Assembly (NCBI GenBank): GCA_020849855.1 | Contig: JADZFO010000006.1 | Span: 1-64,000, forward strand | From: a bacterium | GTDB taxonomy: Bacteria > 4484-113 > JAFGCY01 | Reading direction: 5' to 3' | DNA length: 64,000 nucleotides | In this document: piece by piece, positions 1 through 64,000 of the stretch | How positions within the stretch are numbered: position 1 is the first letter of the stretch | Layout of the letters: each line of letters starts with the position of its first letter | Translations under genes and position numbers: made by a program | The notes under the pieces: model-generated | The model's database searches: none | The model's input: only the letters and a program-made list of their open reading frames with translations | What the model was told of the DNA's origin: nothing

Positions 1-1
1 G

Positions 2-979
2 ATCATCGGCATCCTGGTGGCGATTGCGCTGCCGAACTTCATCAAGATCAAGGACAAGGCCAAGGAAGCCGAAGTCAAGCAGAACTGCCACGCGATCCAG
101 CTTGCGCTGGAGCGCTACGCGGTGGACGCCCAGGGCAACCTCTACCCCTACTTCGTGATGGGTGGAGACTGGACGGACAGCTATATGGTCTGGCAGGAGT
201 GGGTTGACACCCAGGGCCTGGACCCGAACCAGATCGTCAACGAGCAGCGCCGCAACGCCTGGACCCCGGCGAACCAGGAGATGGGCGACACCCTGGTGAT
301 GGAGGCCTACATGCCCTCCTACCCGGGCAACCCCTTCATCAAGAACAAGAGCACCACGCTGCTGCCGCAGATCCACCACTTCCCCGGCACCCAGTACCCG
401 GGCGTGGCGCCCTTCTTCCGCGTGGTCGGCGGCCGTGACAGCAACAAGATGGCCGAGGCCTTCGGCCCCAACTGGCTTGGCCCGACCCAGCAGATCGCTG
501 GTGACTTCTATGTGCACCACATCTTCAACAACCCGCCCTACGACTTTGAGAACGACGAGCTGAAGAACCCGCCCAACGGCTGGCAGGACGCCGCGGGCAA
601 CCGCTTCCTGACCGGTAACTTCAGCTACTGGCCGCGCAGCAACAGCGACCGGGCCGCCTTCGGCCTGCTGAACTTCGCTGAGCCGGCCGGCTATACCATC
701 GCGGGCTATGGCGCCATCCGCACCGCGGGCCAGGACGTCTACAACCGCAACGGTAACTACAAGGGCCGTTACCGCACCGAGACCTGCGACACCGACTGCA
801 CGACCAACATCTATGGCAGTGACGTGCCCTGCCTGTGCAACACCGGCGCGGCCCCCAGCCGCGTCTCCAACGACGGCGGCTCGGACACCGTGCCGGACGG
901 CGTCGTGATCACCCTGGACAGCGGCGTGGACCGCAAGTCCGGCGCGCCCAATATCGACGGGCCGGCGGGCGACCAGTAA
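2..979 (+). CDS. Type IV pilin/pseudopilin-like protein, 5' end outside window
   Basis: The reading frame is open from base 2, so the gene starts left of the window. The first visible residues (IIGILVAIALPNF) match the second half of the hydrophobic N-terminal helix of type IV pilins and type II secretion pseudopilins. They are followed by the usual amphipathic helix rich in Lys, Glu and Ala (KDKAKEAEVKQN, AIQLALERYA). The preceding prepilin-peptidase site is not visible. The C-terminal domain, about 270 residues, is larger than in minor pseudopilins and carries four closely spaced cysteines (CDTDC then CLC) that may form disulfides. Such proteins are cleaved by PilD, assembled in the inner membrane and exported. 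Whether this is a pilus subunit or a secretion pseudopilin cannot be decided here. A strong terminator follows 36 bases after the stop. Confidence 0.85.
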   Translation: MIGILVAIALPNFIKIKDKAKEAEVKQNCHAIQLALERYAVDAQGNLYPYFVMGGDWTDSYMVWQEWVDTQGLDPNQIVNEQRRNAWTPANQEMGDTLVMEAYMPSYPGNPFIKNKSTTLLPQIHHFPGTQYPGVAPFFRVVGGRDSNKMAEAFGPNWLGPTQQIAGDFYVHHIFNNPPYDFENDELKNPPNGWQDAAGNRFLTGNFSYWPRSNSDRAAFGLLNFAEPAGYTIAGYGAIRTAGQDVYNRNGNYKGRYRTETCDTDCTTNIYGSDVPCLCNTGAAPSRVSNDGGSDTVPDGVVITLDSGVDRKSGAPNIDGPAGDQ

Positions 980-1014
980 ACAGCTATCTGAACCGTCTTG
1001 AAACGCAGTGGGAG

Positions 1015-1042
1015 GGGCCGGGGCAACCCGGCCCTTTCTTTT
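1015..1042 (+). terminator. Rho-independent terminator after pilin-like gene
   Basis: A perfect 8-bp GC stem (GGGCCGGG / CCCGGCCC) with a 4-nt loop is followed by TTTCTTTT, 36 bases after the pilin-like stop codon. Confidence 0.85.
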
Positions 1043-1217
1043 GCCTGGCGCCGCGCACAATGCAGCGGGGATAGCCGGCGCATCAGTAGTGGAAATGGAC
1101 AGCCGCGCGCAGGCGCGGCATCACTGCGGGTACAGGGATGCGCGAAGGGGCACCCTTAGGGGGCTTGGTACTGGCCAGCGGGCCGTGGGTCCCGAGGCGA
1201 TATGGGGGGCAGGGACA

Positions 1218-1276
1218 AAAGCCAGTCGCTGCGCTCCTTGCGCAGGGCTTAAAGCCAGTCGCTGCGCTCCTTGCGC
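1218..1276. repeat. 33-bp-period direct duplication at the end of the small membrane gene
   Basis: A 26-bp block is present at 1218-1243 and again at 1251-1276. The second copy covers the last codons and stop of the minus-strand gene at 1249-1440; the first lies just beyond it. It looks like a slippage or tandem duplication of the gene's 3' end. Confidence 0.8.
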
Positions 1277-1440
1277 CCCGTGTCCACGGGCTCATCGTCG
1301 CTTTCAGTCGTCCACATGCTCTGGTTCATGCCGCGGATCCACGAGCCCTGGTCCTGGTACTTCCACCAGTACTCGTAGACGGCCCAGACCAGCAGTGCTG
1401 CAGCAGCGATGCCGAGGAACTGAACTGGGGTCAGACGCAT
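1249..1440 (-). CDS. Small single-pass membrane protein, unknown function
   Basis: This 63-residue protein begins MRLTPVQF, has one hydrophobic segment at about residues 6-22 (LGIAAAALLVWAVYEYWW) and a polar, acidic and basic C-terminal tail. I chose the ATG at 1440 rather than upstream codons because a TAGAAT -10 hexamer ends 5 bases before it, the spacing expected for a leaderless mRNA. The N-terminal part of the longer frame would lie upstream of that promoter. The gene lies downstream of murA in the same direction but with its own promoter. No family is recognised. Its reality rests on the promoter, the membrane segment and coding-like composition. Confidence 0.6.
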   Translation of the reverse strand: MRLTPVQFLGIAAAALLVWAVYEYWWKYQDQGSWIRGMNQSMWTTESDDEPVDTGRKERSDWL

Positions 1441-1445
1441 GCCAG

Positions 1446-1451
1446 ATTCTA
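1446..1451 (-). promoter_or_regulatory. Leaderless -10 box (TAGAAT) for the small membrane gene
   Basis: On the minus strand TAGAAT is followed by 5 bases and then ATG at 1440. Transcription starts about 6-7 bases past a -10 box, so the mRNA should begin at or next to the start codon. No ribosome binding site is present. Confidence 0.6.
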
Positions 1452-1555
1452 ACAAGCCAGACCGGGCTGCGCCGCGCATATAACCGGGATATAACCGCAG
1501 CTTACTTTGCGCCGCCAGCATTCATACGGCCCCTGCGGGGCATTCGGCAGGCGGA

Positions 1556-2908
1556 TCAGGCGACCGTGCTGGCCGCCGGGTCCGGCAGGGCCACCGCCGG
1601 GTCCGTGCTGGAAGAGGCATAGGACACCTCGCCGCCCAGCGCGGTGATCTTCTCCGGGAGCTGCTCATAGCCGCGCAGCAGATGCCGCAGGCCGTCGACG
1701 CGGGTCTCGCCGCGGGCCATCAGGCCGGCGATGACCAGGGCCGCGGCGCAGCGCAGGTCATGCGCCTCCACCGGCGCGCCGGAGAGGCCGCAGCCGAAGC
1801 TGGAGCCGGGGTTGCTGAGCTCGTCGCCCTCTGACGGGCCCTCGATGACCGCGATATGGCCCATGAGCTGGATCCGCGCGCCCATGCGCACCAGCTCGGG
1901 CACGTGGGTCAGGCGGTTCTCGAAGATCGTCTCAGAGACCGTGCTGGAACCGCGGGCAGCGGTGAGCACGGCGGTCATCTGGGGCTGCAGGTCGGTGGGG
2001 AAGCCGGGGTAGACATCCGTATTGATCACCACGGACTTCAGCCTGCGGCTGGGGCTGACGGAAATCCAGTCCTCGCCGTGCTCGATGGCCACGCCCATCT
2101 CGCGCAGCTTGATCACCAGGGCGTCGAGGTGGTCGGGGCGCGCGCCGTGGACCGTGCCTTCGCCGCCGGTGCCGACCAGGGCCAGCAGGTAAGTGCCGGC
2201 CTCGATGCGGTCGGGGATGACGCTGTAGTCCACCGCGGCGCTGATGCGCGGCTGGCCGTGGACCGTGATGGTCTTGGTGCCGGCGCCGCTGATCCGCACG
2301 CCGCAGCGCATCAGGAAGTGGCAGAGGTCGGTGACCTCGGGCTCCATCGCCGCGTTGCGAATGGTGGTGACGCCATCGGCCAGGGTGGCGGCCATCACGG
2401 CGTTCTCGGTGGCGCCCACCGAAGCGACATTAAGGTACATATCCGCGCCGGTCAGCTTGCGGGCGCGGGCCTTGATCAGGCCGGCGTCCATGCTCATGTC
2501 GGCGCCCAGCGCGCGCATCGCCGCCAAGTGCTCGCCGACCGGGCGGGCGCCGATCTCGCAGCCACCGGGCAGGGGCACATCGGCCACGCCAAAGCGCGCC
2601 AGCAGCGGCCCGAGCACAAGGAAGGAGGCGCGCATCTTATTGACCAGCTCATAGGGCGCGGCGGTGGCGTTGATGCCAGCGGAGTCGACCGTCAGGCTGC
2701 CGTCGCCGTTGCGCTGGACCCGCGCGCCCAGACTGCGCAGCACCTCGGAGATCACCGCCACGTCATGCAGGGCCGGGACATTGCGCAGGGTCACGGGCTG
2801 CTCATTAAGCAGCGCTGCGCAGAGGATCGGCAGCGCGGCGTTCTTGCTGCCCGAGACTTCCACGGTGCCGCCCAGTGGTTTGCCGCCCCTGACGAGGATC
2901 TGGTCCAT
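1556..2908 (-). CDS. murA: UDP-N-acetylglucosamine 1-carboxyvinyltransferase MurA
   Basis: MurA transfers enolpyruvate from PEP to UDP-GlcNAc, the first committed step of peptidoglycan precursor synthesis in the cytoplasm. The 450-residue protein has the EPSP-synthase fold signature from the N-terminus (GGTVEVSGSKNAALPI, with the active-site Lys at 22) and the catalytic loop PLPGGCEIGARPVGEH. In that loop Cys117 is the residue that fosfomycin alkylates, so the enzyme should be fosfomycin-sensitive. Further family motifs are PDRIEAGTYL, YPGFPTDLQPQ and the late RHLLRGYEQLPEKI. It is about 30 residues longer than typical MurA. Part of this is a Ser/Gly-rich insertion just before LSGAPVEAHDLR, and part is an Ala/Pro-rich C-terminal tail. 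The ATG at 2908 sits 8 bases after a TAAACT box, so the transcript is probably leaderless. Confidence 0.97.
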   Translation of the reverse strand: MDQILVRGGKPLGGTVEVSGSKNAALPILCAALLNEQPVTLRNVPALHDVAVISEVLRSLGARVQRNGDGSLTVDSAGINATAAPYELVNKMRASFLVLGPLLARFGVADVPLPGGCEIGARPVGEHLAAMRALGADMSMDAGLIKARARKLTGADMYLNVASVGATENAVMAATLADGVTTIRNAAMEPEVTDLCHFLMRCGVRISGAGTKTITVHGQPRISAAVDYSVIPDRIEAGTYLLALVGTGGEGTVHGARPDHLDALVIKLREMGVAIEHGEDWISVSPSRRLKSVVINTDVYPGFPTDLQPQMTAVLTAARGSSTVSETIFENRLTHVPELVRMGARIQLMGHIAVIEGPSEGDELSNPGSSFGCGLSGAPVEAHDLRCAAALVIAGLMARGETRVDGLRHLLRGYEQLPEKITALGGEVSYASSSTDPAVALPDPAASTVA

Positions 2909-2916
2909 AGGCGCTA

Positions 2917-2922
2917 AGTTTA
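2917..2922 (-). promoter_or_regulatory. Leaderless -10 box (TAAACT) for murA
   Basis: TAAACT on the minus strand is separated by 8 bases from the murA ATG. No Shine-Dalgarno sequence is present in the intervening TAGCGCCT. Confidence 0.5.
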
Positions 2923-2955
2923 GCGGATGCGGGGGCTTGGCGCGGGCTGCAGCGG

Positions 2956-3156
2956 GCCCGCATGTTAATGCGGGCAGCGGCCTTACCCGGACTGCCGTCC
3001 GGGGCCACAGCCGGGTGCCGAAAGAGAGGGCCGCACATGTGCGGCCTCTACAGGAGCAGACAGCCGGGTGGGGACAAGCCCCACCCCGACAAGATCAAAT
3101 GCCACAGCCGGGTGCCGCAAGAGAGGGCCGCACATGTGCGGCCCCTACAAGAGCAG
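2956..3156. repeat. Cluster of intergenic palindromic repeats between murA and the EamA gene
   Basis: Several GC-rich palindromes lie in a row: GCCCGCAT/ATGCGGGC at 2956-2975, GGCCGCACATGTGCGGCC at 3029-3046, GGGTGGGG/CCCCACCCC near 3066-3086, and the 18-bp palindrome again near 3126-3143. A 56-bp block is present twice (3004-3059 and 3101-3156) with only three differences. Units end in the trailer CGGCC(C/T)CTACA. The same kind of unit occurs between atpD and atpC. The last unit supplies the stop codon of the EamA gene. Confidence 0.85.
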
Positions 3157-4128
3157 CAGCGCTGCGCCGAGGACCACCAGGGCGCTGGGGATCCAGCGGG
3201 CGCGGATCGGCTCTTTGAAAAGCAGACCGCCCAGCGCGATGGCGATGAAGACCGAGAGCTGGCTGACCGGCTCGGCCACCGAGGGGTTGAAGCCATGGCG
3301 CAGGGCCAGCAGCAGGCAGACATAGGCGAAGATGCCGCTGACCGCGCTGACCAGCAGGGCGAGGGGCCGGCGGCGGGCGATGAGGCGGAACTCGCCGGTC
3401 CTGCCCTTCCAGAGCAGCCACAGCAGGCCCAGCAGCACCGGCAGCAGGTTGTTGCAGAGGGCATAGGCCAGGGTTGGCGCAACATCGCTGACGGACTTGT
3501 CGATGACGCGGCCGGAGGCCAGGCCGAAGGCATAGACCAGCATGCCGATGGCCCCGGGCTGGCGCAGGGTGTTCAGCGGGTTCAGCGCCTCGCGCCAGTG
3601 CCATGATGCCCCCCTGCCCTCGCCTTTGTGCGGCGTAGCGTTGAGCAGCATCACGCCCAGGGCGACCGCGGCGGTGCCGCCGATGGCCTGCCAGCCGAGC
3701 TGGGCGTCGCCGAAGAGGACATCCAGAACATAGAGCCAGACAAAGCCGGTGGCATAGAGCGGCGTGAGATAGCTGACCTCGCCGACGCTCATGGCCCAGA
3801 CATAGCTGTGGAAGGCCGCGGTGAAGAGCAGGCCGGTGGCCAGAGCCTGCCACCACCAGTCGCCGATTGTGCTGAAGAGCCCCGGGCTCGCGCTCCACTC
3901 GAAGCCGACGACGAGGGCCAGCAGCAGCCAGGCGATGCCAAAGGAGAAGGTGCAGGCGGCGATGGGGTGCGGCGTCCAGGGCTGGCCGGCAGCGTCCGTG
4001 CCGGCGGTTGAGATGGCCTTGATCGTGGGGCGCTCGATGCCAAGGCCGATGATGCGGCCCAGCAGCGCCAGATAGCCCAGGGTGTCGGGTGCAGCCAAGG
4101 AGACTATTGTGATGGATGCCGCCGGCAC
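3145..4128 (-). CDS. EamA/DMT-superfamily transporter
   Basis: This 327-residue, strongly hydrophobic protein has about ten membrane segments in two similar halves, the arrangement of the drug/metabolite transporter (EamA) superfamily. The closing segments carry the usual signature (VAEPVSQLSVFIAIALGGLLFKEPI, here split across residues 280-304), and the first half has the matching LYATGFVWLYVLDVLFGD. Substrates in this superfamily range from amino acids to nucleotide-sugar-like metabolites, so none can be assigned. The start is uncertain: GTG at 4128 gives the full first helix, and a TTG ten codons downstream is possible. The TAG stop lies inside the trailer (CCCCTACAA on the plus strand) of an intergenic palindromic repeat, so the repeat defines the C-terminus. 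Confidence 0.85.
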   Translation of the reverse strand: MPAASITIVSLAAPDTLGYLALLGRIIGLGIERPTIKAISTAGTDAAGQPWTPHPIAACTFSFGIAWLLLALVVGFEWSASPGLFSTIGDWWWQALATGLLFTAAFHSYVWAMSVGEVSYLTPLYATGFVWLYVLDVLFGDAQLGWQAIGGTAAVALGVMLLNATPHKGEGRGASWHWREALNPLNTLRQPGAIGMLVYAFGLASGRVIDKSVSDVAPTLAYALCNNLLPVLLGLLWLLWKGRTGEFRLIARRRPLALLVSAVSGIFAYVCLLLALRHGFNPSVAEPVSQLSVFIAIALGGLLFKEPIRARWIPSALVVLGAALLLL

Positions 4129-4185
4129 GCGCTGCTTCTGGCTGCCATCTTTTCAAGACTGCGCTGGTTGAAATTTCACACTGGA

Positions 4186-4278
4186 ACCCGCCCGCGGGAG
4201 GCGGGTCTTACTGCTTGTATGGCTGCTGGGGTGCAACTGTCGTGGATCCTCAGTTGCTGCCCCGGCAAGCCTACCGGG
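4186..4278 (+). other. Three consecutive small hairpins upstream of the 4348 gene
   Basis: The 219-base gap between the divergent EamA gene and the 4348 gene holds ACCCGCC/GGCGGGT (4186-4206), GCAACTG/CAGTTGC (4233-4257) and CCCGG/CCGGG (4261-4278). None is followed by a T-run. An AT-rich stretch near 4327-4337 just before AGGAGG could be the -10 region, in which case the hairpins lie upstream of the transcript. No known riboswitch is recognised. Confidence 0.35.
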
Positions 4279-4347
4279 CCTGGAAACAGGCCCTGCACTG
4301 CGCCCGGACAGAGCTTCGTGCGCGGATTATATGTTTAGGAGGCCTAA

Positions 4348-4686
4348 ATGACTGTTGATACTCGTGATAGCCAGTTCAATAATCCTGATTCGCAGTACCC
4401 CCAGTGGGAGCGTTCATGGACGGAGAACCTGTCCGAGGTTGACGACCAGATCGTGGACTGGTTCCGCAGCGCCCGTGAGAAGACGGCGGCCGGAATAAGC
4501 GAGCTGGGGGACCGGATCAAGTACCTCTTTGACAAGAAGGAGTTCGACCCGGTGACCCGCGCCGAGTATGAGAAGGCCAAGGGCGACAGCAAGCTCTGGG
4601 CCGCCAGGGTGGAGAACCGCGTGAACCACCTGATCCAGGACGGCAAGATCGCCTGGGCCCGCATGACGGGCCAGGACAAGGCCTGA
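4348..4686 (+). CDS. Small soluble helical protein, unknown function
   Basis: This 112-residue hydrophilic protein has a polar N-terminus rich in Asp, Gln, Ser and Trp. A largely helical remainder follows (VDDQIVDWFRSAREKTAAGI, LGDRIKYLFDKKEF, RAEYEKAKGDSKLWAARVEN). It has no signal peptide or membrane segment. AGGAGG lies 5 bases before the ATG at 4348, so this gene, unlike many here, has a canonical ribosome binding site. A small lmo0937-type membrane protein follows 111 bases downstream in the same direction. Genes of that type are often envelope-stress or general-stress induced, so this protein may belong to the same response. That is inference from position only. I recognise no family. 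Confidence 0.7.
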   Translation: MTVDTRDSQFNNPDSQYPQWERSWTENLSEVDDQIVDWFRSAREKTAAGISELGDRIKYLFDKKEFDPVTRAEYEKAKGDSKLWAARVENRVNHLIQDGKIAWARMTGQDKA

Positions 4687-4797
4687 GGCCCTGGCAGGCC
4701 AAGGCGCTGCGGCCCCCAGCGGGGCTGCAGAACAAAGTGAGGCCCTGGCAGCAGGGCAGCAGCGGAGGAAAGGCCGCCGCTTCTTAAGGAGGACGCA

Positions 4798-4950
4798 ATG
4801 CTCTGGAACATCGCTGTAGTGCTGATCATTCTGTGGCTGCTGGGCCTTATCGGTTACGGCACCATGGGCTCGTTCATCCACATCCTGCTGGTCATCGCGG
4901 TGATCATGATCCTGGTCAACGTGATCCAGGGCCGCCGCTGGGCCTGGTAA
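4798..4950 (+). CDS. lmo0937-type small membrane protein
   Basis: This 50-residue protein begins MLWNIAVVLIILWLLGLIGY and ends with a short basic tail (QGRRWAW). It is almost entirely two hydrophobic segments separated by TMGSFIHI. This is the typical size and pattern of the lmo0937/DUF5670 family of tiny bacterial membrane proteins, often found in stress regulons; the biochemical role is not known. AGGAGG with a 4-base spacer precedes the ATG at 4798. The antisense frames covering this stretch are shadows. Confidence 0.8.
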   Translation: MLWNIAVVLIILWLLGLIGYGTMGSFIHILLVIAVIMILVNVIQGRRWAW

Positions 4951-4975
4951 GCAGGAAACCCAGGATCTCCCTCGG

Positions 4976-4997
4976 CCCGGTGGCTGATGCCGCCGGG
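4976..4997 (+). terminator. Possible terminator hairpin after the lmo0937-type gene
   Basis: A 9-bp stem with one G-T pair (CCCGGTGGC / GCCGCCGGG) and loop TGAT lies 26 bases after the stop. The T-tract is poor, so termination strength is doubtful. Confidence 0.4.
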
Positions 4998-5152
4998 CCT
5001 TGCACTGAGATTGACATTCAGTCCGCGTATTAAAGTGTTATTCTTCAAAACAAGACATATTGTGTCCAATATATCTACTTAATTCGAGGTACTACTTTGC
5101 ATCCGCCATGGCAGTGGCGCTGGACGGCAGATTGCCGCCTGGGAGGTGTGCA

Positions 5153-7513
5153 ATGAGGTGCCCGAGATATTCAATAGCGCTTTGCGCCGCAGGACTCACG
5201 CTGCTTGGCGCCTGCGCTCCGGACTCGCAGCCCGTGAGCGCCGACAACCGCAGCCTGCAGCCCGCCTACCACAGTGAACTGAACCAGCTGACCAGCCCCA
5301 CCGGCGTTGATGCCGCGGTCTGGCAAGAGCTCCGCAGGGAGCTGGAACGCGTTCTGGCAGCCACGGGCGCCGACAAGGCAGTCGCCAGCGTGCCGGGAAG
5401 CACCGACAGCAAGGTTGACGACCTGGCCGTCAGCGGCAGCATCGGCGGCGACATCACCTTCAGCTTCACCTACCACAATTGCGGCGACTATAACCAGGAC
5501 GGCCGCGTGGCGGTCAGTGACCTCAGCCCCATCGGCATCCACTTCCTGGACCACAGCGGCAGCGCGACCTGGGCCGGGGCCTGTGTGGCCGACGGAGACA
5601 TGAACGGCCTGGTTAACGTGGCCGACCTGACGCCGATCGGCATCCACTACCTGACACAGTGCGACGGCTACCAGCTGCAGGGCGCCAGCGACCCGAACGC
5701 TGCCACATGGGATGTGCTCGCCGACCTGCAGCTTGACGGCTCGAGCTTCCCGGATGACGGCTCCTTCCGCCGCTTCCATTACACCCTTTCCAATTCGGCC
5801 GCGCAGATGTGGTACCGCGTGGTGCCTTATCTGGGCAGCGGCGCTGCAAGGCAGTTCGGCATTGACAGCAACCCGGTCTACTTCGGCCTGGGTCAGATCC
5901 TGCCGCCGGAGAACTTCACGGCCAGCCAGGGCGCCTACAGCGACCGGGTCAGCCTGAGCTGGACCAAGTCCGCCGAGGCGCTCAACTACCGGGTCTTCCG
6001 CGACCAGCAGGATACGCCCCTGGCTGAGCTTGGTGATGTGTCAACATACGACGACCTGACGCCGGCGGACACAACTCCGCACAACTACTGGATCCAGGCG
6101 GTGAACGGCGTGCGGGTGTCCAACTTCAGCGCGCCGGCCATCGGCTGGCTGAAAGCCGGGACGACCGCGCTGGAAGCCCCCAGCGGCGTTAGCGCCAGCG
6201 ACGGCACATCCAGCGAGAAGATCAGCATCAGCTGGAACAAGGTCAGCGGCGCCAGCGGCTATGAAATCTACCGCGACACGCAGAGCAGCCCGCTGGCCGT
6301 ACTGGGCGACGCGGGCAGCTATGAGGACGCCGTCGCCGACGCCTATGCCCATACCTACTGGCTGCTGGCCACCGGCGCCGGCGGTATCCGCAGCGCCTTC
6401 AGCGCCAGCGATACCGGCTACCGCGGCGGCAATCCCAGCGGCGGCATGGTGGTGCTGGCCTACAACGACCTGGGCATGCACTGCATGAACGAGGACTTCA
6501 GCAGCTTCATGATCCTGCCGCCCTTCAACACCCTGCACGCGCAGGTGATCGACCGCAGCGGTGAAGAGCCGCGCATCGTGAAGAGCGGCGTCAGCATCCG
6601 CTACAGCATCAAGGGCAACACCTATTCCGTTGGCAAGACCAACTTCTGGGACTTTGAGGACCTGCTCTTTGGCGTTGATCTGGCCCCGAACGTGGGCCTG
6701 ACCGGCAACGGGATGAGTGGCTTCATGCAGCCCAGCGGCGGCAGCCATACCGACTGGCAGGTGACCGGCATCCCGGTGACGCCGGTGAATGACGACCAGA
6801 GCTTCAACCCCTACCAGCTTGCCACGGTCTCCGTCTTCGAGGGCGGCGTGGAAACGGCGCGCACCGAAGCCGTGGTGCCGGTGAGCTGGGAGATCTCCTG
6901 CAACATCTGCCATGGCAATGACCCGGCCTCGATCCTGCGCAGCCATGACAGCATGCACGGCACGAACCTGGAGAACAGCCAGCCGGTGGTCTGCGGCACC
7001 TGCCACGCCCAGCCTGAGCTGGGCATGCCGGGCCTTGGCAGCCTGCCGACCCTGTCCTCAGCCGTGCACAGCGCGCACGCAGGCCGCATGGCGATGGCCG
7101 GCCTGGAGAACAGCTGCTATGCCTGCCACCCAGGCATCAACACGCGCTGCCTGAGGGACGTGCACTACAGCGCCGGGGTGAACTGCGTGGACTGCCACGG
7201 CGACATGGCCGCGGTGGGCAACCCCGCGCGGCAGCCCTGGGTGGATGAGCCCCGCTGCGGCGACTGCCACAGCCGAGCCGGCTTTGAGTTCGAGCAGCCC
7301 GGCGTGCTCTTCCGCGACAGCCTGGGCCATCATGGCATCCAGTGCAGCGCCTGCCACGGCAGCCCGCATGCTGTGACCCCGACGGTGCAGGTGGAAGACA
7401 ACCTGCAGGCCATCGCAGTGCAGGGCCACCCCGGCACGATCGACACCTGCACGGTCTGCCACCAGAACCCGCCGGATGAATTTGAGCACTTCTACGAGGC
7501 GGACGACGACTAG
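5153..7513 (+). CDS. Heptahaem c-type cytochrome lipoprotein with dockerin-like and FN3 domains
   Basis: The 786-residue protein starts at ATG 5153 behind GGGAGGTG and has a lipoprotein signal (LTLLGAC, lipid-bearing Cys21). Two EF-hand/dockerin-like Ca-binding repeats follow at about residues 111-165 (GDYNQDGRVAVSDLSPIG, then NVADLTPIGIHY). Two fibronectin type III-like domains follow at about 250-430. A domain beginning LAYNDLGMHCMNEDF occupies about 433-580; I associate similar sequences with multihaem cytochromes of metal reducers. The C-terminal 200 residues contain seven CXXCH haem-c motifs (CNICH, CGTCH, CYACH, CVDCH, CGDCH, CSACH, CTVCH). The protein should be exported, lipidated and loaded with haem outside the cytoplasm. 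An extracellular or outer-membrane electron-transfer role is an inference. No porin or partner cytochrome is adjacent. Confidence 0.9.
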   Translation: MRCPRYSIALCAAGLTLLGACAPDSQPVSADNRSLQPAYHSELNQLTSPTGVDAAVWQELRRELERVLAATGADKAVASVPGSTDSKVDDLAVSGSIGGDITFSFTYHNCGDYNQDGRVAVSDLSPIGIHFLDHSGSATWAGACVADGDMNGLVNVADLTPIGIHYLTQCDGYQLQGASDPNAATWDVLADLQLDGSSFPDDGSFRRFHYTLSNSAAQMWYRVVPYLGSGAARQFGIDSNPVYFGLGQILPPENFTASQGAYSDRVSLSWTKSAEALNYRVFRDQQDTPLAELGDVSTYDDLTPADTTPHNYWIQAVNGVRVSNFSAPAIGWLKAGTTALEAPSGVSASDGTSSEKISISWNKVSGASGYEIYRDTQSSPLAVLGDAGSYEDAVADAYAHTYWLLATGAGGIRSAFSASDTGYRGGNPSGGMVVLAYNDLGMHCMNEDFSSFMILPPFNTLHAQVIDRSGEEPRIVKSGVSIRYSIKGNTYSVGKTNFWDFEDLLFGVDLAPNVGLTGNGMSGFMQPSGGSHTDWQVTGIPVTPVNDDQSFNPYQLATVSVFEGGVETARTEAVVPVSWEISCNICHGNDPASILRSHDSMHGTNLENSQPVVCGTCHAQPELGMPGLGSLPTLSSAVHSAHAGRMAMAGLENSCYACHPGINTRCLRDVHYSAGVNCVDCHGDMAAVGNPARQPWVDEPRCGDCHSRAGFEFEQPGVLFRDSLGHHGIQCSACHGSPHAVTPTVQVEDNLQAIAVQGHPGTIDTCTVCHQNPPDEFEHFYEADDD

Positions 7514-7558
7514 CTGTGTGAAAGGCTGGCGCCTGACAGCAGTTCGACATCGACATCA

Positions 7559-7582
7559 GCGGGCGGCCGGTAGGTCGCCCGC
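7559..7582. terminator. Hairpin between convergent cytochrome and ankyrin genes
   Basis: A 7-bp stem (GCGGGCG / CGCCCGC) with a 10-nt loop lies in the 100-base gap between the convergent genes. It is followed by TTCGT on the plus strand. It could serve both directions; the T-runs are weak. Confidence 0.5.
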
Positions 7583-7613
7583 TTCGTATGCGACGGCGAG
7601 CTGGCCTAGCGGC

Positions 7614-9143
7614 TTAGCCGCCGTACTTGCCTTCCTCAACCCATCCCGGGGCCGCGCCGTGCTTCGCCCCGGCGGCGAGCATGACTTCGCTGACTTTCTG
7701 CAGCAGCTTCTTGTCCAGGCGCTCGGCGTTGTAGAGCAGCAGGTCCAGGGGCTGGCGGCCATAGGTGGCGCGGGCATTCGGGTCGGCGCCGGCGGCCAGC
7801 AGCAGGCGCATGCTGGCCAGGGCAGCGTGGATGTTGGCCTCGTGCAGGGGCGTGAAGTCTTCCTTGTTGCGCGCGTTCACATCCGCGCCGGCGCTGAGCA
7901 GGGCCTGCACCGCCGCGGCGTTCTCGAAGTGCGCGGCCAGATGCAGGGGCGTGTCGCCTTCTTCATCGCTGGCCGCCGGGCTGGCGCCGTGCTTGAGCAG
8001 CAGTCGGATGATGCGCGCTTCGGTCGTCTGGCTGAGCTCCCCCTCGGGCTCGGGCCAGCCTTTGCCTGCCGTCAGTGGCTCATAGCGCTGCTGGTTGCCG
8101 CACATGGCCGCGCAGTGCAGGGCAGTCTTGCCGTGGCCGTCGGGCGCGTTGGGCGACATGCCGCCCTCCAGCAGTGTGCGCGCCATGGTCAGGTCGCCCT
8201 CGATGGCGGCCAGGTGCAGCAGGCTGCGCTGCGGAGCGCCGTCGCGCTCGATCTCCCGCGCGCCGCGGGCCATGAGCAGCTCCACCATGCCGCGGCCGGC
8301 GTAGCGGTAAGCCAGCTCAGTCAGCGCCGGGGAGTCCGGGCCGGGCAGGCGGTTGGGGTCGACGCCGTTATCGAGCAGGGCCTCCAGGGCGCGGCGGCGG
8401 TCCTCCACCACGGCCAGCATGGCCGGGTTCAGGCCTTTGGCGTTGGGCAGGTAGGGATCGGCGCCGGCCTTCAGCAGCAGGTCGATGGCGGGCAGATGCT
8501 CAAGCTCGACCGCCATGTGCAGGGCCGTGTCCCCTGCCCCTTCCTCGCTGCGGGGCAGCTGGGCATCCAGCGCGGCCCCGGCCTTGAGCAGCATCTGCAG
8601 CGATGGGATGTTGCGCTGCTCCACCGCCAGCATCAGGGGCGAGCGGCCGCTGTCGGGCAGCAGGTTGGGGTCCGCGCCGCAGTCCAGCAGGTAGCGCGCG
8701 ACATCCCAGTGCTCCTTGAAGCAGGCATGGAAGAGCGGCGTGGCCCGGAAGCGCGTGCGGCTGTTGAGATCGGCGCCCCAGTTGACCATCAGCTTTGCCA
8801 GCTCAATGTCATCCGCCAGGGCGGCCAGGTGCAGGGCGGTATAGCGCATGTCGCGGTCGGCGCGTTTGCGTTTGGAGGGCAGGTTGAAGACTCGGTTGGG
8901 GTCGGCTCCGTTTTGCAGCGCCCGCTCGACACCCGGCAGGTCGTCGTCCATCAGGGCGGGGACGATGTTGCGGCGGCGCAGGTACCAGGTGAGCAGGATG
9001 CTGAGGCCGACGATCAGGATGATGATGCCGATGGTCAGCCAGTTGATGCGATCGAAGTCCTTGGAGTTCAGGCCAAAGAGCAGGCGCAGGGACGTGGAAA
9101 TGCCCACAAAGAGGAGTACCCGCACCCACCAGTGACGCAGCAT
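7614..9143 (-). CDS. Membrane-anchored ankyrin-repeat protein
   Basis: The 509-residue protein has two hydrophobic segments near the N-terminus (about residues 7-24 and 37-54), a basic cluster (YLRRRN), and then a long solenoid of about a dozen ankyrin repeats to the C-terminus. Repeat consensus pieces are easy to see (RYTALHLAALADDIELAKLM, GDTALHMAVELEHLPAIDLL, GKTALHCAAM, GDTPLHLAAHFENAAAVQAL, DFTPLHEAN). Ankyrin arrays bind proteins, and the basic residues after the second helix suggest that the array is cytoplasmic. It lies 69 bases downstream of atpC in the same direction. A TAGACT box ends 9 bases before the ATG, so a separate near-leaderless promoter is possible. The partner is unknown. 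Confidence 0.9.
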   Translation of the reverse strand: MLRHWWVRVLLFVGISTSLRLLFGLNSKDFDRINWLTIGIIILIVGLSILLTWYLRRRNIVPALMDDDLPGVERALQNGADPNRVFNLPSKRKRADRDMRYTALHLAALADDIELAKLMVNWGADLNSRTRFRATPLFHACFKEHWDVARYLLDCGADPNLLPDSGRSPLMLAVEQRNIPSLQMLLKAGAALDAQLPRSEEGAGDTALHMAVELEHLPAIDLLLKAGADPYLPNAKGLNPAMLAVVEDRRRALEALLDNGVDPNRLPGPDSPALTELAYRYAGRGMVELLMARGAREIERDGAPQRSLLHLAAIEGDLTMARTLLEGGMSPNAPDGHGKTALHCAAMCGNQQRYEPLTAGKGWPEPEGELSQTTEARIIRLLLKHGASPAASDEEGDTPLHLAAHFENAAAVQALLSAGADVNARNKEDFTPLHEANIHAALASMRLLLAAGADPNARATYGRQPLDLLLYNAERLDKKLLQKVSEVMLAAGAKHGAAPGWVEEGKYGG

Positions 9144-9212
9144 CAGAGCCTTAGTCTAGCAAATCCGGCGGTGTGCAGCGCAATGGTCTTTTGGGGCAGC
9201 CGGAGCTGCGGC

Positions 9213-9647
9213 TTAAACCATGCTGGTGGGACGGCTGCGGGCCAGCTCAGCCGCGCGGCGGCGGTTGGCGGCCTTGCGCAGGGCGACCTGGGCGCGCTCG
9301 ATATCGATGTTCGCGAACTTGCCGGACAGGCGCTCGCGGGCGCGGGTCTCGGACTCGCTGGCGCGGATGGTGTCGATGGAGCCGCCCATCTCGGCCGCCT
9401 CGGCCAGGATGGTGACGCCCTCGCGGCTGACTTCGACGAAGCCGCCGGAGACGGCGATGACATCCACCACGACTTCGCCGGGGGTCTTGATCGAGAGGGT
9501 GCCGATACCCATGCCGGCCACCAGCGGCGCGTGGCCCTGCCAGACGCCGAAGTAGCCGTCAAGGCCGGGGACGATCACGCTGACCGCCCGCCCGCTCCAG
9601 ACCTCCCCGTCGGGGGTCACCACTTTTACTGCGAAGTCGCTTGCCAT
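9213..9647 (-). CDS. atpC: F-type ATP synthase epsilon subunit
   Basis: Epsilon couples the c-ring rotor to gamma in the F1 central stalk and can inhibit ATP hydrolysis. The 144-residue protein has the N-terminal beta-sandwich (VKVVTPDGEVWSG, GYFGVWQGHAPLVAGMGIGTL, VIAVSGGFVEVSREGVTILA) followed by the C-terminal helical hairpin (ETRARERLSGKF, RAQVALRKAANRRRAAEL). Its length is normal. It is separated from atpD by about 160 bases filled with palindromic repeats, which may lower or uncouple its expression from the rest of the operon. Confidence 0.95.
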   Translation of the reverse strand: MASDFAVKVVTPDGEVWSGRAVSVIVPGLDGYFGVWQGHAPLVAGMGIGTLSIKTPGEVVVDVIAVSGGFVEVSREGVTILAEAAEMGGSIDTIRASESETRARERLSGKFANIDIERAQVALRKAANRRRAAELARSRPTSMV

Positions 9648-9660
9648 GCTTATTCCGTAG

Positions 9661-9806
9661 GGCCCGCAGAAATGCGGGCCGTCTTCCCTGACATCCCGGG
9701 CCGCATTTCTGCGGCCCCTACAAATCCGGGCGGGGACAAGCCCACGCCCCTACAAGATGCGGACTGAAGTCCGCGCTCCAGCGGGCCGAGACAAGCTCGG
9801 CCCCTA
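9661..9806. repeat. Array of intergenic palindromic repeats between atpD and atpC
   Basis: Five GC-rich inverted repeats are packed into about 145 bases: GGCCCGCA/TGCGGGCC, GGGCCGCA/TGCGGCCC, GGGCG/CGCCC, GCGGACT/AGTCCGC and GGGCCGAG/CTCGGCCC. Three of them are followed directly by CCTACAA, the same trailer as in the cluster at 2956-3156. The arms differ between units while the frame (palindrome plus CCTACAA) is kept. The array lies within the atp operon and could act as an mRNA processing or attenuation site. Confidence 0.85.
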
Positions 9807-9809
9807 CAA

Positions 9810-11243
<1,434 letters not shown>

Positions 11244-11296
11244 CTAACTGGGTTCTGCGGATTTCACCGCGCTGGGGCCTGTCCCGCCCCGGGGCT

Positions 11297-12154
11297 TTAT
11301 TTCTGCTTGGGTTTCTGCGACGCCTGGGCCGCGGCCGCGTCGCGGGCCTTGATCAGGGCCTTGTAATCAGCATCCGTGAGGCCGAAGGAGTTGTCCAGGA
11401 TGATGGCGATCAGGCCGCCGTACTGGTCCTTCATTTCCTTGCTCAGCAGGATCTTGATCATCCAGGGCGTGTCGCCCGTGAAGGTGCTGAAGGTGTAAAG
11501 GTAGGCGCCCTTGGCATTGGGCATACCCTTGGGCGGTGCAACTTCGTAGTGGATCGGCACGAAGTACTGCACCGGGCGGCCGGCGCGGACCGTGCGCTTG
11601 CCGGTCTTCTCATCGATGTCAAAGCCGTAGGGCTTGGCCTCGATGTCCGAGCGCTGGGTGATCATCTTGTTGCCCGACTTGATGTTCAGGCTCATCTGGG
11701 TGTTAAGGAAGTTCCAGAAGCGCTTGGCACGCTCTTCCTTGCGCGCGTCCTCGCTGGTGCCCGCCGCCATGTCGCGGGTCAGGCCGCCGTCGAAGATGTC
11801 CACCTCGAAGATCATGTCCTTGGGATCATTGGGCTTCTCGGTGGGGTTGGTGGCCGTCAGGACGTAGATCGGCAGGCCTTCCTTGACCTTGTTGGTCTTG
11901 GGGTCGCGGCCCTGCTCCTCGAGATTCCAGTTCTTGGGCAGCACGAAGTGGGCATGGATGCCGAACTTGTCGATCTTGTAGGTGGAAATCTCGTTGGTGA
12001 GCTGCTCGAGGGTCATGATGACCGAGCCCACCGCCCCCGGCGGGGTGTCGTTGTTGCCGGTCTTCTTGGCGTTGCCCTGGGCCAGCGCGGGCGCGAGCAG
12101 GAGCAGCGCCGCCAGGGGCGCCGCCAACAGGCCGCTGTAGTTCACCTTAAACAT
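11297..12154 (-). CDS. Secreted protein of unknown function inside the atp operon
   Basis: The 285-residue protein has a clear signal peptide (MFKVNYSGLLAAPLAALLLLAPALA, cleavage about residue 25). A soluble alpha/beta-looking domain follows (YKIDKFGIHAHFVLPKNW, DMIFEVDIFDGGLTRDM, RPVQYFVPIHYEVAPPKG), ending in an Ala/Lys/Gln-rich tail. It should be periplasmic. It lies between atpG and atpD, with 47 bases upstream and 65 bases downstream. Those spacings make co-transcription likely, although F1 genes are normally contiguous there. No cofactor motif, cysteine pair or known family is visible. A role in ATP synthase function is not implied by the sequence itself. The closest guess from the pattern is a small ligand- or lipid-binding periplasmic domain. 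Confidence 0.75.
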   Translation of the reverse strand: MFKVNYSGLLAAPLAALLLLAPALAQGNAKKTGNNDTPPGAVGSVIMTLEQLTNEISTYKIDKFGIHAHFVLPKNWNLEEQGRDPKTNKVKEGLPIYVLTATNPTEKPNDPKDMIFEVDIFDGGLTRDMAAGTSEDARKEERAKRFWNFLNTQMSLNIKSGNKMITQRSDIEAKPYGFDIDEKTGKRTVRAGRPVQYFVPIHYEVAPPKGMPNAKGAYLYTFSTFTGDTPWMIKILLSKEMKDQYGGLIAIILDNSFGLTDADYKALIKARDAAAAQASQKPKQK

Positions 12155-12201
12155 CTCAAAAACCCCCTTGTCTCAACCCCCAACCGAAGACAATACGACG
12201 C

Positions 12202-13092
12202 TTAACCCTTAAGCGCCTCGGCACCGCCGACGATATCAAGCAGCTCCAGGGTAATGCCGGCCTGGCGGGCCTTGTTGTACTGGAGCGTCAGGTCCACGAT
12301 CATGTCGCCCGCGGCCTTGGTGGCGTTTTCCATGGCCACCATGCGCGAACCGTTTTCCGAAGTGAAGTTCTCCAGGGCCGCCTGGAAAAGCACGGTCTGG
12401 AAATAGCGCGGGAGCAGCACCTCCAGCAGGGCCTCGGGGCTCGGCTCCAGGGAGACGTCCTCGCGGAAGCCGCTGCTGCTGGCCTCAGCCTGGGGCGGCG
12501 CCTCGATGGGCAGCAGGCGCACCACGCTGGGGATGTTCTTGACGACATTCACGAAGCGCGAGTAGATCAGGTAAACCTCGCTGACCTGCTGGCCCATATA
12601 GGCGCTGGTCAGCAGGTTCACGAGCGGCTTCATGTCGGCAAAGCTGCTCTTATGGGTGTAGCTTGCGATGTAATCGCCGCTGGCGAGGCCGCGGCTCTTG
12701 AAGTACTGGTAGCCCTTGCGGCCCACCAGCACCAGCTCGACCTGGCGCCCGGCCTGGGTCTGCTGGCGGATGAATTCCTCGGCCTTGCGGACCAGGTTCG
12801 TGTTGAAACTGCCGCAGAGGCCCTTGTCGGAGGTGAAGAGCACCGCCAGGACCTTCGGCACATCCGGGGCGATATGCCGCAGGAAGGGATGCTCGAAGCT
12901 GCCGCCGGAAGTGACATCGCCCAGGCGCTGCATGACGCGGCGCAGGGTGTCGCTGTAGGGACGGCTGGCCTGGGTGCGGCCCTCACTTTTGCGCAGACGG
13001 GCGGCGGCCACCATCTTCATGGCCTTGGTGATCTGCTGCGTATTCTTGACGGACTTTATCCGCCGACGGATCTCCTTGCCGCCCTTAGCCAC
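12202..13092 (-). CDS. atpG: F-type ATP synthase gamma subunit
   Basis: Gamma is the rotating central shaft of F1. The 296-residue protein has the conserved N-terminal helix (GKEIRRRIKSVKNTQQITKAM KMVAA, residues 4-28), the LFTSDKGLCGSFN core and the C-terminal helix beginning NFTSENGSRMVAMENATKAA. The length is normal. Its start overlaps the end of the preceding unknown gene (13085-13645) by 8 bases, which points to translational coupling. Confidence 0.97.
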   Translation of the reverse strand: MAKGGKEIRRRIKSVKNTQQITKAMKMVAAARLRKSEGRTQASRPYSDTLRRVMQRLGDVTSGGSFEHPFLRHIAPDVPKVLAVLFTSDKGLCGSFNTNLVRKAEEFIRQQTQAGRQVELVLVGRKGYQYFKSRGLASGDYIASYTHKSSFADMKPLVNLLTSAYMGQQVSEVYLIYSRFVNVVKNIPSVVRLLPIEAPPQAEASSSGFREDVSLEPSPEALLEVLLPRYFQTVLFQAALENFTSENGSRMVAMENATKAAGDMIVDLTLQYNKARQAGITLELLDIVGGAEALKG

Positions 13093-13645
13093 GCTTCTTC
13101 TCCTTGCTTGCCTTGCCGTTCTTTGAGCTTGCGCCAGAGCCGGCTTTTGCTTCTGTCGTGCCCTTTCCGCCGCTCCGCGGCTTGCCCGCGGAACCCGGCA
13201 TTGCGGGCCCTGTCACCGGGACTTTGATCCGGCCGGCGTCGCCGGGCGTTTCGATATGCCCCGCGGTGCTGGCCTTTCCCATCTCAACCAGGTGCCTGCG
13301 GAAACCGATCTCGGTCTCGTCCACCCCCGGCCGGTAGTTCATCCGGTCCGGGAACTGCAGGATGGTCTGGATATAGCCCCACTGGATCAGCACCACCGCC
13401 CGGTGGCAGACCTCAACCCGCGCTTCGGGCGGGATGTAGCCCCCCAGGTCGTCATAGACCGGGATGGTGCAGTAACTCGGGTTTTCAATCCACAAACCAA
13501 AGCTGTCCAGCCCCAGCACCATGGCGACAAAGCGTTCGCTCTCGATGCCCTGGATGGACAGCAGTTCGTAGGCCTCGCGATGCAGATGGATCAGCACTTT
13601 CGTGCCGAGCACCGTCTCCATCGTTATGGCCTGACGCTCAGCCAT
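13085..13645 (-). CDS. Unknown 186-residue protein between atpA and atpG
   Basis: The first 120 residues look folded: METVLGTKVLIHLHREAYEL, FVAMVLGLDSFGLWIENPSY, YIPPEARVEVCHRAVVLIQW. The last 60 are low-complexity Gly, Ser, Lys and Ala ending in KEKKRG. There is no signal peptide or membrane segment. A beta-rich small domain, perhaps Sm-like or PilZ-like in pattern, fits the alternation, but I cannot name a family. It follows atpA by 3 bases and overlaps atpG by 8 bases, so it is certainly part of the operon. ATP synthase assembly, regulation or a chance insertion are all possible. ATG at 13645 and ATG at 13621 are both possible starts. Confidence 0.75.
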   Translation of the reverse strand: MAERQAITMETVLGTKVLIHLHREAYELLSIQGIESERFVAMVLGLDSFGLWIENPSYCTIPVYDDLGGYIPPEARVEVCHRAVVLIQWGYIQTILQFPDRMNYRPGVDETEIGFRRHLVEMGKASTAGHIETPGDAGRIKVPVTGPAMPGSAGKPRSGGKGTTEAKAGSGASSKNGKASKEKKRG

Positions 13646-13648
13646 GGC

Positions 13649-15307
13649 CTAGTGTTCGCCCCCGGCCCCCGAGCCAAGCTGGGCCGTGAACTCCGCGAAG
13701 GCCGCCTTGAGCTTGTCGTCGATGCCCTCAAGCGAGGCCTTGGCCCGCAGCTCCAGCACCAGGTCGCCATACTTTTCCTTCAGCCAGGCGATCAGCCTGT
13801 CGGCGATGGCACGGGTCTCGCGGGCCGGGTGCTTGTCATAAACACCCTGCGAACCGGCGAAAATCGCCAGCACCTGCTCCTCGACCGGCACCGGCTGGTA
13901 CTGGCCCTGCTTGAGCAGCTCGACCATGCGCTCACCGCGGGTGAGCTGGGCCTGGGTGGCGGCGTCGAGGTCCGAACCGAACTGGGCGAAGGCCGCCAGC
14001 TCGCGGTACTGGGCGAGGTCCAGCTTGAGCGAACCCGCAACCTTCTTCATCGCCTTGGTCTGGGCGTTACCGCCGACTCGGGAGACGGAGATACCGACGT
14101 TGATCGCCGGACGCACGCCCTGATAGAACAGGTCGCTTTCCAGGAAGATCTGGCCGTCGGTGATTGAGATCACGTTCGTCGGGATGTAGGCCGACACGTC
14201 GCCCGCCTGGGTCTCGATCACCGGCAGGGCCGTGATCGAACCGCCGCGCTTCACCGGCAGGTGCGTGATGCTCTCGCCGGTGTGCGGGGACTTGTGGAAG
14301 GCCTCCTGGTCTTCATACTTGTGGCCGGGCATCAGCGGGATCATCTGCCCGGTCTTGGGATCGATCTTGTAGTCCGCCAGCTTGACCGCGCGCTCCAGCA
14401 GACGGCTGTGAGCGTAGAAGATGTCGCCCGGGTAGGCTTCGCGGCCCGGCGGACGGCGCAGGAGCAGGGACAGGGTACGGTAGGCGGCCGCCTGCTTGGA
14501 CAGGTCATCGTAGGCGATGAGCACGTCGAAGCCCTTGTACATGAAGTACTCGGCGATGGCGGAGCCGGCGTAGGGGGCGATGTACTGCAGCGGCGCGGGG
14601 TCCGAGGCGGTCGCGGAGACCACCACGGTGTAATCCATGGCGCCGTACTCCTCAAGCTTGGTGATCGTGCGGGCCACGGTGGATTCCTTCTGGCCCACGG
14701 CGACGTAGATGCAGAAGACCGGGGTCTCGGTCTGGTGCGTGTACTTCTGGTTGATGATCGTGTCGATGATGACGGCGGTCTTGCCCGTCGAACGGTCACC
14801 GATGATCAGCTCACGCTGGCCGCGGCCGATCGGGATCATCGAGTCGATCGCCTTGAGGCCGGTCTGCAGGGGCTGCTTCACCGGCTGGCGGTAGACCACG
14901 CCGTCGGCCTTGCGCTCCAGCGGGCGGCCCTCCGAGACCACGATGGGGCCCTTGCCGTCAAGCGGCTCGCCCAGCGGGTTGATGACGCGGCCCAGCTGCG
15001 CCTCGCCGCACGGGATCTGCAGAACCTTCCCGGTGCGCTTGACGTAGTCGCCTTCCTTCACCTTGGTCGCATCACCCAGCAGCACGACGCCGACTGAGTC
15101 CGCTTCGAGGTTCAGGGCCATGCCCGTCACCCCGCCGGGGAACTCCAGCATCTCCGCCGCCAGGCAGTTGCTCAGGCCGAAGACGCGGGCGATACCGTCG
15201 CCCACCTGGATCACGGTGCCGCGGTCCTCAAGCTTGAGCTCGGCGTCGTAAGACGCGATCTCCTGCTTGAGCAGCGCGGTGATTTCCTCTGGTCGAATTG
15301 CCGACAT
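13649..15307 (-). CDS. atpA: F-type ATP synthase alpha subunit
   Basis: This is the non-catalytic nucleotide-binding subunit of F1. The 552-residue protein begins with the usual [15 protein letters not shown] helix. It has the P-loop segment [17 protein letters not shown] and the downstream signatures [38 protein letters not shown] and GIRP-like [17 protein letters not shown]. The P-loop reads GDRSTGKT, whereas alpha subunits usually have Gln at the Ser position (E. coli Gln172). The C-terminus is about 40 residues longer than in E. coli. It is separated from atpH by 95 bases and followed by the unknown gene at 13645 after 3 bases. Confidence 0.98.
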
Positions 15308-15402
15308 AACAATGCCTCACCATTTGTTCGGACGCCTGTGGCGGCCCGAACTTGCCACTGCAAATACCACTGCGGCCATGGCCGCAGCCCGCTTCAGTCC
15401 TC

Positions 15403-15954
15403 TCAGCCCTGGCGCACGGCGCGGTCCAGCCGGCTGCGCAGGGCAGTCATGCGGCTGGACAGAGTGCCGTCAAGCACCAGGTTGCGGCCCAGACGCACCA
15501 GCACACCACCGAGCAGCGCAGGATCAATCACTGTGTTGATCCTGAGCTGGCCGTAGGCGCTGAAGCGCTTGAGCTGCTGCTCAATGGCCTGGCGCTGCTC
15601 ATCGCTGAGCGGGACCGCGCTGACGATCGTGGCCTCCTCGACGCCGCGGCTCTGGTCCGTCAGCACGTCGAAGTGTTCCATGATCTGGGGCAGCTCGCCG
15701 ATCCGCTTCTTGTCCACCAGCAATTGCAGCAGGTTCACCAGCAGAGGGTCAAGGCGGCCGCCGAACTGCTTGCGCAGGGCGTCCTTCTTGCGCTCCACCG
15801 GGATCTGCGGGCTGGTCAGGAAATCGCGGACCTGGCGATCATCAAACAGGCGCGCCACCACCTTGGCCTCGGCGTCGATCTTCTCGACCCGGCCGGCCTC
15901 CTGGGCTGCGGCAAAGAGCGCCACCGCATAGCGCTTGGCTACCGTCGACAGCAT
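15403..15954 (-). CDS. atpH: F-type ATP synthase delta subunit
   Basis: Delta (OSCP) sits on top of F1 and joins it to the b-subunit peripheral stalk. The 183-residue protein has the N-terminal six-helix domain (STVAKRYAVALFAAAQEAGR, FLTSPQIPVERKKDALRKQF, NLLQLLVDKKRIGELPQIM). It also has the diagnostic C-terminal strand INTVIDPALLGGVLVRLGRN followed by the DGTLSSRMTALRSRL helix. Length is normal. It begins one base after the atpF stop, so the two are translationally coupled. Confidence 0.95.
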   Translation of the reverse strand: MLSTVAKRYAVALFAAAQEAGRVEKIDAEAKVVARLFDDRQVRDFLTSPQIPVERKKDALRKQFGGRLDPLLVNLLQLLVDKKRIGELPQIMEHFDVLTDQSRGVEEATIVSAVPLSDEQRQAIEQQLKRFSAYGQLRINTVIDPALLGGVLVRLGRNLVLDGTLSSRMTALRSRLDRAVRQG

Positions 15955-15955
15955 G

Positions 15956-16456
15956 CTAGTTCAGCCTCTTCAGGTCGTCGATGAAGCCTGCCACCAGCTT
16001 GTCGTGCTGGCCGCGGTCCAGTCCGTCCTTCAGCACGCGGTTGGAGATATCAAAGCTGAGGCTGACGGCTGCTTCACGCAGCTCGGCCACGGCCTTCTCC
16101 TTTTCGCGCTGAATGTCTTCCTGGGTCTTGGCCAGCAGCTTTTCACGCTGCTGTTCGGCTTCAATGCGAATCTGCTCGGCCATCTGCTTGCCGCGGTCGA
16201 GGGACTCCTGCAGCTTGGACTGCGCCTCAGCCTGGATCTGCGCCAGATGGGCCTCGTAATCGGCCTTCATCCGCGCCACATCCTGGCGGGCCTCATCCAC
16301 TTCGCGGAACGCCTGCTCGATACTGTCCCGGCGCTCGTCGACCACGTTCAGCACAGCGCCGAAGAGGGTCTTCTTCAGCACCAGCCACAGAACGATGAAG
16401 CCGATCGCGCTGGAGATCAGCAGCGGGAAGTTGATTAGCTTGAGAATTTCGCCCAA
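15956..16456 (-). CDS. atpF: F-type ATP synthase b subunit
   Basis: This is the peripheral-stalk subunit. The 166-residue protein has one N-terminal membrane helix (about residues 8-28, INFPLLISSAIGFIVLWLVL) followed by a long charged coiled coil to the C-terminus (VDERRDSIEQAFREVDEA, LDRGKQMAEQIRIEAEQQRE). There is only one b-type gene in the operon, so the stalk is probably a b2 homodimer. It lies 10 bases after atpE and 1 base before atpH. Confidence 0.95.
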   Translation of the reverse strand: MGEILKLINFPLLISSAIGFIVLWLVLKKTLFGAVLNVVDERRDSIEQAFREVDEARQDVARMKADYEAHLAQIQAEAQSKLQESLDRGKQMAEQIRIEAEQQREKLLAKTQEDIQREKEKAVAELREAAVSLSFDISNRVLKDGLDRGQHDKLVAGFIDDLKRLN

Positions 16457-16466
16457 GGTTTCCTTC

Positions 16467-16700
16467 CTAGCCGATCTTGCCCATCAGGACAAAGGCAAGC
16501 ACCAGGGCATAGATCGCCAGGGCCTCGATGAAGGCCGCGCCGATCAGCATGGCGGTCTGGATCTTGCCGATCGCCTCCGGCTGGCGGCCCATGGCCTCCA
16601 TGGCGCCGTTGACGGCGTTGCCAATGCCAAGACCGGCACCAAAGGCAGCCAGACCCAGACCGATAGGCAAGGCCAGACCCAGTGCAGCTCCTGCTTCCAT
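16467..16700 (-). CDS. atpE: F-type ATP synthase c subunit
   Basis: The c subunit forms the membrane rotor ring. The 77-residue hairpin starts at ATG 16700 behind AAGAGGAG; the longer frame upstream is not used. Helix 1 carries the glycine-rich GLGLAAFGAGLGIGNAVNGA, the loop is GRQPEAIGK, and helix 2 (AAFIEALAIYALVLAF) contains the ion-binding Glu59. Glu59 is followed by Ala-Leu-Ala rather than the Ser/Thr pattern of Na-binding rings, and helix 1 lacks the Na-type Gln, so the ring should be proton-specific. That is inference from known c-ring signatures. Confidence 0.96.
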   Translation of the reverse strand: MEAGAALGLALPIGLGLAAFGAGLGIGNAVNGAMEAMGRQPEAIGKIQTAMLIGAAFIEALAIYALVLAFVLMGKIG

Positions 16701-16726
16701 AACACTACTCCTCTTAATACAGTTGT

Positions 16727-17920
16727 TTAGGCGTGGGCATGGCCGTGAGAATGGCCATGACCGTGCTCTTCGTGATGGTGCTCGTCGTGATGATGCTCGT
16801 GGGGCTCCCACAGTGTTATGTACACCGCGGAAAGCAGGCTGAAGATCAGCGCCTGGACTGCACCCAGCAGCAGCCCCAGGAACAGGAAGGGAATATGCAG
16901 CGGAATGGCGATCGCGGTGTCGCCGATGGGGATCTGCAGCAGGCCGCCGAAGACACCCAGCAGCACGTCCTTGCCCAGGACGTTACCGAAGAGTCGCAGG
17001 GACAGGCTCATCGGCTGGATCAGCGCCTCCATCACGTGGATCACGATGAAGAGGATCGCCATGAAGCCGATCAGGAAGTACGAGCCGACGCCAAGGCCCA
17101 GTTCCTTGGCCGAGGGCAGCGCCCCCGGATAGTGCGCCAGATAGCCCATGGGGCTCTTGGCGATGGAACTGCCGTGGACATAGAAGAAAACCAGCACGGC
17201 CATGCCCAGGTTGAAGGACAGGTTGGAGGTGCTGGCGTGGCCCAGGAAGACAAGGCCGAAGAGGTTGCAGCACAGGATGTAGATAAACAGGGTGCCGATG
17301 AAGGGCAGGTGGCGGCGGACGTTCTGCTTGCCGAGGATGGCGCCGAAGAAGTCCTCGAAGAAGGTCACCACGATCTCGGCGAACATCGCCAGGCGGGTCA
17401 TGCGCTGGCCCTGGGCCGGCGCGGCCCGCAGCTGTTTGCCAGCGATGCTGAAGACGATGATCAGCGCGATGATAATCAGGGCGGCGTAGAAGATATGCTC
17501 AAAGGCCTTGAAGGGGCCGCCCATCGGGTCATTCAGCCCGGTGCCGGCGATGGCCTCGTTGATGCTGTGGGCCGCCTCGGGGGCGATGCCCTCCACGCCG
17601 TGCGAGCCTTCCATCAGGTGATGGACGGTGCCCAGCAGGTCCGGGAGATGCGGGATCTCGGCGGTCTCTGCGCCATGGCCGTCCTCGCCGTGCGAGGCGT
17701 CAGAATGCCCGCCGGCGCCGTGTTCGTCAGCGCCGTGTTCGTCAGCGTGGGCGGCATCCGCATGGCCGTCGGCGGCGTGCATGTCCGCACTGCTGGAGCC
17801 CGGCTCATGGCCGTGGGAGTCTTCGTGGCCATGCTCCTGGGCGGCGGCCGGCAGCGCGAGCAGGCATGCGCCAAGCAGCGCAGCCAGTGCTGTGAAAGTC
17901 AGTTTTGAGAACCTGTTCAA
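16727..17920 (-). CDS. atpB: F-type ATP synthase a subunit with His-rich extensions at both ends
   Basis: The a subunit forms the proton half-channels beside the c-ring. The core (about residues 125-370) has the expected membrane helices and the essential arginine in PMSLSLRLFGNVLGKDVLLG. The protein is about 400 residues because of additions. First comes a cleavable-looking signal peptide (NRFSKLTFTALAALLGACLL then ALPAAAQ). Next is about 60 residues crowded with His, Asp and Glu (HGHEDSHGHE, DAAHADEHGADEHGAGGHSD). The C-terminal tail again consists mainly of His, Glu and Gly. Longer N-termini with signal peptides are known in some lineages' a subunits, but the histidine density is striking and suggests metal or pH sensing. 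I chose TTG at 17920, preceded by GAGGGGAAGG; TTG at 17938 is the alternative. Confidence 0.93.
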   Translation of the reverse strand: MNRFSKLTFTALAALLGACLLALPAAAQEHGHEDSHGHEPGSSSADMHAADGHADAAHADEHGADEHGAGGHSDASHGEDGHGAETAEIPHLPDLLGTVHHLMEGSHGVEGIAPEAAHSINEAIAGTGLNDPMGGPFKAFEHIFYAALIIIALIIVFSIAGKQLRAAPAQGQRMTRLAMFAEIVVTFFEDFFGAILGKQNVRRHLPFIGTLFIYILCCNLFGLVFLGHASTSNLSFNLGMAVLVFFYVHGSSIAKSPMGYLAHYPGALPSAKELGLGVGSYFLIGFMAILFIVIHVMEALIQPMSLSLRLFGNVLGKDVLLGVFGGLLQIPIGDTAIAIPLHIPFLFLGLLLGAVQALIFSLLSAVYITLWEPHEHHHDEHHHEEHGHGHSHGHAHA

Positions 17921-17992
17921 CCTTCCCCTCGCGTGCAAAGCCCGAAAGAGTGATTCGGAGAATTGGCGCCTGCCAAGCCGGCCATGGCCCCA

Positions 17993-18382
17993 TCAGGGCC
18001 GGGGGGAAGAGGGGTCTTCCGCCCTGGGCCGCGCGCTAAGCCCGCGCACCACGATCACCACTGGAAGTGTGATCAGACCAGCCGCCAGGCCCATCGGCTC
18101 GAGGTAGTCCCTTGTGAAGAGCCAATAGAGCAGGAGGTAGGCCGCCGGAATCTTAGCACACGACAGGGCGAAAATGAATGTTCTGGAGCGGCCTTCCAGC
18201 CGCAGAAAGGCGCCCATGAGCCAGGAAAGCAGAATTGTGTTCAGGGCCAGCCACAGACAGCCCGCGCCAAAGCTGAAGGCCAGGGCCTCGTAGCCGGCGA
18301 GCGAGCCGATGAGCGCCCCGGCCAGGCCCAGCAGCGCGTAATCACGCACCAGTAGCCGGGAAAACATGCCGATATCGCTCAC
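17993..18382 (-). CDS. atpI: AtpI-like membrane protein of the atp operon
   Basis: The 129-residue protein has four hydrophobic segments (about 14-34, 38-58, 72-90 and 96-112) with short polar loops and a Pro/Ser-rich cytoplasmic tail. This size and topology, and its place directly before atpB, match the ATP synthase I family, which assists c-ring assembly and may carry Mg or Ca. Sequence conservation in this family is low, so the name rests on topology and context. Spacing is 85 bases after atpZ and about 70 bases before atpB. Confidence 0.75.
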   Translation of the reverse strand: MSDIGMFSRLLVRDYALLGLAGALIGSLAGYEALAFSFGAGCLWLALNTILLSWLMGAFLRLEGRSRTFIFALSCAKIPAAYLLLYWLFTRDYLEPMGLAAGLITLPVVIVVRGLSARPRAEDPSSPRP

Positions 18383-18467
18383 CGCAGGATTCTAAGGCCT
18401 GCCAAGGCCAGGCTTTGCGGTGGTACTGCGCTGGGTGCTGCGCGGTGGGAACTGCCCTCTGGGGAGC

Positions 18468-18755
18468 TCATGAATTCAGCCGGCTGAGCATGCGTATGGT
18501 GGAGACCAGGCCGGCCAGGGTGCCGACGAGGATCAGCACGATCATCCAAAAGCCGGTGCCGAGGCTGCGGTCCAGCCAGGAGCCGATCAGCCAGCCGCCC
18601 ACCGGGCCTGCCGCCAGGGTCATGGGAATGCTCAGGCCGTAGGCCAGTCCGCGCATGCGCTTGACCCGGTCGGCCTCCTGACGCGCGTCGTTACGCTTCT
18701 TCAGGCGCTCCTGCTCGGAATCCGGATGCCGGCTGTATTTGAAACGGAAATCCAT
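18468..18755 (-). CDS. atpZ: AtpZ/AtpQ-type accessory membrane protein
   Basis: The 95-residue protein has a highly charged N-terminal third (SEQERLKKRNDARQEADRVK) and two membrane helices (about 41-60 and 69-88) with the sequence AAGPVGGWLIGSWLDRSLGT. That Gly-rich hairpin is the hallmark of the AtpZ/AtpQ family (often annotated as a putative F0F1-ATPase Ca/Mg transporter subunit) that opens many atp operons. It is the first atp gene here, 43 bases downstream of the DivIVA-domain gene. Confidence 0.88.
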   Translation of the reverse strand: MDFRFKYSRHPDSEQERLKKRNDARQEADRVKRMRGLAYGLSIPMTLAAGPVGGWLIGSWLDRSLGTGFWMIVLILVGTLAGLVSTIRMLSRLNS

Positions 18756-18798
18756 GCTGTTTCAGACTGCGCCAAACCCCTGCTGTGCCAGCCGGGGC

Positions 18799-19905
18799 CT
18801 AGCTCCAGCGGGATGTGCGGCGGACCCGCGGGCCCTCATCGCCGTCATCCTCGTCGTCGTCGACGGGATGCACGCTCAGGCCGGAGCCGGCCGGCGCTGC
18901 GGTGTCATCAGTATCAGCGGGCGCTGCGGCAGCCGGCAGCTCCACTGCTCCAAGGGGCTCGTCATCATACTGAGGCAGCCCCGGCCCCGCGGCGCTAAGC
19001 TGAGCATCGGCGTCCGGGTCCTCGTCCTCTGCTTCCTCGAAGAGCTCCTCATCCCCGCCCAGGGCTTCGTCAGCGTAGACCTCTGCGTCTTCTTCGCTGT
19101 CCCAGTCGGCCTCTTCCTCCAGCTCCGGCTCAAGGGCCAGGTCGTCCTCGGCCCAGTCCTGGTCATCGGCGCTGTCGTAGGGGTCGGCCTCTGCTTCATC
19201 CACATCCGGCTCCACACTTTCCCAGGGCAGCGCGGCGGGCTCGGCATCCAGCGCGGCGGAGGGACGGGCCTGGCTGAGGGCGGCGGAGAAATCGTCTATG
19301 TCCAGATCGCGCTGGTTCTGCTGCGCCTCCGCCGGCGGCGCGGGCTGCGGCGGCCGGGGCGCGCGGGTATCGGCAACCGGCGCGGCGGCAGGCGGGCTGC
19401 TTAGCGGCAGGACCGGGCTGAGCTCGGCCAGCAGCGGAGCGGCATGCGGAGCAGCGGGGCGCGCAGCGGGCTGCCGCGCGGCCGGGCTGAGATGCGGGCT
19501 GCCCTGCTCGAGGCGGGCCATGAAGCCAGCCAGCAGGCCGTAAAACTCGTACTCGAAGCGCTCGCGCTGGGCCTGCAGGTCAGCCAGGCTGGCGCGGATC
19601 TTCTCGGCCTCCAGGCGGGCCTGGCCGACGATGGCATCGGCCTGGGAGCGCGCGGCATGGGCCAGGTCGTCGCTGGTCTTCTGCGCCAGCAGCACGGAGT
19701 TCTTCAGCAGCTCCTCGCTGTCGCGGTAGCTGCGCATCTGGTTCTCCAGCTCTGTCACGCGGCTGCGCAGCTGGGCGATCTGGCTGTTGTACTCCGTGAC
19801 CGCCTGCAGCACCGCCGTGCGGAAAAGCTCCACATCGTTGCGGTCATAGCCGCGCATGGAGATGCGGAAGGCGGCGTTTTCAATGTCGAGGGGGGTGAGG
19901 CTCAT
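18799..19905 (-). CDS. DivIVA-domain protein with long acidic tail
   Basis: Residues 1-55 match the DivIVA N-terminal domain (SLTPLDIENAAFRISMRGYD then RNDVELFRTAVLQAV). A coiled coil follows to about residue 130 (LRSRVTELENQMRSYRDSEE and on). The last 230 residues are Ala/Pro-rich and then very acidic (DEAEADPYDSADDQDWAEDD, ELEEEADWDSEEDAEV). They are probably disordered and end in a basic RRTSRWS. DivIVA proteins bind negatively curved membrane at poles or septa and recruit partners through the coiled coil. The gene overlaps yggT by 4 bases (ATGA), an old yggT-divIVA pairing linked to the division cluster in monoderms. The acidic tail is unusual. Confidence 0.88.
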   Translation of the reverse strand: MSLTPLDIENAAFRISMRGYDRNDVELFRTAVLQAVTEYNSQIAQLRSRVTELENQMRSYRDSEELLKNSVLLAQKTSDDLAHAARSQADAIVGQARLEAEKIRASLADLQAQRERFEYEFYGLLAGFMARLEQGSPHLSPAARQPAARPAAPHAAPLLAELSPVLPLSSPPAAAPVADTRAPRPPQPAPPAEAQQNQRDLDIDDFSAALSQARPSAALDAEPAALPWESVEPDVDEAEADPYDSADDQDWAEDDLALEPELEEEADWDSEEDAEVYADEALGGDEELFEEAEDEDPDADAQLSAAGPGLPQYDDEPLGAVELPAAAAPADTDDTAAPAGSGLSVHPVDDDEDDGDEGPRVRRTSRWS

Positions 19906-20165
19906 CGCACGTTCCGGGCCACCGCGCCCACCACAATGCTGAGGATGCTGAGGAATGCCACAGCGAGCATCGGCGAGAGGTCAAACATGCCAACCTGCAG
20001 CCGCATGCCGCGGAAGAGGCTGATGTAGGGGTCGATGATGCTCTCGAGTGTCCGGTACCAGCCGGCATAGCGCCAGGAGGGGTTAAAGCTGCCCAGCGAC
20101 CAGACAATGATTAGCAGAATGTAGAGCTCAATTGCTCCCTGCAGGATCCTGACAAGCATCTCCAC
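19902..20165 (-). CDS. YggT-family membrane protein
   Basis: The 87-residue protein has two hydrophobic segments (about 9-24 and 66-83) flanking the loop ESIIDPYISLFRGMR, close to the YggT signature (DP then FR with Pro and Arg conserved). YggT proteins are inner-membrane proteins linked to osmotic stress and, in Terrabacteria, to the division-associated ylmG-divIVA gene order. GTG at 20165 is preceded by TACAAT with a 6-base gap, so the transcript is probably leaderless. This promoter may drive divIVA and perhaps the whole atp operon. Confidence 0.9.
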   Translation of the reverse strand: MEMLVRILQGAIELYILLIIVWSLGSFNPSWRYAGWYRTLESIIDPYISLFRGMRLQVGMFDLSPMLAVAFLSILSIVVGAVARNVR

Positions 20166-20171
20166 CGCCGC

Positions 20172-20177
20172 ATTGTA
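20172..20177 (-). promoter_or_regulatory. Leaderless -10 box (TACAAT) for yggT-divIVA (and possibly atp)
   Basis: TACAAT on the minus strand, then GCGGCG, then the GTG start of the YggT gene. The 6-base gap puts the transcription start on the start codon. Confidence 0.55.
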
Positions 20178-20201
20178 ACACCGCCAGCCTGCGCCGGGGC
20201 A

Positions 20202-22214
20202 TTAGAGGTCAAAGTACTTATGGGGCTCATCGGGCCTTGGGGGCTCTGGCGCCTGGCCGGCGGGGACGGGCTGGGCGGCTGAATCACGGCGGCCGAGCAG
20301 GCCCAGATCGTTGATCTCGTCCAGCACTTCGCGCGGCAGGACCTCCTGCAGGGCAACAGAGAGATCGCCGCGGAAGCGCGAGCGCACCTGCGGGTCGTTC
20401 TCCAAGGCATGGCGGAAGAGCTCGATCAGACGCGCGCGGTCGCGGCCGGCCAGCTTGAGCATGGTCTCGCGCACCTGCAGGTTCTGCTCGCGGGGCAGCA
20501 GCTTCAGGGCCAGGGTGGCCGTCTGCTCCTCGGAGCCGACCACGCAGTACTTCAGCAGCACGCCGACCTTGCGCGGGCTGATGCGCTTGGGGATCGGCTG
20601 GCCGTTGAAGACGGCGAAGATGAAGTCGCAGTAGTCGCGCACGGCATCCTCACGGCTGGCGCCGTCCTTCTCATTGGTGGTGCCGACGATGGTGAGCTTC
20701 TTCTCCTGGCCGGTGAACTTGCGCACGGCCTTCTGCTCGATCTCGCCTGCGTACTCGGCCATGAAGCTGTCGCTGACGCGCTCGCCGCGGTAGTTAAAGA
20801 TGTCGCCGCGCGCCAGATACTGGCCGAAGAGGCGCAGCACGGACTGCTCCAGGGCGGACAGCGACAGGCTGGGGCCGACGCGCGGGGCGTCGGTGGCCAC
20901 AAAGCCCAGCAAGAAGCGGTCATCCAGCCAGCGCGAAATGTTCACTCCGGGCACGATGACGATGGGCGGCAGCCGGGGCCAGCCCTCGGCATCATGAGGG
21001 AAGCAGTTGGGGTGCAGCGAGTCCAGTTTAAGCAGGGCGGAAGCCACGTTCCAGGGGGTGGCGAAAGAGTCGCGCAGGGGATCTTCCAGGCGGGCAAGCT
21101 GCTCCGAGATAAGCACGGATGAGCCGCTGAGGGAGCCGCGGTACTCACTGACCAGGCTGGCCTCCGCCGAGCGATGCATGGCCTCGGTGTCGGCCAGCGC
21201 GCGGGCGAGGCCCTCGCCGCTGAGCAGCACCGGGCCGCCGTCATAGCTGGAGCGCGACTGCTGATCCGAGCCGGCATGGGCGATACGGAAGGCCTGCTGG
21301 CGGGCGCGCAGCATGCACTCCCGCAGATGGGCCGCATCGGCGCAGAGGCCCTCAAAGCAGTCCTTGAGCTCGTTCTTCAGATGCCGCAGCTCTGCCGAGC
21401 CGACTTCCTGCTGCAGGGAGGAAAGCTCATAGCCGGCGAGGTGTGTGTAGTCGGTCTGGGCCGCGGCCAGCAGCTCGGCGGCCAGACGGTTCAGCTCGCC
21501 GATCTCCCTGAGTGCCGGGGCGAGGCGCTCGGAGCGCAGCAGATCCATCATCACCCGGGCGTCAGAGGTAAGCTGGGCCTGGGCCGAGCGCAGCAGGCCG
21601 ACGCTGTGCTCCAGCTCATGCCGCTCGGCGGTGAGGTCGCGGCGCTTGCCGCGCAGGGATGCACCGGGTGTTCGGCTGGAGCGCTCTGGGTCGTAAGGAT
21701 CCAGCTCACCGCTGCCCAGCAGGTAAAGGCGCTGCAGGGGCATCAGCACCGCCGGCAGATCATGGAGGACCTGGGCATGCGCCTGCAGGGCAGCCGCTTC
21801 GTGGGCCTCAACATCGTCCGCCCCGGCAGCCGGCGTCCTGCTGCCGCTGTGCAGCCGGCGGCTGGCCTTGAGCAGCAGCTCAAACTCGATCAGCAGAGCC
21901 TGGTATAGCTCGCGCGGCAGCAGCTGCACCAGCTGCTTGCCGCCGCCCGGCTGGCTCAGCTCCAGCTCGTCACACAGCGCGCCGGTGAAGAGGAAGAGCT
22001 GCTGGGCCGGGCTGAGCTCGCCGCGGCTGGAGCTGAGCAGGGCGCGGGCAATGGCCAGCCAGGCGGCCCGCAGCTTGGGCGCCGCAGCAGCATTGGCATC
22101 GCCGCCGCGTTCGGCCTGCAGCGCCAGCAGCGCCTGGCCCAGCTTGGCCAGGGCCTCGGGGGCTGCGCCCTTTACAACCTGCTTGAAGTAATGGTTGATC
22201 TCCCGATCCTGCAT
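20202..22214 (-). CDS. Large cytoplasmic protein of unknown function (670 residues)
   Basis: I place the start at ATG 22214 (MQDREINHYF) because GGACGGAG lies 4 bases upstream; a longer frame begins ten codons earlier. The protein has no signal peptide or membrane helix. It is mainly helical for the first 300 residues (several Ala/Leu/Gln-rich coiled-coil-like stretches). A central more structured part follows (WPRLPPIVIVPGVNISRWLD, RDIFNYRGERVS-like segment at about 475). The C-terminal helical region resembles HEAT-type or cyclic-repeat packing (LALKLLPREQNLQVRETMLK). There is no nucleotide-binding motif. I recognise no family. It lies 36 bases before the YggT promoter in the same direction, and a terminator separates it from the large lipoprotein gene upstream. 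Confidence 0.8.
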   Translation of the reverse strand: MQDREINHYFKQVVKGAAPEALAKLGQALLALQAERGGDANAAAAPKLRAAWLAIARALLSSSRGELSPAQQLFLFTGALCDELELSQPGGGKQLVQLLPRELYQALLIEFELLLKASRRLHSGSRTPAAGADDVEAHEAAALQAHAQVLHDLPAVLMPLQRLYLLGSGELDPYDPERSSRTPGASLRGKRRDLTAERHELEHSVGLLRSAQAQLTSDARVMMDLLRSERLAPALREIGELNRLAAELLAAAQTDYTHLAGYELSSLQQEVGSAELRHLKNELKDCFEGLCADAAHLRECMLRARQQAFRIAHAGSDQQSRSSYDGGPVLLSGEGLARALADTEAMHRSAEASLVSEYRGSLSGSSVLISEQLARLEDPLRDSFATPWNVASALLKLDSLHPNCFPHDAEGWPRLPPIVIVPGVNISRWLDDRFLLGFVATDAPRVGPSLSLSALEQSVLRLFGQYLARGDIFNYRGERVSDSFMAEYAGEIEQKAVRKFTGQEKKLTIVGTTNEKDGASREDAVRDYCDFIFAVFNGQPIPKRISPRKVGVLLKYCVVGSEEQTATLALKLLPREQNLQVRETMLKLAGRDRARLIELFRHALENDPQVRSRFRGDLSVALQEVLPREVLDEINDLGLLGRRDSAAQPVPAGQAPEPPRPDEPHKYFDL

Positions 22215-22280
22215 GCGGCTCCGTCCACAGCGGTGCTGCTGCACCGCTCTACCGTGGTTTTATCGGCAGCTGCAAAGCAA

Positions 22281-22306
22281 AAGGGCAGCCCTTGCGGGCT
22301 GCCCTT
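22281..22306 (-). terminator. Strong terminator of the 22329-25433 gene
   Basis: A perfect 11-bp stem (AAGGGCAGCCC / GGGCTGCCCTT) with a 4-nt loop. On the minus strand it is followed by TTGCTTTGC; on the plus strand by TCTTTG. It lies 22 bases after the lipoprotein stop. Confidence 0.85.
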
Positions 22307-22328
22307 TCTTTGAGACCAGTTGACTGGA

Positions 22329-25300
22329 CTAGTTGCCGGCGATCAGGAAGCCGTTCTTGTCCAGGAAGTTCTTGGCTGTGTAGTCCACATCGAAGGGGAT
22401 AAGGAAGTGCTCCCCGCCGATCGGCAGGCCGATCTCGTCAACATCCGCAGCGTTGCAGAAGACGAAGACGCCATTGAGGTCCTCCGGCAGGTTGGTAACC
22501 GTGTAGTTACCGTTGGCATCGGAGACACCAGAGCCATAGAACACAGCGTGAGCGGAATCCCAGACCTCGACCTGCACGCCCGGGAAGGGCTCATCCGGCG
22601 CATCCGGGTTGCTGATTGGATCCGGCCAGTCCTGCGTCAGGCGGGTGACGGTACCGCTGACCGAGAGGTTACCGCCGCCGCCGCCGCCCTTGGCGACGAA
22701 GTCGACGCCGGTGGCATCAGGCGGCAGGGAGACCGGACGGCTCGCGGGCAGGAAGGTGAAGTTCGCCATCGAAGGCACCACGGTGTGGGCGCCGTCGGCG
22801 ACGCCGCCGATGGAGTAATCGCCATTGGCGTCCGTCGTGTCGCTCAGGGCACCGATGGTGACCGTCACGCCGGCGATCGGGGTGTCGCCGAGGTTGTCGT
22901 CATCGGTGTCTTCCAGCACGGTGCCGCTGACGGTGTTGTTACCACCGCCGCCGCCGCCGCCCTCGTTGACCTTCATGTTGAAGGTCTGGCTGAAGACGCC
23001 GCTGTTGGCGATCAGGTTGCCGGTACCGCTGTCAAGCGCGCCGGTCCAGAACCAGAAGGAGTAGGTTCCGGCGACCAGCTTGGCATCCTGGACCACGGCG
23101 AACTGAGTGCCGTCCGCGCTGTAGTGCTCAATGTCGTTGCGGACATCGACGCTGACATCGCCGTCCTTGTCCAGGCGGCTGAGCGGGAACTGCAGCAGGG
23201 CGCCGTTGATGTCAGCACTGACATCGACCGGATAGATCATGTTGACCAGCTGGGTCACCTGGCTGTTGGTGAAGGGGTCCGTGTACTGCGCGTTGACCAC
23301 GAAGAAGAGGTAGGTCTTCGAGCCGGCCACGCCGTCAATCTGCGGGGCGACGAAGTCGAAGCCGCTGATGTCGGCGGTGCCGGTCTTGATGTCGGAACCC
23401 GTCGCCGGGACGACGCTGGAGACCACGGCCGAGCAGATCAGCGGATCGATGCTGGTGGCGGAACCGCTGGAGCCGGTGGGCTGGATGGTGACGAAGCCGG
23501 ACAGGTCGTCGGCAACGCCGGCCGGGAGCGTGAACTCAATGGCCTCTTCCTCGCCAACCGGGGTGGCAGGCCAGGTGATGTTGGCGCCAGGGACCGCCAC
23601 GCCGTCGCCGGGGGTGGAGCTGTTCAGCCAGATCTGGCCGCCGGTGTCGCCCAGGTTGAAGCCGCGGATGCGGATCTTCGAGCCACCGCTGGCGCGGCGC
23701 CAGGCGTAAGGACGCGGGGACACGGCAGAGCCGAGGAACTTGTTCGGGTCACGCACGACAGCCGGGAGCTCCTGGCTGCCGTTGACGACGCCGGTGAAGG
23801 GGCTGGTGTAGAAGGTCACACCACCGAAGAAGACGAAGTCGTTATAGAGCAGGGTGGTCGGCTCGTTGGGATCCGGCCAGCGGCTCCAGGCGTTCTCCGC
23901 GGCTTCGATCTGGCCGAAGTCCAGCGGCTCAACGGAGGTGATGACGATCTCGTCCACACCCACCACCTTGACGGTCGGGCCAAGGAAGACGGCCACATCG
24001 CCGGTGGTGTTGTCGGTCACCTGGACAGAAGTGCTGTAGTTGCCCTTGCTGTTATAGGTGTACTTCAGCGGCAGGCTGTTGCCGTTGACCGTGGTGGTCG
24101 TGTCGCCGCCGATCGGGAAGAGCTTGTAGCTGTAGTTGCCAGAACCGCCGGCCACCGAGACGTTGAAGTTGAACTCGGTCTTGGTCGCCACGCCGATCTT
24201 CGGCGAGACGTTGACGCTGCCCACCAGGGAGGTGGCCAGGGTCACGGCGAAGGGGGCGCTGGTCAGGCCGTTATCGGCGGTAACCGTCACGAGGATCGAG
24301 CTGGGATCGCCGGTGATCGCCGGGAGGGCGGTCACGGCAACCTGGGAGTCGTTCCAGGAAGCGACGGTCTGCGGGGCGCCGGTGCCGATGTTCAGGCGGC
24401 CGGTGCCCTGGGTGCTGCCGAAGTACTTGCCAAAGACGGTGACGGGCTGGCCGATCTTCAGGGCGCCGGGGGACACACCGGTGATGACCGGGGTGTTGGC
24501 GACGATGAAGGTCTGGCTGTCATAGACATCGCCGCCCACCGTGACGCGGATCGGGCCGCTGACAGCGCCGTCAGGGATGATCACCTTAACAAGGTTGTTG
24601 CTCCAGGCGCTCACCGGCAGGTTCATGCCGTTGATGCTGGCCTTGGAGCCGCCCTGCTGGTTGCCAAAGCCCTCGCCGACGATGTCGACCTGGGTGCCGA
24701 TCGGGCCGTTGGCCGGCGTGATGCTGGTGATGGTCAGCTCGCCGCTGCCCGGAGGCGGCTGGGCGACGAAGGCCTTCAGGTTGCTCTTAACGCCGTTAAC
24801 CTCAACGTACACATTGCCCGTGATGGCGGTAGCCGGCACGAGCACGGTAATGGAGGTGTTGGACCACTTGGGCTCGCCAGCGCCATCGTTGATCACGGTG
24901 GCTTCGACGACATCAGTGCCAGCGCCGTCAGTCGAGAAGAAGACACCGCTGCTCTCGGCGAAGTCGCCGAAGTTGATGCCGGTCAGGACCACCTCATCGG
25001 TGCCGCGACGACCGTAGTCCGGGGTGATGGAGTACAGGAGAGGAGTGCCCGGCACAATCTGGCCGATGATCAGCTGAGCGTTGGTTCCGCTCTGCGACAC
25101 CTTACCATTCTGCTTGACCACGACAACGCCGGAGGTCATGCCAGGAACTACCACAGCCCGGATCTGGGTGTCGGTCCACGAGGCGATGCTGAAGTTCACA
25201 TCATTCAGCTCAACCAGACCATTGCCCTGGCTGGCCCCGAAGTTTGATCCGCTGATCACAACCTCATCGCCCGCCTGCGCTGCCGAACGACTCAGGTTGA

Positions 25301-25433
25301 AAATGCTCGGCGCGATCCCATTGAGATCGTCGTCGTCATTCCCACCGCCGCCGCTTGAGCAGGACACAATGAGACTGGCCACAACCAATGCAAGCGCCCG
25401 CCAGAGCAGGCCGCTGTTCAGTTTGGCTAACAT
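22329..25433 (-). CDS. Very large IPT/TIG-domain surface lipoprotein
   Basis: The 1034-residue protein has a lipoprotein signal ending SLIVSC, followed by a Gly/Asp-rich spacer. At least five IPT/TIG immunoglobulin-like domains follow over residues 40-400 (APSIFNLSRSAAQAGDEVVI, SITPDYGRRGTDEVVLTGIN, SITPANGPIGTQVDIVGEGF, ITGVSPGALKIGQPVTVFGK). Further beta-sandwich regions come next, then two carboxypeptidase-regulatory/SdrD-B-like modules near the C-terminus (LGDTPIAGVTVTIGALSDTT, PFPGVQVEVWDSAHAVFYGS) separated by Gly-rich linkers. This is a cell-surface adhesive or structural architecture; ligands cannot be inferred. A TATAAT box about 58 bases upstream and AAGGAGG 9 bases before the ATG show a normal leadered transcript. 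The plus-strand 975-codon frame across it is a shadow. Confidence 0.92.
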   Translation of the reverse strand: MLAKLNSGLLWRALALVVASLIVSCSSGGGGNDDDDLNGIAPSIFNLSRSAAQAGDEVVISGSNFGASQGNGLVELNDVNFSIASWTDTQIRAVVVPGMTSGVVVVKQNGKVSQSGTNAQLIIGQIVPGTPLLYSITPDYGRRGTDEVVLTGINFGDFAESSGVFFSTDGAGTDVVEATVINDGAGEPKWSNTSITVLVPATAITGNVYVEVNGVKSNLKAFVAQPPPGSGELTITSITPANGPIGTQVDIVGEGFGNQQGGSKASINGMNLPVSAWSNNLVKVIIPDGAVSGPIRVTVGGDVYDSQTFIVANTPVITGVSPGALKIGQPVTVFGKYFGSTQGTGRLNIGTGAPQTVASWNDSQVAVTALPAITGDPSSILVTVTADNGLTSAPFAVTLATSLVGSVNVSPKIGVATKTEFNFNVSVAGGSGNYSYKLFPIGGDTTTTVNGNSLPLKYTYNSKGNYSTSVQVTDNTTGDVAVFLGPTVKVVGVDEIVITSVEPLDFGQIEAAENAWSRWPDPNEPTTLLYNDFVFFGGVTFYTSPFTGVVNGSQELPAVVRDPNKFLGSAVSPRPYAWRRASGGSKIRIRGFNLGDTGGQIWLNSSTPGDGVAVPGANITWPATPVGEEEAIEFTLPAGVADDLSGFVTIQPTGSSGSATSIDPLICSAVVSSVVPATGSDIKTGTADISGFDFVAPQIDGVAGSKTYLFFVVNAQYTDPFTNSQVTQLVNMIYPVDVSADINGALLQFPLSRLDKDGDVSVDVRNDIEHYSADGTQFAVVQDAKLVAGTYSFWFWTGALDSGTGNLIANSGVFSQTFNMKVNEGGGGGGGNNTVSGTVLEDTDDDNLGDTPIAGVTVTIGALSDTTDANGDYSIGGVADGAHTVVPSMANFTFLPASRPVSLPPDATGVDFVAKGGGGGGNLSVSGTVTRLTQDWPDPISNPDAPDEPFPGVQVEVWDSAHAVFYGSGVSDANGNYTVTNLPEDLNGVFVFCNAADVDEIGLPIGGEHFLIPFDVDYTAKNFLDKNGFLIAGN

Positions 25434-25490
25434 TTGCCGAAGCCTCCTTTATTGCCGGTCAGCACTCCAGTAAGGAGAAGGATAGATTGG

Positions 25491-25496
25491 ATTATA
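25491..25496 (-). promoter_or_regulatory. -10 box (TATAAT) for the IPT/TIG lipoprotein gene
   Basis: A perfect TATAAT on the minus strand lies 57 bases upstream of the ATG at 25433. It gives a 5' untranslated region of about 50 bases that contains AAGGAGG. The -35 is poor (TATTGC at 17-base spacing). Confidence 0.55.
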
Positions 25497-25655
25497 ACTG
25501 AAATCCCGGCAATGCAATACCGCAGCCGACCTTCAGGTCCGCACAGCTTTGCGCAGGAGTTCAGCGTCAGAACCACTTACCCATTATTGTTCTACCCCGC
25601 GACTGCCACGCAGCTAACTTGTGTTTAGCAATTTTGAGACAAAGAGCGCCGCAGC

Positions 25656-26342
25656 TCAGGCTTCCAGGCCGGCGGGCTCTTCCTGCTGCAGGGGCAGCAA
25701 GGCCAGGGGGTTGGAGCTGCCCAGGATGTCCGCGCCTGCGTCCAGCATCAGCCGGGCATCATCCAGGGTCCGGATTCCGCCGCTGGCCTTGATCAGACAG
25801 CGGTCGCCGGCGACCTGGCGCAGCAGCTCAACATCTTCCGGGCGGGTGGCATTGCGGGCATAGCCCGTACTGGTCTTCAGGCAGTGCACTTCAGCGGCCA
25901 GCAAAGTCTCAGCCGCGCTGCGGATCTGCTCAGGATTCAGGATTGGTGTCTCAATAATGCACTTCAGGAGCATCCCACCGTTGCGGCAGATCAGCATCAG
26001 GTCCCGCGCCTCGCGGGCCAGCTTGGCCCAGTTGCCGTTAACTATGGCGAAGAGGTCCATGACCACGTCCAGCTCATCAATGCCCTGCTCGGACAGCTCG
26101 CTGGCGGAAAAGACCTTGGCGGCAAGGGAATCGCAGCCCAGGGGATAGCTGAGCACACTGGCCACCCGCAGGTCCGGGTTGTGCTTCTTGACCGTCCCGG
26201 CCAGCAGCGCGGGAACGCAGATGGCGCGCAGGCCCCGGCTGCGCGTCAGCTCGATGGCCGACTGCAGGGCCGCTACGCTGGCATCCTGGTCCATTTTCAG
26301 GAAGGCGTTGTCAATCCGCCCTGCGATTTGCTCGTTGTACAT
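25656..26342 (-). CDS. deoC: Deoxyribose-phosphate aldolase
   Basis: DeoC cleaves 2-deoxyribose 5-phosphate into glyceraldehyde 3-phosphate and acetaldehyde in deoxynucleoside salvage. The 228-residue TIM barrel has the Schiff-base lysine in LKTSTGY (Lys156), the second lysine in LIKASGGIRT (Lys185) and the catalytic aspartate in LDVVMD (Asp92). These are the complete class I aldolase set. The N-terminus keeps IDNAFLK, where the family usually has IDHT. The C-terminal tail is Gln/Glu-rich and short. No other deo gene is adjacent; the neighbours are two surface lipoproteins on either side. Confidence 0.95.
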   Translation of the reverse strand: MYNEQIAGRIDNAFLKMDQDASVAALQSAIELTRSRGLRAICVPALLAGTVKKHNPDLRVASVLSYPLGCDSLAAKVFSASELSEQGIDELDVVMDLFAIVNGNWAKLAREARDLMLICRNGGMLLKCIIETPILNPEQIRSAAETLLAAEVHCLKTSTGYARNATRPEDVELLRQVAGDRCLIKASGGIRTLDDARLMLDAGADILGSSNPLALLPLQQEEPAGLEA

Positions 26343-26451
26343 GTGCCGCCGCCTTTCTCGGCGAGATTTTACCCCCGGGCCTTACTTGCCCTGCCAGATA
26401 AAACATTGGATAATTCCCTCAGGCTGAAATAAGCACCTTGGGGGTGTAAGC

Positions 26452-29400
26452 ATGTTCAGGATTACCGCAGTTGCCCCGGCCCTGCGCAAAACCCTGCCTA
26501 TCTGTCTGCTTGCCGCGTTGGCAGCAGGCTGTGGCTCCGGCAGCGGCGGCGGCCTGGACCGGGCCGCGCCCACTGACGCCCCCTCCTTCGAGGAGCTCTC
26601 CAGCCTGCTGCAGCAGGAGTTTGTACGCCTGGGGATCGACCCGCAGCGCAGGCCCGCAGCAGTTTTCGCCGGCGGCGAGGATCCGCGTGTGTTTGACCTG
26701 CGGGTGCAGACTTTGGGGATTGGCGAAGCGCCTGAGACCTTCAAGGTTGAGCTGAGCTGGACCGAACGTCTGGTTGGCGACTATGACGGCAACGGCCGCG
26801 TGACGGTTAATGACCTCACCCCCATCGGCCTGAACTTTGGCGCGCAGGTGGACTACGACGCGCCGGCGCTGCATGGCGGCTTTGGCGGCTGGCCCAGCGG
26901 CGACCCGGCCGACGACGGCTCGGGACAGGCGAACTGGCAGCTGGCCAAGGTTGACGGTAACGGCGACGGTGTGATCTCCGTGCAGGACCTGACCCCCATT
27001 GCCATCCACTGGCAGGAGAAGATTGACGGTTACCGCGTGTACCGCCTGGGCCCCGGTGATACCGAGCCGCAGCTGCTGCCCAATCCGCTGGACGGCGCCA
27101 GCCCCCTGACGATGGCGCGCGTGGACAATGCACCGAGCCCGCAGCGCTACAGCCTTGTGCTGGAGGAGCCCTGCAACGGCAGCTTCCAGTACAGCTATTT
27201 CGTGCTGCCCTATGCGGTGGAGGAAGAGGAAGAGGGCGACCGCTCGATTACCGGCTTTGCCGCATTCAACGGCTGTGAGCCCATGCCGGTTGCGCGCCTG
27301 ACGGCCAGCCCGCAGTCCGGGGAGATCCCGCTGCTGGTGAGCTTCGACGCTACCAGCTCCACGGACACCGACGGCAGTATCAGCAGCTATGAGATCGATT
27401 TTGGCGAGGGCGCCGGCTGGGAGGCCATGCCGGAGGGACTTGCCGAGCACAGCTATGCGGTGGCCGGCAGCTTTAACGTTCGCGTGCGGGCCTTTGACGA
27501 CGACAACAAGTTTGATGTGTCGGATGCGCTGGTGGTGACTGCGCTGGAGCCGGGCGCGAACCTGCCGCCGCAGGCCAGCCTGAGCGCCAGCCCGCTGAGC
27601 GGAGCCCAGGCGCCGCTGGAGGTGAGCTTTGACGCCAGCGCCAGCAGTGACCCCGAGGGCGCTGAACTGAGTTATCTGTGGGACTTTGGCGACGGTAGCA
27701 CCGACAGCAGCTCCGGCGCGCAGGTGAGCCACAGCTATGGCGCCGAGAGCGCTTATGAGGCCAGGGTGACCGTGAGCGACGGCGCCGGCGGCAGCGCGGA
27801 GGCGAGCGTGACGGTGCGGATCGGCAACCCGCCGCAGGCCGTGGTGAATGCGGCGCCTCTGGCGGGCAATGCCCCGCTGCTGGTCAACTTCGACGCCAGC
27901 GCAAGTTCTGACGCCTCCCCCGGCAGCATCGCGCGCTTCCTGTGGGACTGGGATAACGACGGCCAGAACGACCTGGACAGCCAGACCAGCTCCGAGGTCA
28001 GCCACGTTTTTGAGCAGCCCGGCGATTACCTGGTGCGCCTGACCGTGGAAGACAACGAGGGCCTGGTGCACAGCGTGACGCGGGGCGGCGATTCGCTGCC
28101 GCTGCTGGTGCATGTGAATGCCCCGCCGACGGTGGACCTGAGCGCCGACCCGCAGGAGGGCGACAAGGACCTGCTGGTCAGCCTGCAGGCCAGCATCGGC
28201 GACAGCGACGGCGTGATCGCGGATATTGAATGGGACTTCGACGGCGACGGCAGCTTCAATGAGGCGGATAACGGCGAGGAGCTTGCCCGCTTCAGCAGCG
28301 ATCAGCAGTATCTGTTCACCCAGGAAGGCAGCTATCTTCCTTCAGTGCGCGTCACCGACGACTACGGCGCGGTGAGCACTGACAGCGTGGCCGTGAATGT
28401 GACCGTCAACGACCCGCCGGTGGCGGCAGCCAGCGCCAGCGTGCTAAGCGGCATCAGCCCGCTGACGGTGGACTTTGATGCTTCAGCAAGCAGCGACGAC
28501 CATGGTGTGGTTGTCTATGAATGGGACTGGGAGAGCGACGGTACATATGACGAAAGCAGCCCGACGCCGCTGGCCCAGCACACCTTTAACAGCGGCGGCC
28601 TGGTGCAGGTGACCCTGCGGGTCAGCGACGCCAGCGGTCTGACCGGCACCCAGATGCTGGACCTGACCATCGACCGCTGGGTCCACACCTGGGGCACCGC
28701 TTTGCCCGAGGGCCTCAGCGAGCTGCTTATAGATGGCAGCGGGGATGTGTATGCCGCCGGTCTATACAGTGGCGCCGACAATGATGAAGTGCTGCTGCTT
28801 AAGTTCGGAGTGGCCGGGAACCTGATCTGGTCAAAGACCTGGGGCGGGCTGGGTGATGAAAGCGTCCGCGGCATGTGCTTTGACGCCGAAGGCAATGTGG
28901 TCATCTGCGGCGACACTGACAGCTTCAGCGAGGCCCAGCGCGGCTACGTTGCCTCATTCAACAGCGACGGCGAGATCAACTGGCAGTACCAGTGGAACAT
29001 TGCTGACGACCAGTCGCACCTTGGAGGCGTCTGCCTGCACCCGGGCGGCAATCTGGCCCTGGCCGGCGACTTCTCTGATGGCGGAGACAAAGACGCGGCC
29101 CTGCTGCTGATGTCCACCGAGGGCAGCCTGACCTGGCAGCGCTACTGGCGCAAGAATGCCGGTACTGAGCTGTTCAACACCCTGACCGCTGACGCCGACG
29201 GCAATATCTATGCCGTGGGCAGCCGCTTCGACGACCTGTCCGGGCCTTCGCTGAACGCGCTGGTGACATCCTTCGGCAGCGATGGCAGCCTGCTGTGGGA
29301 TGTCCAGTACGACCGCAGCTCCAAGGCCGACAACGCAGACTGCGTGGCCTATGACAACCTTAGTGACAGGCTGCTGGTGGGCGGCTACAGCGCTTCGACC

Positions 29401-29907
29401 AACAATGCCGCCAGCAAGGACGGCCTGCTGCTGCTCTTTGCCCCGGACGGCATGCATCTTGGAGCCCTGAGCTATGGCGGGGCCAGCGAAGACTTCATCA
29501 CCAGCCTGCAGTTCGACGCCGGCGGCGGGATCCACTTTGGCGGCTGGTCAAACGACCTGCTGTCAAGCGCGGGCCTGTTCAACGTGAGCACGAACTCCGC
29601 CCTGGATGCGGTGCTGGGCCAGTACCGTTATCAAAGCAGCGGCAGCGAATCCGCGGGCGGCTTTGCAGTGGACGGCGCAGGCAACATCCACTTCGCAGCG
29701 CGCAGCACGGGCAGCCCGGGCAGCATCAGCGAATTCAGCGGTGATTTCCTGACTGTCCGCAGCGCCAACCTGCAGGCGAACCTGGGCAGCGCTGGCGACA
29801 TCAACGCGGGGCTGGTCAGCATTGACGGCACCGTGAGCACACTGAGCGGAAACCTGGACGTGGGCCAGCTGACCGGCGAAGCACTGCTGCTGCGCTGGGC
29901 ACCCTGA
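26452..29907 (+). CDS. Giant surface lipoprotein: dockerin-like repeats, PKD domains, C-terminal propeller
   Basis: The 1151-residue protein has a lipoprotein signal (LLAALAAGC, Cys27) and a Gly/Ser linker. Two dockerin-like Ca-binding repeats lie at about residues 103-190 (GDYDGNGRVTVNDLTPIG and VDGNGDGVISVQDLTPIA), the same LTPIG type as in the cytochrome at 5153-7513. About five or six PKD domains follow over residues 280-745, recognised by SFDASASSDPEG, YLWDFGDGS and WDWDNDGQND motifs. The last 400 residues are beta-propeller-like repeats (SGDVYAAGLYSG, GNVVICGDTDSF, GNLALAGDFSDGG, GNIYAVGSRFDDL) of the SBBP type. Extracellular display is very likely; the ligand is unknown. ATG at 26452 follows GGGGGTG. 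Confidence 0.93.
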   Translation: MFRITAVAPALRKTLPICLLAALAAGCGSGSGGGLDRAAPTDAPSFEELSSLLQQEFVRLGIDPQRRPAAVFAGGEDPRVFDLRVQTLGIGEAPETFKVELSWTERLVGDYDGNGRVTVNDLTPIGLNFGAQVDYDAPALHGGFGGWPSGDPADDGSGQANWQLAKVDGNGDGVISVQDLTPIAIHWQEKIDGYRVYRLGPGDTEPQLLPNPLDGASPLTMARVDNAPSPQRYSLVLEEPCNGSFQYSYFVLPYAVEEEEEGDRSITGFAAFNGCEPMPVARLTASPQSGEIPLLVSFDATSSTDTDGSISSYEIDFGEGAGWEAMPEGLAEHSYAVAGSFNVRVRAFDDDNKFDVSDALVVTALEPGANLPPQASLSASPLSGAQAPLEVSFDASASSDPEGAELSYLWDFGDGSTDSSSGAQVSHSYGAESAYEARVTVSDGAGGSAEASVTVRIGNPPQAVVNAAPLAGNAPLLVNFDASASSDASPGSIARFLWDWDNDGQNDLDSQTSSEVSHVFEQPGDYLVRLTVEDNEGLVHSVTRGGDSLPLLVHVNAPPTVDLSADPQEGDKDLLVSLQASIGDSDGVIADIEWDFDGDGSFNEADNGEELARFSSDQQYLFTQEGSYLPSVRVTDDYGAVSTDSVAVNVTVNDPPVAAASASVLSGISPLTVDFDASASSDDHGVVVYEWDWESDGTYDESSPTPLAQHTFNSGGLVQVTLRVSDASGLTGTQMLDLTIDRWVHTWGTALPEGLSELLIDGSGDVYAAGLYSGADNDEVLLLKFGVAGNLIWSKTWGGLGDESVRGMCFDAEGNVVICGDTDSFSEAQRGYVASFNSDGEINWQYQWNIADDQSHLGGVCLHPGGNLALAGDFSDGGDKDAALLLMSTEGSLTWQRYWRKNAGTELFNTLTADADGNIYAVGSRFDDLSGPSLNALVTSFGSDGSLLWDVQYDRSSKADNADCVAYDNLSDRLLVGGYSASTNNAASKDGLLLLFAPDGMHLGALSYGGASEDFITSLQFDAGGGIHFGGWSNDLLSSAGLFNVSTNSALDAVLGQYRYQSSGSESAGGFAVDGAGNIHFAARSTGSPGSISEFSGDFLTVRSANLQANLGSAGDINAGLVSIDGTVSTLSGNLDVGQLTGEALLLRWAP

Positions 29908-29922
29908 TACTCGCGGCGGGAC

Positions 29923-31146
29923 CTAGAGGCTCAGCCGCTCGATGCGAACGCGGCCGATCCTGTTCTTCTCCACGCTGAGGATGGTGAAGCGCAGACCGTC
30001 GCAGTCAAGCTGGTCGTTCACAGCCGGTATCCGGCCCAGGGCGTCCACGATGTAGCCGCCAACGGTGTCCACGTCCTCAGCCTGCAGGTCCAGCCCCAGC
30101 AGCTCGGCCAGGTCATCCAGCGGGAGCTGGGCGGTCACCACATAGCTGCCGTCCTCGCGCTGGTGCACCAGCTTGCTCTCGTCGTCGTACTCGTCCTGGA
30201 TCTCGCCGACGATTTCTTCCAGCAGGTCCTCGATCGTGACCACGCCCGCCGTGCCGCCGTACTCGTCCAGCACGATGGCCATGTGGCTCTTGTGCTTCTG
30301 CAGGTCGCGCAGGGCGTCATCGACCTTCTTGCTCTCCGGGAGGAAGAGCGGGTCCATCAGCAGCTCGCGCAGGGTGAAGTTATCCGTGCCGTCACCGCGG
30401 GCCAGGAACTCGAAAAGGTCGCGTAGATGCAGCACGCCGATGACGTTGTCGATAGTGTCCTCGTAAACCGGGAAGCGGCTGAAGCGCGCACCGGCCACCT
30501 CGGCCAGGATGCGCTCCGCCGGCCAGGAGATGTCAAGCGCGACCACATCCGGCCGCGGCTTCATCACCTCGCGCACAGTGGTGTCGCCCATTTCAAGGAT
30601 GTTCTCGATCAGCTCGCGCTCGGCGGCTTCAACTTCCTCGCCGGAGGCCATGGTGATCTCGAACTCCGAATTGTCGTCACCATTGCGCGAACCCTTCTGA
30701 AGGTTGCCCCAGGGGGTCAGCACGCGGCCCAGGGCCACTGCTATGCCCACGCCCCAGCTCATGCCGCCGCGGCGCGGGCCGGCCTGCCCGGCCAGGCCCA
30801 GCAGTACCGAGAAGACCAGGCTGGCAAGCACGGCAAAAAGGAAGCCATCGCCCCAGAAGTTCAGGTAGCCCGGGCTGGGAACAGCGTGACCCAGCTCGCC
30901 GAGTGAGTCCGCCTCAAGCCAGAGCACAAAGCGCCAGACGGCGGTGGCAAGCACCAGCAGCAGCACAGCAGCCTGCAGGCAGCGCCAGGCCGCCGGACGG
31001 GCCACGCTGCGGCTTTGGATGCCCAGCAGCAGCCCCTGCAGCAGTACCCCGCAGCCCAGGGAGAGCAGGATCGCCAGCGCCAGCCAGATATAGTCGGGCG
31101 GGCTCAGGAGCAGCGCCAGGCAACTAAGCGGTATATCATCACTCAT
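29923..31146 (-). CDS. CorC/HlyC-type CBS-domain membrane protein
   Basis: The 407-residue protein has an N-terminal membrane part with about four hydrophobic segments (14-40, 56-77, 100-119 and 128-145). A cytoplasmic part follows, opening with ERELIENILEMGDTTVREVMKPRPDVVALD, split here over residues 170-200, which is the standard entry to the CBS pair of this family. The CBS pair continues through FSRFPVYEDTIDNVIGVLHL and HMAIVLDEYGGTAGVVTIED. The C-terminal CorC_HlyC domain is present (DTVGGYIVDALGRIP, LDCDGLRFTILSVEKNRIGR). Members are linked to Mg/Co efflux or ribosome-associated YbeX function. The gene directly follows ybeY, the classical ybeY-ybeX order. A 12-codon coding leader overlaps its ATG by ATGA. 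Confidence 0.9.
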   Translation of the reverse strand: MSDDIPLSCLALLLSPPDYIWLALAILLSLGCGVLLQGLLLGIQSRSVARPAAWRCLQAAVLLLVLATAVWRFVLWLEADSLGELGHAVPSPGYLNFWGDGFLFAVLASLVFSVLLGLAGQAGPRRGGMSWGVGIAVALGRVLTPWGNLQKGSRNGDDNSEFEITMASGEEVEAAERELIENILEMGDTTVREVMKPRPDVVALDISWPAERILAEVAGARFSRFPVYEDTIDNVIGVLHLRDLFEFLARGDGTDNFTLRELLMDPLFLPESKKVDDALRDLQKHKSHMAIVLDEYGGTAGVVTIEDLLEEIVGEIQDEYDDESKLVHQREDGSYVVTAQLPLDDLAELLGLDLQAEDVDTVGGYIVDALGRIPAVNDQLDCDGLRFTILSVEKNRIGRVRIERLSL

Positions 31147-31181
31147 AAGTTAAAGGTGTTCGTGAATTGGTTTGACAGCAT
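31143..31181 (-). CDS. Possible 12-residue leader peptide coupled to the corC-like gene
   Basis: ATG at 31181 opens MLSNQFTNTFNL and stops at TGA, which overlaps the ATG of the corC-like gene (ATGA). AAGGAG lies 9 bases upstream of this short frame, while the corC-like ATG has no ribosome binding site of its own. Translation of the short frame would therefore deliver ribosomes to the next start by termination-reinitiation. The peptide itself need not have a function. The assignment rests only on signal placement. Confidence 0.4.
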   Translation of the reverse strand: MLSNQFTNTFNL

Positions 31182-31204
31182 GAGGGCAATCTCCTTGTAC
31201 AGGG

Positions 31205-31693
31205 CTAATGCCCGTAGACCCTGAGCCGCAGGCCGAGGCCGGCCAGCAGTTCATCGGCCCTGCGCTGCATCCGGGCTTCCTCGGCATCAGTTTCGTGGTC
31301 GAAGCCTGCCAGGTGCAGCAGTCCATGGGTGATGAGGGCGATGCACTCGTCCTCGACGCTGTTGCCATTGCTCCTGGCCTGGCGCTGGGCGGTCTCCCAG
31401 GAGAGGGCGATATCGCCGGCGTGCAAATCGGCAGCTTCGGAGCCAGGCCCCGCTGCGTCCGCATTGGCCGGGAAGGAGAGCACGTCGGTGGGCCGGTCCA
31501 CCGCGCGGAACTCACGGTTCAGGCGGCGGATGGATTCGTCTCCGGTCACCCGCAGGGCAACCGTCTGGCCGGGGAAGAGGCTTGCCGCAATCTGCTCAGC
31601 CGCGCCAACCAGGCGCGACCAACTTCGCGGCGGTACGTCCACCTCACTGGACGCGTCCAGATGCTTAGTAGAGGTTTCCACTAATAAGCCCAA
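31205..31693 (-). CDS. ybeY: Endoribonuclease YbeY
   Basis: YbeY is a zinc-dependent endoribonuclease needed for 16S rRNA 3'-end maturation and ribosome quality control. The 162-residue protein has the complete metal motif HGLLHLAGFDH (His123, His127, His133) and the upstream RPTDVLSFPA segment. Length and order of motifs are normal. It starts at TTG 31693. A TATAAT box on the minus strand lies 6 bases upstream, so the transcript is probably leaderless. The promoter faces a second TATAAT box that drives the divergent gene at 31735. corC-like follows after 58 bases. Confidence 0.95.
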   Translation of the reverse strand: MGLLVETSTKHLDASSEVDVPPRSWSRLVGAAEQIAASLFPGQTVALRVTGDESIRRLNREFRAVDRPTDVLSFPANADAAGPGSEAADLHAGDIALSWETAQRQARSNGNSVEDECIALITHGLLHLAGFDHETDAEEARMQRRADELLAGLGLRLRVYGH

Positions 31694-31699
31694 GGCTGG

Positions 31700-31705
31700 A
31701 TTATA
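31700..31705 (-). promoter_or_regulatory. Leaderless -10 box (TATAAT) for ybeY
   Basis: Perfect TATAAT on the minus strand, then CCAGCC, then the TTG start of ybeY at 31693. The divergent box for the next gene lies only 17 bases away, so the two promoters overlap. Confidence 0.65.
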
Positions 31706-31722
31706 ACAGTCTGCCCGCCTCC

Positions 31723-31728
31723 TATAAT
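31723..31728 (+). promoter_or_regulatory. Leaderless -10 box (TATAAT) for the retropepsin-like gene
   Basis: Perfect TATAAT, then CAGGCT, then GTG at 31735. It is divergent from, and overlaps, the ybeY promoter. Confidence 0.65.
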
Positions 31729-31734
31729 CAGGCT

Positions 31735-34065
31735 GTGATAGCGCCCCTCAAACTGCCCGGGCTGGCGGGTCTGGCCCTGGCAATACTGATTCTCTGCGCG
31801 GGTGCCGCGAATGCGGCGCCTGCTGCTGCCGCGCCGGACAAGGCAGTGCAGCCGCCGGCAGCCGTGGATCCCGGCAAGGGCGGCGGGACCAGCGCCAGCG
31901 GCCAGGGCCAGGCAAAGCGCAGCTATGCCCCCGCGGCGGCCATGACCACGGGCGCTGACCATGGCAGCTATACCTATACCGCCCGGGTGATCCACAACGA
32001 CCGCAAGTACATGTCCTATGTGAAAGGGAACATTGACCTTGCCAGCGGCGATTTCTTCGAGGAGATCACCCAGAGTTACATCCTGGATTTCAAGGTGATG
32101 CCCGGCAAGCTGGAAGCCGCGCCGCAGGCCATGCCTTCCGTGTGGCAGGTGGCGGGCCGGCCGGCCCAGCGCTTTGGCTCGGCCACGGATGCCAACTCCC
32201 TGCCCTCTTTCGGTTCCTCCCTGCTGCGGCACTTCATCATCGGCCAGGTGATCGGCGCGCCCCAGAGCATCAAGGCCGGGACCTGCTATATCGCCCAGCA
32301 GCTTGAGATTGACACCATCTCCCTTGACGACACCGGATTTGAGATCGTCGGGCGCTACCGCGGCGGTCCGCTGGTGCTGGTCGGCTCGCGGCAGCTTGTC
32401 AACGGGCGGCGCGTGCCGCGTGACATGGCTATCCTGGGGCCTACGGGCGAGCTATACCAGTACTTCTTTGAGGACTTCCACTACAGCGATGCCGCGCTGA
32501 ACCCGCCGGTAGCGCTGCCGCAGTTCAACAGCGCGGATTATGTGAGCTTCCCGGAAGGCGAAGCCCAGGCCGTGGCGATCCGCCCGGTCAAGGACTGGCT
32601 GGTCTTCCAGGCCAGCCTGCCCAGCGGGCGCCAGCTGAACCTGCTGCTGGACTCCGGCGCCGACACCATGATCGTGGACGATCTGGTGCTGGAACTGGAC
32701 GCCGGCCTGACCGCCAGCGGCGACACCACCATGGAGGGCGCGGTGGCCTCCAGCCGGATGAAGCTTTACAAGGGCTTCAGCTTTAATGTCGGCGGGGTGG
32801 AGTTCCGCAACCTGCCGGTTGTCGGCGGCACGATCACCAACATCGCCTTTGGCGCGGGCATGCGCATCCATGGCGTGGTGGGCAGCGAAGTGCTGCAGCT
32901 CTGCCGCCTGGACCTGGACCTCGACAAGGGCCAGATGCGTCTGCTGCCCGCCAGCGCCGCGCCGCCCGCCGGTAATCCCCTGCCCCTGACCTTCATCAAC
33001 GACTTTCCGCATGTTGAGGCCGAGGTGGCCGGCAAGGGCAAGGCCCTGATGCTGCTGGACACCGGCCAGCGCTCACCGGTCTCGGTCAACCTTGACGCGC
33101 TGCAGGACTACAAGCTGGACGACAGCCTGGTCATGGACGGCTTCCTTGGCGATATCGGCGGCTCGCTGCTGCCGCGCTACATGCTGGAGAAGCTGGATGT
33201 CACCCTGGGCGGGCAGACCTTTGAGGAGAAGACGGTGGATGCCGCCCCGGAGGGCACATACCACTACAACGGTGTCCCGGTGATCGGATCCATCGGCTTC
33301 TCGCTGCTGGCCCGGCACTATGGCGGCGTTACCTTTGACTACCACAACAAGTACCTGTACCTGCGCGACCCGTCGCAGCAGCGCGAGTTCAAGACCTCCA
33401 CGGAGGCCTGGACCGCCTGGCAGACCAAGCACTATGACCCCGCGCGCCTGGCAAAGAACCTGGCGGATGAGACGCAGAAGACGGGCTATGAACTGCTGGC
33501 AGCGGAGCTGGCAGAAACGGCTGCGGCGGCCGCGCCTCCGCGCGACCCGGTCGAGGCCCTGCTGGCGGATGCCGGTCTTGCGGATCCCGCCCAGCAAGAG
33601 CCCACGGCAGGCGCAGTGGACTCTTCATCAGCCGCCCAGCAGCAGGACAACAGCGGCCCTGCCGCCAGCGGCCCGGCTGATCCCGGCGCGCCAGCCTTCC
33701 GCCTGGAGGCCCGGGAGCCGAAGGCCGCAGATTCGTCCACAGCAGCGCTGGATCCGGCTGCCGAGGAAACCGCGCCTGGCGCGGAAGATTCAGCCGGCCT
33801 AGGCCGCGGCTCGCGGCCACCGGGAGAAGTGCTGCCGCCCATGACCCTGAAGAAGACCAGCCGCCGACTGCAGGGAAGCGATGCCGTGGCCATGTCGGGG
33901 GCCGGCCTGAACAGCGGCGAGCTGTGGGGAGCACTGAGCGGCCCAGCCCAGCTGAACCGTGCCGGCGAGATCGGCCCGGACAAGGAGCCGCCGGCCTGGC
34001 TGGCGGGGCTGCGCAGCGCCGGGGCGATTCTGGCCGGCGCCCTGCGTGCCGCGCTGCGGCCCTAG
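31735..34065 (+). CDS. Secreted protein with two retropepsin-like aspartyl protease domains
   Basis: The 776-residue protein begins with a signal peptide (LKLPGLAGLALAILILCAGA then ANA). After a 270-residue unassigned region come two consecutive half-pepsin units. The first has LLLDSGADTMIVDD (catalytic-type Asp306) and the later hydrophobic-hydrophobic-Gly segment IHGVVGSEVL. The second has LMLLDTGQRSPVSV (Asp442) and VIGSIGFSLLARHY. Retropepsins need two D-(T/S)-G aspartates to make one active site, usually by dimerisation. Here both are in one chain, so it could act alone. The final 170 residues are Ala/Pro/Ser-rich and probably disordered. GTG at 31735 follows a TATAAT by 6 bases. Protease activity is inferred, not certain. 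Confidence 0.85.
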   Translation: MIAPLKLPGLAGLALAILILCAGAANAAPAAAAPDKAVQPPAAVDPGKGGGTSASGQGQAKRSYAPAAAMTTGADHGSYTYTARVIHNDRKYMSYVKGNIDLASGDFFEEITQSYILDFKVMPGKLEAAPQAMPSVWQVAGRPAQRFGSATDANSLPSFGSSLLRHFIIGQVIGAPQSIKAGTCYIAQQLEIDTISLDDTGFEIVGRYRGGPLVLVGSRQLVNGRRVPRDMAILGPTGELYQYFFEDFHYSDAALNPPVALPQFNSADYVSFPEGEAQAVAIRPVKDWLVFQASLPSGRQLNLLLDSGADTMIVDDLVLELDAGLTASGDTTMEGAVASSRMKLYKGFSFNVGGVEFRNLPVVGGTITNIAFGAGMRIHGVVGSEVLQLCRLDLDLDKGQMRLLPASAAPPAGNPLPLTFINDFPHVEAEVAGKGKALMLLDTGQRSPVSVNLDALQDYKLDDSLVMDGFLGDIGGSLLPRYMLEKLDVTLGGQTFEEKTVDAAPEGTYHYNGVPVIGSIGFSLLARHYGGVTFDYHNKYLYLRDPSQQREFKTSTEAWTAWQTKHYDPARLAKNLADETQKTGYELLAAELAETAAAAAPPRDPVEALLADAGLADPAQQEPTAGAVDSSSAAQQQDNSGPAASGPADPGAPAFRLEAREPKAADSSTAALDPAAEETAPGAEDSAGLGRGSRPPGEVLPPMTLKKTSRRLQGSDAVAMSGAGLNSGELWGALSGPAQLNRAGEIGPDKEPPAWLAGLRSAGAILAGALRAALRP

Positions 34066-34166
34066 GCTGTACTTTCAGACGCCTCTTCTTTGGCCTGCAA
34101 AATGTGGCCCGCCGGCCGTTGCAGCGCTTTTGAAACGCGCCCTGCGATACCTTCCCGCTTATGAGC

Positions 34167-34172
34167 TAGAAT
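34167..34172 (+). promoter_or_regulatory. Leaderless -10 box (TAGAAT) for the csrA-like gene
   Basis: TAGAAT, then GCTAGC, then the GTG start at 34179. The 6-base gap leaves no room for a leader or ribosome binding site. This matters for an RNA-binding regulator that elsewhere represses its own leader. Confidence 0.6.
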
Positions 34173-34178
34173 GCTAGC

Positions 34179-34601
34179 GTGCTCGTGGTCACCCGCAAGC
34201 CGGGCGAGAAGATCGTCCTGGGCCAGAACTATCTCGTTGAGGTAGTGGCCGTGGAGCGCGGTGTTGTAAAGGTCGCCCTGAATGTGGACCAGCCGGTAAC
34301 ACTGATGCCGGGCCGCATTGAAGTTGACGGCAGCACCGAACCGGGCCAGCAGTCGCGCGTGATCCAGGTCAGCCGCAAGGTGGATGACAGCGTGGTCATC
34401 GGCACAGAGCCCGACCGCCTGATTGAAATCCTCATTGTTTCAGTCAAGGGCGAGGCCGTGCGTATCGGCGTGAAGGCACCGCGGGACGTGCAGGTCTACC
34501 GCGAGGAAGTCTACGAAGAAATCCGCCGCCAGAACATCGCCGCCGCGCAGCCGGTTGAAATCAACCCTGAGGGCCTTGGCGGCCTGATGGACCGCCGCTA
34601 G
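34179..34601 (+). CDS. csrA: CsrA-type RNA-binding regulator with two CsrA units in tandem
   Basis: CsrA is a 60-residue beta-strand protein that dimerises and binds GGA motifs in mRNA leaders. This 140-residue protein begins like CsrA (MLVVTRKPGEKIVLGQ) and runs through strands 2-5 (VEVVAVERGVVKVALNV, TLMPGRIEV). After a 12-residue linker it starts again: RVIQVSRKVDDSVVIG, LIEILIVSVKGEAVRIGVKA, PRDVQVYREEVYEEIRRQ. The second unit (61-118) has the complete pattern including the RNA-contact arginine (Arg108) and the C-terminal helix. The first unit (1-50) keeps the N-terminal Leu-x-x-Thr-Arg but lacks the helix. One chain may therefore mimic the intertwined dimer. A 20-residue tail follows. 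GTG start, leaderless promoter. Confidence 0.88.
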   Translation: MLVVTRKPGEKIVLGQNYLVEVVAVERGVVKVALNVDQPVTLMPGRIEVDGSTEPGQQSRVIQVSRKVDDSVVIGTEPDRLIEILIVSVKGEAVRIGVKAPRDVQVYREEVYEEIRRQNIAAAQPVEINPEGLGGLMDRR

Positions 34602-34640
34602 GCCGAGTGAATCCTGCCTGCAGGTGCAGGCCGGCCGGAC

Positions 34641-35270
34641 CTAACTCCTGTCCCCCGGTACCGCGTTACCCATACCCCTGTGCACGGCTTTCACGAAGAG
34701 GTCGAGCTGGATCGGCTTGGCCAGGATTTCGCTGACGCCCAGTACTGCGTAGTCACGGCTCAGTTCGGCTGTGATGTAAGCGCTGCAGACGATGATGCGG
34801 CTTTCCTTGTTCTGCTCGCGGATCGCCCGGACGCAGTCCAGGCCGTTCATGTCCGGCATCTGGTGGTCGACGATTACCAGCGTGGGCCGCAGGCTGATGG
34901 CCATGTCTGCGCCATAGACCCCGCCATCGGCGACAGCCAGCACCGGATAGCCCAGCGGCTCGATGAAGGAGCGCAGGCGCATTTGCAGAACTTTTGAATC
35001 ATCAATGATCAGCACACCGCGCCGCAGGGGCTGGTCGCCCAGCGGAGCCGGCTTGTCAAAGACCGGGCCCGGACCAGCGGCCGGCGCCGGGGCCGCGGGG
35101 GCAGCCGCCGGGGCTGGCGCGGCAGCGGCCTTTGCCAGCTGCTTCTTGAGCAGCTCGATTTCAGCCCAGGCATCACCAAGCGAACCGAGCAGTTCCTGGA
35201 TGATGTCCTGTGTGATCTGTATCCGGTCTTCCGCCGAGTTGTCGATGCCGTTGTGTTCTTCAGTTCCCAT
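34641..35270 (-). CDS. Response regulator: coiled coil plus C-terminal receiver domain
   Basis: The 209-residue protein starts with a short acidic helical region (RIQITQDIIQELLGSLGDAW then AEIELLKKQLAKAA), followed by a 30-residue Ala/Pro linker and a receiver domain from about residue 85. The receiver has the acidic pair in LIIDDSK, the phospho-acceptor Asp in LVIVDHQMPDMNG, Ser in IVCSAY and the conserved Lys in LAKPIQ. There is no output domain after the receiver, so output must be through the N-terminal helix or by protein contacts, as in CheY-like regulators. No histidine kinase is adjacent. A TATAAT box ends 11 bases before ATG 35270, giving a leader of about 4 bases. GTG at 35279 is a less likely start. 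Confidence 0.9.
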   Translation of the reverse strand: MGTEEHNGIDNSAEDRIQITQDIIQELLGSLGDAWAEIELLKKQLAKAAAAPAPAAAPAAPAPAAGPGPVFDKPAPLGDQPLRRGVLIIDDSKVLQMRLRSFIEPLGYPVLAVADGGVYGADMAISLRPTLVIVDHQMPDMNGLDCVRAIREQNKESRIIVCSAYITAELSRDYAVLGVSEILAKPIQLDLFVKAVHRGMGNAVPGDRS

Positions 35271-35281
35271 AGGTGTCACGC

Positions 35282-35287
35282 ATTATA
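35282..35287 (-). promoter_or_regulatory. -10 box (TATAAT) for the response regulator gene
   Basis: Perfect TATAAT on the minus strand, 11 bases before ATG 35270. The transcript would have a leader of only about 4 bases. Confidence 0.55.
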
Positions 35288-35335
35288 TGCAAGTCTTGCC
35301 GCAGCACAGCCAGTCCATTATCGAGCAGGCCGGGG

Positions 35336-36349
35336 CTAATCTTCATTATCGGGCAGTGCCGATCTGACCCGCGAGAGCTGCCAGGTATAGGCGCGGCGCA
35401 GTTCCACCAGGCGGTCGCGCAGGTCCTGACTGGCGCGGCTCTCGCCGGGATAGTAGTCGAAAACTTCTCCGCTGGCGTAATCTTCAGTCTCCTGGCCCGA
35501 GAACCGGCCCGGCTCCGGCAGGCCCCAGTCCACGATGGCGTAGATCCGGATCTCATGCGCGCTGTCATAGGGCTGGGCGTAGAAGCGCGGCATGCGGCCT
35601 TCGGCGGTCAGCCTGTAGAGGCCCTCAACGCCGCCGTCCTTGGCGCTGGACAGCTTCAGGCGGTCCCAGTTCTCATTGAAGGGCTGGTAAGTCTCATGCG
35701 GGTCAGTGTCATAGGCGTCCTCTTCCGACACGGCATAGAGGACAAGGGTGGGCGCCATGCGGGCGGGGTTGTCACTGATCTCCACTTCCAGCTCAAGGAT
35801 AAAGCTGTCGCCGGGGTCGAAGGTGGAGCTGTTGCGCCCAAGGGCCGGGTTATAAAGCAGCATGTCGCGGATCTCGACGCGGGGCAGCTCCGGGCCGCTG
35901 ACGCTGAAGTCCAGCTCATCCTTTGCCGGCAGAGATCCCTTCAGCGTTACTTCTACCTTGCAGCTCAGGCGGCGCTCGGCCAGGCTGTCGCTGGTGGCCA
36001 TGATGTCGTTGAGCACCAGGTCATGGGTGCCGGCCGGCAGCTTGAAGCGCACCTTGTGCTTTTGCACGGTCTTGTCGTCCTCATCGAAGATGACGAGGAA
36101 TACAGTCAGGTTCTCTTCTGCCTTGTAACCCTCAGCCTTGACCTGCACCACCGCGCTGATTTCCCGTACATCCGGATAGCCAAACTCGGTCTTTCTCTTT
36201 TCTGTCCGGTCGTCGGGATAAAGGTAGAAATCCAGGATCTCCAGGCTGCGGCTGCTTTCAGCGGCGGCGGCCGGGACAGGCAGGCAGCCAAGCAGCAGGA
36301 TGGCGGCGAGCACAGCAAGACCAGGCGGCAGGGGCACAGAGCTCTTCAT
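35336..36349 (-). CDS. Secreted protein of unknown function
   Basis: I start this gene at ATG 36349 (MKSSVPLPPGLAVLAAILLL), because this begins a good signal peptide ending in PVPAAAA. The frame continues 22 codons further upstream without signal-like features. The mature protein, about 305 residues, alternates strands (ISAVVQVKAEGY, LTVFLVIFDEDDKTVQKHKV, FILELEVEISDNP, EIRIYAIVDWGLPEPG), suggesting two Ig-like beta-sandwiches with a helical end. No family recognised. It is divergent from lptD with about 180 bases between them, and one could guess an envelope role. A TAGCCT box 8 bases before the ATG may be a weak leaderless promoter. Confidence 0.75.
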   Translation of the reverse strand: MKSSVPLPPGLAVLAAILLLGCLPVPAAAAESSRSLEILDFYLYPDDRTEKRKTEFGYPDVREISAVVQVKAEGYKAEENLTVFLVIFDEDDKTVQKHKVRFKLPAGTHDLVLNDIMATSDSLAERRLSCKVEVTLKGSLPAKDELDFSVSGPELPRVEIRDMLLYNPALGRNSSTFDPGDSFILELEVEISDNPARMAPTLVLYAVSEEDAYDTDPHETYQPFNENWDRLKLSSAKDGGVEGLYRLTAEGRMPRFYAQPYDSAHEIRIYAIVDWGLPEPGRFSGQETEDYASGEVFDYYPGESRASQDLRDRLVELRRAYTWQLSRVRSALPDNED

Positions 36350-36532
36350 CGCAGCAAAGGCTAACACAGGTGATTCAGACGCGAAAGCAGGGCCGGCGAT
36401 GCAGCAGGGGCTCATTATTGCGCAGGCTGTCTATGGGATAATCAGGGTGCCCCGCCCCTGAAATGGCCTGCCATTCAACAAGCTGGGCCGGCAGCACGTC
36501 CGAGATAGCGTGCAAGAGGAAGGCGGGAGCAC

Positions 36533-39500
36533 TTGAGCCAGCGGGGCCGCGGGAACAGCATCTTGGCTGCAGCACTTTTCTGCCCGCCTTTGCTGGCGGC
36601 CGTACTGCTGCTGTGCCTGTCCGTCCTGCCCTTCCCTGCCCTGGCCCAGAACACCGCCGAATCCAAGCCCGCCCCCGCAAAGCCGCGTCCGCGGCCCAGA
36701 AAGGACGCAGATAAAGAGGCTGAAGAGAAGAAGGCCGCCGAAGAGAAAAAGGCCAGCGACAGAAAGGAAAGCGCTGATGCTTCCGAGAGCGGGGCCGCAG
36801 CGGATGAAGCGTCCGAGGCGCAGGCGAATACAGCGGAGGCCAGCGCCAAGCTTGATGCTGTGGCTGAAGAGAGCGCCGAGGCCGCCGCGGAAGGCGGGCC
36901 TATGATCCCTGACATTGACGAGACCGGCGAGGCGAGTGTGAACACCGCTGAAGGTGGACGCCCGCAGATACAGACAGCCCTGCCCGAGGATGAGCAGGCG
37001 CCGAACGCCGCCGAATCCCGGCCGGCAGCCGGCGCGGCCGAGAACCTCGCCGAGGAAGACGGCCTGCCGATCCCGGGCCTCAAGGAGCCCTTTGACCTGA
37101 TGCGCGGCGGCGCGGTGAGCAGCGGCAAGCGTAATGGCGATGGAAGCGACGGCGTGGCCGAACCACCGCTGCCGGAGATGATCCTGCCGCAGCCCGAAAC
37201 CGTCGCCGGCTCTGCCGAGGGCTACCAGCCCCCGGAGATCAACCTGGTGGTGCCGAGCCTGCAGCCCATCCCGCAGCCCCCCGGCGATAGTGACTACATC
37301 CAGCCTGAGCGCGTGTACCTGACGGACCGCCCGCTGCCCGCGCTGGACGAGACCGAGACCGACCAGGAGCGCATCGCCCGCAGCATTGAGGAATCGCTGG
37401 GACTGTTGACCCTGACCGGCGAGCAGCGGCCGCCCGAAGGAGTGGAGATCCCGCTGCCCAGCGGCGTGGTGACCTTCAAGGCCAGCGATGCCTTCCAGTT
37501 CGACCGCCGCAACCGCATCCTGACTTTTACCGGCAACGCGGAGATCATCATCGGGGACATCGCCATCTGGGCGGACCTGATCGAGGTCAACGACAGCGCA
37601 GCCACGACTTATGCCAAGGGCTATGTGGCCCTGCAGCGCCAGGATGACATCCTCTACTGCGACGAAGCCTATATGAACTATGACACCGGGACCCTGGAGC
37701 TCTTCTACATCGAAGGTAATACCAGCGGCCCCAAGGTGCAGGGCAACGTCTACTTCTTCGCCGACCGCGCCTATGGCTCCTTTGACCACCTGACCATGGA
37801 GCATGTGGAGGTTACGACCTGCGACCCCTTCTGCGGCGGCCCCAAGGAAGCGCACCTCGGCGCGCACAAGGCGATCTATAAACGCAATACCAGCATCGTG
37901 CTGCACGACGTGTGGATCTACGCCCGCGAGAGCAAGATCGGCTATGTGCCGGTGCTGGCCTTCCCGCTGCGGCGCATTGACGACCAGCTGGACATTGACG
38001 AGGAAGAGAGCAACCTGCAGCAGAACTACGGCCGCAACCGCACCGACGGCTGGTTCGCCAAGTATGCCTATACCTACAGCACGCGCTATGCCGAGAACGT
38101 CAACGGCCCGCTGCTGGGCGTGGCCAAGCTGGACCTGAGCCAGCGCCAGGGCCCTGGTATCGGCGTGCGCCAGGACATCTATACGCCTGCGCTTGGCGTT
38201 ACCACCGTGCGGGCCTACTACCAGCGCCAGTGGGAATGGCTGCGTCAGGAGAAGGACGGCGTGGTGGCCAAGCCCTCGGAGAACTTCGACTTCGAGCTGA
38301 GCCAGGAGCTGAACCTTTCGCGGCACCTGACCGGCTCGCTGAACATCGACCGTTCCAATCAGGCAACCTCCAGCCGGCCGGGCGTGACCACCCGCAACAA
38401 CGACTGGCGCAACAACTTCAGGCTGAACTACAACAACAAGGACACCCGCATCGGCATCACCGCGGACCAGACCATCACCAAGCGCGGCGGCACCACCGGG
38501 ACCGGCGGCACCCAGAGCCTGCAAAACGAGAACTCCAACATGTCGGCGGCCTTCACCCTGGAACAGGACCTCAGCGATGAGCTGAAGCTGCGCTATCGCA
38601 CGGACTACAGCTCAATCAAGGGCAACACCAGCCAGGCCGGCATCCCCGCGGACCAGGAAGGCAACATGAGCGCGGAGCTCAACTTCACCGGCAAGCAGGG
38701 CACGCCGCGCGAGGGCTACCAGTCCACCCTGCGCTACAGCAAGCAGGGCATCGACTATGACCGCGACAAGAACAACACCAGCCAGGACGCCCGCCGCACC
38801 ATACGCCGCGAGATCCCGAGCTTCCAGTTGATCTTCCCGCGCGACCTGATCCAGGACGGGGCCTACTTCCAGAACTTCCAGATCAACCTGGATAACCTGG
38901 TCTCGGGCACGCGGCGGCGCCAGAGCAATGCCTTCCGGGCCAAGGCCACCATTGGCGGCCGCGACACCTTTGAGTTCTCCCGCGCCAGCCGGCTGGATAC
39001 CAGCCTGGACTTCAACCAGTACCTTTACGACGATGGCAACGCCCAGTACACCCTGGCCCCGCGCCTGAACTACAAGTACGATGACGGCCGCTGGTTCAAC
39101 TTCGCCCTCAACTACCAGCTCAACTTCCGCCAGGGTGTGCGCAACCCGCCGGTGGAGGGCGACCGTACCTTCTATGACAACCGCCTGTCCTGGAACCTGA
39201 ACATGACCAACCATCGCTCATGGCGCTGGGACATCAGGGGCGGTTACGACTTTGAGCACATCAACGTGAACGGGCGCAAGCGCTCCTGGCCGCTGCCGAC
39301 CACCACCAGCAGCAGCTTCTACTGGGACCCCAACGACACCTTCACCCTGCAGCACACGGTGTCCTATGACTCGGCCTCGCGTTCCTGGCGCCCCAGCAAC
39401 ATCAGCGCGCGCTGGCACTCCGCCTACACGCGGCCGGACGGCTATTACAACTGGTACCTGGCCACCCGCCTGGAGGCCGACACTGACTACTGGCAGCTGC

Positions 39501-39889
39501 ACTCGCTGCGCAACATCGACACGACCTGGTACAAGAACTGGGGCAGCGGCTGGAGCACAGAGCTGACCACCAGCTGGCGGCAGTCCGGCAGCGACGGCGG
39601 CATACCTTCAGATGTCGGCGACTTCCTGGACGATTACGTCAAGCGCATTATCGTGCGCAAGGTGAACTGCTGCACCACGATTGAAGGCGGCTGGCGCACG
39701 GGCATCAACGAGGTCTATGTGAACCTCTACCTCAACGCGCTTCCGCAGTACCCCGGCACGGTCGACACGCGCCGGCTCTTCGACGACGACATGACCACCG
39801 ACTTCCTCTTCCCGACGGAAGGCCTGCTTAATGACATTCAGACGGATGTCTTCGGGACCAACATCCCGCTGGGCGCCCTGGGCTTCTAG
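36533..39889 (+). CDS. lptD: LptD/OstA-type outer-membrane LPS assembly protein
   Basis: LptD is the outer-membrane barrel that inserts lipopolysaccharide. The 1118-residue protein has an N-terminal signal/anchor segment and then about 250 residues of Ala/Glu/Pro-rich low complexity. The periplasmic OstA beta-jellyroll follows at about residues 315-430 (FQFDRRNRILTFTGNAEIII, GDIAIWADLIEVNDSAATTY, ILYCDEAYMNYDTGTLELFY). The long barrel region comes last, rich in alternating aromatic strands (GPGIGVRQDIYTPALGVTTV, WFNFALNYQLNFRQGV). Cysteines are few (CDPFCGG in the jellyroll, CCTT near the end), so the disulfide pattern of E. coli LptD is not obvious. A TTG start at 36533 follows GAGGAAGGCGGGAG. 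This gene is the best evidence for a diderm cell. Confidence 0.85.
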   Translation: MSQRGRGNSILAAALFCPPLLAAVLLLCLSVLPFPALAQNTAESKPAPAKPRPRPRKDADKEAEEKKAAEEKKASDRKESADASESGAAADEASEAQANTAEASAKLDAVAEESAEAAAEGGPMIPDIDETGEASVNTAEGGRPQIQTALPEDEQAPNAAESRPAAGAAENLAEEDGLPIPGLKEPFDLMRGGAVSSGKRNGDGSDGVAEPPLPEMILPQPETVAGSAEGYQPPEINLVVPSLQPIPQPPGDSDYIQPERVYLTDRPLPALDETETDQERIARSIEESLGLLTLTGEQRPPEGVEIPLPSGVVTFKASDAFQFDRRNRILTFTGNAEIIIGDIAIWADLIEVNDSAATTYAKGYVALQRQDDILYCDEAYMNYDTGTLELFYIEGNTSGPKVQGNVYFFADRAYGSFDHLTMEHVEVTTCDPFCGGPKEAHLGAHKAIYKRNTSIVLHDVWIYARESKIGYVPVLAFPLRRIDDQLDIDEEESNLQQNYGRNRTDGWFAKYAYTYSTRYAENVNGPLLGVAKLDLSQRQGPGIGVRQDIYTPALGVTTVRAYYQRQWEWLRQEKDGVVAKPSENFDFELSQELNLSRHLTGSLNIDRSNQATSSRPGVTTRNNDWRNNFRLNYNNKDTRIGITADQTITKRGGTTGTGGTQSLQNENSNMSAAFTLEQDLSDELKLRYRTDYSSIKGNTSQAGIPADQEGNMSAELNFTGKQGTPREGYQSTLRYSKQGIDYDRDKNNTSQDARRTIRREIPSFQLIFPRDLIQDGAYFQNFQINLDNLVSGTRRRQSNAFRAKATIGGRDTFEFSRASRLDTSLDFNQYLYDDGNAQYTLAPRLNYKYDDGRWFNFALNYQLNFRQGVRNPPVEGDRTFYDNRLSWNLNMTNHRSWRWDIRGGYDFEHINVNGRKRSWPLPTTTSSSFYWDPNDTFTLQHTVSYDSASRSWRPSNISARWHSAYTRPDGYYNWYLATRLEADTDYWQLHSLRNIDTTWYKNWGSGWSTELTTSWRQSGSDGGIPSDVGDFLDDYVKRIIVRKVNCCTTIEGGWRTGINEVYVNLYLNALPQYPGTVDTRRLFDDDMTTDFLFPTEGLLNDIQTDVFGTNIPLGALGF

Positions 39890-39903
39890 GAAGCCCTTGC
39901 GCG

Positions 39904-40689
39904 CTAGACGCCTGTCTGACGGCCCGACACGCTTTCGCGGGCCAGGGGCAGCAGCTCAGCAAACCAGGCCGCGGCCTGCTCCTGCTTTTGCGCCAGCTCG
40001 GCCAGCGAGGCCGTGAAGGCGAGGCCTTCCAGGCGACGCACGACATCCGCGGGCAGGTAGAACTCCAGATAGCGCAGGTTGAAGTTGTATTTCTCCGGGT
40101 CGTGGATGATGCGCAGCACTTCCACCAGCGGGCGGATGGTGAAGGCCTGATAGAAGCCCAGGGCGTCAAGCGCGCGGCCCCGGAGCACCTCTTTCTGGAC
40201 CAGCGGCTGGAAGAGGGGGAAAGTCACTGCCAGGCTTTCAACGCGGGCTCGCAGAGTCTCCAGATGCGAGGGCATGTCCAGGCTGGTAGCTTTGATCAGG
40301 CCAGCCTTGTCAAAGAGGATCTGCGGCTCGCCGTGCAGTTCCCGTTCCGTCAGCTTGAAGTCCGCACCTGCCTGGATGAAGACCATGTCCAGCATGTGGA
40401 AGGGGCTGGCCTGGCGGAGCTGGTAGAAGCACTGGCTCTGGCCGTGCCAGGCCGGCTCAGGCACACGGTAGCGCAGAGCGATGCCGCCCAGCTCTTCCAG
40501 CAGGCTTTCAAGGAAGCTGAAGGCGGCTTCAACCTGCCCCGCTGCAACAAAACACTGCAGGTCGATGTCGCTGTATTCGTCGGCGCGGCCAAAGCTGGCG
40601 CTGCCGCCTTCCCAGAGGGCCAGGACCCAGGGCTGGGCCTCGAAGGCGCCGGCCAGTCTGCCGATAACTGTTTTGCGGTCCAGGAGCAT
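39904..40689 (-). CDS. Nucleotidyltransferase-domain protein
   Basis: The 261-residue protein has the Pol-beta-type nucleotidyltransferase signature near the N-terminus, WEGGSASFGRADEYSDIDLQ, in which the Gly-Ser and the Asp-x-Asp pair bind nucleotide and two Mg ions. A helical C-terminal domain follows (RALDALGFYQAFTIRPLVEV, LRYLEFYLPADVVRRLEGLA). The layout resembles stand-alone aminoglycoside-adenylyltransferase-like or MNT-type enzymes. The third carboxylate is not obvious by eye. There is no adjacent HEPN partner gene, so a toxin-antitoxin role is not supported. GAGAGGATG precedes ATG 40689. The substrate is unknown. Confidence 0.82.
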   Translation of the reverse strand: MLLDRKTVIGRLAGAFEAQPWVLALWEGGSASFGRADEYSDIDLQCFVAAGQVEAAFSFLESLLEELGGIALRYRVPEPAWHGQSQCFYQLRQASPFHMLDMVFIQAGADFKLTERELHGEPQILFDKAGLIKATSLDMPSHLETLRARVESLAVTFPLFQPLVQKEVLRGRALDALGFYQAFTIRPLVEVLRIIHDPEKYNFNLRYLEFYLPADVVRRLEGLAFTASLAELAQKQEQAAAWFAELLPLARESVSGRQTGV

Positions 40690-40807
40690 GCTGCATCCTC
40701 TCAGGGTTGTGCTTCCTATGCAGAGCCTGTGGCTGCCCCAGAGGTTACAGCAATCTGTTAACGATAATTACGATAGTGTTTTGATAATATGCTTGGAGGC
40801 GATGTAG

Positions 40808-40975
40808 ATGCCACACCCTGACTTGCAGCAGGAAAGCAGCGGCTGGACCTGTCCGGTCTGCTCAGCCCAGAACGAGCGCGACAATCTCCTGTGCAACGCC
40901 TGCGGCTTTGTCCGCGACCTGGATTTTCCGATGGACGACGAGCTGCCGGAAGAGAGCGGCCCTGATGAGCCTTAA
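40808..40975 (+). CDS. Zinc-ribbon microprotein
   Basis: The 55-residue protein has one four-cysteine zinc ribbon, CPVCSAQNERDNLLCNAC, followed by an acidic tail (DDELPEESGPDEP). The pattern W-x-C-P-x-C, Asn and C-x-x-C resembles RanBP2-type or double-zinc-ribbon modules that bind RNA or protein. ATG at 40808 is preceded by GGAGG, and a GATAAT-type -10 region lies about 20 bases upstream of the start. The gene is short but has all the signals of a real gene, and the codon choice matches its neighbours. The function is unknown. Confidence 0.7.
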   Translation: MPHPDLQQESSGWTCPVCSAQNERDNLLCNACGFVRDLDFPMDDELPEESGPDEP

Positions 40976-41142
40976 GCGCCGCCGGACCCCGGCCGGATTT
41001 GCAGCCCGGTGCAAACATTGCCTTCAGGCTTACGTCCATACATGGCCGGTGCAGCGAACCTGGGCCCCGCGCCCCGGGTCTGCAACGGCGTGAGAAAATG
41101 CTGAGCCAATTCCGGCCCGTGTGCCGCCAAAGGAGTCCTGTA

Positions 41143-41847
41143 ATGAGGCGCATCCTCGCCCTGTTAGCCACCGCTTTTGCCGCCCTGGCCCTTGTCCATT
41201 CAACGGCCCGGGCCGCAGACAAAGAAGAGGGCAACTACATGCTCGGCAGCCAGCTGGTCATCACCAGCGCGAGCCAGCTTGTGGAACCCGCACGCGGCTG
41301 GTGGGCCGATCTGCTGCCGCTGGACTACAACTTCGGCCAGCTCAATCTGGTGAATGCTGTCAACGCGAGCCGCAAAGCCCGCGGCGTGGCAACGATGATC
41401 GACGTGAAGAACTACCCCATCGCCGTCGGGGGCGAGATGCAGGTTGAAGGCGGCTGGGACTACACCATTGACTTCAACCGCATGAGCCCGGAGGATGTGG
41501 ACGCCGTGCTGGCCGCTTTCCCGATGAGCGGCAAGCTGGCCGACACAAAGATGCGTGTACGCCCGCTGAACTATGGCTATGTCTATGCCCACAGCGACAA
41601 CGGCAACCCGGCGGAGCTTGTCTGGGAGGGCCAGACCATCAGCGTGGCCTGGGGCGAGAGCTTTGACTCTGTCTATGGCAAGGTCAGCAGCATGCTCAAG
41701 TCCCTCGCCCCGGATGCGAGCTTTGACCTCAGCCTGAACCAGTACCTGCCGGCCAACGGCGTGAAGAGCATGGATGTCAGCGTCAGCGTCTACCTCAATG
41801 GCGCAACTTCCCCGCCCTTCATGCCTTACGCGGAAGGAGGGATGTAG
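41143..41847 (+). CDS. Secreted protein of unknown function next to the coiled-coil array
   Basis: The 234-residue protein starts at ATG 41143 behind AGGAG. It has a signal peptide (MRRILALLATAFAALALVHS then TARAADK) and a mature domain of about 210 residues with one clear Trp-rich stretch (ARGWWADLLPLDYNFGQLNL) and a compact strand-helix pattern after it. It contains no cysteine. No family is recognised. A strong terminator follows 24 bases after the stop, so it is a separate transcript from the six paralogues that begin 145 bases downstream. A link to them is positional only. Confidence 0.75.
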   Translation: MRRILALLATAFAALALVHSTARAADKEEGNYMLGSQLVITSASQLVEPARGWWADLLPLDYNFGQLNLVNAVNASRKARGVATMIDVKNYPIAVGGEMQVEGGWDYTIDFNRMSPEDVDAVLAAFPMSGKLADTKMRVRPLNYGYVYAHSDNGNPAELVWEGQTISVAWGESFDSVYGKVSSMLKSLAPDASFDLSLNQYLPANGVKSMDVSVSVYLNGATSPPFMPYAEGGM

Positions 41848-41871
41848 CTCCAACCTTGAACTAGAAAACAG

Positions 41872-41904
41872 AGGCGCCGCGAGGCGCCTTTTTCTTTCTT
41901 TCTC
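41872..41904 (+). terminator. Strong terminator after the 41143 gene
   Basis: A 7-bp stem AGGCGCC/GGCGCCT with loop GCGA, followed by TTTTTCTTTCTTTCT. Confidence 0.9.
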
Positions 41905-41931
41905 CCGATTCCGTTTCCTGCAGCTGCAGAG

Positions 41932-41963
41932 CGGGTATACCCCGAGGTCACCAAGCTGGCCCC
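41932..41963 (+). promoter_or_regulatory. Shared promoter/5'-hairpin element, copy 1
   Basis: CGGGTATACC followed by a diverged hairpin (GGTC...GGCC) and, 20 bases on, the ribosome binding site CGGGGGAG before the first coiled-coil gene. This is the most divergent of four copies. Confidence 0.45.
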
Positions 41964-41992
41964 AAACAAAACTACTCTCGGGGGAGAACTCC

Positions 41993-42658
41993 ATGAACAA
42001 CGGCAAGGGCCTCGGCTCACAGAACCTCAGGCAGTACACGGCGGGCCTGCTCGCCATCTTCGCGCTGGTCGCCGTTTGCGGCCTGGCCCGACCGGCCGCG
42101 GCCGCGGAGGGGATTGACTACAACTCAAGCCGCTCAAACAAGACCAGCGGCCTGGCCGACCCGGGGCCTGGCGGCGAAGGCGGGGGCGCTGGCAAATCCA
42201 GCCCCAAGCTGGCCGAGGCCGTTTTGAAGGTCGAAGAGATCGACGCCATGGTGGCGGCCCTGCAGCTGCAGCTCCAGGCGCTCGAGACAGCCTGCTATGA
42301 CCTGCAGGTCCTCAGCACTGAGGTGGACGAGGAAATGAGCGAGGACAGCGAGGCAAGCGCCCAGGAGCTGGCCCAGCTTGAGGAGGCGCAGCGTATCTTC
42401 ACCGAGCAGATCGCCATGCTGCTTGACGAGTCCTCAATCTCGGTGGTCAGCGGCGACCTGGCGAAGAAGAAGAAGGACAAGGAGCTGCAGATCGAGAGCT
42501 GGTCCTTCGGGGCAAACAACGCTGGCATGGCCGTGAGCGTTGACCCGCTTATGGAGAACCTCGCGAGTCTGAACGAGGTCTTCGCGTCCCTGAAAGTTGC
42601 CTATCAGGAGGTCAGGGGCCACATGACGAAGCCGCGATCCAACATCCAGAATAACTGA
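41993..42658 (+). CDS. Secreted coiled-coil paralogue 1 of 6
   Basis: The 221-residue protein starts at ATG 41993 behind CGGGGGAG. It has a signal peptide (AGLLAIFALVAVCGLARPAA then AAE). The mature N-terminus NSSRSNKTSGL carries the motif shared by most of the paralogues. A Gly-rich linker follows, then an amphipathic helical region (EEIDAMVAALQLQLQALETA, SAQELAQLEEAQRIFTEQIA). Compared with the others it has extra Lys residues (DLAKKKKDKE) and a longer C-terminal helix. The mature protein is small and probably elongated. No known family is recognised; the shared organisation suggests a structural envelope or extracellular role. A strong terminator follows. Confidence 0.8.
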   Translation: MNNGKGLGSQNLRQYTAGLLAIFALVAVCGLARPAAAAEGIDYNSSRSNKTSGLADPGPGGEGGGAGKSSPKLAEAVLKVEEIDAMVAALQLQLQALETACYDLQVLSTEVDEEMSEDSEASAQELAQLEEAQRIFTEQIAMLLDESSISVVSGDLAKKKKDKELQIESWSFGANNAGMAVSVDPLMENLASLNEVFASLKVAYQEVRGHMTKPRSNIQNN

Positions 42659-42701
42659 TCGTCCTGGCCAGAGCTCAGCGGCCGCGACTTTTCCTGCCAA
42701 G

Positions 42702-42738
42702 CGCCCCGGTCTGGTACGCCAGCCGGGGCGTTTTGCTT
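42702..42738 (+). terminator. Strong terminator after paralogue 1
   Basis: CGCCCCGG-T-CTGG / CCAG-CCGGGGCG: a 12-bp stem with one bulge and a TACG loop, followed by TTTTGCTTTG. Confidence 0.9.
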
Positions 42739-42928
42739 TGCGGCTGTCTATCGCGGTCCAACAGCTGATCTGCATGCCAGTCCCTTACGAATGCCGCAGG
42801 CGGCATGCGACGCAGGCAATGCGAGTACAGCGCTCCAGGCCCACACCTGGCGATTGTCAGGCTGCTTGACTCAGCTTCCGGAAATGCTTCGTTCATCTTT
42901 CACAGATTGGTTTAGCGGTCAGGTGCGA

Positions 42929-42960
42929 CGGGTATTAAAGCCGGTTCCGCAGGGAGCCCC
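42929..42960 (+). promoter_or_regulatory. Shared promoter/5'-hairpin element, copy 2
   Basis: CGGGTATTAAAG is followed by the hairpin GGTTCC-GCAG-GGAGCC, then an A-run and CGGGGGAG before ATG 42993. TTTAG lies 19 bases upstream of GGGTATT. Copy 3 matches closely. Confidence 0.7.
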
Positions 42961-42992
42961 ACAAAAAAAAACAATATCTCGGGGGAGTAGTC

Positions 42993-43655
42993 ATGACACG
43001 CAAGAGCAATGCTCGCGACATCGGCCTGTCAGTACTTGTAGCTGCCGGAGCCGCCTTCAGCCTGGCCCTTATCCAGCCAGCCAATGCCGCCCAGAACAAC
43101 AACACTGTCCGCTCTAACCGCACCGAGAGCCGCAGCTCAGAGGGCTCCGGCGGTGGCGGCGGTGGCGCCGGCAAGGTCAACGTCCATGACATCAGCATCA
43201 TGAAGGTGCATGAAGACATGGATCTGACCCTGAGCCAGCTTGAGAAGATGCTCGCGGATCTGCAGGGACAGATGTCCCAGCTGCAGTCCCTGAGCTCCTC
43301 GGCCCAGGAGATGGCTACAGCGATCGACGAAGAGAGCGCTGCTACCGCAGCGGCCAGCAGCGAGGAACTCGCCCGGCTGGAGAATGCCAAATCGGCTTTT
43401 GAGGAAGAGGTTGCCAGCGAGCTGGAGAGCGACATCGCTTCCTCGGTGACCAGCAGCCTCGACCAGGCGGCCGCTGCGGCTGCCGAGGGCGCCTCCCAGG
43501 AAGAGAGCAGCCTGAGCACCGAGATGGAGGAGCTGAGCTCCATCATCAGCTCACTGCAGGCAGCGATTGACGAGCTGAAGGGCAGTACTGAAGCCGCCAG
43601 CGCACGCAGCAAGGAGATCAAGATCCGCGCCACCCAGAACTCCCAGTCGCTCTAA
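42993..43655 (+). CDS. Secreted coiled-coil paralogue 2 of 6
   Basis: The 220-residue protein has a signal peptide (RDIGLSVLVAAGAAFSLALI) ending near PANA. The motif SNRTESRSS and a glycine run come next, followed by a long Ser/Ala/Glu/Gln-rich helical region (LSQLEKMLADLQGQMSQLQS, EELARLENAKSAFEEEVASE, LDQAAAAAAEGASQEESSLS). It ends with a basic tail (RSKEIKIRATQ). The closest relative is paralogue 4: they share the RDIGLSVLVAA signal peptide and the segment FEEEVASELESD. It forms a bicistron with paralogue 3, 35 bases downstream. There are no enzyme motifs; an elongated periplasmic or surface protein is likely. Confidence 0.85.
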   Translation: MTRKSNARDIGLSVLVAAGAAFSLALIQPANAAQNNNTVRSNRTESRSSEGSGGGGGGAGKVNVHDISIMKVHEDMDLTLSQLEKMLADLQGQMSQLQSLSSSAQEMATAIDEESAATAAASSEELARLENAKSAFEEEVASELESDIASSVTSSLDQAAAAAAEGASQEESSLSTEMEELSSIISSLQAAIDELKGSTEAASARSKEIKIRATQNSQSL

Positions 43656-43690
43656 GCGGCTGCCGCCATCAAAGCAAAAGGAACAATGAA

Positions 43691-44281
43691 ATGAACAGCC
43701 ACAAGAACATCCGCAACCTGGGCCTGAGCGCCATCATCGCCGCTGCCGTCGCCTTCAGCCTCGGCATCAGCAACCAGCCCCAGGCCGCCGACAACCAGAA
43801 CTCCAGCCGTTCGAACAACGGCTCGCCTTCTGACAGCGCTTCCCCGCCCAGCACAGAGGAGCTGAGCGAGACGATGAGCCAGATCGACAGCCTGATCAGC
43901 CAGATCGAGGACGGCCTGACCCAGGCCAGCTCACTGCAGGCGCAGCTTTCAGAGCAGAGCAGCCTGCTGAGCGAGGCCCGCGCGGCCTCCTCCGAGGGCA
44001 ACGAGGAGATGCTGACCCAGATCGAAGAGGCCCGCCGGGCCTTTGAGACCAGCGTCGCCCCCCTGCTTGACCCGGCAACCGTGGAGCAGGTCAGCCTGAA
44101 CTTCACCAAGATCGAGTTTGAGTACAAGCCGCAGCGCGAAGCCTCTGAAGACGATGGCATGGACGATGAGATTGAAGAGCTGTCGTCCTCAATCTCGGCG
44201 GCCCTGAGCGCCCTGGAGTCGCTTAAGGCAGGCTCGTCTGAGCTGACTTCGACCTACGACCTGAAGGCCGCCAAGAAGTAG
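43691..44281 (+). CDS. Secreted coiled-coil paralogue 3 of 6
   Basis: The 196-residue protein has a signal peptide (NLGLSAIIAAAVAFSLGISN then QPQAA) and the mature motif NSSRSNNGSPSDS. Helices follow (LSETMSQIDSLISQIEDGLT, SSLLSEARAASSEGNEEMLT, EEARRAFETSVAPLLDPATV). It ends with LKAAKK. Its nearest relative is paralogue 5, with which it shares QIEDGL-QASSL, RRAFE-SVAPLLDPATVE and the same C-terminus (TYDLKAAKK). Paralogue 6 also has EQVAPVLDPAVAQAV. AAAGGAAC precedes the ATG. It is co-transcribed with paralogue 2 and followed by a terminator. Confidence 0.85.
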   Translation: MNSHKNIRNLGLSAIIAAAVAFSLGISNQPQAADNQNSSRSNNGSPSDSASPPSTEELSETMSQIDSLISQIEDGLTQASSLQAQLSEQSSLLSEARAASSEGNEEMLTQIEEARRAFETSVAPLLDPATVEQVSLNFTKIEFEYKPQREASEDDGMDDEIEELSSSISAALSALESLKAGSSELTSTYDLKAAKK

Positions 44282-44304
44282 GCGGAACCTGGCAAACCTG
44301 AAAC

Positions 44305-44342
44305 AGCCCCGCTGGCCCAGTCTGGTGCCGGCGGGGCTTTTT
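44305..44342 (+). terminator. Strong terminator after paralogue 3
   Basis: AGCCCCGC / GCGGGGCT stem with an 18-base partly paired loop, followed by TTTT. It closes the paralogue 2-3 transcript. Confidence 0.85.
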
Positions 44343-44423
44343 GGCCTGAATTGGCCTGAACAGAGGGCCACAATAGTCATTATGGCGAAATTTCCCTGGA
44401 TTTTGTTTAGACTGTAGCGGGGC

Positions 44424-44454
44424 GGGTATTACTAGCGGTTCCGCAGGGAGCCCC
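44424..44454 (+). promoter_or_regulatory. Shared promoter/5'-hairpin element, copy 3
   Basis: GGGTATTACTAG followed by GGTTCC-GCAG-GGAGCC, identical in its hairpin to copy 2, then CGGGGGAGTAG before ATG 44480. TTTAG lies 18 bases upstream of GGGTATT. Confidence 0.7.
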
Positions 44455-44479
44455 AATTACAAACATCGGGGGAGTAGAA

Positions 44480-45094
44480 ATGACGATCAGCAAGCACACT
44501 CGCGACATCGGTCTGTCCGTCCTCGTGGCTGCGACAGCCGCCTTCAGCCTGGGGCTCGGGATGCCTGCCTATGCGGCTGATGTGAAGAGTCCGCGCGACT
44601 CGGCCAGCGGCCAGGCGACCGGCAAGCGCCAGCACAGCCCCACCGCGCCGGATACCGGTGCGACTGAAGAGGAGATGGGCGCCCGCATCAGCGAGCTGGA
44701 TGCCCTGATCAGCTCCCTGCAGGAGCAGATGACCCAGCTGCAGGCCCTGTGTGTTTCGGCCCAGGAAATGGGCCAGGCCATTGACGAGCAGGCCGCCGCC
44801 TCCAGCGAAGCCAGCGCGGAAGAGCTGGCCCGCCTTGAGAATGCCAAGAAGGCCTTCGAGGAAGAGGTTGCCAGCGAGCTGGAGAGCGATGTCGCCTCCG
44901 AGGTTACCTCCAGCCTGGACCAGGCGGCCGCCGCGGCTGCCGAGGGCGCCAGCGCCGAGGAGTCGAGCCTCAGCTCCGATCTGGAGTCGCTCAATGAGAT
45001 GGTCAGCTCGCTGCAGGCAGCGATTGAGGAGCTCAAGACCCAGTCCGCCGCCGTCAAGGCTGGCTACGACCTGAAGAAGAACGAGAAGGTCTAA
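44480..45094 (+). CDS. Secreted coiled-coil paralogue 4 of 6
   Basis: The 204-residue protein opens with a signal peptide nearly identical to that of paralogue 2 (RDIGLSVLVAATAAFSLGLG). The mature tail lacks the SRSNK motif (ADVKSPRDSASG). Helices follow: SELDALISSLQEQMTQLQAL, EELARLENAKKAFEEEVASE, LDQAAAAAAEGASAEESSLS, VSSLQAAIEELKTQSAAVKA. It ends GYDLKKNEKV, which resembles the YDLKAAKK ending of paralogues 3 and 5. It has one Cys in the helical region (ALCVSAQEMG). Paralogue 5 follows after 64 bases. Confidence 0.85.
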   Translation: MTISKHTRDIGLSVLVAATAAFSLGLGMPAYAADVKSPRDSASGQATGKRQHSPTAPDTGATEEEMGARISELDALISSLQEQMTQLQALCVSAQEMGQAIDEQAAASSEASAEELARLENAKKAFEEEVASELESDVASEVTSSLDQAAAAAAEGASAEESSLSSDLESLNEMVSSLQAAIEELKTQSAAVKAGYDLKKNEKV

Positions 45095-45158
45095 GCCCGG
45101 CCCGAAGCAGCCCAAGGCAGCCTGGCTGCCTGCACCCAACACACAAGGGAGAAAGGAA

Positions 45159-45752
45159 ATGAACACGAACATCATCAACAAGCTGGGCCTGAGCGCAGTC
45201 ATCGCCGCCGCCGCGATCCTGAGCCTGAGCCTGAATAACTCGGCCTATGCCGCCGATGACCACAACTCGTCCCGCTCGAACAAGTCCTCCAGCTCCGCCG
45301 ACAGCGGCGGCGGCGAGGTCAGCGTCGAAGCGCTGAGCGAGACGATGAGCGAGATCGACAGCCTGCTGTCCCAGATTGAGGACGGCCTGAGCCAGGCCAG
45401 CTCACTGCACGCCCAGCTGCTGGAGCAGAGCAGTGTGCTCAGCGAGGCCCGCGCCGCCTCTTCCGAGAGCTCGGCGGAGGCCCTGACGCAGATCGAAGAC
45501 GCCCGCCGGGCCTTCGAAGCCAGCGTCGCCCCGCTGCTGGACCCCGCAACTGTTGAGGCCGTCAGCCTGCACTTCCAGAAGATCGAGATGGAAGCCCGCG
45601 TGATGGACGAAGACAGTGATGACGACGGCCTGGACACCGAGATCGAGGAGATCTCCAGCTCCCTCTCCGCCGCCCTCTCCGCCCTGGAAACCTGCAAGTC
45701 CTCTTCTTCTGAGCTGATCGCGACCTACGACCTGAAGGCCGCCAAGAAGTAA
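45159..45752 (+). CDS. Secreted coiled-coil paralogue 5 of 6
   Basis: The 197-residue protein has a signal peptide (KLGLSAVIAAAAILSLSLNN then SAYAA) and the mature motif NSSRSNKSSSSADSGGG. Helices follow: LSETMSEIDSLLSQIEDGLS, SSVLSEARAASSESSAEALT, EDARRAFEASVAPLLDPATV. It ends LIATYDLKAAKK. It is the sister of paralogue 3 along its whole length. GGGAGAAAGGAA precedes the ATG. It is the second gene of the paralogue 4-5 transcript and is followed by a very strong terminator. Confidence 0.85.
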   Translation: MNTNIINKLGLSAVIAAAAILSLSLNNSAYAADDHNSSRSNKSSSSADSGGGEVSVEALSETMSEIDSLLSQIEDGLSQASSLHAQLLEQSSVLSEARAASSESSAEALTQIEDARRAFEASVAPLLDPATVEAVSLHFQKIEMEARVMDEDSDDDGLDTEIEEISSSLSAALSALETCKSSSSELIATYDLKAAKK

Positions 45753-45768
45753 CAAACTGCAAACCTGC

Positions 45769-45808
45769 AAGGCCCCGGGCATCCCGTGATCGGGACCCGG
45801 GGCCTTTT
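45769..45808 (+). terminator. Strong terminator after paralogue 5
   Basis: AAGGCCCCGGG / CCCGGGGCCTT with an inner TCCCG/CGGGA stem, followed by TTTTGCTTG. Confidence 0.9.
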
Positions 45809-45892
45809 GCTTGTGTGCGATGTCTTATCCTGTATCGCCGGGCATGTACATCCAGGCCTGAGCGCCGGTCATGTTTGCAGCGGCGCTGCATA

Positions 45893-45923
45893 GGGTATTA
45901 AAGTCGGTTGCTACCCGGCAACG
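45893..45923 (+). promoter_or_regulatory. Shared promoter/5'-hairpin element, copy 4
   Basis: AGGGTATTAAAG followed by a different but equally placed hairpin (GTTGC-TACCCG-GCAAC), then AAGGGGGAA before ATG 45949. The stem is kept while the sequence changes, which supports a structural role. Confidence 0.6.
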
Positions 45924-45948
45924 CATGAACCTGCACAAGGGGGAACTG

Positions 45949-46614
45949 ATGATTAACAGCACAAGCCTGCGCCTGGTACTGGCGGTCTTCTTCTTTGTCC
46001 TGCTTGCCGGCGGCAGCCTGCAAAGCGCCAGCGCGGCTGAAGGCAACCAGAACGAAGCCCGCAGCAACAAGTCCCGCGGCGGGATCCGCGCGGATGATGG
46101 CAGCGGCGGCGGCGGCAGCGGTGGCAGCGCCGGCGACGCGATCATCGAGAACATGCGCACACGCATAAACGAGCTTGAGGAGCGCCTCAAGAACCTGGGC
46201 ATCCTGTCGGCGCAGGTTGACCAGGAGCTGGCCGCCATTGACGCCCTGCAGCAGGAGATCAGCAGCCTGAGTGTCCAGGCGCGGGATGCCGCAGAGGCAG
46301 AGGCCGCCGCTGCCGAGGACCTGTCAGCCCAGTATGAAGAGGCGACGCGCGTCTTCAATGAGCAGGTAGCCCCTGTGCTGGACCCTGCAGTGGCGCAGGC
46401 CGTGCTGGCCGCGCTGGACGGCGCCTCGAAGGAGGCGGGCAGGATGCGCAGCTCCGGCGGAGTGACCGTGGCCAGCGGCGATGTGAACGGTGACGGACTT
46501 GACAGCTCGGTCAGTGAAGCGCTGGACGAGATCCGCGAGGCGGCTGCTGACCTGAAGAAGGTGGTCGAGAAAGCCACCAGCGGCCTGAAGGACACGCTGA
46601 AGACACAGGTCTAG
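45949..46614 (+). CDS. Secreted coiled-coil paralogue 6 of 6
   Basis: The 221-residue protein starts at ATG 45949 behind AAGGGGGAA; the frame is open 26 codons upstream, but that part precedes the ribosome binding site. It has a signal peptide (LRLVLAVFFFVLLAGGSLQS then ASA), the mature motif NQNEARSNKSRGG and a Gly/Ser linker. Helices follow: MRTRINELEERLKNLGILSA, EATRVFNEQVAPVLDPAVAQ, LDEIREAAADLKKVVEKATS. The stretch ASGDVNGDGLDSSV looks like a Ca-binding EF-loop (D-x-N-x-D-G) not present in the others. It is a single-gene transcript closed by the terminator at 46667. Confidence 0.82.
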   Translation: MINSTSLRLVLAVFFFVLLAGGSLQSASAAEGNQNEARSNKSRGGIRADDGSGGGGSGGSAGDAIIENMRTRINELEERLKNLGILSAQVDQELAAIDALQQEISSLSVQARDAAEAEAAAAEDLSAQYEEATRVFNEQVAPVLDPAVAQAVLAALDGASKEAGRMRSSGGVTVASGDVNGDGLDSSVSEALDEIREAAADLKKVVEKATSGLKDTLKTQV

Positions 46615-46666
46615 CGGCTGTGGTCCTGGCCTGCCAGAGGCTGGCCAGCCTGAATGAGCAAAGGGG

Positions 46667-46700
46667 GGGCGGAGCCAGGCTCCGCCCATTTCTGTTTCTC
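46667..46700. terminator. Terminator between paralogue 6 and rtcB
   Basis: GGGCGGAG/CTCCGCCC stem with loop CCAGG, followed by ATTTCTGTTTCTC on the plus strand. It also lies 34 bases beyond the convergent rtcB stop, so it may serve both genes. Confidence 0.75.
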
Positions 46701-46733
46701 ATCAATGCAGATCAGTCCACACTTCAGTACGGG

Positions 46734-48110
46734 TCAGTCCACGCTGCCGTCGCCGCTCTTGAGCGTAATGATCGGCCGCAGCTCGTGGACAACCTCGACC
46801 AGCTCGGCCTGGCGGGCCATGACCGTATCGATGTTCTTGTAGGCCATGGGGGCCTCATCAAGGTAACCCGCGCTGGCCGTGCTGAAAGTTCCCTCCAGCG
46901 CGGCCTCGAACTGGCCCGTGTTCAGCTCCCGCAGGGCGTGCTTACGCCCCATCGCGCGGCCCGCGCCGTGGCTGCAGGAGTGGAAGCTCTCCTCATGCCC
47001 GCGGCCGCGCACGATAAAGCTCGCCGTGCCCATGCTGCCCGGGATGATGCCGGTCTCACCCTTCCGGGCCCGGGTCGCCCCCTTGCGGTGGACGATCACA
47101 TTGCGCCCGAAGTGGTGCTCCAGGGCCGCATAGTTGTGCGGGATGTTGATCATCCGCGCCTCGTCGAACTCAATGCCGAGGCAGGCCAAAGCGCTGATCA
47201 GCATCTCGACGCGGTTGGCCAGGGCGTAGGTCACCGCCCAGCTCATGTCGTACAGGTAGTGCTTCCCCTCTTCGGTCTCCAGCGGCAGCCAGCTCAGCGC
47301 GCGGTTGGGGCGCGTGGACTCCCAGCGCTCGTTGAGCACGCAGGCCAGGCGGTCGTAGTGATCGGCGATCTTGAGCCCGATGTTACGGCTGCCGGAGTGC
47401 ACCATCAGCCAGACCTGGCCGTCTTCGTCGCGCTGCGCCTCCAGGAAGTGGTTGCCACCGCCGAGCGTGCCGGCCTGGCGCACCAGCATGTCGAGCAGAT
47501 CGCTGAACTTCTGCGCCGGCTGCATCAGCGGGTAGGCATGGAAGCCGTCAATCTCGGCGCCACTCGCGGCGAAGCGCGTGACCAGCCGCTCCCTGCGCTG
47601 CTCATTTTCTTCGCGCTCAGCCTTGCCCGCCGCATTGTGGCAGCTAAAGCCAACCGGGACAGCCTTTTGAGTGCGCGCCAGCCACTGGGCCCAGAACTCG
47701 CGCAGCTTCAGCTCGCCCTCGAACTTCAGGCCGGTGGGGTAAGCCGCCATGCCACAGCCGATATCGACACCCACGCAGTTGGGGACCACCGCCTGTTCCA
47801 GGGCCATCACCGCGCCGACCGTCGCCCCCTTGCCGTAGTGGCAGTCGGGCATGATCGCCAGGTGCCTGAAGAGGCGCGGCATCGAGAGCATCTCGCCGAT
47901 CTGCGCCTGGGCGTTGTCGTCAATGTCGTCGACCGGCAGCCAGAGCTTTGCCACCCGGCCGCCATTCGCGATGACATGCCGGCCAGGGCGCTGCGAAGGC
48001 TGCGCAGACTCTTCCGCAGCCGCAGCAGCAGGCGCAGCGGCTGCACTCAGCGCCGCCGGCTCAATGTGCTCAGCCCCGACCTCAGCCGGGCTGATCTCCT
48101 CGGACCACAT
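46734..48110 (-). CDS. rtcB: RNA-splicing ligase RtcB
   Basis: RtcB joins 2',3'-cyclic-phosphate or 3'-phosphate RNA ends to 5'-OH ends using GTP and Mn, in RNA repair. I start at ATG 48110 (MWSEEISP), 8 bases after GGGAGG; upstream frame lacks such signals. The 458-residue protein has an Ala-rich N-terminal stretch, then the family motifs in order: IMPDCHYGKGATVGAV, CVGVDIGCGM (metal Asp and Cys), GTLGGGNHFLE, MVHSGSRNIG and FHSCSHGAGRAMGR with the histidine that is guanylylated. It ends ELRPIITLKSGDGSVD, the usual C-terminus. No RtcA or RtcR gene is nearby. Confidence 0.96.
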   Translation of the reverse strand: MWSEEISPAEVGAEHIEPAALSAAAAPAAAAAEESAQPSQRPGRHVIANGGRVAKLWLPVDDIDDNAQAQIGEMLSMPRLFRHLAIMPDCHYGKGATVGAVMALEQAVVPNCVGVDIGCGMAAYPTGLKFEGELKLREFWAQWLARTQKAVPVGFSCHNAAGKAEREENEQRRERLVTRFAASGAEIDGFHAYPLMQPAQKFSDLLDMLVRQAGTLGGGNHFLEAQRDEDGQVWLMVHSGSRNIGLKIADHYDRLACVLNERWESTRPNRALSWLPLETEEGKHYLYDMSWAVTYALANRVEMLISALACLGIEFDEARMINIPHNYAALEHHFGRNVIVHRKGATRARKGETGIIPGSMGTASFIVRGRGHEESFHSCSHGAGRAMGRKHALRELNTGQFEAALEGTFSTASAGYLDEAPMAYKNIDTVMARQAELVEVVHELRPIITLKSGDGSVD

Positions 48111-48310
48111 ACATCCATCCTCCCAGTGCGGGCCGCGCTTTATCTTGGCCGGCCGCACCGTTAAGCTCGCCGCGCTTGCGGCGCAGTTACGCGCCCGGCA
48201 TATACGCAGCGGCAAGAAGCATGATACCCGTTTTGCAGGCTGCGGCATCAGGCAGGTTCCTTCACTGATCGTCAGCGAGGCTCCTTCTGCTGCACGGGAG
48301 AACGTTTGCC

Positions 48311-48316
48311 TATAAT
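48311..48316 (+). promoter_or_regulatory. Leaderless -10 box (TATAAT) for module copy 1
   Basis: Perfect TATAAT, an 8-base gap, then GTG at 48325. The second module copy has the same arrangement at 50991-51004. Confidence 0.65.
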
Positions 48317-48324
48317 CTCCAACA

Positions 48325-49539
48325 GTGCGCGCGGTATACAGCAGGCCGGGAGATGTCTTGCGGGGCTGGGCCGATTCATGGTCCAGCCGGGCGGATAACC
48401 CGCTACTGAGCTACTGGGCTTCGCAGGACCTCACTGCCCGCAGCATGCTGCCCTGGTACCGCCGGTCGCCGGGCCTCCTGCTTGCAGCCCTTGTACTGAG
48501 CTGTGCGGTTTGCGCCGCCCTGCTGCTGACCGAGAGCATCCAGCAGGGCAGCCTGCCAGGCTCGCTGGACAGCCTGGTCCGCGGCGAGCGGATCATGCAG
48601 CTGCAAATCAGCATCTTCCTGCTTGGACTGCATCTGCTGGCGCTGCTCTGGCTGGCCAGTGCCTTTGGCGCCGCGGCCGCCCTGGCGCTTGGTTTCCTCG
48701 AGCCCCAGCCGCGCCAGGTGCTGCGCCGCAGCCTGGATGACCTGCTGGCAGTTTCGGCCCTGACTGAGCAGCAGCTGCTGCTGGGCCTGCTTCTTTACAG
48801 CCTGCGCCGGCTGGCTTTGCCTTTGCTGCTTGTGGTCGGCTCAGGAGCCCTGCTGTGCTACTTCGGCCAGGACACCTTTGGTATCAGTCTGGCCAGCTGG
48901 GAGTTGACCCAGGCCGAAACTGTGGCGGTGGGCCCGCTGCTGCTGGTCGGCATCGGCACCCTGCTTAGCGCCTTTGGCGGCTGTCTTTGCCTGCTGCTGC
49001 TTTTCGTCAGCCTCAGCCTCAGCGCCGGCCCATCGGCCCTGCCCCAGAGCGGCGCCTGGCTGCAGGCCCAGACGCAGCTCTGGCTGGTACCGCTGGCGCT
49101 GGTATCGCTCGCTGGCCTGCCATTCATCCGCGAGGACGAGCTTTTCGGCGGGCTGGATGTGCTGCTGCCACTGGCTTTTGCCGCCTGGCTGCAGATCATT
49201 CTGGGCCTTTATCTGGCCCGGCGCTGGCCCTGGCTGCGCCTGCTGATCGGGCACAGCATCGCCGGTCCGCTGTTGGCGGTTTTGGTGCCGCTTTATGCAA
49301 CGCTGCTGCTCAGCGGCGAGCTGCTGGCCCCGGCCAACGCGCTGGCGATTGCCGGCTTCTCTGTGCTCTTTGCCCTGTCCAGCTATAACCCGCTGCCCTT
49401 CCTGCTGCTGCTTGGCGGCGAGCAGTCCACTGCATTCAGGGTGCTGCTCTGCTTTGCCGCGATTCAGCTCCTGTCACTGCCGATCCTGGCCGGACTGGCC
49501 CGCGACGCCATCCAGCGCCGCAAGTGGGAGGGCCGCTGA
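48325..49539 (+). CDS. Polytopic membrane protein A of a duplicated two-gene module (copy 1)
   Basis: This 404-residue protein has about ten membrane segments. It has a cytoplasmic N-terminus (NPLLSYWASQD, PWYRRSPGLLL), a central signature FLEPQPRQVLRRSLDDLLAV followed by LLGLLLYSLRRLALPLLL, and ends ARDAIQRRKWEGR. Copy 2 (51004-52218) has exactly the same length and keeps NPLL-YW, FLEPQP, LDDLLAVS-L, LLGLLL-SLRRLALPL, NPLP and DAIQRRKW. The LDDLLAVS...LLG segment resembles the cytoplasmic coupling region of ABC-2-type permeases. No ATPase gene is adjacent, so this is only a hint. GTG start, leaderless promoter. Its stop TGA overlaps the next ATG (TGATG). Confidence 0.82.
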   Translation: MRAVYSRPGDVLRGWADSWSSRADNPLLSYWASQDLTARSMLPWYRRSPGLLLAALVLSCAVCAALLLTESIQQGSLPGSLDSLVRGERIMQLQISIFLLGLHLLALLWLASAFGAAAALALGFLEPQPRQVLRRSLDDLLAVSALTEQQLLLGLLLYSLRRLALPLLLVVGSGALLCYFGQDTFGISLASWELTQAETVAVGPLLLVGIGTLLSAFGGCLCLLLLFVSLSLSAGPSALPQSGAWLQAQTQLWLVPLALVSLAGLPFIREDELFGGLDVLLPLAFAAWLQIILGLYLARRWPWLRLLIGHSIAGPLLAVLVPLYATLLLSGELLAPANALAIAGFSVLFALSSYNPLPFLLLLGGEQSTAFRVLLCFAAIQLLSLPILAGLARDAIQRRKWEGR

Positions 49540-50954
49540 TGCCGCGCCAGGTAGAACAGTCCTTTGCACAGAAGCGCTTTGAGCCGGGCTGGATAAAGCA
49601 GCAGCGTCGCGTCGAGCTTGCAGTCTGGGCATTCCTGCTGGCTGCGCCTTTGCTGCTCCTGCTGGGGCTTAATGCAGGTCAGCCGCGCTTTGACCCGGCG
49701 GTGGCCGGTATTGGCAACCCGGTCTTTGATGACTTCATTCAGGTGCTGCTGCGCGACGGCGGACTGGACCAGCCCATGGCCCTTATCTCCGAGCTGCGGC
49801 TGAGCCCGGCCGCCTGGGATGAGCTGGCTGCGCGGCACAGCAAGGATCCTCGCCTGTATGAGCTGCGAGCCCTCATTGTGGTACCGGAGCCCGGCAAGAC
49901 TGAGGATGAGATGCAGGACTTCTTTGAGTTTAAGGACGCTTCGCGGAAGGAGGCCCTGGCCCTGCTGCAGGAGCGCGGCCTGCAATCAGTAAGCCTGGAA
50001 CTGTTTGGATTGGAGCAGCAGCACCGGACCTGGCTTGAGGAAGCGACGAGGGAAATGGAAATGCAGCCGCCGGGAGCCGGGGCCAGCCGGGCGCAGATTG
50101 ACCTATATAGCCTGGCGCAGCACCAGCATGCCCGCGCAGCTCATGGCGCGCAGCAGCTGGCGGCCTATGAAACTCTGGCGGCCCGGGCGCCGGACGAAGG
50201 TGCTATCTGGTACTCACTGGCCCTTCAGGATTGCGAAGCCGGGGACTGGAAGGCTGCCGTGAAGCATCTGGCCCGGGGCAATGATGCCGCGAGCTGCAGC
50301 GCGCTGCGCGGCAGCCCGCTTGAGGACTACTACCTCGCCTGCGCGGCAGGCCGGCCACCCGCCGATCCGCTAAGTGGCGCCTGCCTGGCCAGTCTGGAGA
50401 ACGTGGCCCAGCGGGCCAGCTACTACTCGCGGCGCTGGCCGCTGGAAGCCTGCCTGCAGTATTGCCAGGACAGCGGAGACCACGCGCTGCAGGCTGAGCT
50501 GTTCATCGCCCTGTGCCGGATGGCCCGCGCGCCGGGCTGCAGTCCCATGGAAAGCATGTTCTTCCTGCACCAGATCGACTCGATGCTCGCGGGCTATCGC
50601 AGTACGCCGCAGATCACCAGCAGCGACCCGCGCCTCAGCCGCCTTGAACAGGAGCTCAGCAGCGTCAAATCCCAGATCCGCAGTTTCTTCCAGAACAGCG
50701 CTACCCGCGCCAACTGGAACAGCGGCGGCGGGCCACTGCAGAATCTCCAACTCCAGCTTGTGCAGCGCTGGCAGGGCTATTCCGGCCAGGGCTATGAAGC
50801 TGACATGTATCAGGACTCCCGGGACTGGAACCACCTTCTGGCGCCGGGAGGCAGCATCCATGAAGCGCTGAAAGGAATGGAGGACTTCGACTGGGTCAGC
50901 CTGAGCTGGCATTCCGGCGGCCAGGGCACGCCCGCCGCAGCCGCTCAAGAATAG
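49539..50954 (+). CDS. Membrane-anchored protein B of the duplicated module (copy 1)
   Basis: The 471-residue protein has one hydrophobic anchor (about residues 28-45, LAVWAFLLAAPLLLLLGL) after a basic N-terminus, with the remainder predicted outside the cytoplasm. The exported part is helical. It includes a TPR-like segment (AYETLAARAPDEGAIWYSLA, DCEAGDWKAAVKHLARGND), a Cys-containing middle and a C-terminal motif LAPGGSIHEALKGMEDFDW. Copy 2 has IQPGGSLNEKLKSLEGFDY at the same place. It begins at the TGATG overlap with gene A, so synthesis is coupled and the two products probably form one complex. No family recognised. Confidence 0.78.
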   Translation: MPRQVEQSFAQKRFEPGWIKQQRRVELAVWAFLLAAPLLLLLGLNAGQPRFDPAVAGIGNPVFDDFIQVLLRDGGLDQPMALISELRLSPAAWDELAARHSKDPRLYELRALIVVPEPGKTEDEMQDFFEFKDASRKEALALLQERGLQSVSLELFGLEQQHRTWLEEATREMEMQPPGAGASRAQIDLYSLAQHQHARAAHGAQQLAAYETLAARAPDEGAIWYSLALQDCEAGDWKAAVKHLARGNDAASCSALRGSPLEDYYLACAAGRPPADPLSGACLASLENVAQRASYYSRRWPLEACLQYCQDSGDHALQAELFIALCRMARAPGCSPMESMFFLHQIDSMLAGYRSTPQITSSDPRLSRLEQELSSVKSQIRSFFQNSATRANWNSGGGPLQNLQLQLVQRWQGYSGQGYEADMYQDSRDWNHLLAPGGSIHEALKGMEDFDWVSLSWHSGGQGTPAAAAQE

Positions 50955-50990
50955 CCTTGCCTGGCGCGCAGGCAGATTGGCCCTAAGGCC

Positions 50991-50996
50991 TATAAT
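50991..50996 (+). promoter_or_regulatory. Leaderless -10 box (TATAAT) for module copy 2
   Basis: Perfect TATAAT, a 7-base gap, then TTG at 51004. Starting there makes the product 404 residues long, exactly like copy 1. Confidence 0.65.
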
Positions 50997-51003
50997 CGCC
51001 GCA

Positions 51004-52218
51004 TTGCAGGGCGCATTCACCAGCCCGTCAGACTTGCTGCGTCTATGGCGCAGCGCTTTGGCGACCCGCGCTGAGAACCCGCTGCTGCTCTACTGGCGCC
51101 GGCTGGACGCCCAGCGCCACGCCCGCAGCCCCTGGTACGCCCGCAGCCCCGGCATGATGCTGTTCGCGCTGCTGCTGCTCATACCCTTTTGTGCCTTTCT
51201 CGTTGTCACGATAGATTACCTGCTCAGCCTGCCGGCCGAAGGGATCGCGCGGATGCAGATGGCGCAGAGCGTTGTGCGGCCCATACTGCTTACCGCCGGG
51301 CTGATTGTGCTTGCTGCGCTCTTCTTTTATCTGCTCTCAGCCCTGCAGGACTCCGCGCGGCTGGCGCTGTCTTTTCTGGAGCCTCAGCCCGCAGGGCGCA
51401 TCCACAAGAATCTGGATGACCTGCTGGCAGTCTCGCCACTGAGCAGCGCGGAGGCCCTGCTGGGGCTGCTGCTGCACTCGCTGCGGCGCCTGGCCCTGCC
51501 GCTGGGCCTGCTCTGCCTGGCCTGCGCCGGCTTCTTCTGGTTTGCCTTTGAGGACATTGCCATCCCACTGGATGTTTCCACGCTGACTGAGCCTTCAGGT
51601 GCAGCCCCGGCGCTGCTGCCACTGATCGCACTGCAGACCTGGGCCTCCGGGATGCTGGCTGCTCTGTGCAGCATCCTGTTGCTGACCAGCCTGAGTGAAT
51701 CCGGGCGTGCCAGTGTGCTGCCGGTCAGTGGACCTTATTTCTTCTGCGCCGGCCAGGCTTTCCTAAGTCTGCTGCCGGTGTCAATCGCCATGGACAGCTA
51801 TCAGCCCTATGGCCCCTATCTGGCGGAAAGCGCCGGGCCCTTGCTGGGCCTGAGTGCCTGCTCTGTGCTGCTTGGCCTGCTTGCGCTGTATCTGGCGCGA
51901 AGGCTGCCCTGGCTGCGCCTGGCTCTTGGTCACGCACCGGGCCTGCCCCAGATGGCCGTCTTCGCATTGCTCCTTGGCTACAGCACTCTGGCAGGAGAGG
52001 AGAGCATCGCCTTTGCGCTCCTGCCGGCCGTGTTGGCCTATCCGGTATACCTGCTGAGTGTGTTCAATCCCCTGCCGCTGCTGCTCTGGCTGGGCGAGAA
52101 ACCGCTGTTCGCGCTGCTGCTCGGTGGGCTGAGCCTGTGTTTTCAGCTGCTCTATGCCCTTGTGCTGAGCGGCTTCGCGCACGACGCGATCCAGCGCCGC
52201 AAGTGGGGTGCGGGCTGA
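51004..52218 (+). CDS. Polytopic membrane protein A' of the duplicated module (copy 2)
   Basis: I choose TTG at 51004 rather than the longer frame: TATAAT ends 7 bases upstream, and the product then aligns with copy 1 from the first residue (GAFTSPSDLLRLW against AVYSRPGDVLRGW) with the same total length of 404. About ten membrane segments are visible, with the shared signatures NPLLLYW, SFLEPQPAGRIHKNLDDLLA, LLGLLLHSLRRLALPLGL and HDAIQRRKWG. Identity between the copies is concentrated in these cytoplasmic-looking segments, while the membrane helices have diverged. The stop codon again overlaps the next start (TGATG). Confidence 0.82.
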   Translation: MQGAFTSPSDLLRLWRSALATRAENPLLLYWRRLDAQRHARSPWYARSPGMMLFALLLLIPFCAFLVVTIDYLLSLPAEGIARMQMAQSVVRPILLTAGLIVLAALFFYLLSALQDSARLALSFLEPQPAGRIHKNLDDLLAVSPLSSAEALLGLLLHSLRRLALPLGLLCLACAGFFWFAFEDIAIPLDVSTLTEPSGAAPALLPLIALQTWASGMLAALCSILLLTSLSESGRASVLPVSGPYFFCAGQAFLSLLPVSIAMDSYQPYGPYLAESAGPLLGLSACSVLLGLLALYLARRLPWLRLALGHAPGLPQMAVFALLLGYSTLAGEESIAFALLPAVLAYPVYLLSVFNPLPLLLWLGEKPLFALLLGGLSLCFQLLYALVLSGFAHDAIQRRKWGAG

Positions 52219-53591
52219 TGCGCGGGCGAGGGTCAGTGCCGAAGCAGAGATACAGCCTGAGCTGGCAACGCAGGCAGCAGCTGTACTGGATCAGCGCATG
52301 GTGCGGGCTGGCTTTGATTCCTGTTGCACTGATTGGCTGCCTTATCTGGATCGCCCGCCCTGCCAGCGTCAGTATTGACGCTGGTGATGAGCTGCTGAAT
52401 GAGGCGATAGGCCTGTCGCTGGCAGCTGGCGCGGGCGGCGGGGAAGGCTTCCTTACATATCCTTTGCAGATAAGCGGCAGCAGCTTGGAACAACTGGAGC
52501 GCAGATATTCGGCACATCCGCGCCTTCAGGAGTTTGCCACTTTTGTAGTTCAGGATGGTCAGCAGTCAGAATGGATCTACGGCCGTCAGCGCAATCCGAT
52601 GCTGCTGCAACAAATTCGCAAGGGAGCAAAAAGCCCGGCCCTGCTCTGGCTTGGCCTGACTGAACAGCGTGAGTGGTGGAGCGTTAAGCTTGATTGCTTT
52701 GCGGATCTTGATTACACGCGACGCAATTCAGCGAGCTACAACGCCGAAGTACTGAACCGCCAGCTTGAGGCAGCGCTGCAGCAGGAACATGGGGCCGAAC
52801 TTGCCGCCTGGCAGATGGAGCTGGAAGGCCTGACGCCGGACAATGCTGTCTGCCACTATTACCGCGCCGCGCGGCTGGCGGAGACTGGCTATACAAAGGA
52901 AGCCCTGGCTGAACTGTCAGCAGGCAATGCCCTTCCGGAGTGCCGCTTCCCGCTGCGCTATCCGATTTCGCTGCTGCATGAACAGATCGCGAGCGGAACG
53001 CAGCCCCGGGACAAGTCCCTGGGCGCGCTGCTGGCCGCGCTTGAGTACTCTTCAGAGGGCAGAATCGGCAGCCTGCACGAGGAGTGGTACTCGCTGCTCT
53101 TTACGCAGTTGCTGGCGCAGCAGGATGTTGAGGGTATCGGTGTTCTTGAGACTGCTTTGCTGCGCCTGGCCCGGGCTGAAGGGGTTAAGCAGGAACACTG
53201 CGGCGAGATACTTGACTTCCTGAGCACAAGCACGGGGACCTTGGGCGCCACCAGTGCAGGAGCGTCAGGCGGCAAAGGGTCGACCTTGCAGCAGCACTGC
53301 AATGACATTAACTCCCTGCGCGTGCAGCTTGGCTTTCTATACAACCAGGGGCTGGTTAATGTGCCGGCCGGCGGCCAGTACCAGGGCCTGCGGGCCCTGC
53401 TCCTTCAACCTTTGATTTATGAGGACTATGAGCGCCTTGTGCGCGAGCAGTACTACTCCGACGCGATTAAGTTCCGTCGCGCAATCCAGCCCGGCGGCAG
53501 TCTGAATGAGAAGCTGAAGTCGCTGGAAGGCTTTGACTACAGCGCCTGGATCAAAGCCAGCCCGGGCGGTCTGGTTGCAGCCCGCCAGTAA
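52218..53591 (+). CDS. Membrane-anchored protein B' of the duplicated module (copy 2)
   Basis: The 457-residue protein has a basic N-terminus (RGRGSVPKQRYSLSWQRRQQ), a single membrane segment (about 28-50) and an exported helical region. It shares with copy 1 a motif near residue 90-100 (LERRYSAHPRLQEF against LAARHSKDPRLYEL), the C-terminal PGGS-x-x-E-x-LK-x-x-E-x-FD pattern and overall length. Overall similarity is low, so the duplication is old or the exported domain evolves fast. Base composition toward the 3' end is less GC-rich than in copy 1. No family recognised. No terminator with a T-run was seen directly after the stop. Confidence 0.78.
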   Translation: MRGRGSVPKQRYSLSWQRRQQLYWISAWCGLALIPVALIGCLIWIARPASVSIDAGDELLNEAIGLSLAAGAGGGEGFLTYPLQISGSSLEQLERRYSAHPRLQEFATFVVQDGQQSEWIYGRQRNPMLLQQIRKGAKSPALLWLGLTEQREWWSVKLDCFADLDYTRRNSASYNAEVLNRQLEAALQQEHGAELAAWQMELEGLTPDNAVCHYYRAARLAETGYTKEALAELSAGNALPECRFPLRYPISLLHEQIASGTQPRDKSLGALLAALEYSSEGRIGSLHEEWYSLLFTQLLAQQDVEGIGVLETALLRLARAEGVKQEHCGEILDFLSTSTGTLGATSAGASGGKGSTLQQHCNDINSLRVQLGFLYNQGLVNVPAGGQYQGLRALLLQPLIYEDYERLVREQYYSDAIKFRRAIQPGGSLNEKLKSLEGFDYSAWIKASPGGLVAARQ

Positions 53592-54049
53592 CAGAAGTAG
53601 CGGCAGCTTTCCCAGCGAATGGCTCGGACCCGCGAAGGCCTTGACGAGAGGCGCGTTGGCCAATAAAAGCGGCCGCCACCTGGAGCTGGCTGCCATCCTG
53701 CCCACCCTGATACCTTGATGCCTAGCTACAGCGGGCAGCTATTTGCCAGCTGCGGTCGAGCTTTAACCCCGCAGATCAATCGCCCGGTGGTACTGGATAG
53801 CTTCTGCGACTTGATATTAGTGTGTGATTCTCGACCTAGAATCCCCCGCAGACGTGGCGGCTCTTAACTGGGTTCGTACACATACCTGACATCTGTGCAG
53901 GTCAGTCAGCCTGACTCCTCATCACAGCAGATCGCGACAACAGAGTAGTTCTACAGACTCCCGTGATTGCTGAGCTCTCCCATAACTACGCAAACAGAAC
54001 TCCCGTAGGAGGAATTCGCCTGATTCCGATAAATCCGAGAATAACGATA
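53592..54049 (+). other. Non-coding spacer before the nos locus
   Basis: About 460 bases without a convincing gene and visibly less GC-rich than the flanking genes. It contains a small hairpin (GTCAG-TCAGC-CTGAC near 53904-53918), two copies of ACTCCCGT (near 53957 and 54000) and CTCC-CGTA-GGAG near 54000-54011. No tRNA, insertion sequence or integrase remnant was recognised. The minus-strand frame at 53337-53705 is a shadow of the preceding gene. Confidence 0.5.
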
Positions 54050-54077
54050 TTGACAATCTATTTTATTCTGGTATTCT
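54050..54077 (+). promoter_or_regulatory. Promoter of the nos operon with possible Rrf2 operator
   Basis: TTGACA, a 16-base AT-rich spacer, then TATTCT: the only promoter in the window with a consensus -35. TATTCT is repeated 8 bases earlier (54064-54069) within the spacer, a direct repeat overlapping the -10 where the adjacent Rrf2 regulator could bind. Confidence 0.65.
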
Positions 54078-54106
54078 AGTACTTGATTGCGTCTTTGGAG
54101 GAAGGC

Positions 54107-54667
54107 ATGCCAAGGGCACTCAACATTTCAGAAGCGGCCGCCATGGCCTTGCATACCATGGTGGCTTTGGCCGGCACGGAGTCAGCTCTGACTTCGCGCG
54201 AACTCGCAGCCCGCCTGACCCGCTCTGAGGCCCACATGTCCAAGGTGCTGCAAAGACTGGTAAAGGCTGGTTATGTAACCTCAATCCGCGGACCACACGG
54301 CGGATTCATGCTGTCGCGGCCTGCCGTAGAGATATGCATGCTTGACATTTACGAGGCCATTGACGGCAAGGTCGGAGATGTCGCCTGTACCCAGACGCCG
54401 CCAGTCTGCGACGGTGTGTCATGTGTCTTCGGCCGCCTGGTAAGTCTGATCAACAGACACGTCAGGGAGTACCTTGGCGCCATCCGTCTGGATGAGCTCA
54501 CATTGATCGCTCCAGGCCAGCTAGTGCGAAACGGTCCTCCGATAGTCCTGAGCAAGGAGTGCTCCTGCGGCGGCAACTGCGCCTGCTCAGACCGCAAAAA
54601 AGGCGCATCGGGCGGCAAAGCTGAAAAGATCAAGCGCATCGCCGCTGCAATGAGGGTTCCAGAATGA
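54107..54667 (+). CDS. Rrf2-family Fe-S regulator of the nos locus
   Basis: Rrf2 proteins are winged-helix regulators that often sense NO, O2 or iron through a bound Fe-S cluster. The 186-residue protein starts at ATG 54107 behind GGAGGAA. It has the winged helix (LTSRELAARLTRSEAHMSKV, LVKAGYVTSIRGPHGGFMLS) and the cluster cysteines Cys94, Cys101 and Cys106 (CTQTPPVCDGVSC). Unusually, the C-terminus adds four more cysteines (CSCGGNCAC, 152-160) and a Lys-rich tail. Its place at the head of the nos operon suggests an NsrR-like role in switching N2O respiration on under low oxygen or NO. The stop overlaps the next start by ATGA. The direct repeat at its promoter suggests autoregulation. Confidence 0.9.
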   Translation: MPRALNISEAAAMALHTMVALAGTESALTSRELAARLTRSEAHMSKVLQRLVKAGYVTSIRGPHGGFMLSRPAVEICMLDIYEAIDGKVGDVACTQTPPVCDGVSCVFGRLVSLINRHVREYLGAIRLDELTLIAPGQLVRNGPPIVLSKECSCGGNCACSDRKKGASGGKAEKIKRIAAAMRVPE

Positions 54668-56574
54668 GCGATCAGATCTATCAAGTCAGCCTGCCGGACA
54701 CGGCCTACTGGACTGGGCGGATTCCCTGCCAGATGGCTTGTCCTGTTCTTACCGACTGCGGCCGTTATGTCCAGCTCATCTCCGAGGGCCGCTTTGAAGA
54801 AGCATATTTAACCGCGCGCGCCCCCAACCCGACCGCTTCAATCTGCGGGCGCGTTTGCGCGGCGCCATGCGAAGACAAGTGCCGTCGGGGTCTGTTCGAC
54901 GCGCCGGTGAGCATCAGGTCTCTGAAGCGCTTTGTGACCGAGCGCTATGGCATTGAGTCCCGACAGCCGGATACGCTGCAACGCCTGCTTGAAGGTGAGA
55001 AAGACCCAGGCAACAAGTGGCTCTGGCACCTGAGCAACTTCCCTGAAGAGTTGCGTAAAGCCGGCGCGGACAGGAAAGTAGCCGTCATCGGTGCCGGTCC
55101 GGCCGGTCTGGGGTGCGCACATGACCTGGCGCTGATGGGCTACAGCGTGACAGTCTTCGAGGCAACTTCACGCGGCGGCGGCATGGCCTACCACGGCATT
55201 CCGGAAGTCCGCCTTTCTCGCAGCCTACTTGAGAAGGAGATCGACTTCATCGCCCACCTCGGCGTTGATTTCAAGTACAACACACCGTTGAGCAGGGAAT
55301 ATGGCCTGTCCGAGCTTCGCGCTGAAGGCTATGAGGCGGTCTTCCTCGGCATCGGCCTGCAGAAGGGCCGCGGCCTGAATTGCCCCGGAAGTGATCTGGA
55401 CGGCGTGGTTCGCGCAATTGAGTTCCTCATCAATATCAACAATGGTTACCGAGTGCCCCGGGCGAAGAAGGTCCTGGTTCTGGGCGGCGGACTCGTTGCC
55501 TTTGACGCCGCGCGAATGGCGCTGCGCGCCATGACCGCCGAGGAGGCCCTTGACGAGCAGCAAGGCAGCAGCCTGCACACAGCGATGGACGCGGCCCGTA
55601 TCGCGGCCCGTGCCGGAGCGGATGTGACGCTGGCCTGCCTGGAAAGTTATGCCGAAATGCCGGTAACCAGAACTGAGCAGGGCCGCGAGGAATACGAGGA
55701 CACCGAAAGGGAAGGCATCCGATTCCTGATGCAGAGGGGAGTCGCCAGCCTGATTGGCGACGCAGGGCAGGTACAGAAAGCACGGCTGATCGGGGTGCAG
55801 CGCACCTATGATGAGGCCGGCCGCTTTGCACCTGTTTTCGACGAGGCGGTCCAGGAGGAGGTCGAAGCCGATCTGGTGCTCCTGGCCATTGGACAACAGG
55901 CTGACCTGGACTGCTTCAAGCCCGAAGACGGACTTGAGTTCACGCCCCAGGGGACGATCAAGATTGACAGCGAAAGCCTCGCGACGTCAGCGGCCGGGGT
56001 CTTCGCTGGTGGCGATGCCGCCTTCGGTCCGCGTAATTTGATCGACGGCGTGGGCGACGGCAAGCGAGCGGCTCGTTCCATCGATAACTATCTGCGCGGC
56101 AAACGGCGCACGATCCGATTCAATCTGCGCTTTGAGAAGATCCCCACCCGCCGCTTTGAGCGTCCGGAAGACTATGACCAGGTTGTCCGACAGGCCCCTC
56201 CGACCAGTGACCTTGGACGCCGAAGCGGCATCAGTGAAGTCGAATACAGCTATGAAGAGGCACAGGCTATGCAGCAGGCTGAACGTTGCCTGGCCTGCCA
56301 CATCCAGACCATCTATGACCCGCAGAAGTGCGTCCTGTGTAACCGTTGTGTTGATATCTGCCCGACCAACTGCCTGAAGCTTGTCCCCTATGAGCAAGTT
56401 CGCATCGATCACCCTGACATGGCCCCACTCTTGGAGATGTCAGGCGTGGATGCGGGGCAAACGCTGTCTGTAATGCTCAAGGATGACGAACGCTGCATCC
56501 GCTGCGGCCTCTGCGCCATCCGATGCCCGACTGACGCAATGACCATGGAGGTGCTTTACTATGATCAGCGCTAG
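54664..56574 (+). CDS. FAD-dependent NAD(P)H oxidoreductase with 4Fe-4S domains (GltD-like)
   Basis: The 636-residue protein resembles the glutamate-synthase small subunit with added ferredoxin domains. An N-terminal cysteine-rich region is present (CQMACPVLTDCGRY, ICGRVCAAPCEDKCRRG), as in GltD and NADPH-dependent ferredoxin reductases. An FAD-binding Rossmann motif (VIGAGPAGLGCAHDLALMGY) and a second nucleotide motif (VLGGGLVAFDAAR) follow. IFAGGDA-like GVFAGGDAAFGPRNLIDGVG comes next. Two 4Fe-4S ferredoxin motifs end the chain (CVLCNRCVDICPTNC, CIRCGLCAIRCPTDAM). It is cytoplasmic and should move electrons between NAD(P)H, flavin and Fe-S carriers. In this operon it may feed the maturation of NosZ or the Rieske/cytochrome b branch; that is inference. 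It overlaps its neighbours at both ends. Confidence 0.9.
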   Translation: MSDQIYQVSLPDTAYWTGRIPCQMACPVLTDCGRYVQLISEGRFEEAYLTARAPNPTASICGRVCAAPCEDKCRRGLFDAPVSIRSLKRFVTERYGIESRQPDTLQRLLEGEKDPGNKWLWHLSNFPEELRKAGADRKVAVIGAGPAGLGCAHDLALMGYSVTVFEATSRGGGMAYHGIPEVRLSRSLLEKEIDFIAHLGVDFKYNTPLSREYGLSELRAEGYEAVFLGIGLQKGRGLNCPGSDLDGVVRAIEFLININNGYRVPRAKKVLVLGGGLVAFDAARMALRAMTAEEALDEQQGSSLHTAMDAARIAARAGADVTLACLESYAEMPVTRTEQGREEYEDTEREGIRFLMQRGVASLIGDAGQVQKARLIGVQRTYDEAGRFAPVFDEAVQEEVEADLVLLAIGQQADLDCFKPEDGLEFTPQGTIKIDSESLATSAAGVFAGGDAAFGPRNLIDGVGDGKRAARSIDNYLRGKRRTIRFNLRFEKIPTRRFERPEDYDQVVRQAPPTSDLGRRSGISEVEYSYEEAQAMQQAERCLACHIQTIYDPQKCVLCNRCVDICPTNCLKLVPYEQVRIDHPDMAPLLEMSGVDAGQTLSVMLKDDERCIRCGLCAIRCPTDAMTMEVLYYDQR

Positions 56575-57106
56575 GACCAAGTCTGGCGCGGTTCGTCCTG
56601 GACTGGACCATCCTGTTCAGAACCCATCCAGGCTGCAGCAATCACGGCGCGACTTCATCGGTACGCTGGGATTCGCGACCGCTGCGCTGACCTGCGCGGT
56701 GCCGGCATGGATGTGCCTGCGCGCGTACGTTCCGAACGTACTCTACGAGCCGCCCCGACGGTTGAAGGTCGGTCCGCTGGCCCGATTTACTGAGGGTGCG
56801 ACTTACCTTCCCGACCAGCGTGCCTTTGTCTTCCGCGAAAAGGACACGCTATTCAGTATCGGCGCGCGCTGCACACACCTGGGGTGCACCGTCCAGCTGG
56901 CGAAGATGCCGGAAGTCGAGGGCGGCTATGAGTTCCACTGCCCCTGTCACGGCAGCAAGTTCAGGGCCGACGGCACCAACTTCGCTGGTCCGGCGCCCTC
57001 GCCGCTTCCTTATTACACACTCGATATCGCCGCCGAAGACGACCAGCTGATCCTTGACATGTCTGTGCTGGCCGATAAGGGCTGGCGACTCACGGTGAGG
57101 AGCTAG
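56561..57106 (+). CDS. Rieske 2Fe-2S protein of the nos locus
   Basis: The 181-residue protein has a twin-arginine motif (SRRDFIG) and a hydrophobic segment (about 33-52). The Rieske domain carries both cluster motifs: CTHLGC (Cys104, His106) and CPCHGS (Cys127, His130), with Cys109 and Cys129 forming the usual disulfide. It should be Tat-exported and anchored, taking electrons from quinol at the adjacent cytochrome b. ATG 56561 lies inside the end of the oxidoreductase gene (14-base overlap), and cytochrome b begins 3 bases after its stop. Confidence 0.95.
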   Translation: MISARTKSGAVRPGLDHPVQNPSRLQQSRRDFIGTLGFATAALTCAVPAWMCLRAYVPNVLYEPPRRLKVGPLARFTEGATYLPDQRAFVFREKDTLFSIGARCTHLGCTVQLAKMPEVEGGYEFHCPCHGSKFRADGTNFAGPAPSPLPYYTLDIAAEDDQLILDMSVLADKGWRLTVRS

Positions 57107-57108
57107 GA

Positions 57109-58536
57109 ATGGAGGGAGAAAAGAACAGATCTGTACCTGTTGACGTGGCCGCCAGCCCTGTTGACGCTGGATTGCCGGAGCCGCTCGGCCATGCCGTGGC
57201 CAGCGCGCCGATTGTCGCCTTCAAGCGCCGGGGTTTCCGACTTGAGGATTGGACCTGGAGCTGGTCCCCGCGCAGCGACCGCGAAGCCGGCGATGCTGTC
57301 GTCACCAATTTCATGCTGCACTGGTTCCCGAACAAGGTCAGTATGGAAGCGCTTTCAACCCGCTACCACTTCTGGCTGGGAACGATAAGCGCGTTCCTGT
57401 TCCTTTACCTCACCATTACCGGCATCATTCTGATGTTCCTGTATGTGCCATCTGTCGAGCGGGCTTATCAGTCGATCAAGGACATTGAGTTCGCCGTCAG
57501 CTACGGATCCTTCCTGCGGGCCACGCACCGGATAGCCGCGCACCTAATGGTGGCCTGCGTGTTTCTCCACATGGTTCGGGTCTTCCTCACGGGCTCATAT
57601 AAGAACGGGGTATTGAGCAGGCAATTCCGGCCACTCAACTGGTGGATCGGCCTGGGAATGCTGATTTACACGCTGTTCCTTAGCTTCACCGGCTACCTGC
57701 TGCCCTGGGACCAGCTGGCCTACTGGGCCATCACTGTCGGAACAAACATCGCAAGGGCGATTCCCTACATCGGCGAGGCGGTCCGTTTCTTCCTGCTTGG
57801 CGGAACCGAGATCAACCAGAACACGCTGATCCGTTTCTACGTGCTCCACTGCGTGTTCTTGCCGGGGCTGCTGGGCGTCCTGTTCATTTGGCACATGTGG
57901 CGCATCCGCAAAGACGGCGGGCTGGCGGTGGACGACAAGTTGGCCTTGCAACAGCAGGCGACCCAGGTGCGGCCGACCGGCAGCAAGACGTATTCGCTGC
58001 TGGGGATCACCGCGGGACGCACCGCTACCGTCGAGGCGGCCCTGGTGGATGAGGAAAAGCATCAGGTCAATACCGTGCCTGTCATGCTGCGGCGTCTTTG
58101 GATCGTCGGCCTGCTGACTTTTGTGGTCACCGCTGGGCTGGCTGTGCTTCTGGGTTCGCCACTAGAGGAAGCTGCAAACCCGATGGTAACCCCAAATCCG
58201 GCTAAGGCGCCCTGGTACTTCCTGTGGCTGCAGGAGCTGGTGACTATTACCACTATCCACCTTGGCAAGTTGACGATTAACGGTGGCTTCGTTGGTGGCA
58301 TCCTGATTCCCATGGCACTGATGCTCTGGGGCTTTGCCGCACCGTTGATAGACCGCAGCGGGCGATCGGCTGTCGGCGTCTGGTTCGCCCGCAGCCGGCG
58401 CTGGCACAACATCGCATTCATTGTGGCCTGCGTACTGGTGATTGTTCTGACTTACATCGGAACCTACATGCGCGGCCCCAACTGGCAGATCATCTGGCCC
58501 TGGGAGCCCTGGCCCCAGGAACCGCCGCAGCTCTAG
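57109..58536 (+). CDS. Cytochrome b of a nos-linked quinol oxidase complex
   Basis: The 475-residue protein has about eight membrane segments combining the cytochrome b6-type N-terminal half and a subunit-IV-like C-terminal half. Haem histidines are seen in RATHRIAAHLMVACVFLHMV and FYVLHCVFLPGLLGVLFIWH. The quinol-site region is represented by FTGYLLPWDQLAYWAITVGT and by APWYFLWLQEL (the PEWY position). With the Rieske protein it should oxidise menaquinol or ubiquinol and pass electrons to the cytochrome c downstream. About 80 N-terminal residues are soluble. It is preceded by AGGAATGGAGGG, and GTG of cytochrome c follows 9 bases after its stop. Confidence 0.94.
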   Translation: MEGEKNRSVPVDVAASPVDAGLPEPLGHAVASAPIVAFKRRGFRLEDWTWSWSPRSDREAGDAVVTNFMLHWFPNKVSMEALSTRYHFWLGTISAFLFLYLTITGIILMFLYVPSVERAYQSIKDIEFAVSYGSFLRATHRIAAHLMVACVFLHMVRVFLTGSYKNGVLSRQFRPLNWWIGLGMLIYTLFLSFTGYLLPWDQLAYWAITVGTNIARAIPYIGEAVRFFLLGGTEINQNTLIRFYVLHCVFLPGLLGVLFIWHMWRIRKDGGLAVDDKLALQQQATQVRPTGSKTYSLLGITAGRTATVEAALVDEEKHQVNTVPVMLRRLWIVGLLTFVVTAGLAVLLGSPLEEAANPMVTPNPAKAPWYFLWLQELVTITTIHLGKLTINGGFVGGILIPMALMLWGFAAPLIDRSGRSAVGVWFARSRRWHNIAFIVACVLVIVLTYIGTYMRGPNWQIIWPWEPWPQEPPQL

Positions 58537-58545
58537 GGAGGCAAT

Positions 58546-59799
58546 GTGTTCAAGCGTGACAAACTGGTTCTTGCCTTGGTGGCGCTGCTCAGTGTGCTGG
58601 TGCTGGCCGCCGCCGCCTGGAAAGACTACAATCCGATGTGGATCTTCTACCAGCTTCAGTTCAGGTCGCTGGTGGCTGAGAAGCTGGGCCCGGAAAAAGC
58701 GGCTGCAGTCAAGCTTGGCGTCCAGCAGATCTGGCTGCCTGAAGCAGGCCGCGTCGACCGCTGCGTCAGTTGCCACCAGGGTGTAAGCTGGGCCGGGCTT
58801 GAAGACGCCCCGGAGCCATACCGCAGTCATCCGGTTGAGCCGCTGAAGAACCATCCGGTAGAAAAATTCGGCTGCACTTTCTGCCATGGCGGACAGGGTC
58901 CGTCGACCATACTGCCGGATGCGCATGGCTGGATCAAACATTGGAAGGACCCTCTGCTGGATAGTAAGATCGGCACGGACTACCAAATGAAGAACCCATT
59001 GGGCTTCATGCAAATAAAGTGCAATGTCTGCCATAGGTACGACCGCAAGATCGAAGGTGCTGACTACATTAACCGGGCCAAGTCCCTGGTCGAGGAGAAG
59101 GGTTGCCGTGCCTGCCACACGATCAATGAGCGCGGCGGCGCCATTGGCCCGGACCTGACCTGGATTGGCGATAAGCACGCGGAGCAGTACGACTTCTCCC
59201 GTCTGACAACCTATCCCTCAGTCTTCAGCTGGCAAGTTGGACATCTCCAGGACCCCAAGTCCTTTGCGCCCGACACCATCATGCCGCAGTTCGGTTTCTC
59301 AACCGAAGACAGCCAGGCCCTGGCCCTGTTGCTACTAAGCTGGAAAAAAGAACACGTCCCGGCCAGTCTGATGCCTGGCATGCAGCTCAGGGACCAGCCG
59401 ACGCCCGAAGAAGCGGAGAAAGAGCGGATGATGCGTGAAGGCGAGGGCCGGTTCTTCGTGGAGAAGACCTGCTTTGTCTGCCACGACGTCAGCAGTCTAG
59501 GCATCTTCAGCGCGACCAAGATCGGCCCGGACTTGGCCATCGCCGTTGAAGATGTCCCGCGGCGCTTTGGCCGCACGCTTGAGGACTTCCTGCAAAGCCC
59601 CAGCGGAACCATGTCGGTTGTCCTGAGCAAGCAGATTCCGTTGACCAAAGAGGAACGGAGCGAGGCGGCACGACTGCTGCAGTTCGCCTACCAGAAGCAC
59701 CTAGAGCAGCAGAACAAGCCGGCCGAGGCACCGGCAGCAGTAACTGATCCCATCGAAGGTTCCGCCGCGGGCACGGCGACGGATGAAGCAGCAAAGTAA
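58546..59799 (+). CDS. Pentahaem c-type cytochrome of the nos locus
   Basis: The 417-residue protein has one N-terminal membrane segment (about 6-24, LVLALVALLSVLVLAAAAW) and five CXXCH motifs: CVSCH, CTFCH, CNVCH, CRACH and CFVCH. The last two lie in mono-haem cytochrome-c-like units with later methionines (MPQFG, and TMSVV), likely axial ligands. It is probably anchored in the inner membrane and faces the periplasm, carrying electrons from the Rieske/cytochrome b complex to NosZ. GTG at 58546 is chosen because GGGAGG is well spaced, and the ATG 2 bases earlier is out of frame. The C-terminal 40 residues are Ala/Pro/Glu-rich. Confidence 0.93.
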   Translation: MFKRDKLVLALVALLSVLVLAAAAWKDYNPMWIFYQLQFRSLVAEKLGPEKAAAVKLGVQQIWLPEAGRVDRCVSCHQGVSWAGLEDAPEPYRSHPVEPLKNHPVEKFGCTFCHGGQGPSTILPDAHGWIKHWKDPLLDSKIGTDYQMKNPLGFMQIKCNVCHRYDRKIEGADYINRAKSLVEEKGCRACHTINERGGAIGPDLTWIGDKHAEQYDFSRLTTYPSVFSWQVGHLQDPKSFAPDTIMPQFGFSTEDSQALALLLLSWKKEHVPASLMPGMQLRDQPTPEEAEKERMMREGEGRFFVEKTCFVCHDVSSLGIFSATKIGPDLAIAVEDVPRRFGRTLEDFLQSPSGTMSVVLSKQIPLTKEERSEAARLLQFAYQKHLEQQNKPAEAPAAVTDPIEGSAAGTATDEAAK

Positions 59800-59811
59800 G
59801 CGGAGGATGAT

Positions 59812-61692
59812 ATGCGAGACAAGGAAAGATTTGACTTCGGCAAGTGGGTCTGGCCTGCACTGCTGGCCGGCCTGCTCATAGCAGGTCTGTTTGCCTGCCG
59901 GGGCGCTGCCCCTGGCGGGGAGGGGGACCGGGAGCGCGGCGCAACCGGGTCGCAGGCAGGCGCGGCGGCAGCGACCTATGTTGCGCCGGGAGACCTGGAC
60001 GAGATGTACTTGTTCTATTCCGGCGGGCACAGCGGCAATGTTTACGTTGCCGGCATGCCTTCGATGCGCCACATCAGCACAATACCGGTGTTCGCCAAGT
60101 ATCCGGCGACGGGCTACGGCTTCGATGACGAGAGCCGCAAGATGCTTGGAGGCCTTGAATGGGGTGATGTACACCACCCTTCGCTTTCCAGGACCAATGG
60201 CGAATATGACGGCAAGTGGCTGTTCGTAAACGACGCCGGCAACAACCGCTACGCACGGATTGATCTGCGAGACTTCAAGACCAAGCAAATCATCGGCCCC
60301 GTTCCGAACTGCTCCGGTCTGCATGGCGGCGCTTTCTGCACTTCGAACAGCGAGTTCCTGATCTATGCCACACGTTTTTCTGTGCCGCTGCCCCTGGGCA
60401 CCGCCGCCCCGATCGCCGATTACGCCGCCAAGTACAAGGGCGTGGTCGGAGCTCTCAGCGTCAACAAGAGCACGGGCGAGATGTCATACGACGGCGGCTT
60501 CCAGATCATGACCCCGCCCTTCAACTGGGACCTGGGTTCAACCGGCCGCGGCCCCAGCGCCGATTGGGTGTTCTTCACCTGCTACAACTCTGAGCGCGCC
60601 ACGGGGGAACTTGAGAAGACCGCCTCAGCGAATGACCGGGACTACATCATCGCCGTCAACTGGAAGCTGGCTACAGAGTTGGCCAAAGGCCCTGCCGCGA
60701 CCGACATCGCCGGCATGAAGGTGATCGATCCGGCCAAGGCGCCGGGGCTGTGCTTCCTGATCCCCTGCCCGAAGAGCCCGCATGGCGTGGACTGCAGCCC
60801 TGACGGTACCTACTTCGTCGGCAGCGGCAAGCTGGAGGCCGTGACCACTGTCTACGGCTTCCAGGAGATGCTGGATGCAATCAAGAACAAGAACTTCACC
60901 GGGGATGAGGACGGCATTCCTGTTCTGGACTACGACAAGGTCAAGCTGCGCGAGTGCCAGATTGGCCTGGGCCCGCTGCACACGCAGTATGACGACAAGG
61001 GCATGGCTTACACCTCTCTCTTCGTTGACAGCGCTGTGGCGAAGTGGGACCCCTCAACCGGCGAAGTGCTGGACACCATCCCGGTGGCCTACAACATCGG
61101 CCACTTGATGGTCCCGGGAGGAGACAGCGCCAAGCCATTTGGCAAGTACGTGGTGGCGATGAACAAGCTGTCGCATGGCAGGCACCTGAATGTAGGCCCA
61201 AGCCAGCCGGAGAGCAGCCAGTTGATCGACATCAACGGGGACAAGATGAAGATCCTCTACGAGTCTTACACTGAACCCGAGCCGCACTATGCGCAGGCCA
61301 TCCCTGCAACGATGCTGAGCCCGGTGGAGGTTTACCCGCTGGACGAGATCAAGAGCCCGTATCGTATCAACGACGTCAAGGAAGCTGGAGTCGTCCGCGA
61401 GGGAACCACTGTACACGTCAAGATGCTGGCAGTGCGCTCGACGCTTAGTCCGACATCGGTGGAAGTCAACAAGGGCGACACCGTTACTTTCCACATCAGC
61501 AACATTGAACAGACCACCGATGAGCTGCACGGCTTCGGCCTGGCCATGTACAACGTCAACGTTGTGATCGACCCGGGTGAGTTCAAGGAAGTCACCATCG
61601 TGGCTGACAAGCCCGGAGTCTACCCGTACTACTGCACCAACTTCTGCAGCGCGCTGCACCAGGAGATGCAGGGTTACCTGATCGTGAAATAA
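59812..61692 (+). CDS. nosZ: Nitrous-oxide reductase, clade II, lipoprotein-like signal
   Basis: NosZ reduces N2O to N2 in the periplasm. The 626-residue protein has the N-terminal seven-bladed propeller that holds the Cu-S CuZ centre, with histidines in DVHHPS, GLHGGAF, SPHGVD, GPLHTQ and KLSHGRH. The C-terminal cupredoxin domain has the complete CuA motif CTNFCSALHQEM (Cys608, Cys612, His616, Met619). Both copper sites are therefore intact. There is no twin-arginine signal; the N-terminus is a Sec-type segment ending AGLFAC (Cys29), which fits a lipobox. Sec export is the mark of clade II NosZ. A membrane-tethered NosZ is therefore likely. It lies 12 bases after cytochrome c and 41 bases before the nosB-like gene. 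Confidence 0.97.
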   Translation: MRDKERFDFGKWVWPALLAGLLIAGLFACRGAAPGGEGDRERGATGSQAGAAAATYVAPGDLDEMYLFYSGGHSGNVYVAGMPSMRHISTIPVFAKYPATGYGFDDESRKMLGGLEWGDVHHPSLSRTNGEYDGKWLFVNDAGNNRYARIDLRDFKTKQIIGPVPNCSGLHGGAFCTSNSEFLIYATRFSVPLPLGTAAPIADYAAKYKGVVGALSVNKSTGEMSYDGGFQIMTPPFNWDLGSTGRGPSADWVFFTCYNSERATGELEKTASANDRDYIIAVNWKLATELAKGPAATDIAGMKVIDPAKAPGLCFLIPCPKSPHGVDCSPDGTYFVGSGKLEAVTTVYGFQEMLDAIKNKNFTGDEDGIPVLDYDKVKLRECQIGLGPLHTQYDDKGMAYTSLFVDSAVAKWDPSTGEVLDTIPVAYNIGHLMVPGGDSAKPFGKYVVAMNKLSHGRHLNVGPSQPESSQLIDINGDKMKILYESYTEPEPHYAQAIPATMLSPVEVYPLDEIKSPYRINDVKEAGVVREGTTVHVKMLAVRSTLSPTSVEVNKGDTVTFHISNIEQTTDELHGFGLAMYNVNVVIDPGEFKEVTIVADKPGVYPYYCTNFCSALHQEMQGYLIVK

Positions 61693-61733
61693 CCATAGCG
61701 GCCTCAGCGCCGCAACACTAGGAGGAATGGGCC

Positions 61734-62414
61734 ATGCCCGGGGCGAGGATTCAGCGACATCTGGAAGCGTATTACGACTTCTTCGGACAACCGGTGGCCG
61801 TCTATGTGCGCATCCTGCTGTTCGTCGCAATCTTCGCCCTGGTCCCGGTCTTCCGCGGACCGCTCTGGACGATGGCCTTCACCAGCAACCAGTACCCCGA
61901 ACCACTGGCCATGGAAATCTGGGTCAACAAACTGGAAGGCCAGAAGACAGAAACGCGCGACGACCTGAGGGAGATCAACTCGCTCAACCACTACATCGGG
62001 ATGAAGCCGCTCATGGAGAGCGATTTCGCGGAGTTCACCTGGCTTCCGTTCTGCATCGGCGTAATCGCGCTGCTCACCCTGCGTGTGGCGGCGCTGGGTC
62101 GACTGCGCGATCTGGTGGATGTTTTCATGGTCTACACCTACTTTGGGCTCTTCGGGCTCTGGACTTTCTACAACAAACTGCACAGCTACGGACACAATCT
62201 TGACCCGGAGGCCTCCATCAAAGTCGATCCATTCATGCCGCCAGTTTACGGTACAGTCAAGATCGCTAACTTCACTGTTTCAAGTTATCCAGGCGAAGCA
62301 TCATATTGGTTGGGCACCTTTGCGGGGCTCCTGGCGCTCGCCCTCTTTCTGGCAGCCCTGCGTGCATGGAAGGATCTGCGCAGTCAGCTCAAGAGCTCCA
62401 GGCAGGGAGCATAG
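61734..62414 (+). CDS. nosB: NosB-like membrane protein of clade II nos clusters
   Basis: The 226-residue protein has about four membrane segments (22-44, 105-124, 127-147 and 193-215) and a conserved-looking periplasmic segment INSLNHYIGMKPLMESDFAE. A gene of this type follows nosZ in clade II clusters and is usually called nosB; its function is not established, but a role in electron transfer or copper delivery is assumed. AGGAGGA precedes ATG 61734; an ATG 7 bases earlier is out of frame. The name relies on position, topology and the NHYIGM segment, so it is moderately sure. Confidence 0.7.
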   Translation: MPGARIQRHLEAYYDFFGQPVAVYVRILLFVAIFALVPVFRGPLWTMAFTSNQYPEPLAMEIWVNKLEGQKTETRDDLREINSLNHYIGMKPLMESDFAEFTWLPFCIGVIALLTLRVAALGRLRDLVDVFMVYTYFGLFGLWTFYNKLHSYGHNLDPEASIKVDPFMPPVYGTVKIANFTVSSYPGEASYWLGTFAGLLALALFLAALRAWKDLRSQLKSSRQGA

Positions 62415-62416
62415 CT

Positions 62417-63814
62417 GTGTCAGACTGTCTGGCGAGCCTGCAAGTGCTGCTGACTCGCATTGCGTCGGCCGCACTCTTCTTGCTGATCACTCCGGCACTG
62501 CCAGCATGGGGCCGCGATATTCATGTTGGTCCGCAGTGGGAATACAGCAGCCTGCCCGCTGCACTTGCAGCGAGCCAGGATGGAGATCGCCTGCTTCTGG
62601 ATGCCGGCGAGTATAGAGGAGCGCTGGTGCTGGACAAGAGCATCACATTGCTGGGTGACGGCGAAGCGCGGATCAAAGGCTCCTACACAGGGAGCGTGAT
62701 CACTGTCAAGGCGGCTAACGTCCGGATCGAGGGGCTGAACATCAGCGGCACCGGCAAGGATATGATGCACAGCGACGCCGGCGTGATGATTGAAGCCGAT
62801 TCGGCCGTTGTTATCAACTGCGTCCTCGAAGACAACCTTTTCGGAGTCTATGTCCGCAAAGCTAACTCGGCGCTGGTTGAGGGCAACCAGATTACCGGGC
62901 GTCGCGAGGTGGACATGGGCAGTCGCGGGGCCGGGATTCACCTCTACGACGCTGACAACAACGTGTTCAGGCGCAACACGGTCCAGCACGTCCGCGATGG
63001 AATTTACTTCGACCACGCTGACGAAAACCTCGTCGAAGACAACGTTTTCAGCGATCTGCGTTATGGCGTGCACTATATGTACTGTGGCGCGAACCGCTTT
63101 TACCGCAACATCTTTCGCGACAGCATGGCCGGCGCGGCAATAATGTACACCGATAACGTTGAATTCAGTGACAACCAGATTCTGAACAACCGCCTTGGCT
63201 ACAGCGCGTATGGACTGCTATTCCAGGCCTGCAGCAACTGCAAGGCCGAGCGAAATGTGATCGTCAACAACAGCATCGGTATTTTTCTTGAAGGCGCCCA
63301 TGACAACCTGCTGGCCAACAACCTGGTGGCCTACAACGACCTCGGCGTCCAGTTCTTCGCCAACTCATCAGGCAACACATTCAAAAGTAATGACTTCATC
63401 CAGAATATTGCCACCCTTCGCACAATCGGCAAGGCCTACGCCACCTGGAATGCGCCGGAAGCCGGCAACTACTACTCCGACTACCAGGGCTATGACCTTG
63501 ATCTTGATGGTAATGGCGATGTCAGCCATCGCCTGCAGGATAGCTTTGAGTTCCTTACCGGGAGCCGCCCGCTACTTCGGCTGTTCCTCAGCAGCGCCGC
63601 AGCAGATGCCCTGAGGCTCGCCGAAGACAGTTTTCCTGTCCTTCCGGCCAGTGAGTTCAACGACACGCGACCCAGCGTCCGCCCGCTTAGCGGCGTTCGG
63701 ATCAGCCCCCAGGCGGGCGCCGGCTCAATGCCGCGCCCGGCCCCGCTGGCAGCCCTCGTCTGCGCGGCCGTTACACTGCTCTTCGCCTTAATTGGCTGGA
63801 GGCTGTCACGATGA
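62417..63814 (+). CDS. nosD: NosD copper-site maturation protein
   Basis: NosD is the periplasmic partner of the NosF-NosY ABC transporter that supplies sulfur species for assembly of the CuZ centre. The 465-residue protein has a signal peptide (about 13-33, [19 protein letters not shown]) and a long parallel beta-helix of repeating Asn/Gly/Asp-rich turns ([40 protein letters not shown]). A C-terminal membrane helix ([18 protein letters not shown]) is also present. I start at GTG 62417, 3 bases after the nosB-like stop and preceded by GGGAG; the frame is open upstream but overlaps nosB. The stop overlaps nosF by ATGA. Confidence 0.93.
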
Positions 63815-64000
63815 GCGCCGTGCTTGAAGCAATCGGGCTAAGCAAGTCCTATCAGCATGTGCTGGCCCTGGACTGCCTGGACTTGAACGTCGAGCCCGGC
63901 GAAGTACTCGCTCTCCTTGGGCCAAACGGCAGCGGGAAGTCCACCTCAATCCGATGTTTTGCTGGTCTACTCCAGCCTAGCGCTGGCCGTGTCAAGGTCG
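63811..64000 (+). CDS. nosF: NosF ABC-transporter ATPase, truncated by window end
   Basis: Sixty-three codons are visible. They encode the start of an ABC ATPase: [20 protein letters not shown], then the Walker A motif [10 protein letters not shown] and [13 protein letters not shown]. The ATG overlaps the nosD TGA (ATGA), so translation is coupled. By context this is NosF, which with NosY (expected just beyond the edge) forms the transporter that works with NosD. Walker B and the signature motif are outside the window. Confidence 0.9.

Follow-up and report, generated by a model that had tools for sequence, protein, structure and literature searches.

The window (the whole stretch of DNA that was analysed, 64,000 nucleotides) carries at 34179–34601, on the forward strand, a gene with a GTG start and a TAG stop, encoding a protein of 140 amino acids which, by reading frame, Pfam and alignment, holds two CsrA units in a single chain. 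The CsrA/RsmA family profile (PF02599) matches twice in one frame, at 34182–34298 (28.0 bits, E 8.8e-6) and at 34371–34526 (56.7 bits, E 9.5e-15), both above the curated cut-off of 27 bits, and scores 81.4 bits over two stretches when set against the whole protein; the claim of two CsrA units in one polypeptide, made in a first-pass annotation of this DNA, is thereby confirmed. The plan of the chain is about 49 residues, a linker of about 10, 64 residues of CsrA and a tail of 17. The N unit (residues 1–49; 34179–34325, forward strand) is delimited by the first Pfam match, by AlphaFold2 strands and by alignment A1 of nine two-unit proteins, and aligns gap-free to E. coli CsrA from residue 1 through β5. 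The linker (residues 50–59; 34326–34355, forward strand) varies in length and sequence among relatives and has a mean pLDDT of 55 (residues 51–60), whilst the C unit (residues 60–123; 34356–34547, forward strand) contains the second Pfam match, superposes on the CsrA chain 2bti_B and, in the window's family, has a four-residue insert after β2.

An in-frame TAG at 34167–34169, three codons 5′ of the GTG, means that the N-terminus of the protein is well bounded. A −10-like hexamer, TAGAAT, can be read at 34167–34172 (forward strand), 6 nt 5′ of the GTG, and as a candidate promoter element it would seem to leave the csrA leader very short or absent; no complete sigma-70 site came up in a consensus scan. 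In another genome of the phylum, G007, TTGACT-18-TATAAT is seen by eye 15 nt before the TTG start of csrA (L137 2017–2064), and GTG or TTG opens eight of the nine two-unit csrA genes, with starts as we chose them. Upstream of the window csrA lies a gene for a 776-residue protein with an aspartyl-protease domain (31735–34065), and downstream a convergent gene for a response regulator (34641–35279). No further CsrA match was found in the window's genome, even at E 0.1, and this is the genome's only CsrA locus.

AlphaFold2, run on A1, returned a model (pLDDT 83.4, pTM 0.71) with five CsrA-like strands per unit and one helix in total: strands 2–6, 11–14, 18–26, 29–36 and 40–43, with a short 47–49, in unit 1; strands 60–67, 71–74, 82–90, 93–99 and 106–108 in unit 2, and then a helix at 109–123. 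In this prediction the chain has the β1–β5 plus C-terminal helix fold of CsrA, with unit 1 helix-less; a structure prediction of the monomer had been proposed in the first-pass annotation, and CsrA-like strands are predicted within residues 1–60, where their absence would have counted against the reading. A short HHH turn (residues 78–80) in the modelled C unit falls within the four-residue insert. The C unit fits 2bti_B, described in PMC5864733 as a chain of a domain-swapped dimer, at 0.9 Å over 57/57 residues (Z 6.0), and the RsmN chain 4krw aligns over model residues 1..112 (53 residues, 2.0 Å, Z 4.6); that range, which spans both units and is an alignment range only, fits a position of unit-1 β1 beside unit 2. 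The model of a divergent relative (L009; pLDDT 70.6) is similar but poorer, with a C unit fitting at 1.0 Å over 57 residues and a unit-1 β5 shortened to two residues. Fold-comparison scores alone prove little, since Foldseek on its own is weak (best CsrA-family chains at E 0.14 and 0.19) and unrelated β folds reach Z 7 against the model, above CsrA. None of 11 sequence hits among solved structures is a natural two-unit chain.

The RNA surfaces of CsrA are formed by β1 and β5 of opposing monomers (PMC7652899) or, as given in PMC5864733, by β1′/β4/β5; L4 and R44 are described as particularly critical, and replacement of R44 in E. coli CsrA as abolishing regulation (PMC7652899). Against this background the distribution of conserved residues is uneven: of 15 invariant positions in A1, eight lie in β1–β2 of unit 1 (M1, L2, V3, T5, R6, G9, E10 and G15) and seven in β3–β5 and the helix of unit 2 (V87, G97, A100, P101, R108, E110 and I115), with none across residues 16–86. 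Unit 1 of the window protein keeps T5-R6-K7 in β1, has P44 in place of Arg and has no helix of its own, much as the first-pass annotation had described it (N-terminal contacts kept, C-terminal helix absent); position 4 is Leu or Val, and the R44 counterpart is missing from unit 1 in all nine proteins of the phylum. Unit 2 has V64-S65-R66-K67 as its β1, followed by β2–β5, R108 and the predicted helix. The same annotation had assigned the RNA-binding Arg and the helix to the second unit, and here too it was right: R108 (codon 34500–34502, forward strand), which aligns with CsrA R44, is invariant in 9/9, as are T5 and R6. Its Arg46, put forward as a further RNA contact, is off register, with P44 at position 44 and Asn in the three closest relatives. 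The β1 Arg of unit 2, from our reading of the alignment rows, is kept in five of the nine proteins, the window protein included, and lost in four. Set against the family profile, E. coli CsrA (1y00) places residues 1–25 on unit 1 and 12–58 on unit 2.

Because CsrA sites pair β1 with the β5 of the opposite subunit, the β1N/β5C site can be taken as retained: the parts that are kept are both halves of one site, and the ends that are joined are halves of the other. The decay of the two units, as far as the alignment tells, is complementary. RNA-site residues of the CsrA family are found for one composite site only and, with unit 1 lacking Arg44 in 9/9, two identical sites cannot be read from the sequence; this limits the description of the protein as a ‘classical homodimeric CsrA’, not its kinship with the family. 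A head-to-tail fusion, we deduce, must put the linker at one of the RNA sites.

The two-unit CsrA is old and nearly fixed in the phylum. It is encoded in nine of the ten genomes examined, spanning seven genera, and in all four whose completeness reaches 90%; only G006, at 77% completeness, lacks it and shows no CsrA match. The eight other proteins are 31–60% identical to that of the window, and unit 1 scores 21.6–34.3 bits against PF02599, above the cut-off in seven of the nine; records holding two-unit proteins include JAFGCY010000104, JAGRNT010000005, JAHEFU010000143, JAGGVC010000026, JALSIF010000068, JAUWGS010000005 and JAOZQG010000036. No additional CsrA match above the cut-off occurs among the ten genomes, G002 and G003 each having one extra match far under it (15.2 and 15.7 bits). 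The window protein, used alone as a query against the genome contigs, returned no relative.

As to what the protein might regulate, FliW is found in six of the ten genomes of the phylum (G000, G001, G002, G007, G008 and G009), together with FlhA and flagellin, and none of the three is found in the remaining four; FliW is present, that is, in 6/6 flagellar genomes and 0/4 others. The fliW gene ends about 120 nt before csrA in G007 (by eye) and is its immediate upstream neighbour in G009, with the two genes on separate contigs in G000, G001, G002 and G008; the FliW of the window's genome is encoded at G000:C7:34831–35190. The residue matching the FliW-contact Asn, which we take to be N55 in B. 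subtilis CsrA, is Ile or Met in the FliW-bearing G007 and G009. Flagellin may not be the sole target, since G003, G004 and G005 (drafts, 84–91% complete) keep the two-unit CsrA without FliW, FlhA or flagellin.

In 12 of 14 flagellin leaders a hairpin with an ANGGAN loop, of the kind described for RsmE (PMC7652899), sits at the Shine–Dalgarno position, its hexaloop being AAGGAG, ACGGAG or ATGGAG, closed by 5 to 10 pairs; the hairpin is missing from L148 (the window's genome) and L156. A single GGA hairpin is all that was found in nine of the 14, and a second, upstream GGA hairpin in three (L144, L155 and L157) is not conserved. As a control, stems of at least 5 pairs were sought in the window, and occur at 0/87 Shine–Dalgarno-like sites and 5/534 GGAG sites. 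Across 13 aligned leaders the covariation score of the hairpin is 0.692 against 0.214 when shuffled (reached in 0/500), slid versions of the alignment giving at most 0.222; 93.4% of cells are paired (68.5 shuffled) and 19 are changed on both sides (5.6 shuffled). Pairs changed on both sides (5 versus 3.7 shuffled; 99/500) and further pair types (12 versus 9.7 shuffled; 66/500) are less striking, and MFE folding recovers the hairpin in 6/7 leaders, but with no z-score beyond −1.6. A covariance-model search of the ten genomes, in which 150 candidates per genome were scored, gave at least 11 hits at E ≤ 0.01, comprising nine training sequences, one flagellin start (L283) and L276, before an ORF of 38 codons; among the candidates scored, three of the genomes free of flagellar genes had no hit under E 1 and the fourth had one at 0.87. 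At G001:C17:22111–22165 (L276, L298) a pair of GGA hairpins of the flagellin type, separated by 29 nt, precedes that 38-aa ORF, which is not flagellin-like and lies about 2.8 kb past a flagellin leader. The flagellin frames of the phylum are themselves very long, at 896–1144 aa in 14 of 15 (L142–L150, L154–L157 and L160). The leaders and the distribution of FliW suggest that the single-chain CsrA probably controls the amount of flagellar filament protein.

We propose, and consider it likely, that the protein is a pseudo-dimer which occurs naturally as a single chain and has one good RNA site, and that it probably binds the flagellin Shine–Dalgarno hairpin and is released by FliW. One chain, acting as a monomer, would fold as the usual intertwined CsrA ‘dimer’, with units 1 and 2 replacing the subunits. 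Fusion would connect unit-1 β5 to unit-2 β1, placing the linker at the RNA site between them, such that this site decayed; the site that was kept would be the one where the free chain ends meet, made of unit-1 β1 with unit-2 β5 and helix. At this site the protein would probably bind one ANGGAN hairpin containing the Shine–Dalgarno sequence of the flagellin mRNA, and so block ribosomes, with FliW releasing CsrA by acting on the chain's single C-terminal part.

A weak second site may persist alongside the good one, because unit-2 β1 keeps its Arg in five proteins, that of the window included (as S/T-R-K or S-R-Q). Taken further, this would give two unequal but working sites, with β1C/β5N weakly contacting RNA and the chain bridging two sites per RNA, an idea to which the four proteins of the window's own family lend something, each having K or R at unit-1 position 31; set against it are the absence of an R44 counterpart from unit 1 in 9/9, the loss of the β1C Arg as well in 4/9, and flagellin leaders that mostly (9/14) offer one GGA hairpin only, and we regard it as improbable. 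The first-pass annotation had foreseen either two unequal sites or a new dimer geometry; the inequality stands, but one good cross-unit site is favoured over two that work.

One might instead take the better match of the C unit to CsrA (56.7 bits), and its 0.9 Å fit to a CsrA chain, as signs that chains pair C unit with C unit in a true dimer having two standard sites, with unit 1 as a spare or regulatory part; such a dimer requires a sound β1C, which is degenerate in 4/9, and leaves T5 and R6 kept in unit-1 β1 of 9/9, so that we rate it a little lower still. The draft state of the assembly, in 64 contigs, could be held to favour an artefact, or a chance fusion of adjacent csrA genes, a reading to which we attach next to no weight given the same architecture in nine separate genomes of seven genera, in proteins only 31–60% identical to that of the window. 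The two-unit protein in 9/10 genomes likewise rules out a sequencing fusion or frame error, and with it the fusion of adjacent genes, absent in relatives, that the first-pass annotation had allowed for.

Outside the phylum, 132 of the 375 genomes searched with profile A1 have a CsrA match, as do, at a stricter limit, 70 of 199 from another phylum (a set that partly overlaps the 375); no two-unit match was among those listed for either set. In G520, 46 residues align to model positions 1–108, a match that is single-unit in length, and three genomes of the phylum to which G037 belongs yielded a single match, one unit long; a domain scan of the CsrA loci retrieved detected a second unit nowhere but in those of the window's phylum. 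Hits in Cryobacterium that seemed long were rejected, the profile finding no second unit in them. Two genomes, G144 and G281, have 11 and 10 CsrA-profile matches, where most matching genomes show one.

The search for other two-unit CsrAs that the first-pass annotation had suggested was successful beyond the phylum too, on plasmids and viral contigs. In one viral set (T3; five contigs, L199–L203) unit 1 has an intact β1 (with Asn for Thr5 in L201) and Asp at position 44, and unit 2 has a degenerate β1 with VHREE and the helix present. A second set (T4; the three contigs L191, L192 and L204) is compact, with a unit 1 of about 37 residues, and may represent an early or different state, since its unit 2 retains a good β1. 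Of 30 records matched on plasmids of Xanthomonas and Stenotrophomonas, 14 reach 80% coverage of the query or more, the two-unit proteins being annotated only as ‘carbon storage regulator’; the one plasmid protein that was read (L198 3965–4351) keeps unit-1 β1 and the unit-2 Arg only. Over the 18 proteins read, unit-1 R6 and the unit-2 Arg44 counterpart are kept in 18/18 and T5 in 17/18, with the unit-2 Arg located through a motif that contains that Arg and each sequence also inspected; Pfam sees two stretches in each of three proteins tested. Queried with the window protein, plasmids gave no match, nor did phages and plasmids with a T3 protein (L164), nor viral contigs with the plasmid two-unit protein; a T4 protein (L162) matched 85 phage records, none covering 80% of it, and 251 plasmid records, of which 13 did so and led to the Xanthomonas set.

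In a tree of units, single-unit CsrAs from other genomes cluster with the phylum's second units (0.93), and E. coli CsrA with those of the plasmid protein and T3 (0.81). This would point to separate fusions, but the tree, in which the first units have missing columns, is not relied on here. That a one-site, single-chain CsrA arose repeatedly (in the core genome of this phylum, on Xanthomonas/Stenotrophomonas plasmids and in one or more viral lineages), with unit-1 β1 and the unit-2 Arg44 retained on every occasion, is a tentative reading to which we would give slightly less than an even chance. Were it true, fusion would be a recurrent route from a two-site, RNA-bridging regulator to a one-site binder, and the versions on plasmids and phages, which would not bridge, could act as competitors of the two-site CsrA of the host.

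CsrA is a much-studied global regulator. Its two identical sites are thought to be important for the bridging of paired GGA sites within the same RNA (PMC7652899). With an apparently one-site CsrA, and flagellin leaders that mostly offer one hairpin, this phylum puts the need for such bridging to a natural test. The natural protein may also serve as a ready one-site tool for measuring CsrA–RNA and CsrA–FliW binding.

Of known systems, the CsrA/RsmA homodimer (E. coli CsrA, RsmE) shares the predicted fold, the TR(K/R) of β1 and the β5 Arg, as well as a GGA hairpin at the likely target and FliW in flagellated members. The protein described here differs in having two units per chain and one helix, and in carrying its Arg44 counterpart and its invariant β1 on different units; by virtue of that split it would have one full site where the homodimer has two. 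RsmF, presumably, is one unit with a helix inserted between β2 and β3. RsmN/RsmF of Pseudomonas (4kji, 4krw, 4k59) is also a rearranged CsrA, whose alignment crosses both units of our model; by contrast we see two tandem units, as predicted, and neither model (window protein, L009) has an inserted helix of this type. With the FliW–CsrA–flagellin circuit of B. subtilis there is a shared FliW and a shared hairpin at the flagellin Shine–Dalgarno sequence, and fliW adjoins csrA in two members of the phylum, whereas hag is described with two CsrA sites (PMC8523840) and a single hairpin is conserved here.

The first-pass annotation knew of no well-described single-chain CsrA. For natural proteins this holds within the open PMC library (subscription papers lying outside its scope), where we found no description of a tandem or fused CsrA, and domain databases may list a two-CsrA architecture without comment; for engineered ones it does not, as Re-CsrA is close. 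That construct, as described in PMC5864733 (structure 5z38), comprises CsrA 1–44 without the helix, a ten-residue linker and a full CsrA, has one ligand site, and binds CesT there with a normal affinity, about 151 nM versus about 148 nM. The layout of the natural protein (helix-less unit, linker of about 10 residues, complete CsrA) is the same, such that what was built deliberately as Re-CsrA already exists in nature; here, though, it is natural and phylum-wide, and its second site has, by sequence, decayed as well.

Follow-up and report, generated by a model that had tools for sequence, protein, structure and literature searches.

Among the known proteins to which this array can be compared are the tube proteins of the type VI secretion system (T6SS), Hcp (PF05638). 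Different paralogues match a GGGGGAGK-V-x-V-x-D-I loop/strand, an SPRDxxSGxxTGKRxH loop, a V-S-L-N-F-x-K-I-E-F-E-Y strand and a KAGYDLKKN C-terminus of Hcp. However, the array proteins lack the barrel domain (copies 5 and 6 are modelled as entirely helical), are predicted to be Sec-exported, and carry the segments partly out of order or from two Hcp subclasses. Against the full-length PF05638 profile, the best member reached 19.3 bits, below the cut-off of 23.5, with 32 of 129 positions covered.

Short peptides of the array also occur in much larger proteins. Giant mosaic secreted ORFs of UBP7 relatives (JAGRNT010000002.1 and JAHEFU010000166.1) and of the same genome (C21) contain (D/N)(Y/H/Q)NSSRSN(K/N) and/or SPRD words, but they measure from at least 800 (a fragment) to 3900 aa, include Hcp, gp19, FG-GAP or FecR regions, and have neither the helical scaffold nor the promoter pattern described below. 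An outer-membrane-type mosaic of Chitinophagaceae (L069/L122, with orthologues in G251 and G259) has NQNSSRSN near its mature N-terminus, ends in the same 18 residues as copy 6, and shares the QNSQSL, ATATFSDGSSSD and SPRD words with the array family. Unlike the array proteins, this Bacteroidota protein is ~1000 aa long, uses different codons, and has a region that looks barrel-like by eye before its SdrD/CarboxypepD_reg domains. Lpp/OmpH-type coiled coils, finally, are similar by analogy only, as small exported helical proteins of the envelope type; the array proteins match no such family, and all six lack a lipobox Cys at the cleavage site, with isolated Cys only in copies 1, 4 and 5.

Searches against Pfam, NCBIfam, PHROG and PADLOC returned generic coiled-coil noise only, and Foldseek found no match in the PDB at E <= 0.001. 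For S-layers and pili, no SLH, pilin or other surface-structure domain was matched in Pfam or NCBIfam. The sequence-only reading had seen no recognisable family here, and this holds: the array appears to represent an undescribed family whose members are helical, predicted to be exported and probably well expressed, and no known protein family seems to account for them.

The window, a 64,000-nucleotide stretch from a genome of candidate phylum UBP7 (94% complete), contains six of these genes:

41993..42658, plus strand: copy 1, a predicted exported helical protein of 221 aa; own transcription unit
42993..43655, plus strand: copy 2, 220 aa; leads bicistron 2-3; duplicate of copy 4
43691..44281, plus strand: copy 3, 196 aa; second in bicistron 2-3; duplicate of copy 5
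44480..45094, plus strand: copy 4, 204 aa; leads bicistron 4-5; duplicate of copy 2
45159..45752, plus strand: copy 5, 197 aa; second in bicistron 4-5; AlphaFold model m8ddd3ea8512e
45949..46614, plus strand: copy 6, 221 aa; own transcription unit; AlphaFold model m8e72167d77ab

The six plus-strand ORFs of 196-221 aa, their signal peptides and their helical cores are thus present as first described, and the common core is borne out by invariant E/A/F/A/L/V columns across the copies. All six signal peptides are of the Sec type and end at an AxA-like site. The other array copies are 23-29% identical to copy 1, and array codon usage is close to that of other window genes (r = 0.98). AlphaFold predicted helical folds for copies 5 and 6, consisting of a helix of 71-83 residues, another helix, a loop and a helix at the C-terminus. 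The pLDDT of the helical parts is ~75-93, while the N-tails came out as disordered. The conserved scaffold order is a long helix, an AxxxFxEQVAxLLD kink, a loop and a second helix. Three sites on this scaffold are variable, namely the N-tail after the signal peptide, the mid-loop and the C-tail, and they hold differing short conserved peptides ("words"), whose boundaries we set by eye. The tail of copy 4, earlier called degenerate, is instead a different, well-formed peptide, SPRDSASGQATGKRQHSP.

The genome encodes 11 paralogues at E <= 2.3e-14, six in the window and five on three other contigs. The latter five lie outside the stretch that was visible to the sequence-only reading. That reading's first supporting prediction was wide distribution in related genomes, yet the scaffold was convincing in none of 115 other genomes tested, three of the same family included, and a scan of further genome contigs for it found nothing. 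Cross-species conservation can therefore not support a function. Synteny with relatives was uninformative, since the neighbouring genes sit on separate contigs there.

The six array genes form four transcription units (1 / 2-3 / 4-5 / 6), previously counted as holding five genes, which carry the following elements:

41933..41985, plus strand: promoter/leader element of copy 1 (GGGTAT-N7-GGTC...GGGGGA), shared pattern
42930..42986, plus strand: promoter/leader element of copies 2-3, shared pattern
44424..44473, plus strand: promoter/leader element of copies 4-5, shared pattern
45893..45944, plus strand: promoter/leader element of copy 6, shared pattern
42701..42732, plus strand: intrinsic terminator after copy 1 (-26.7 kcal/mol, z -4.9)
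44305..44338, plus strand: intrinsic terminator after copy 3 (-30.0 kcal/mol, z -4.3)
45770..45805, plus strand: intrinsic terminator after copy 5 (-31.4 kcal/mol, z -4.8)
46662..46693, plus strand: intrinsic terminator after copy 6 (-21.3 kcal/mol, z -3.3)

The private terminators proposed earlier were recovered as these four (folding z -3.3 to -4.9). All nine unit-leading family genes have the GGGTAT-N7-GGTY...GGGGGA promoter/leader element. The pattern occurs at 11 sites genome-wide, nine of them in front of family genes spread over four contigs; the reversed control has none. Searches for the sigma-70 consensus and against Rfam were both negative. Judged from this shared cis element, the eleven paralogues appear to be a co-regulated, regulon-like family. 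Taken together, the family, its promoter and its modular anatomy form a description that we regard as very probably correct.

We then compared the duplicated pairs, copies 2/4 (58% aa identity) and copies 3/5 (69%), which have dN/dS ~0.5. Copies 3 and 5 share the C-terminus YDLKAAKK. Copies 2 and 4 retain the scaffold and have entirely different N- and C-tails. Their DNA identity is 0.87 over most of the leader, 0.67-0.69 in the signal peptide, 0.42-0.48 in the N-tail, mostly 0.6-0.89 in the scaffold and 0.49 at the start of the C-tail. As these alignments show, tails can be replaced in full after duplication while signal peptide and scaffold stay. Within the genome, new combinations probably arise by recombination between paralogues.

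What do the variable sites contain? Several words resemble parts of Hcp:

42485..42526, plus strand: loop word of copy 1, LQIESWSFGANNAG, an Hcp-like strand out of Hcp order
43149..43205, plus strand: N-tail word of copy 2, GGGGGGAGKVNVHDISIMK, Hcp loop/strand
44084..44137, plus strand: loop word of copy 3, EQVSLNFTKIEFEYKPQR, Hcp strand
44255..44278, plus strand: C-tail of copy 3, YDLKAAKK, resembling the Hcp C-terminus
44585..44641, plus strand: N-tail word of copy 4, KSPRDSASGQATGKRQHSP, loop of the other Hcp subclass
45053..45091, plus strand: C-tail of copy 4, VKAGYDLKKNEKV, Hcp C-terminus
45726..45749, plus strand: C-tail of copy 5, YDLKAAKK

Eight of the 11 paralogues matched real T6SS Hcp tube proteins above all 255 control sequences, copy 1 only narrowly; copies 5 and 6 and the C44 copy did not exceed the controls. 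The word match reached z values of up to 8.8 over shuffles. A query built only from array-family peptides, run against 72,556 records, matched four plasmid genes, each annotated as Hcp. The Hcp claim rests on tests whose queries came solely from sequences of this genome, and not on a composite query that drew partly on consensus motifs. The genome itself (94% complete) yielded no true Hcp, no gp19 tube gene and, in a search that covered the phage type, no sheath, so copying of the words from its own tube genes was rejected.

Other words are found again in secreted mosaics from Bacteroidota, Verrucomicrobiota, Fibrobacteria and archaea, with up to 18 of 18 residues identical:

42116..42145, plus strand: N-tail word of copy 1, DYNSSRSNKT, identical in a Chitinophagaceae mosaic and a second UBP7 mosaic
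43617..43652, plus strand: C-tail of copy 2, IKIRATQNSQSL, compare VKLTASQNSQSL in Chitinophagaceae
45258..45293, plus strand: N-tail word of copy 5, DHNSSRSNKSSS, found unchanged in one mosaic of Chitinophagaceae and one euryarchaeal mosaic
46045..46074, plus strand: N-tail of copy 6, NQNEARSNKS
46558..46611, plus strand: C-tail of copy 6, KVVEKATSGLKDTLKTQV, matching the end of a Chitinophagaceae mosaic protein at 18/18 residues

After masking of the search word, array proteins and mosaics of other phyla had 32 8-mers in common, versus five in a control comparison with ~300-fold more k-mer pairs. The tails and loops thus bear short but significant pieces of T6SS Hcp and words common to mosaics of other phyla, contrary to the first impression that no known structural motif was visible. 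Identical words are encoded by different codons across taxa, and recent horizontal transfer of the words was rejected because synonymous sites differ. Apart from the Hcp word, the words were absent from plasmids, phages and the PDB, and the SRSNK pattern was absent from IMG/VR. We found no paper containing the words as text or describing mosaics of this type. Apparent hits in three genomes (G036, G099 and G136) were weak: two fall in another family of small proteins, and the others do not clearly match the words.

These observations allow a tentative, on balance doubtful, interpretation: peptides of ~8-20 residues may form an undescribed "vocabulary" whose words act as interchangeable modules wherever unrelated bacteria and archaea use them in exported proteins. 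The words would keep their peptide sequence while their codons diverge, and would be re-ordered on different scaffolds, which are coiled coils here and giant repeat, barrel-type or Rhs-like proteins elsewhere. Its simplest instance would be the UBP7 array, with one scaffold, three sockets, eleven word combinations and one promoter.

From the modular anatomy and the shared words, which are observed directly, we infer as our main reading (probability roughly 0.4) proteins that are expressed together, exported and assembled into an oligomeric scaffold, on which exchangeable docking peptides are displayed. The scaffolds would be made together in large amount and exported, and their long helices would join them into elongated homo- or hetero-oligomers, located either in the envelope or extracellularly. 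Disordered tails and loops would be presented as interchangeable docking tags, so that the paralogue set would be a combinatorial display rather than redundant copies. The words come from two sources, the Hcp-matching segments and the wider vocabulary of mosaics in other phyla. An oligomeric exported scaffold is somewhat probable in itself, while a role of the tails in docking or assembly is a more tentative suggestion. The vocabulary of the giant proteins also includes housekeeping pieces (EF-Tu), which would make little sense as docking tags and argue against the main reading.

The family could also consist of ordinary elongated spacer coiled coils of the envelope or periplasm, with tails that are low-complexity linkers and word matches without function. 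Composition, generic coiled-coil matches and the lack of a specific fold match agree with this, but the word matches lie far above controls, the words are conserved as peptides in different codons, and the tails swap as blocks, which makes such spacers unlikely. Descent from Sec-exported Hcp-like proteins would explain the Hcp pieces if an ancestor gained a helical insertion and lost the barrel, and paralogues kept different relics. Consistent with this, the pieces lie near Hcp-like positions in C40b (start, penultimate strand and C-terminus) and in copies 3/5 (penultimate strand and C-terminus), and an exported ORF of another phylum (L065), with an AQDYNSSRSNK tail, looks Hcp-like by eye. Nevertheless, copy 1 bears an early Hcp strand in its C-terminal half, copy 4 mixes pieces from two Hcp subclasses, many words are not Hcp, and no member reaches the PF05638 cut-off. 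We consider this descent distinctly unlikely.

As no tube has been recognised in the producer itself, the proteins might instead be secreted decoys or antagonists, whose peptides copied from tube proteins (Hcp, and gp19 for the giant ORFs) would bind or poison the tubes of competitors' injection systems or phage tails. Among the identifiable words, those of Hcp and gp19 are the commonest, and the genome lacks Hcp, a gp19 gene and a phage-type sheath. Words resembling EF-Tu, a kinase loop, pilins and Rhs proteins do not fit, however, the sheath search covered the phage type, and a 94% complete genome may miss genes; we give such decoys a slim chance. A data artefact, in which chimeric assembly or artificial generation would have produced the word-rich sequences of the deposited genomes, is very unlikely, even though signature peptides of unrelated families, identical in distant taxa with different codons, are hard to produce by known evolution. 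Graded paralogy, dN/dS ~0.5, host codon usage and one promoter common to four contigs all argue against an artefact, as do the orthologues of one Chitinophagaceae mosaic in two relatives of its genome and the orthologous mosaics in two separately deposited UBP7-family assemblies.

If the vocabulary is real, proteins would evolve through exchange of very short peptides, with selection acting at the peptide level, across phyla and even domains, a modular evolution at sub-domain scale that standard profile searches miss. The window offers a compact test case, with 200-residue proteins, one scaffold, three sockets and one promoter. The scaffold would then be a natural display platform tolerant of exchanged tails, which raises the question why a bacterium without a recognised tube would display segments of tube proteins.

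The sequence-only reading had placed six consecutive genes for secreted helical proteins at 41993-46614 and counted five genes in four transcription units. All six plus-strand ORFs are present there, and their products (196-221 aa) align as paralogues (alignment A1). The reported signal peptides were found, and inspection of all six revealed no lipobox cysteine. The four units (copies 1, 2-3, 4-5 and 6) take in all six genes, each ending in a strong intrinsic terminator, and codon usage equals that of the neighbouring genes (r = 0.98). Copies 2 and 4 (58% amino acid identity) and copies 3 and 5 (69%) are duplicated pairs, both with a dN/dS of about 0.5. AlphaFold modelling based on the six window sequences gave helical structures for copies 5 and 6. 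The copy 5 model has helices at residues 56-126, 129-151 and 156-196 (pLDDT mostly 80-93) and a disordered N-tail, and the copy 6 model resembles it. A Foldseek search returned no significant structural relative.

A profile of the six proteins retrieved five more genes from the same genome, on contigs C34, C40 (three paralogues, C40a-c) and C44. The wide distribution in related genomes that would have supported a real system was not borne out: the six-member profile had no match in 59 other genomes and the 11-member profile nothing convincing in 115. Searching copy 3/5 motifs against 84,980 species, own genome excluded, also found nothing. The window comes from candidate phylum UBP7 and shares its family with its nearest relatives, G002 and G003. 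In an alignment of all 11 proteins (A3), the order is signal peptide, variable N-tail, long helix, conserved kink, variable mid-loop, second helix and variable C-tail. The kink has the conserved motif A-x-x-x-F-x-x-x-V-A-x-x-L, in which A115, F119 and A124 are invariant. The variable positions are filled by short recognisable peptides ("words"), whose boundaries are approximate.

When upstream regions were aligned by eye, every one of the nine unit-leading genes had GGGTAT between -49 and -63 and GGGGGA between -8 and -13; most also have a TGTTT block some 16-20 nt upstream of GGGTAT. The pattern GGGTAT-N7-GGTY-N18..45-GGGGGA has 11 sites in the 3.8-Mb genome, compared to none when read backwards. 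Since nine of these, spread over four contigs, precede unit-leading family genes, the family is either a regulon or, at the least, a group of genes with a shared promoter. The two other sites, where the -35-like block is poor, precede possible further regulon members:

C32:21049-21116 (locus L170), before a secreted subtilase-like ORF of ~1,490 aa
C10:48615-48666 (locus L171), before a 61-aa ORF

Directly upstream of the array, 41146-41844 encodes an exported protein of unassigned family (no Pfam match), with homologues at 24-38% identity in other genomes of the UBP7 family. The promoter pattern does not precede it.

Copies 2 and 4 provide the clearest sequence evidence that the tails are exchangeable units on a kept scaffold. 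Most of the leader has a DNA identity of 0.87, the signal peptide 0.67-0.69 and the N-tail 0.42-0.48; the scaffold is mostly back at 0.6-0.89, before a drop to 0.49 where the C-tail begins. Copy 2 carries RSNR plus a GGGGGAGK loop (N) and RATQNSQSL (C), copy 4 SPRD...QH (N) and KAGYDLKKNEKV (C). Recombination between paralogues may be the route of exchange.

Several words resemble Hcp, the T6SS tube protein, here represented by five annotated genes from plasmids. Different paralogues align with different Hcp parts: copy 2 through SEGSGGGGGGAGKVNVHDISIMK, copy 3 through EQVSLNFTKIEFEYKPQR, copy 4 through KSPRDSASGQATGKRQHSP and VKAGYDLKKNEKV, and C40b through AASDYLLELDGVKGES and VSINFAKMEVKY, while C34, C40a and C40c match the SPRD loop. 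Eight of the 11 paralogues exceeded all 255 same-genome control sequences in Hcp similarity, copy 1 by a narrow margin. A query composed solely of family peptides returned exactly four plasmid records, every one annotated Hcp. An early Hcp strand sits in the C-terminal half of copy 1, and copy 4 joins segments from two Hcp subclasses; this displacement and mixing do not fit a simple collinear descent from a single Hcp. In the genome itself there is no true Hcp, no phage-type sheath and no gp19 tube protein gene, only a gp19 word within a giant ORF. This ORF and a second one, in the UBP7 relative G002, are as follows:

L028:5662-16026, own genome (C21), giant ORF of 3455 aa with a FecR domain
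L027:2217-14024, minus strand, JAGRNT010000002.1 (C43 of G002), giant ORF of 3936 aa

Between them they carry pieces of Hcp, gp19, VgrG-OB, EF-Tu, a kinase loop and FG-GAP. C21 has nine LLLPAVQK(V/I)R(E/A)AA repeats, reminiscent of the stretch that follows the pilin N-terminus in DUF1559 proteins. It also has one fragment each that resembles EF-Tu, HU, gp19, Hcp, eCIS core and FG-GAP. The G002 giant (Hcp match 1.9e-27) has several Hcp loop copies, four gp19 loops, seven SRSN words, an EF-Tu switch-I peptide, a VgrG OB segment and a kinase HRD loop; an orthologue of its C-terminal part in G003 (JAHEFU010000166.1) keeps the words. Since these giant mosaics carry it, the vocabulary extends beyond the array.

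A DNA search with a restricted pattern encoding D[YH]NSSRSNK matched 17 stretches in 84,980 genomes. Most fall in frame inside ORFs of secreted type, from Chitinophagaceae, Verrucomicrobiota, Lentisphaerae, Fibrobacteria, a Rubrivivax MAG, haloarchaea and a euryarchaeon; a few others stand alone or match only in part. The copy 6 C-terminus, KVVEKATSGLKDTLKTQV, is identical (18/18) to that of a 984-aa Chitinophagaceae protein. Further identical peptides link UBP7 proteins to these ORFs (RRRVEVLKSNKQGDPDANR, GHVTVLKIAAGGGG, KQTQGATFGEKVN and RDAASGLPTGKRQH), and C44 has counterparts there in LRATATFSDGSSSDVT and GEGKKEYTGHVSLIK. With the search word masked, 32 8-mers are common to the array proteins and the other-phyla ORFs. 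Comparing 86,692 x 60,273 8-mers as a control gave only 5 shared ones, so about 0.015 would be expected for the array. The ORFs compared here were those chosen by one word; in a survey of 240 genomes, convincing words occurred in UBP7 only. They were absent from 72,556 plasmids, 50,697 phages and the PDB, the Hcp word excepted, and a literature search found nothing on them.

Three further loci or groups of loci stood out:

L122:1501-4452, minus strand (Chitinophagaceae), mosaic protein with SdrD/CarboxypepD_reg domains
L067 and L077 (haloarchaea), secreted proteins that combine DYNSSRSNK with a gp19-like KRPGR-KY-N-TL segment within a single ORF; the one from Halapricum adds an HRDL-like peptide
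L085 and L086 (genomes G136 and G099), small 188-194-aa protein family with LPGG-V-SA and C-terminal DTAK-N motifs

The NNPLYKG repeats of L122 match PF08725, the model for the integrin beta cytoplasmic tail, at an E-value of 0.0027, which falls short of the model cut-off, and the protein has a kinase-like HRDLAARN peptide; these words look eukaryotic, and they stand in a bacterial surface protein. Two of the words may have their natural origin in the small-protein family.

A data artefact is one, unlikely, rival explanation; the UBP7 data are all metagenome assemblies, and known evolution would hardly produce peptides that are identical across distant taxa. The Chitinophagaceae protein has orthologues bearing the same words in two of 38 relatives, so these words are passed on within real genes. 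Identical words are encoded by differing synonymous codons throughout, and this speaks against a recent transfer of the DNA. The paralogues could also be relic Hcp proteins or plain spacer coiled coils. Decoy activity against foreign tubes is a weaker alternative, suggested by the presence of tube segments where the genome has no recognised tube of its own.

We instead propose an exported, co-expressed helical scaffold that would associate via its long helices and display interchangeable peptide tags. Predictions and sequence results support export, helicity, co-regulation and modular tails. The family proteins would oligomerise, and they may lie at the cell surface and serve in docking.
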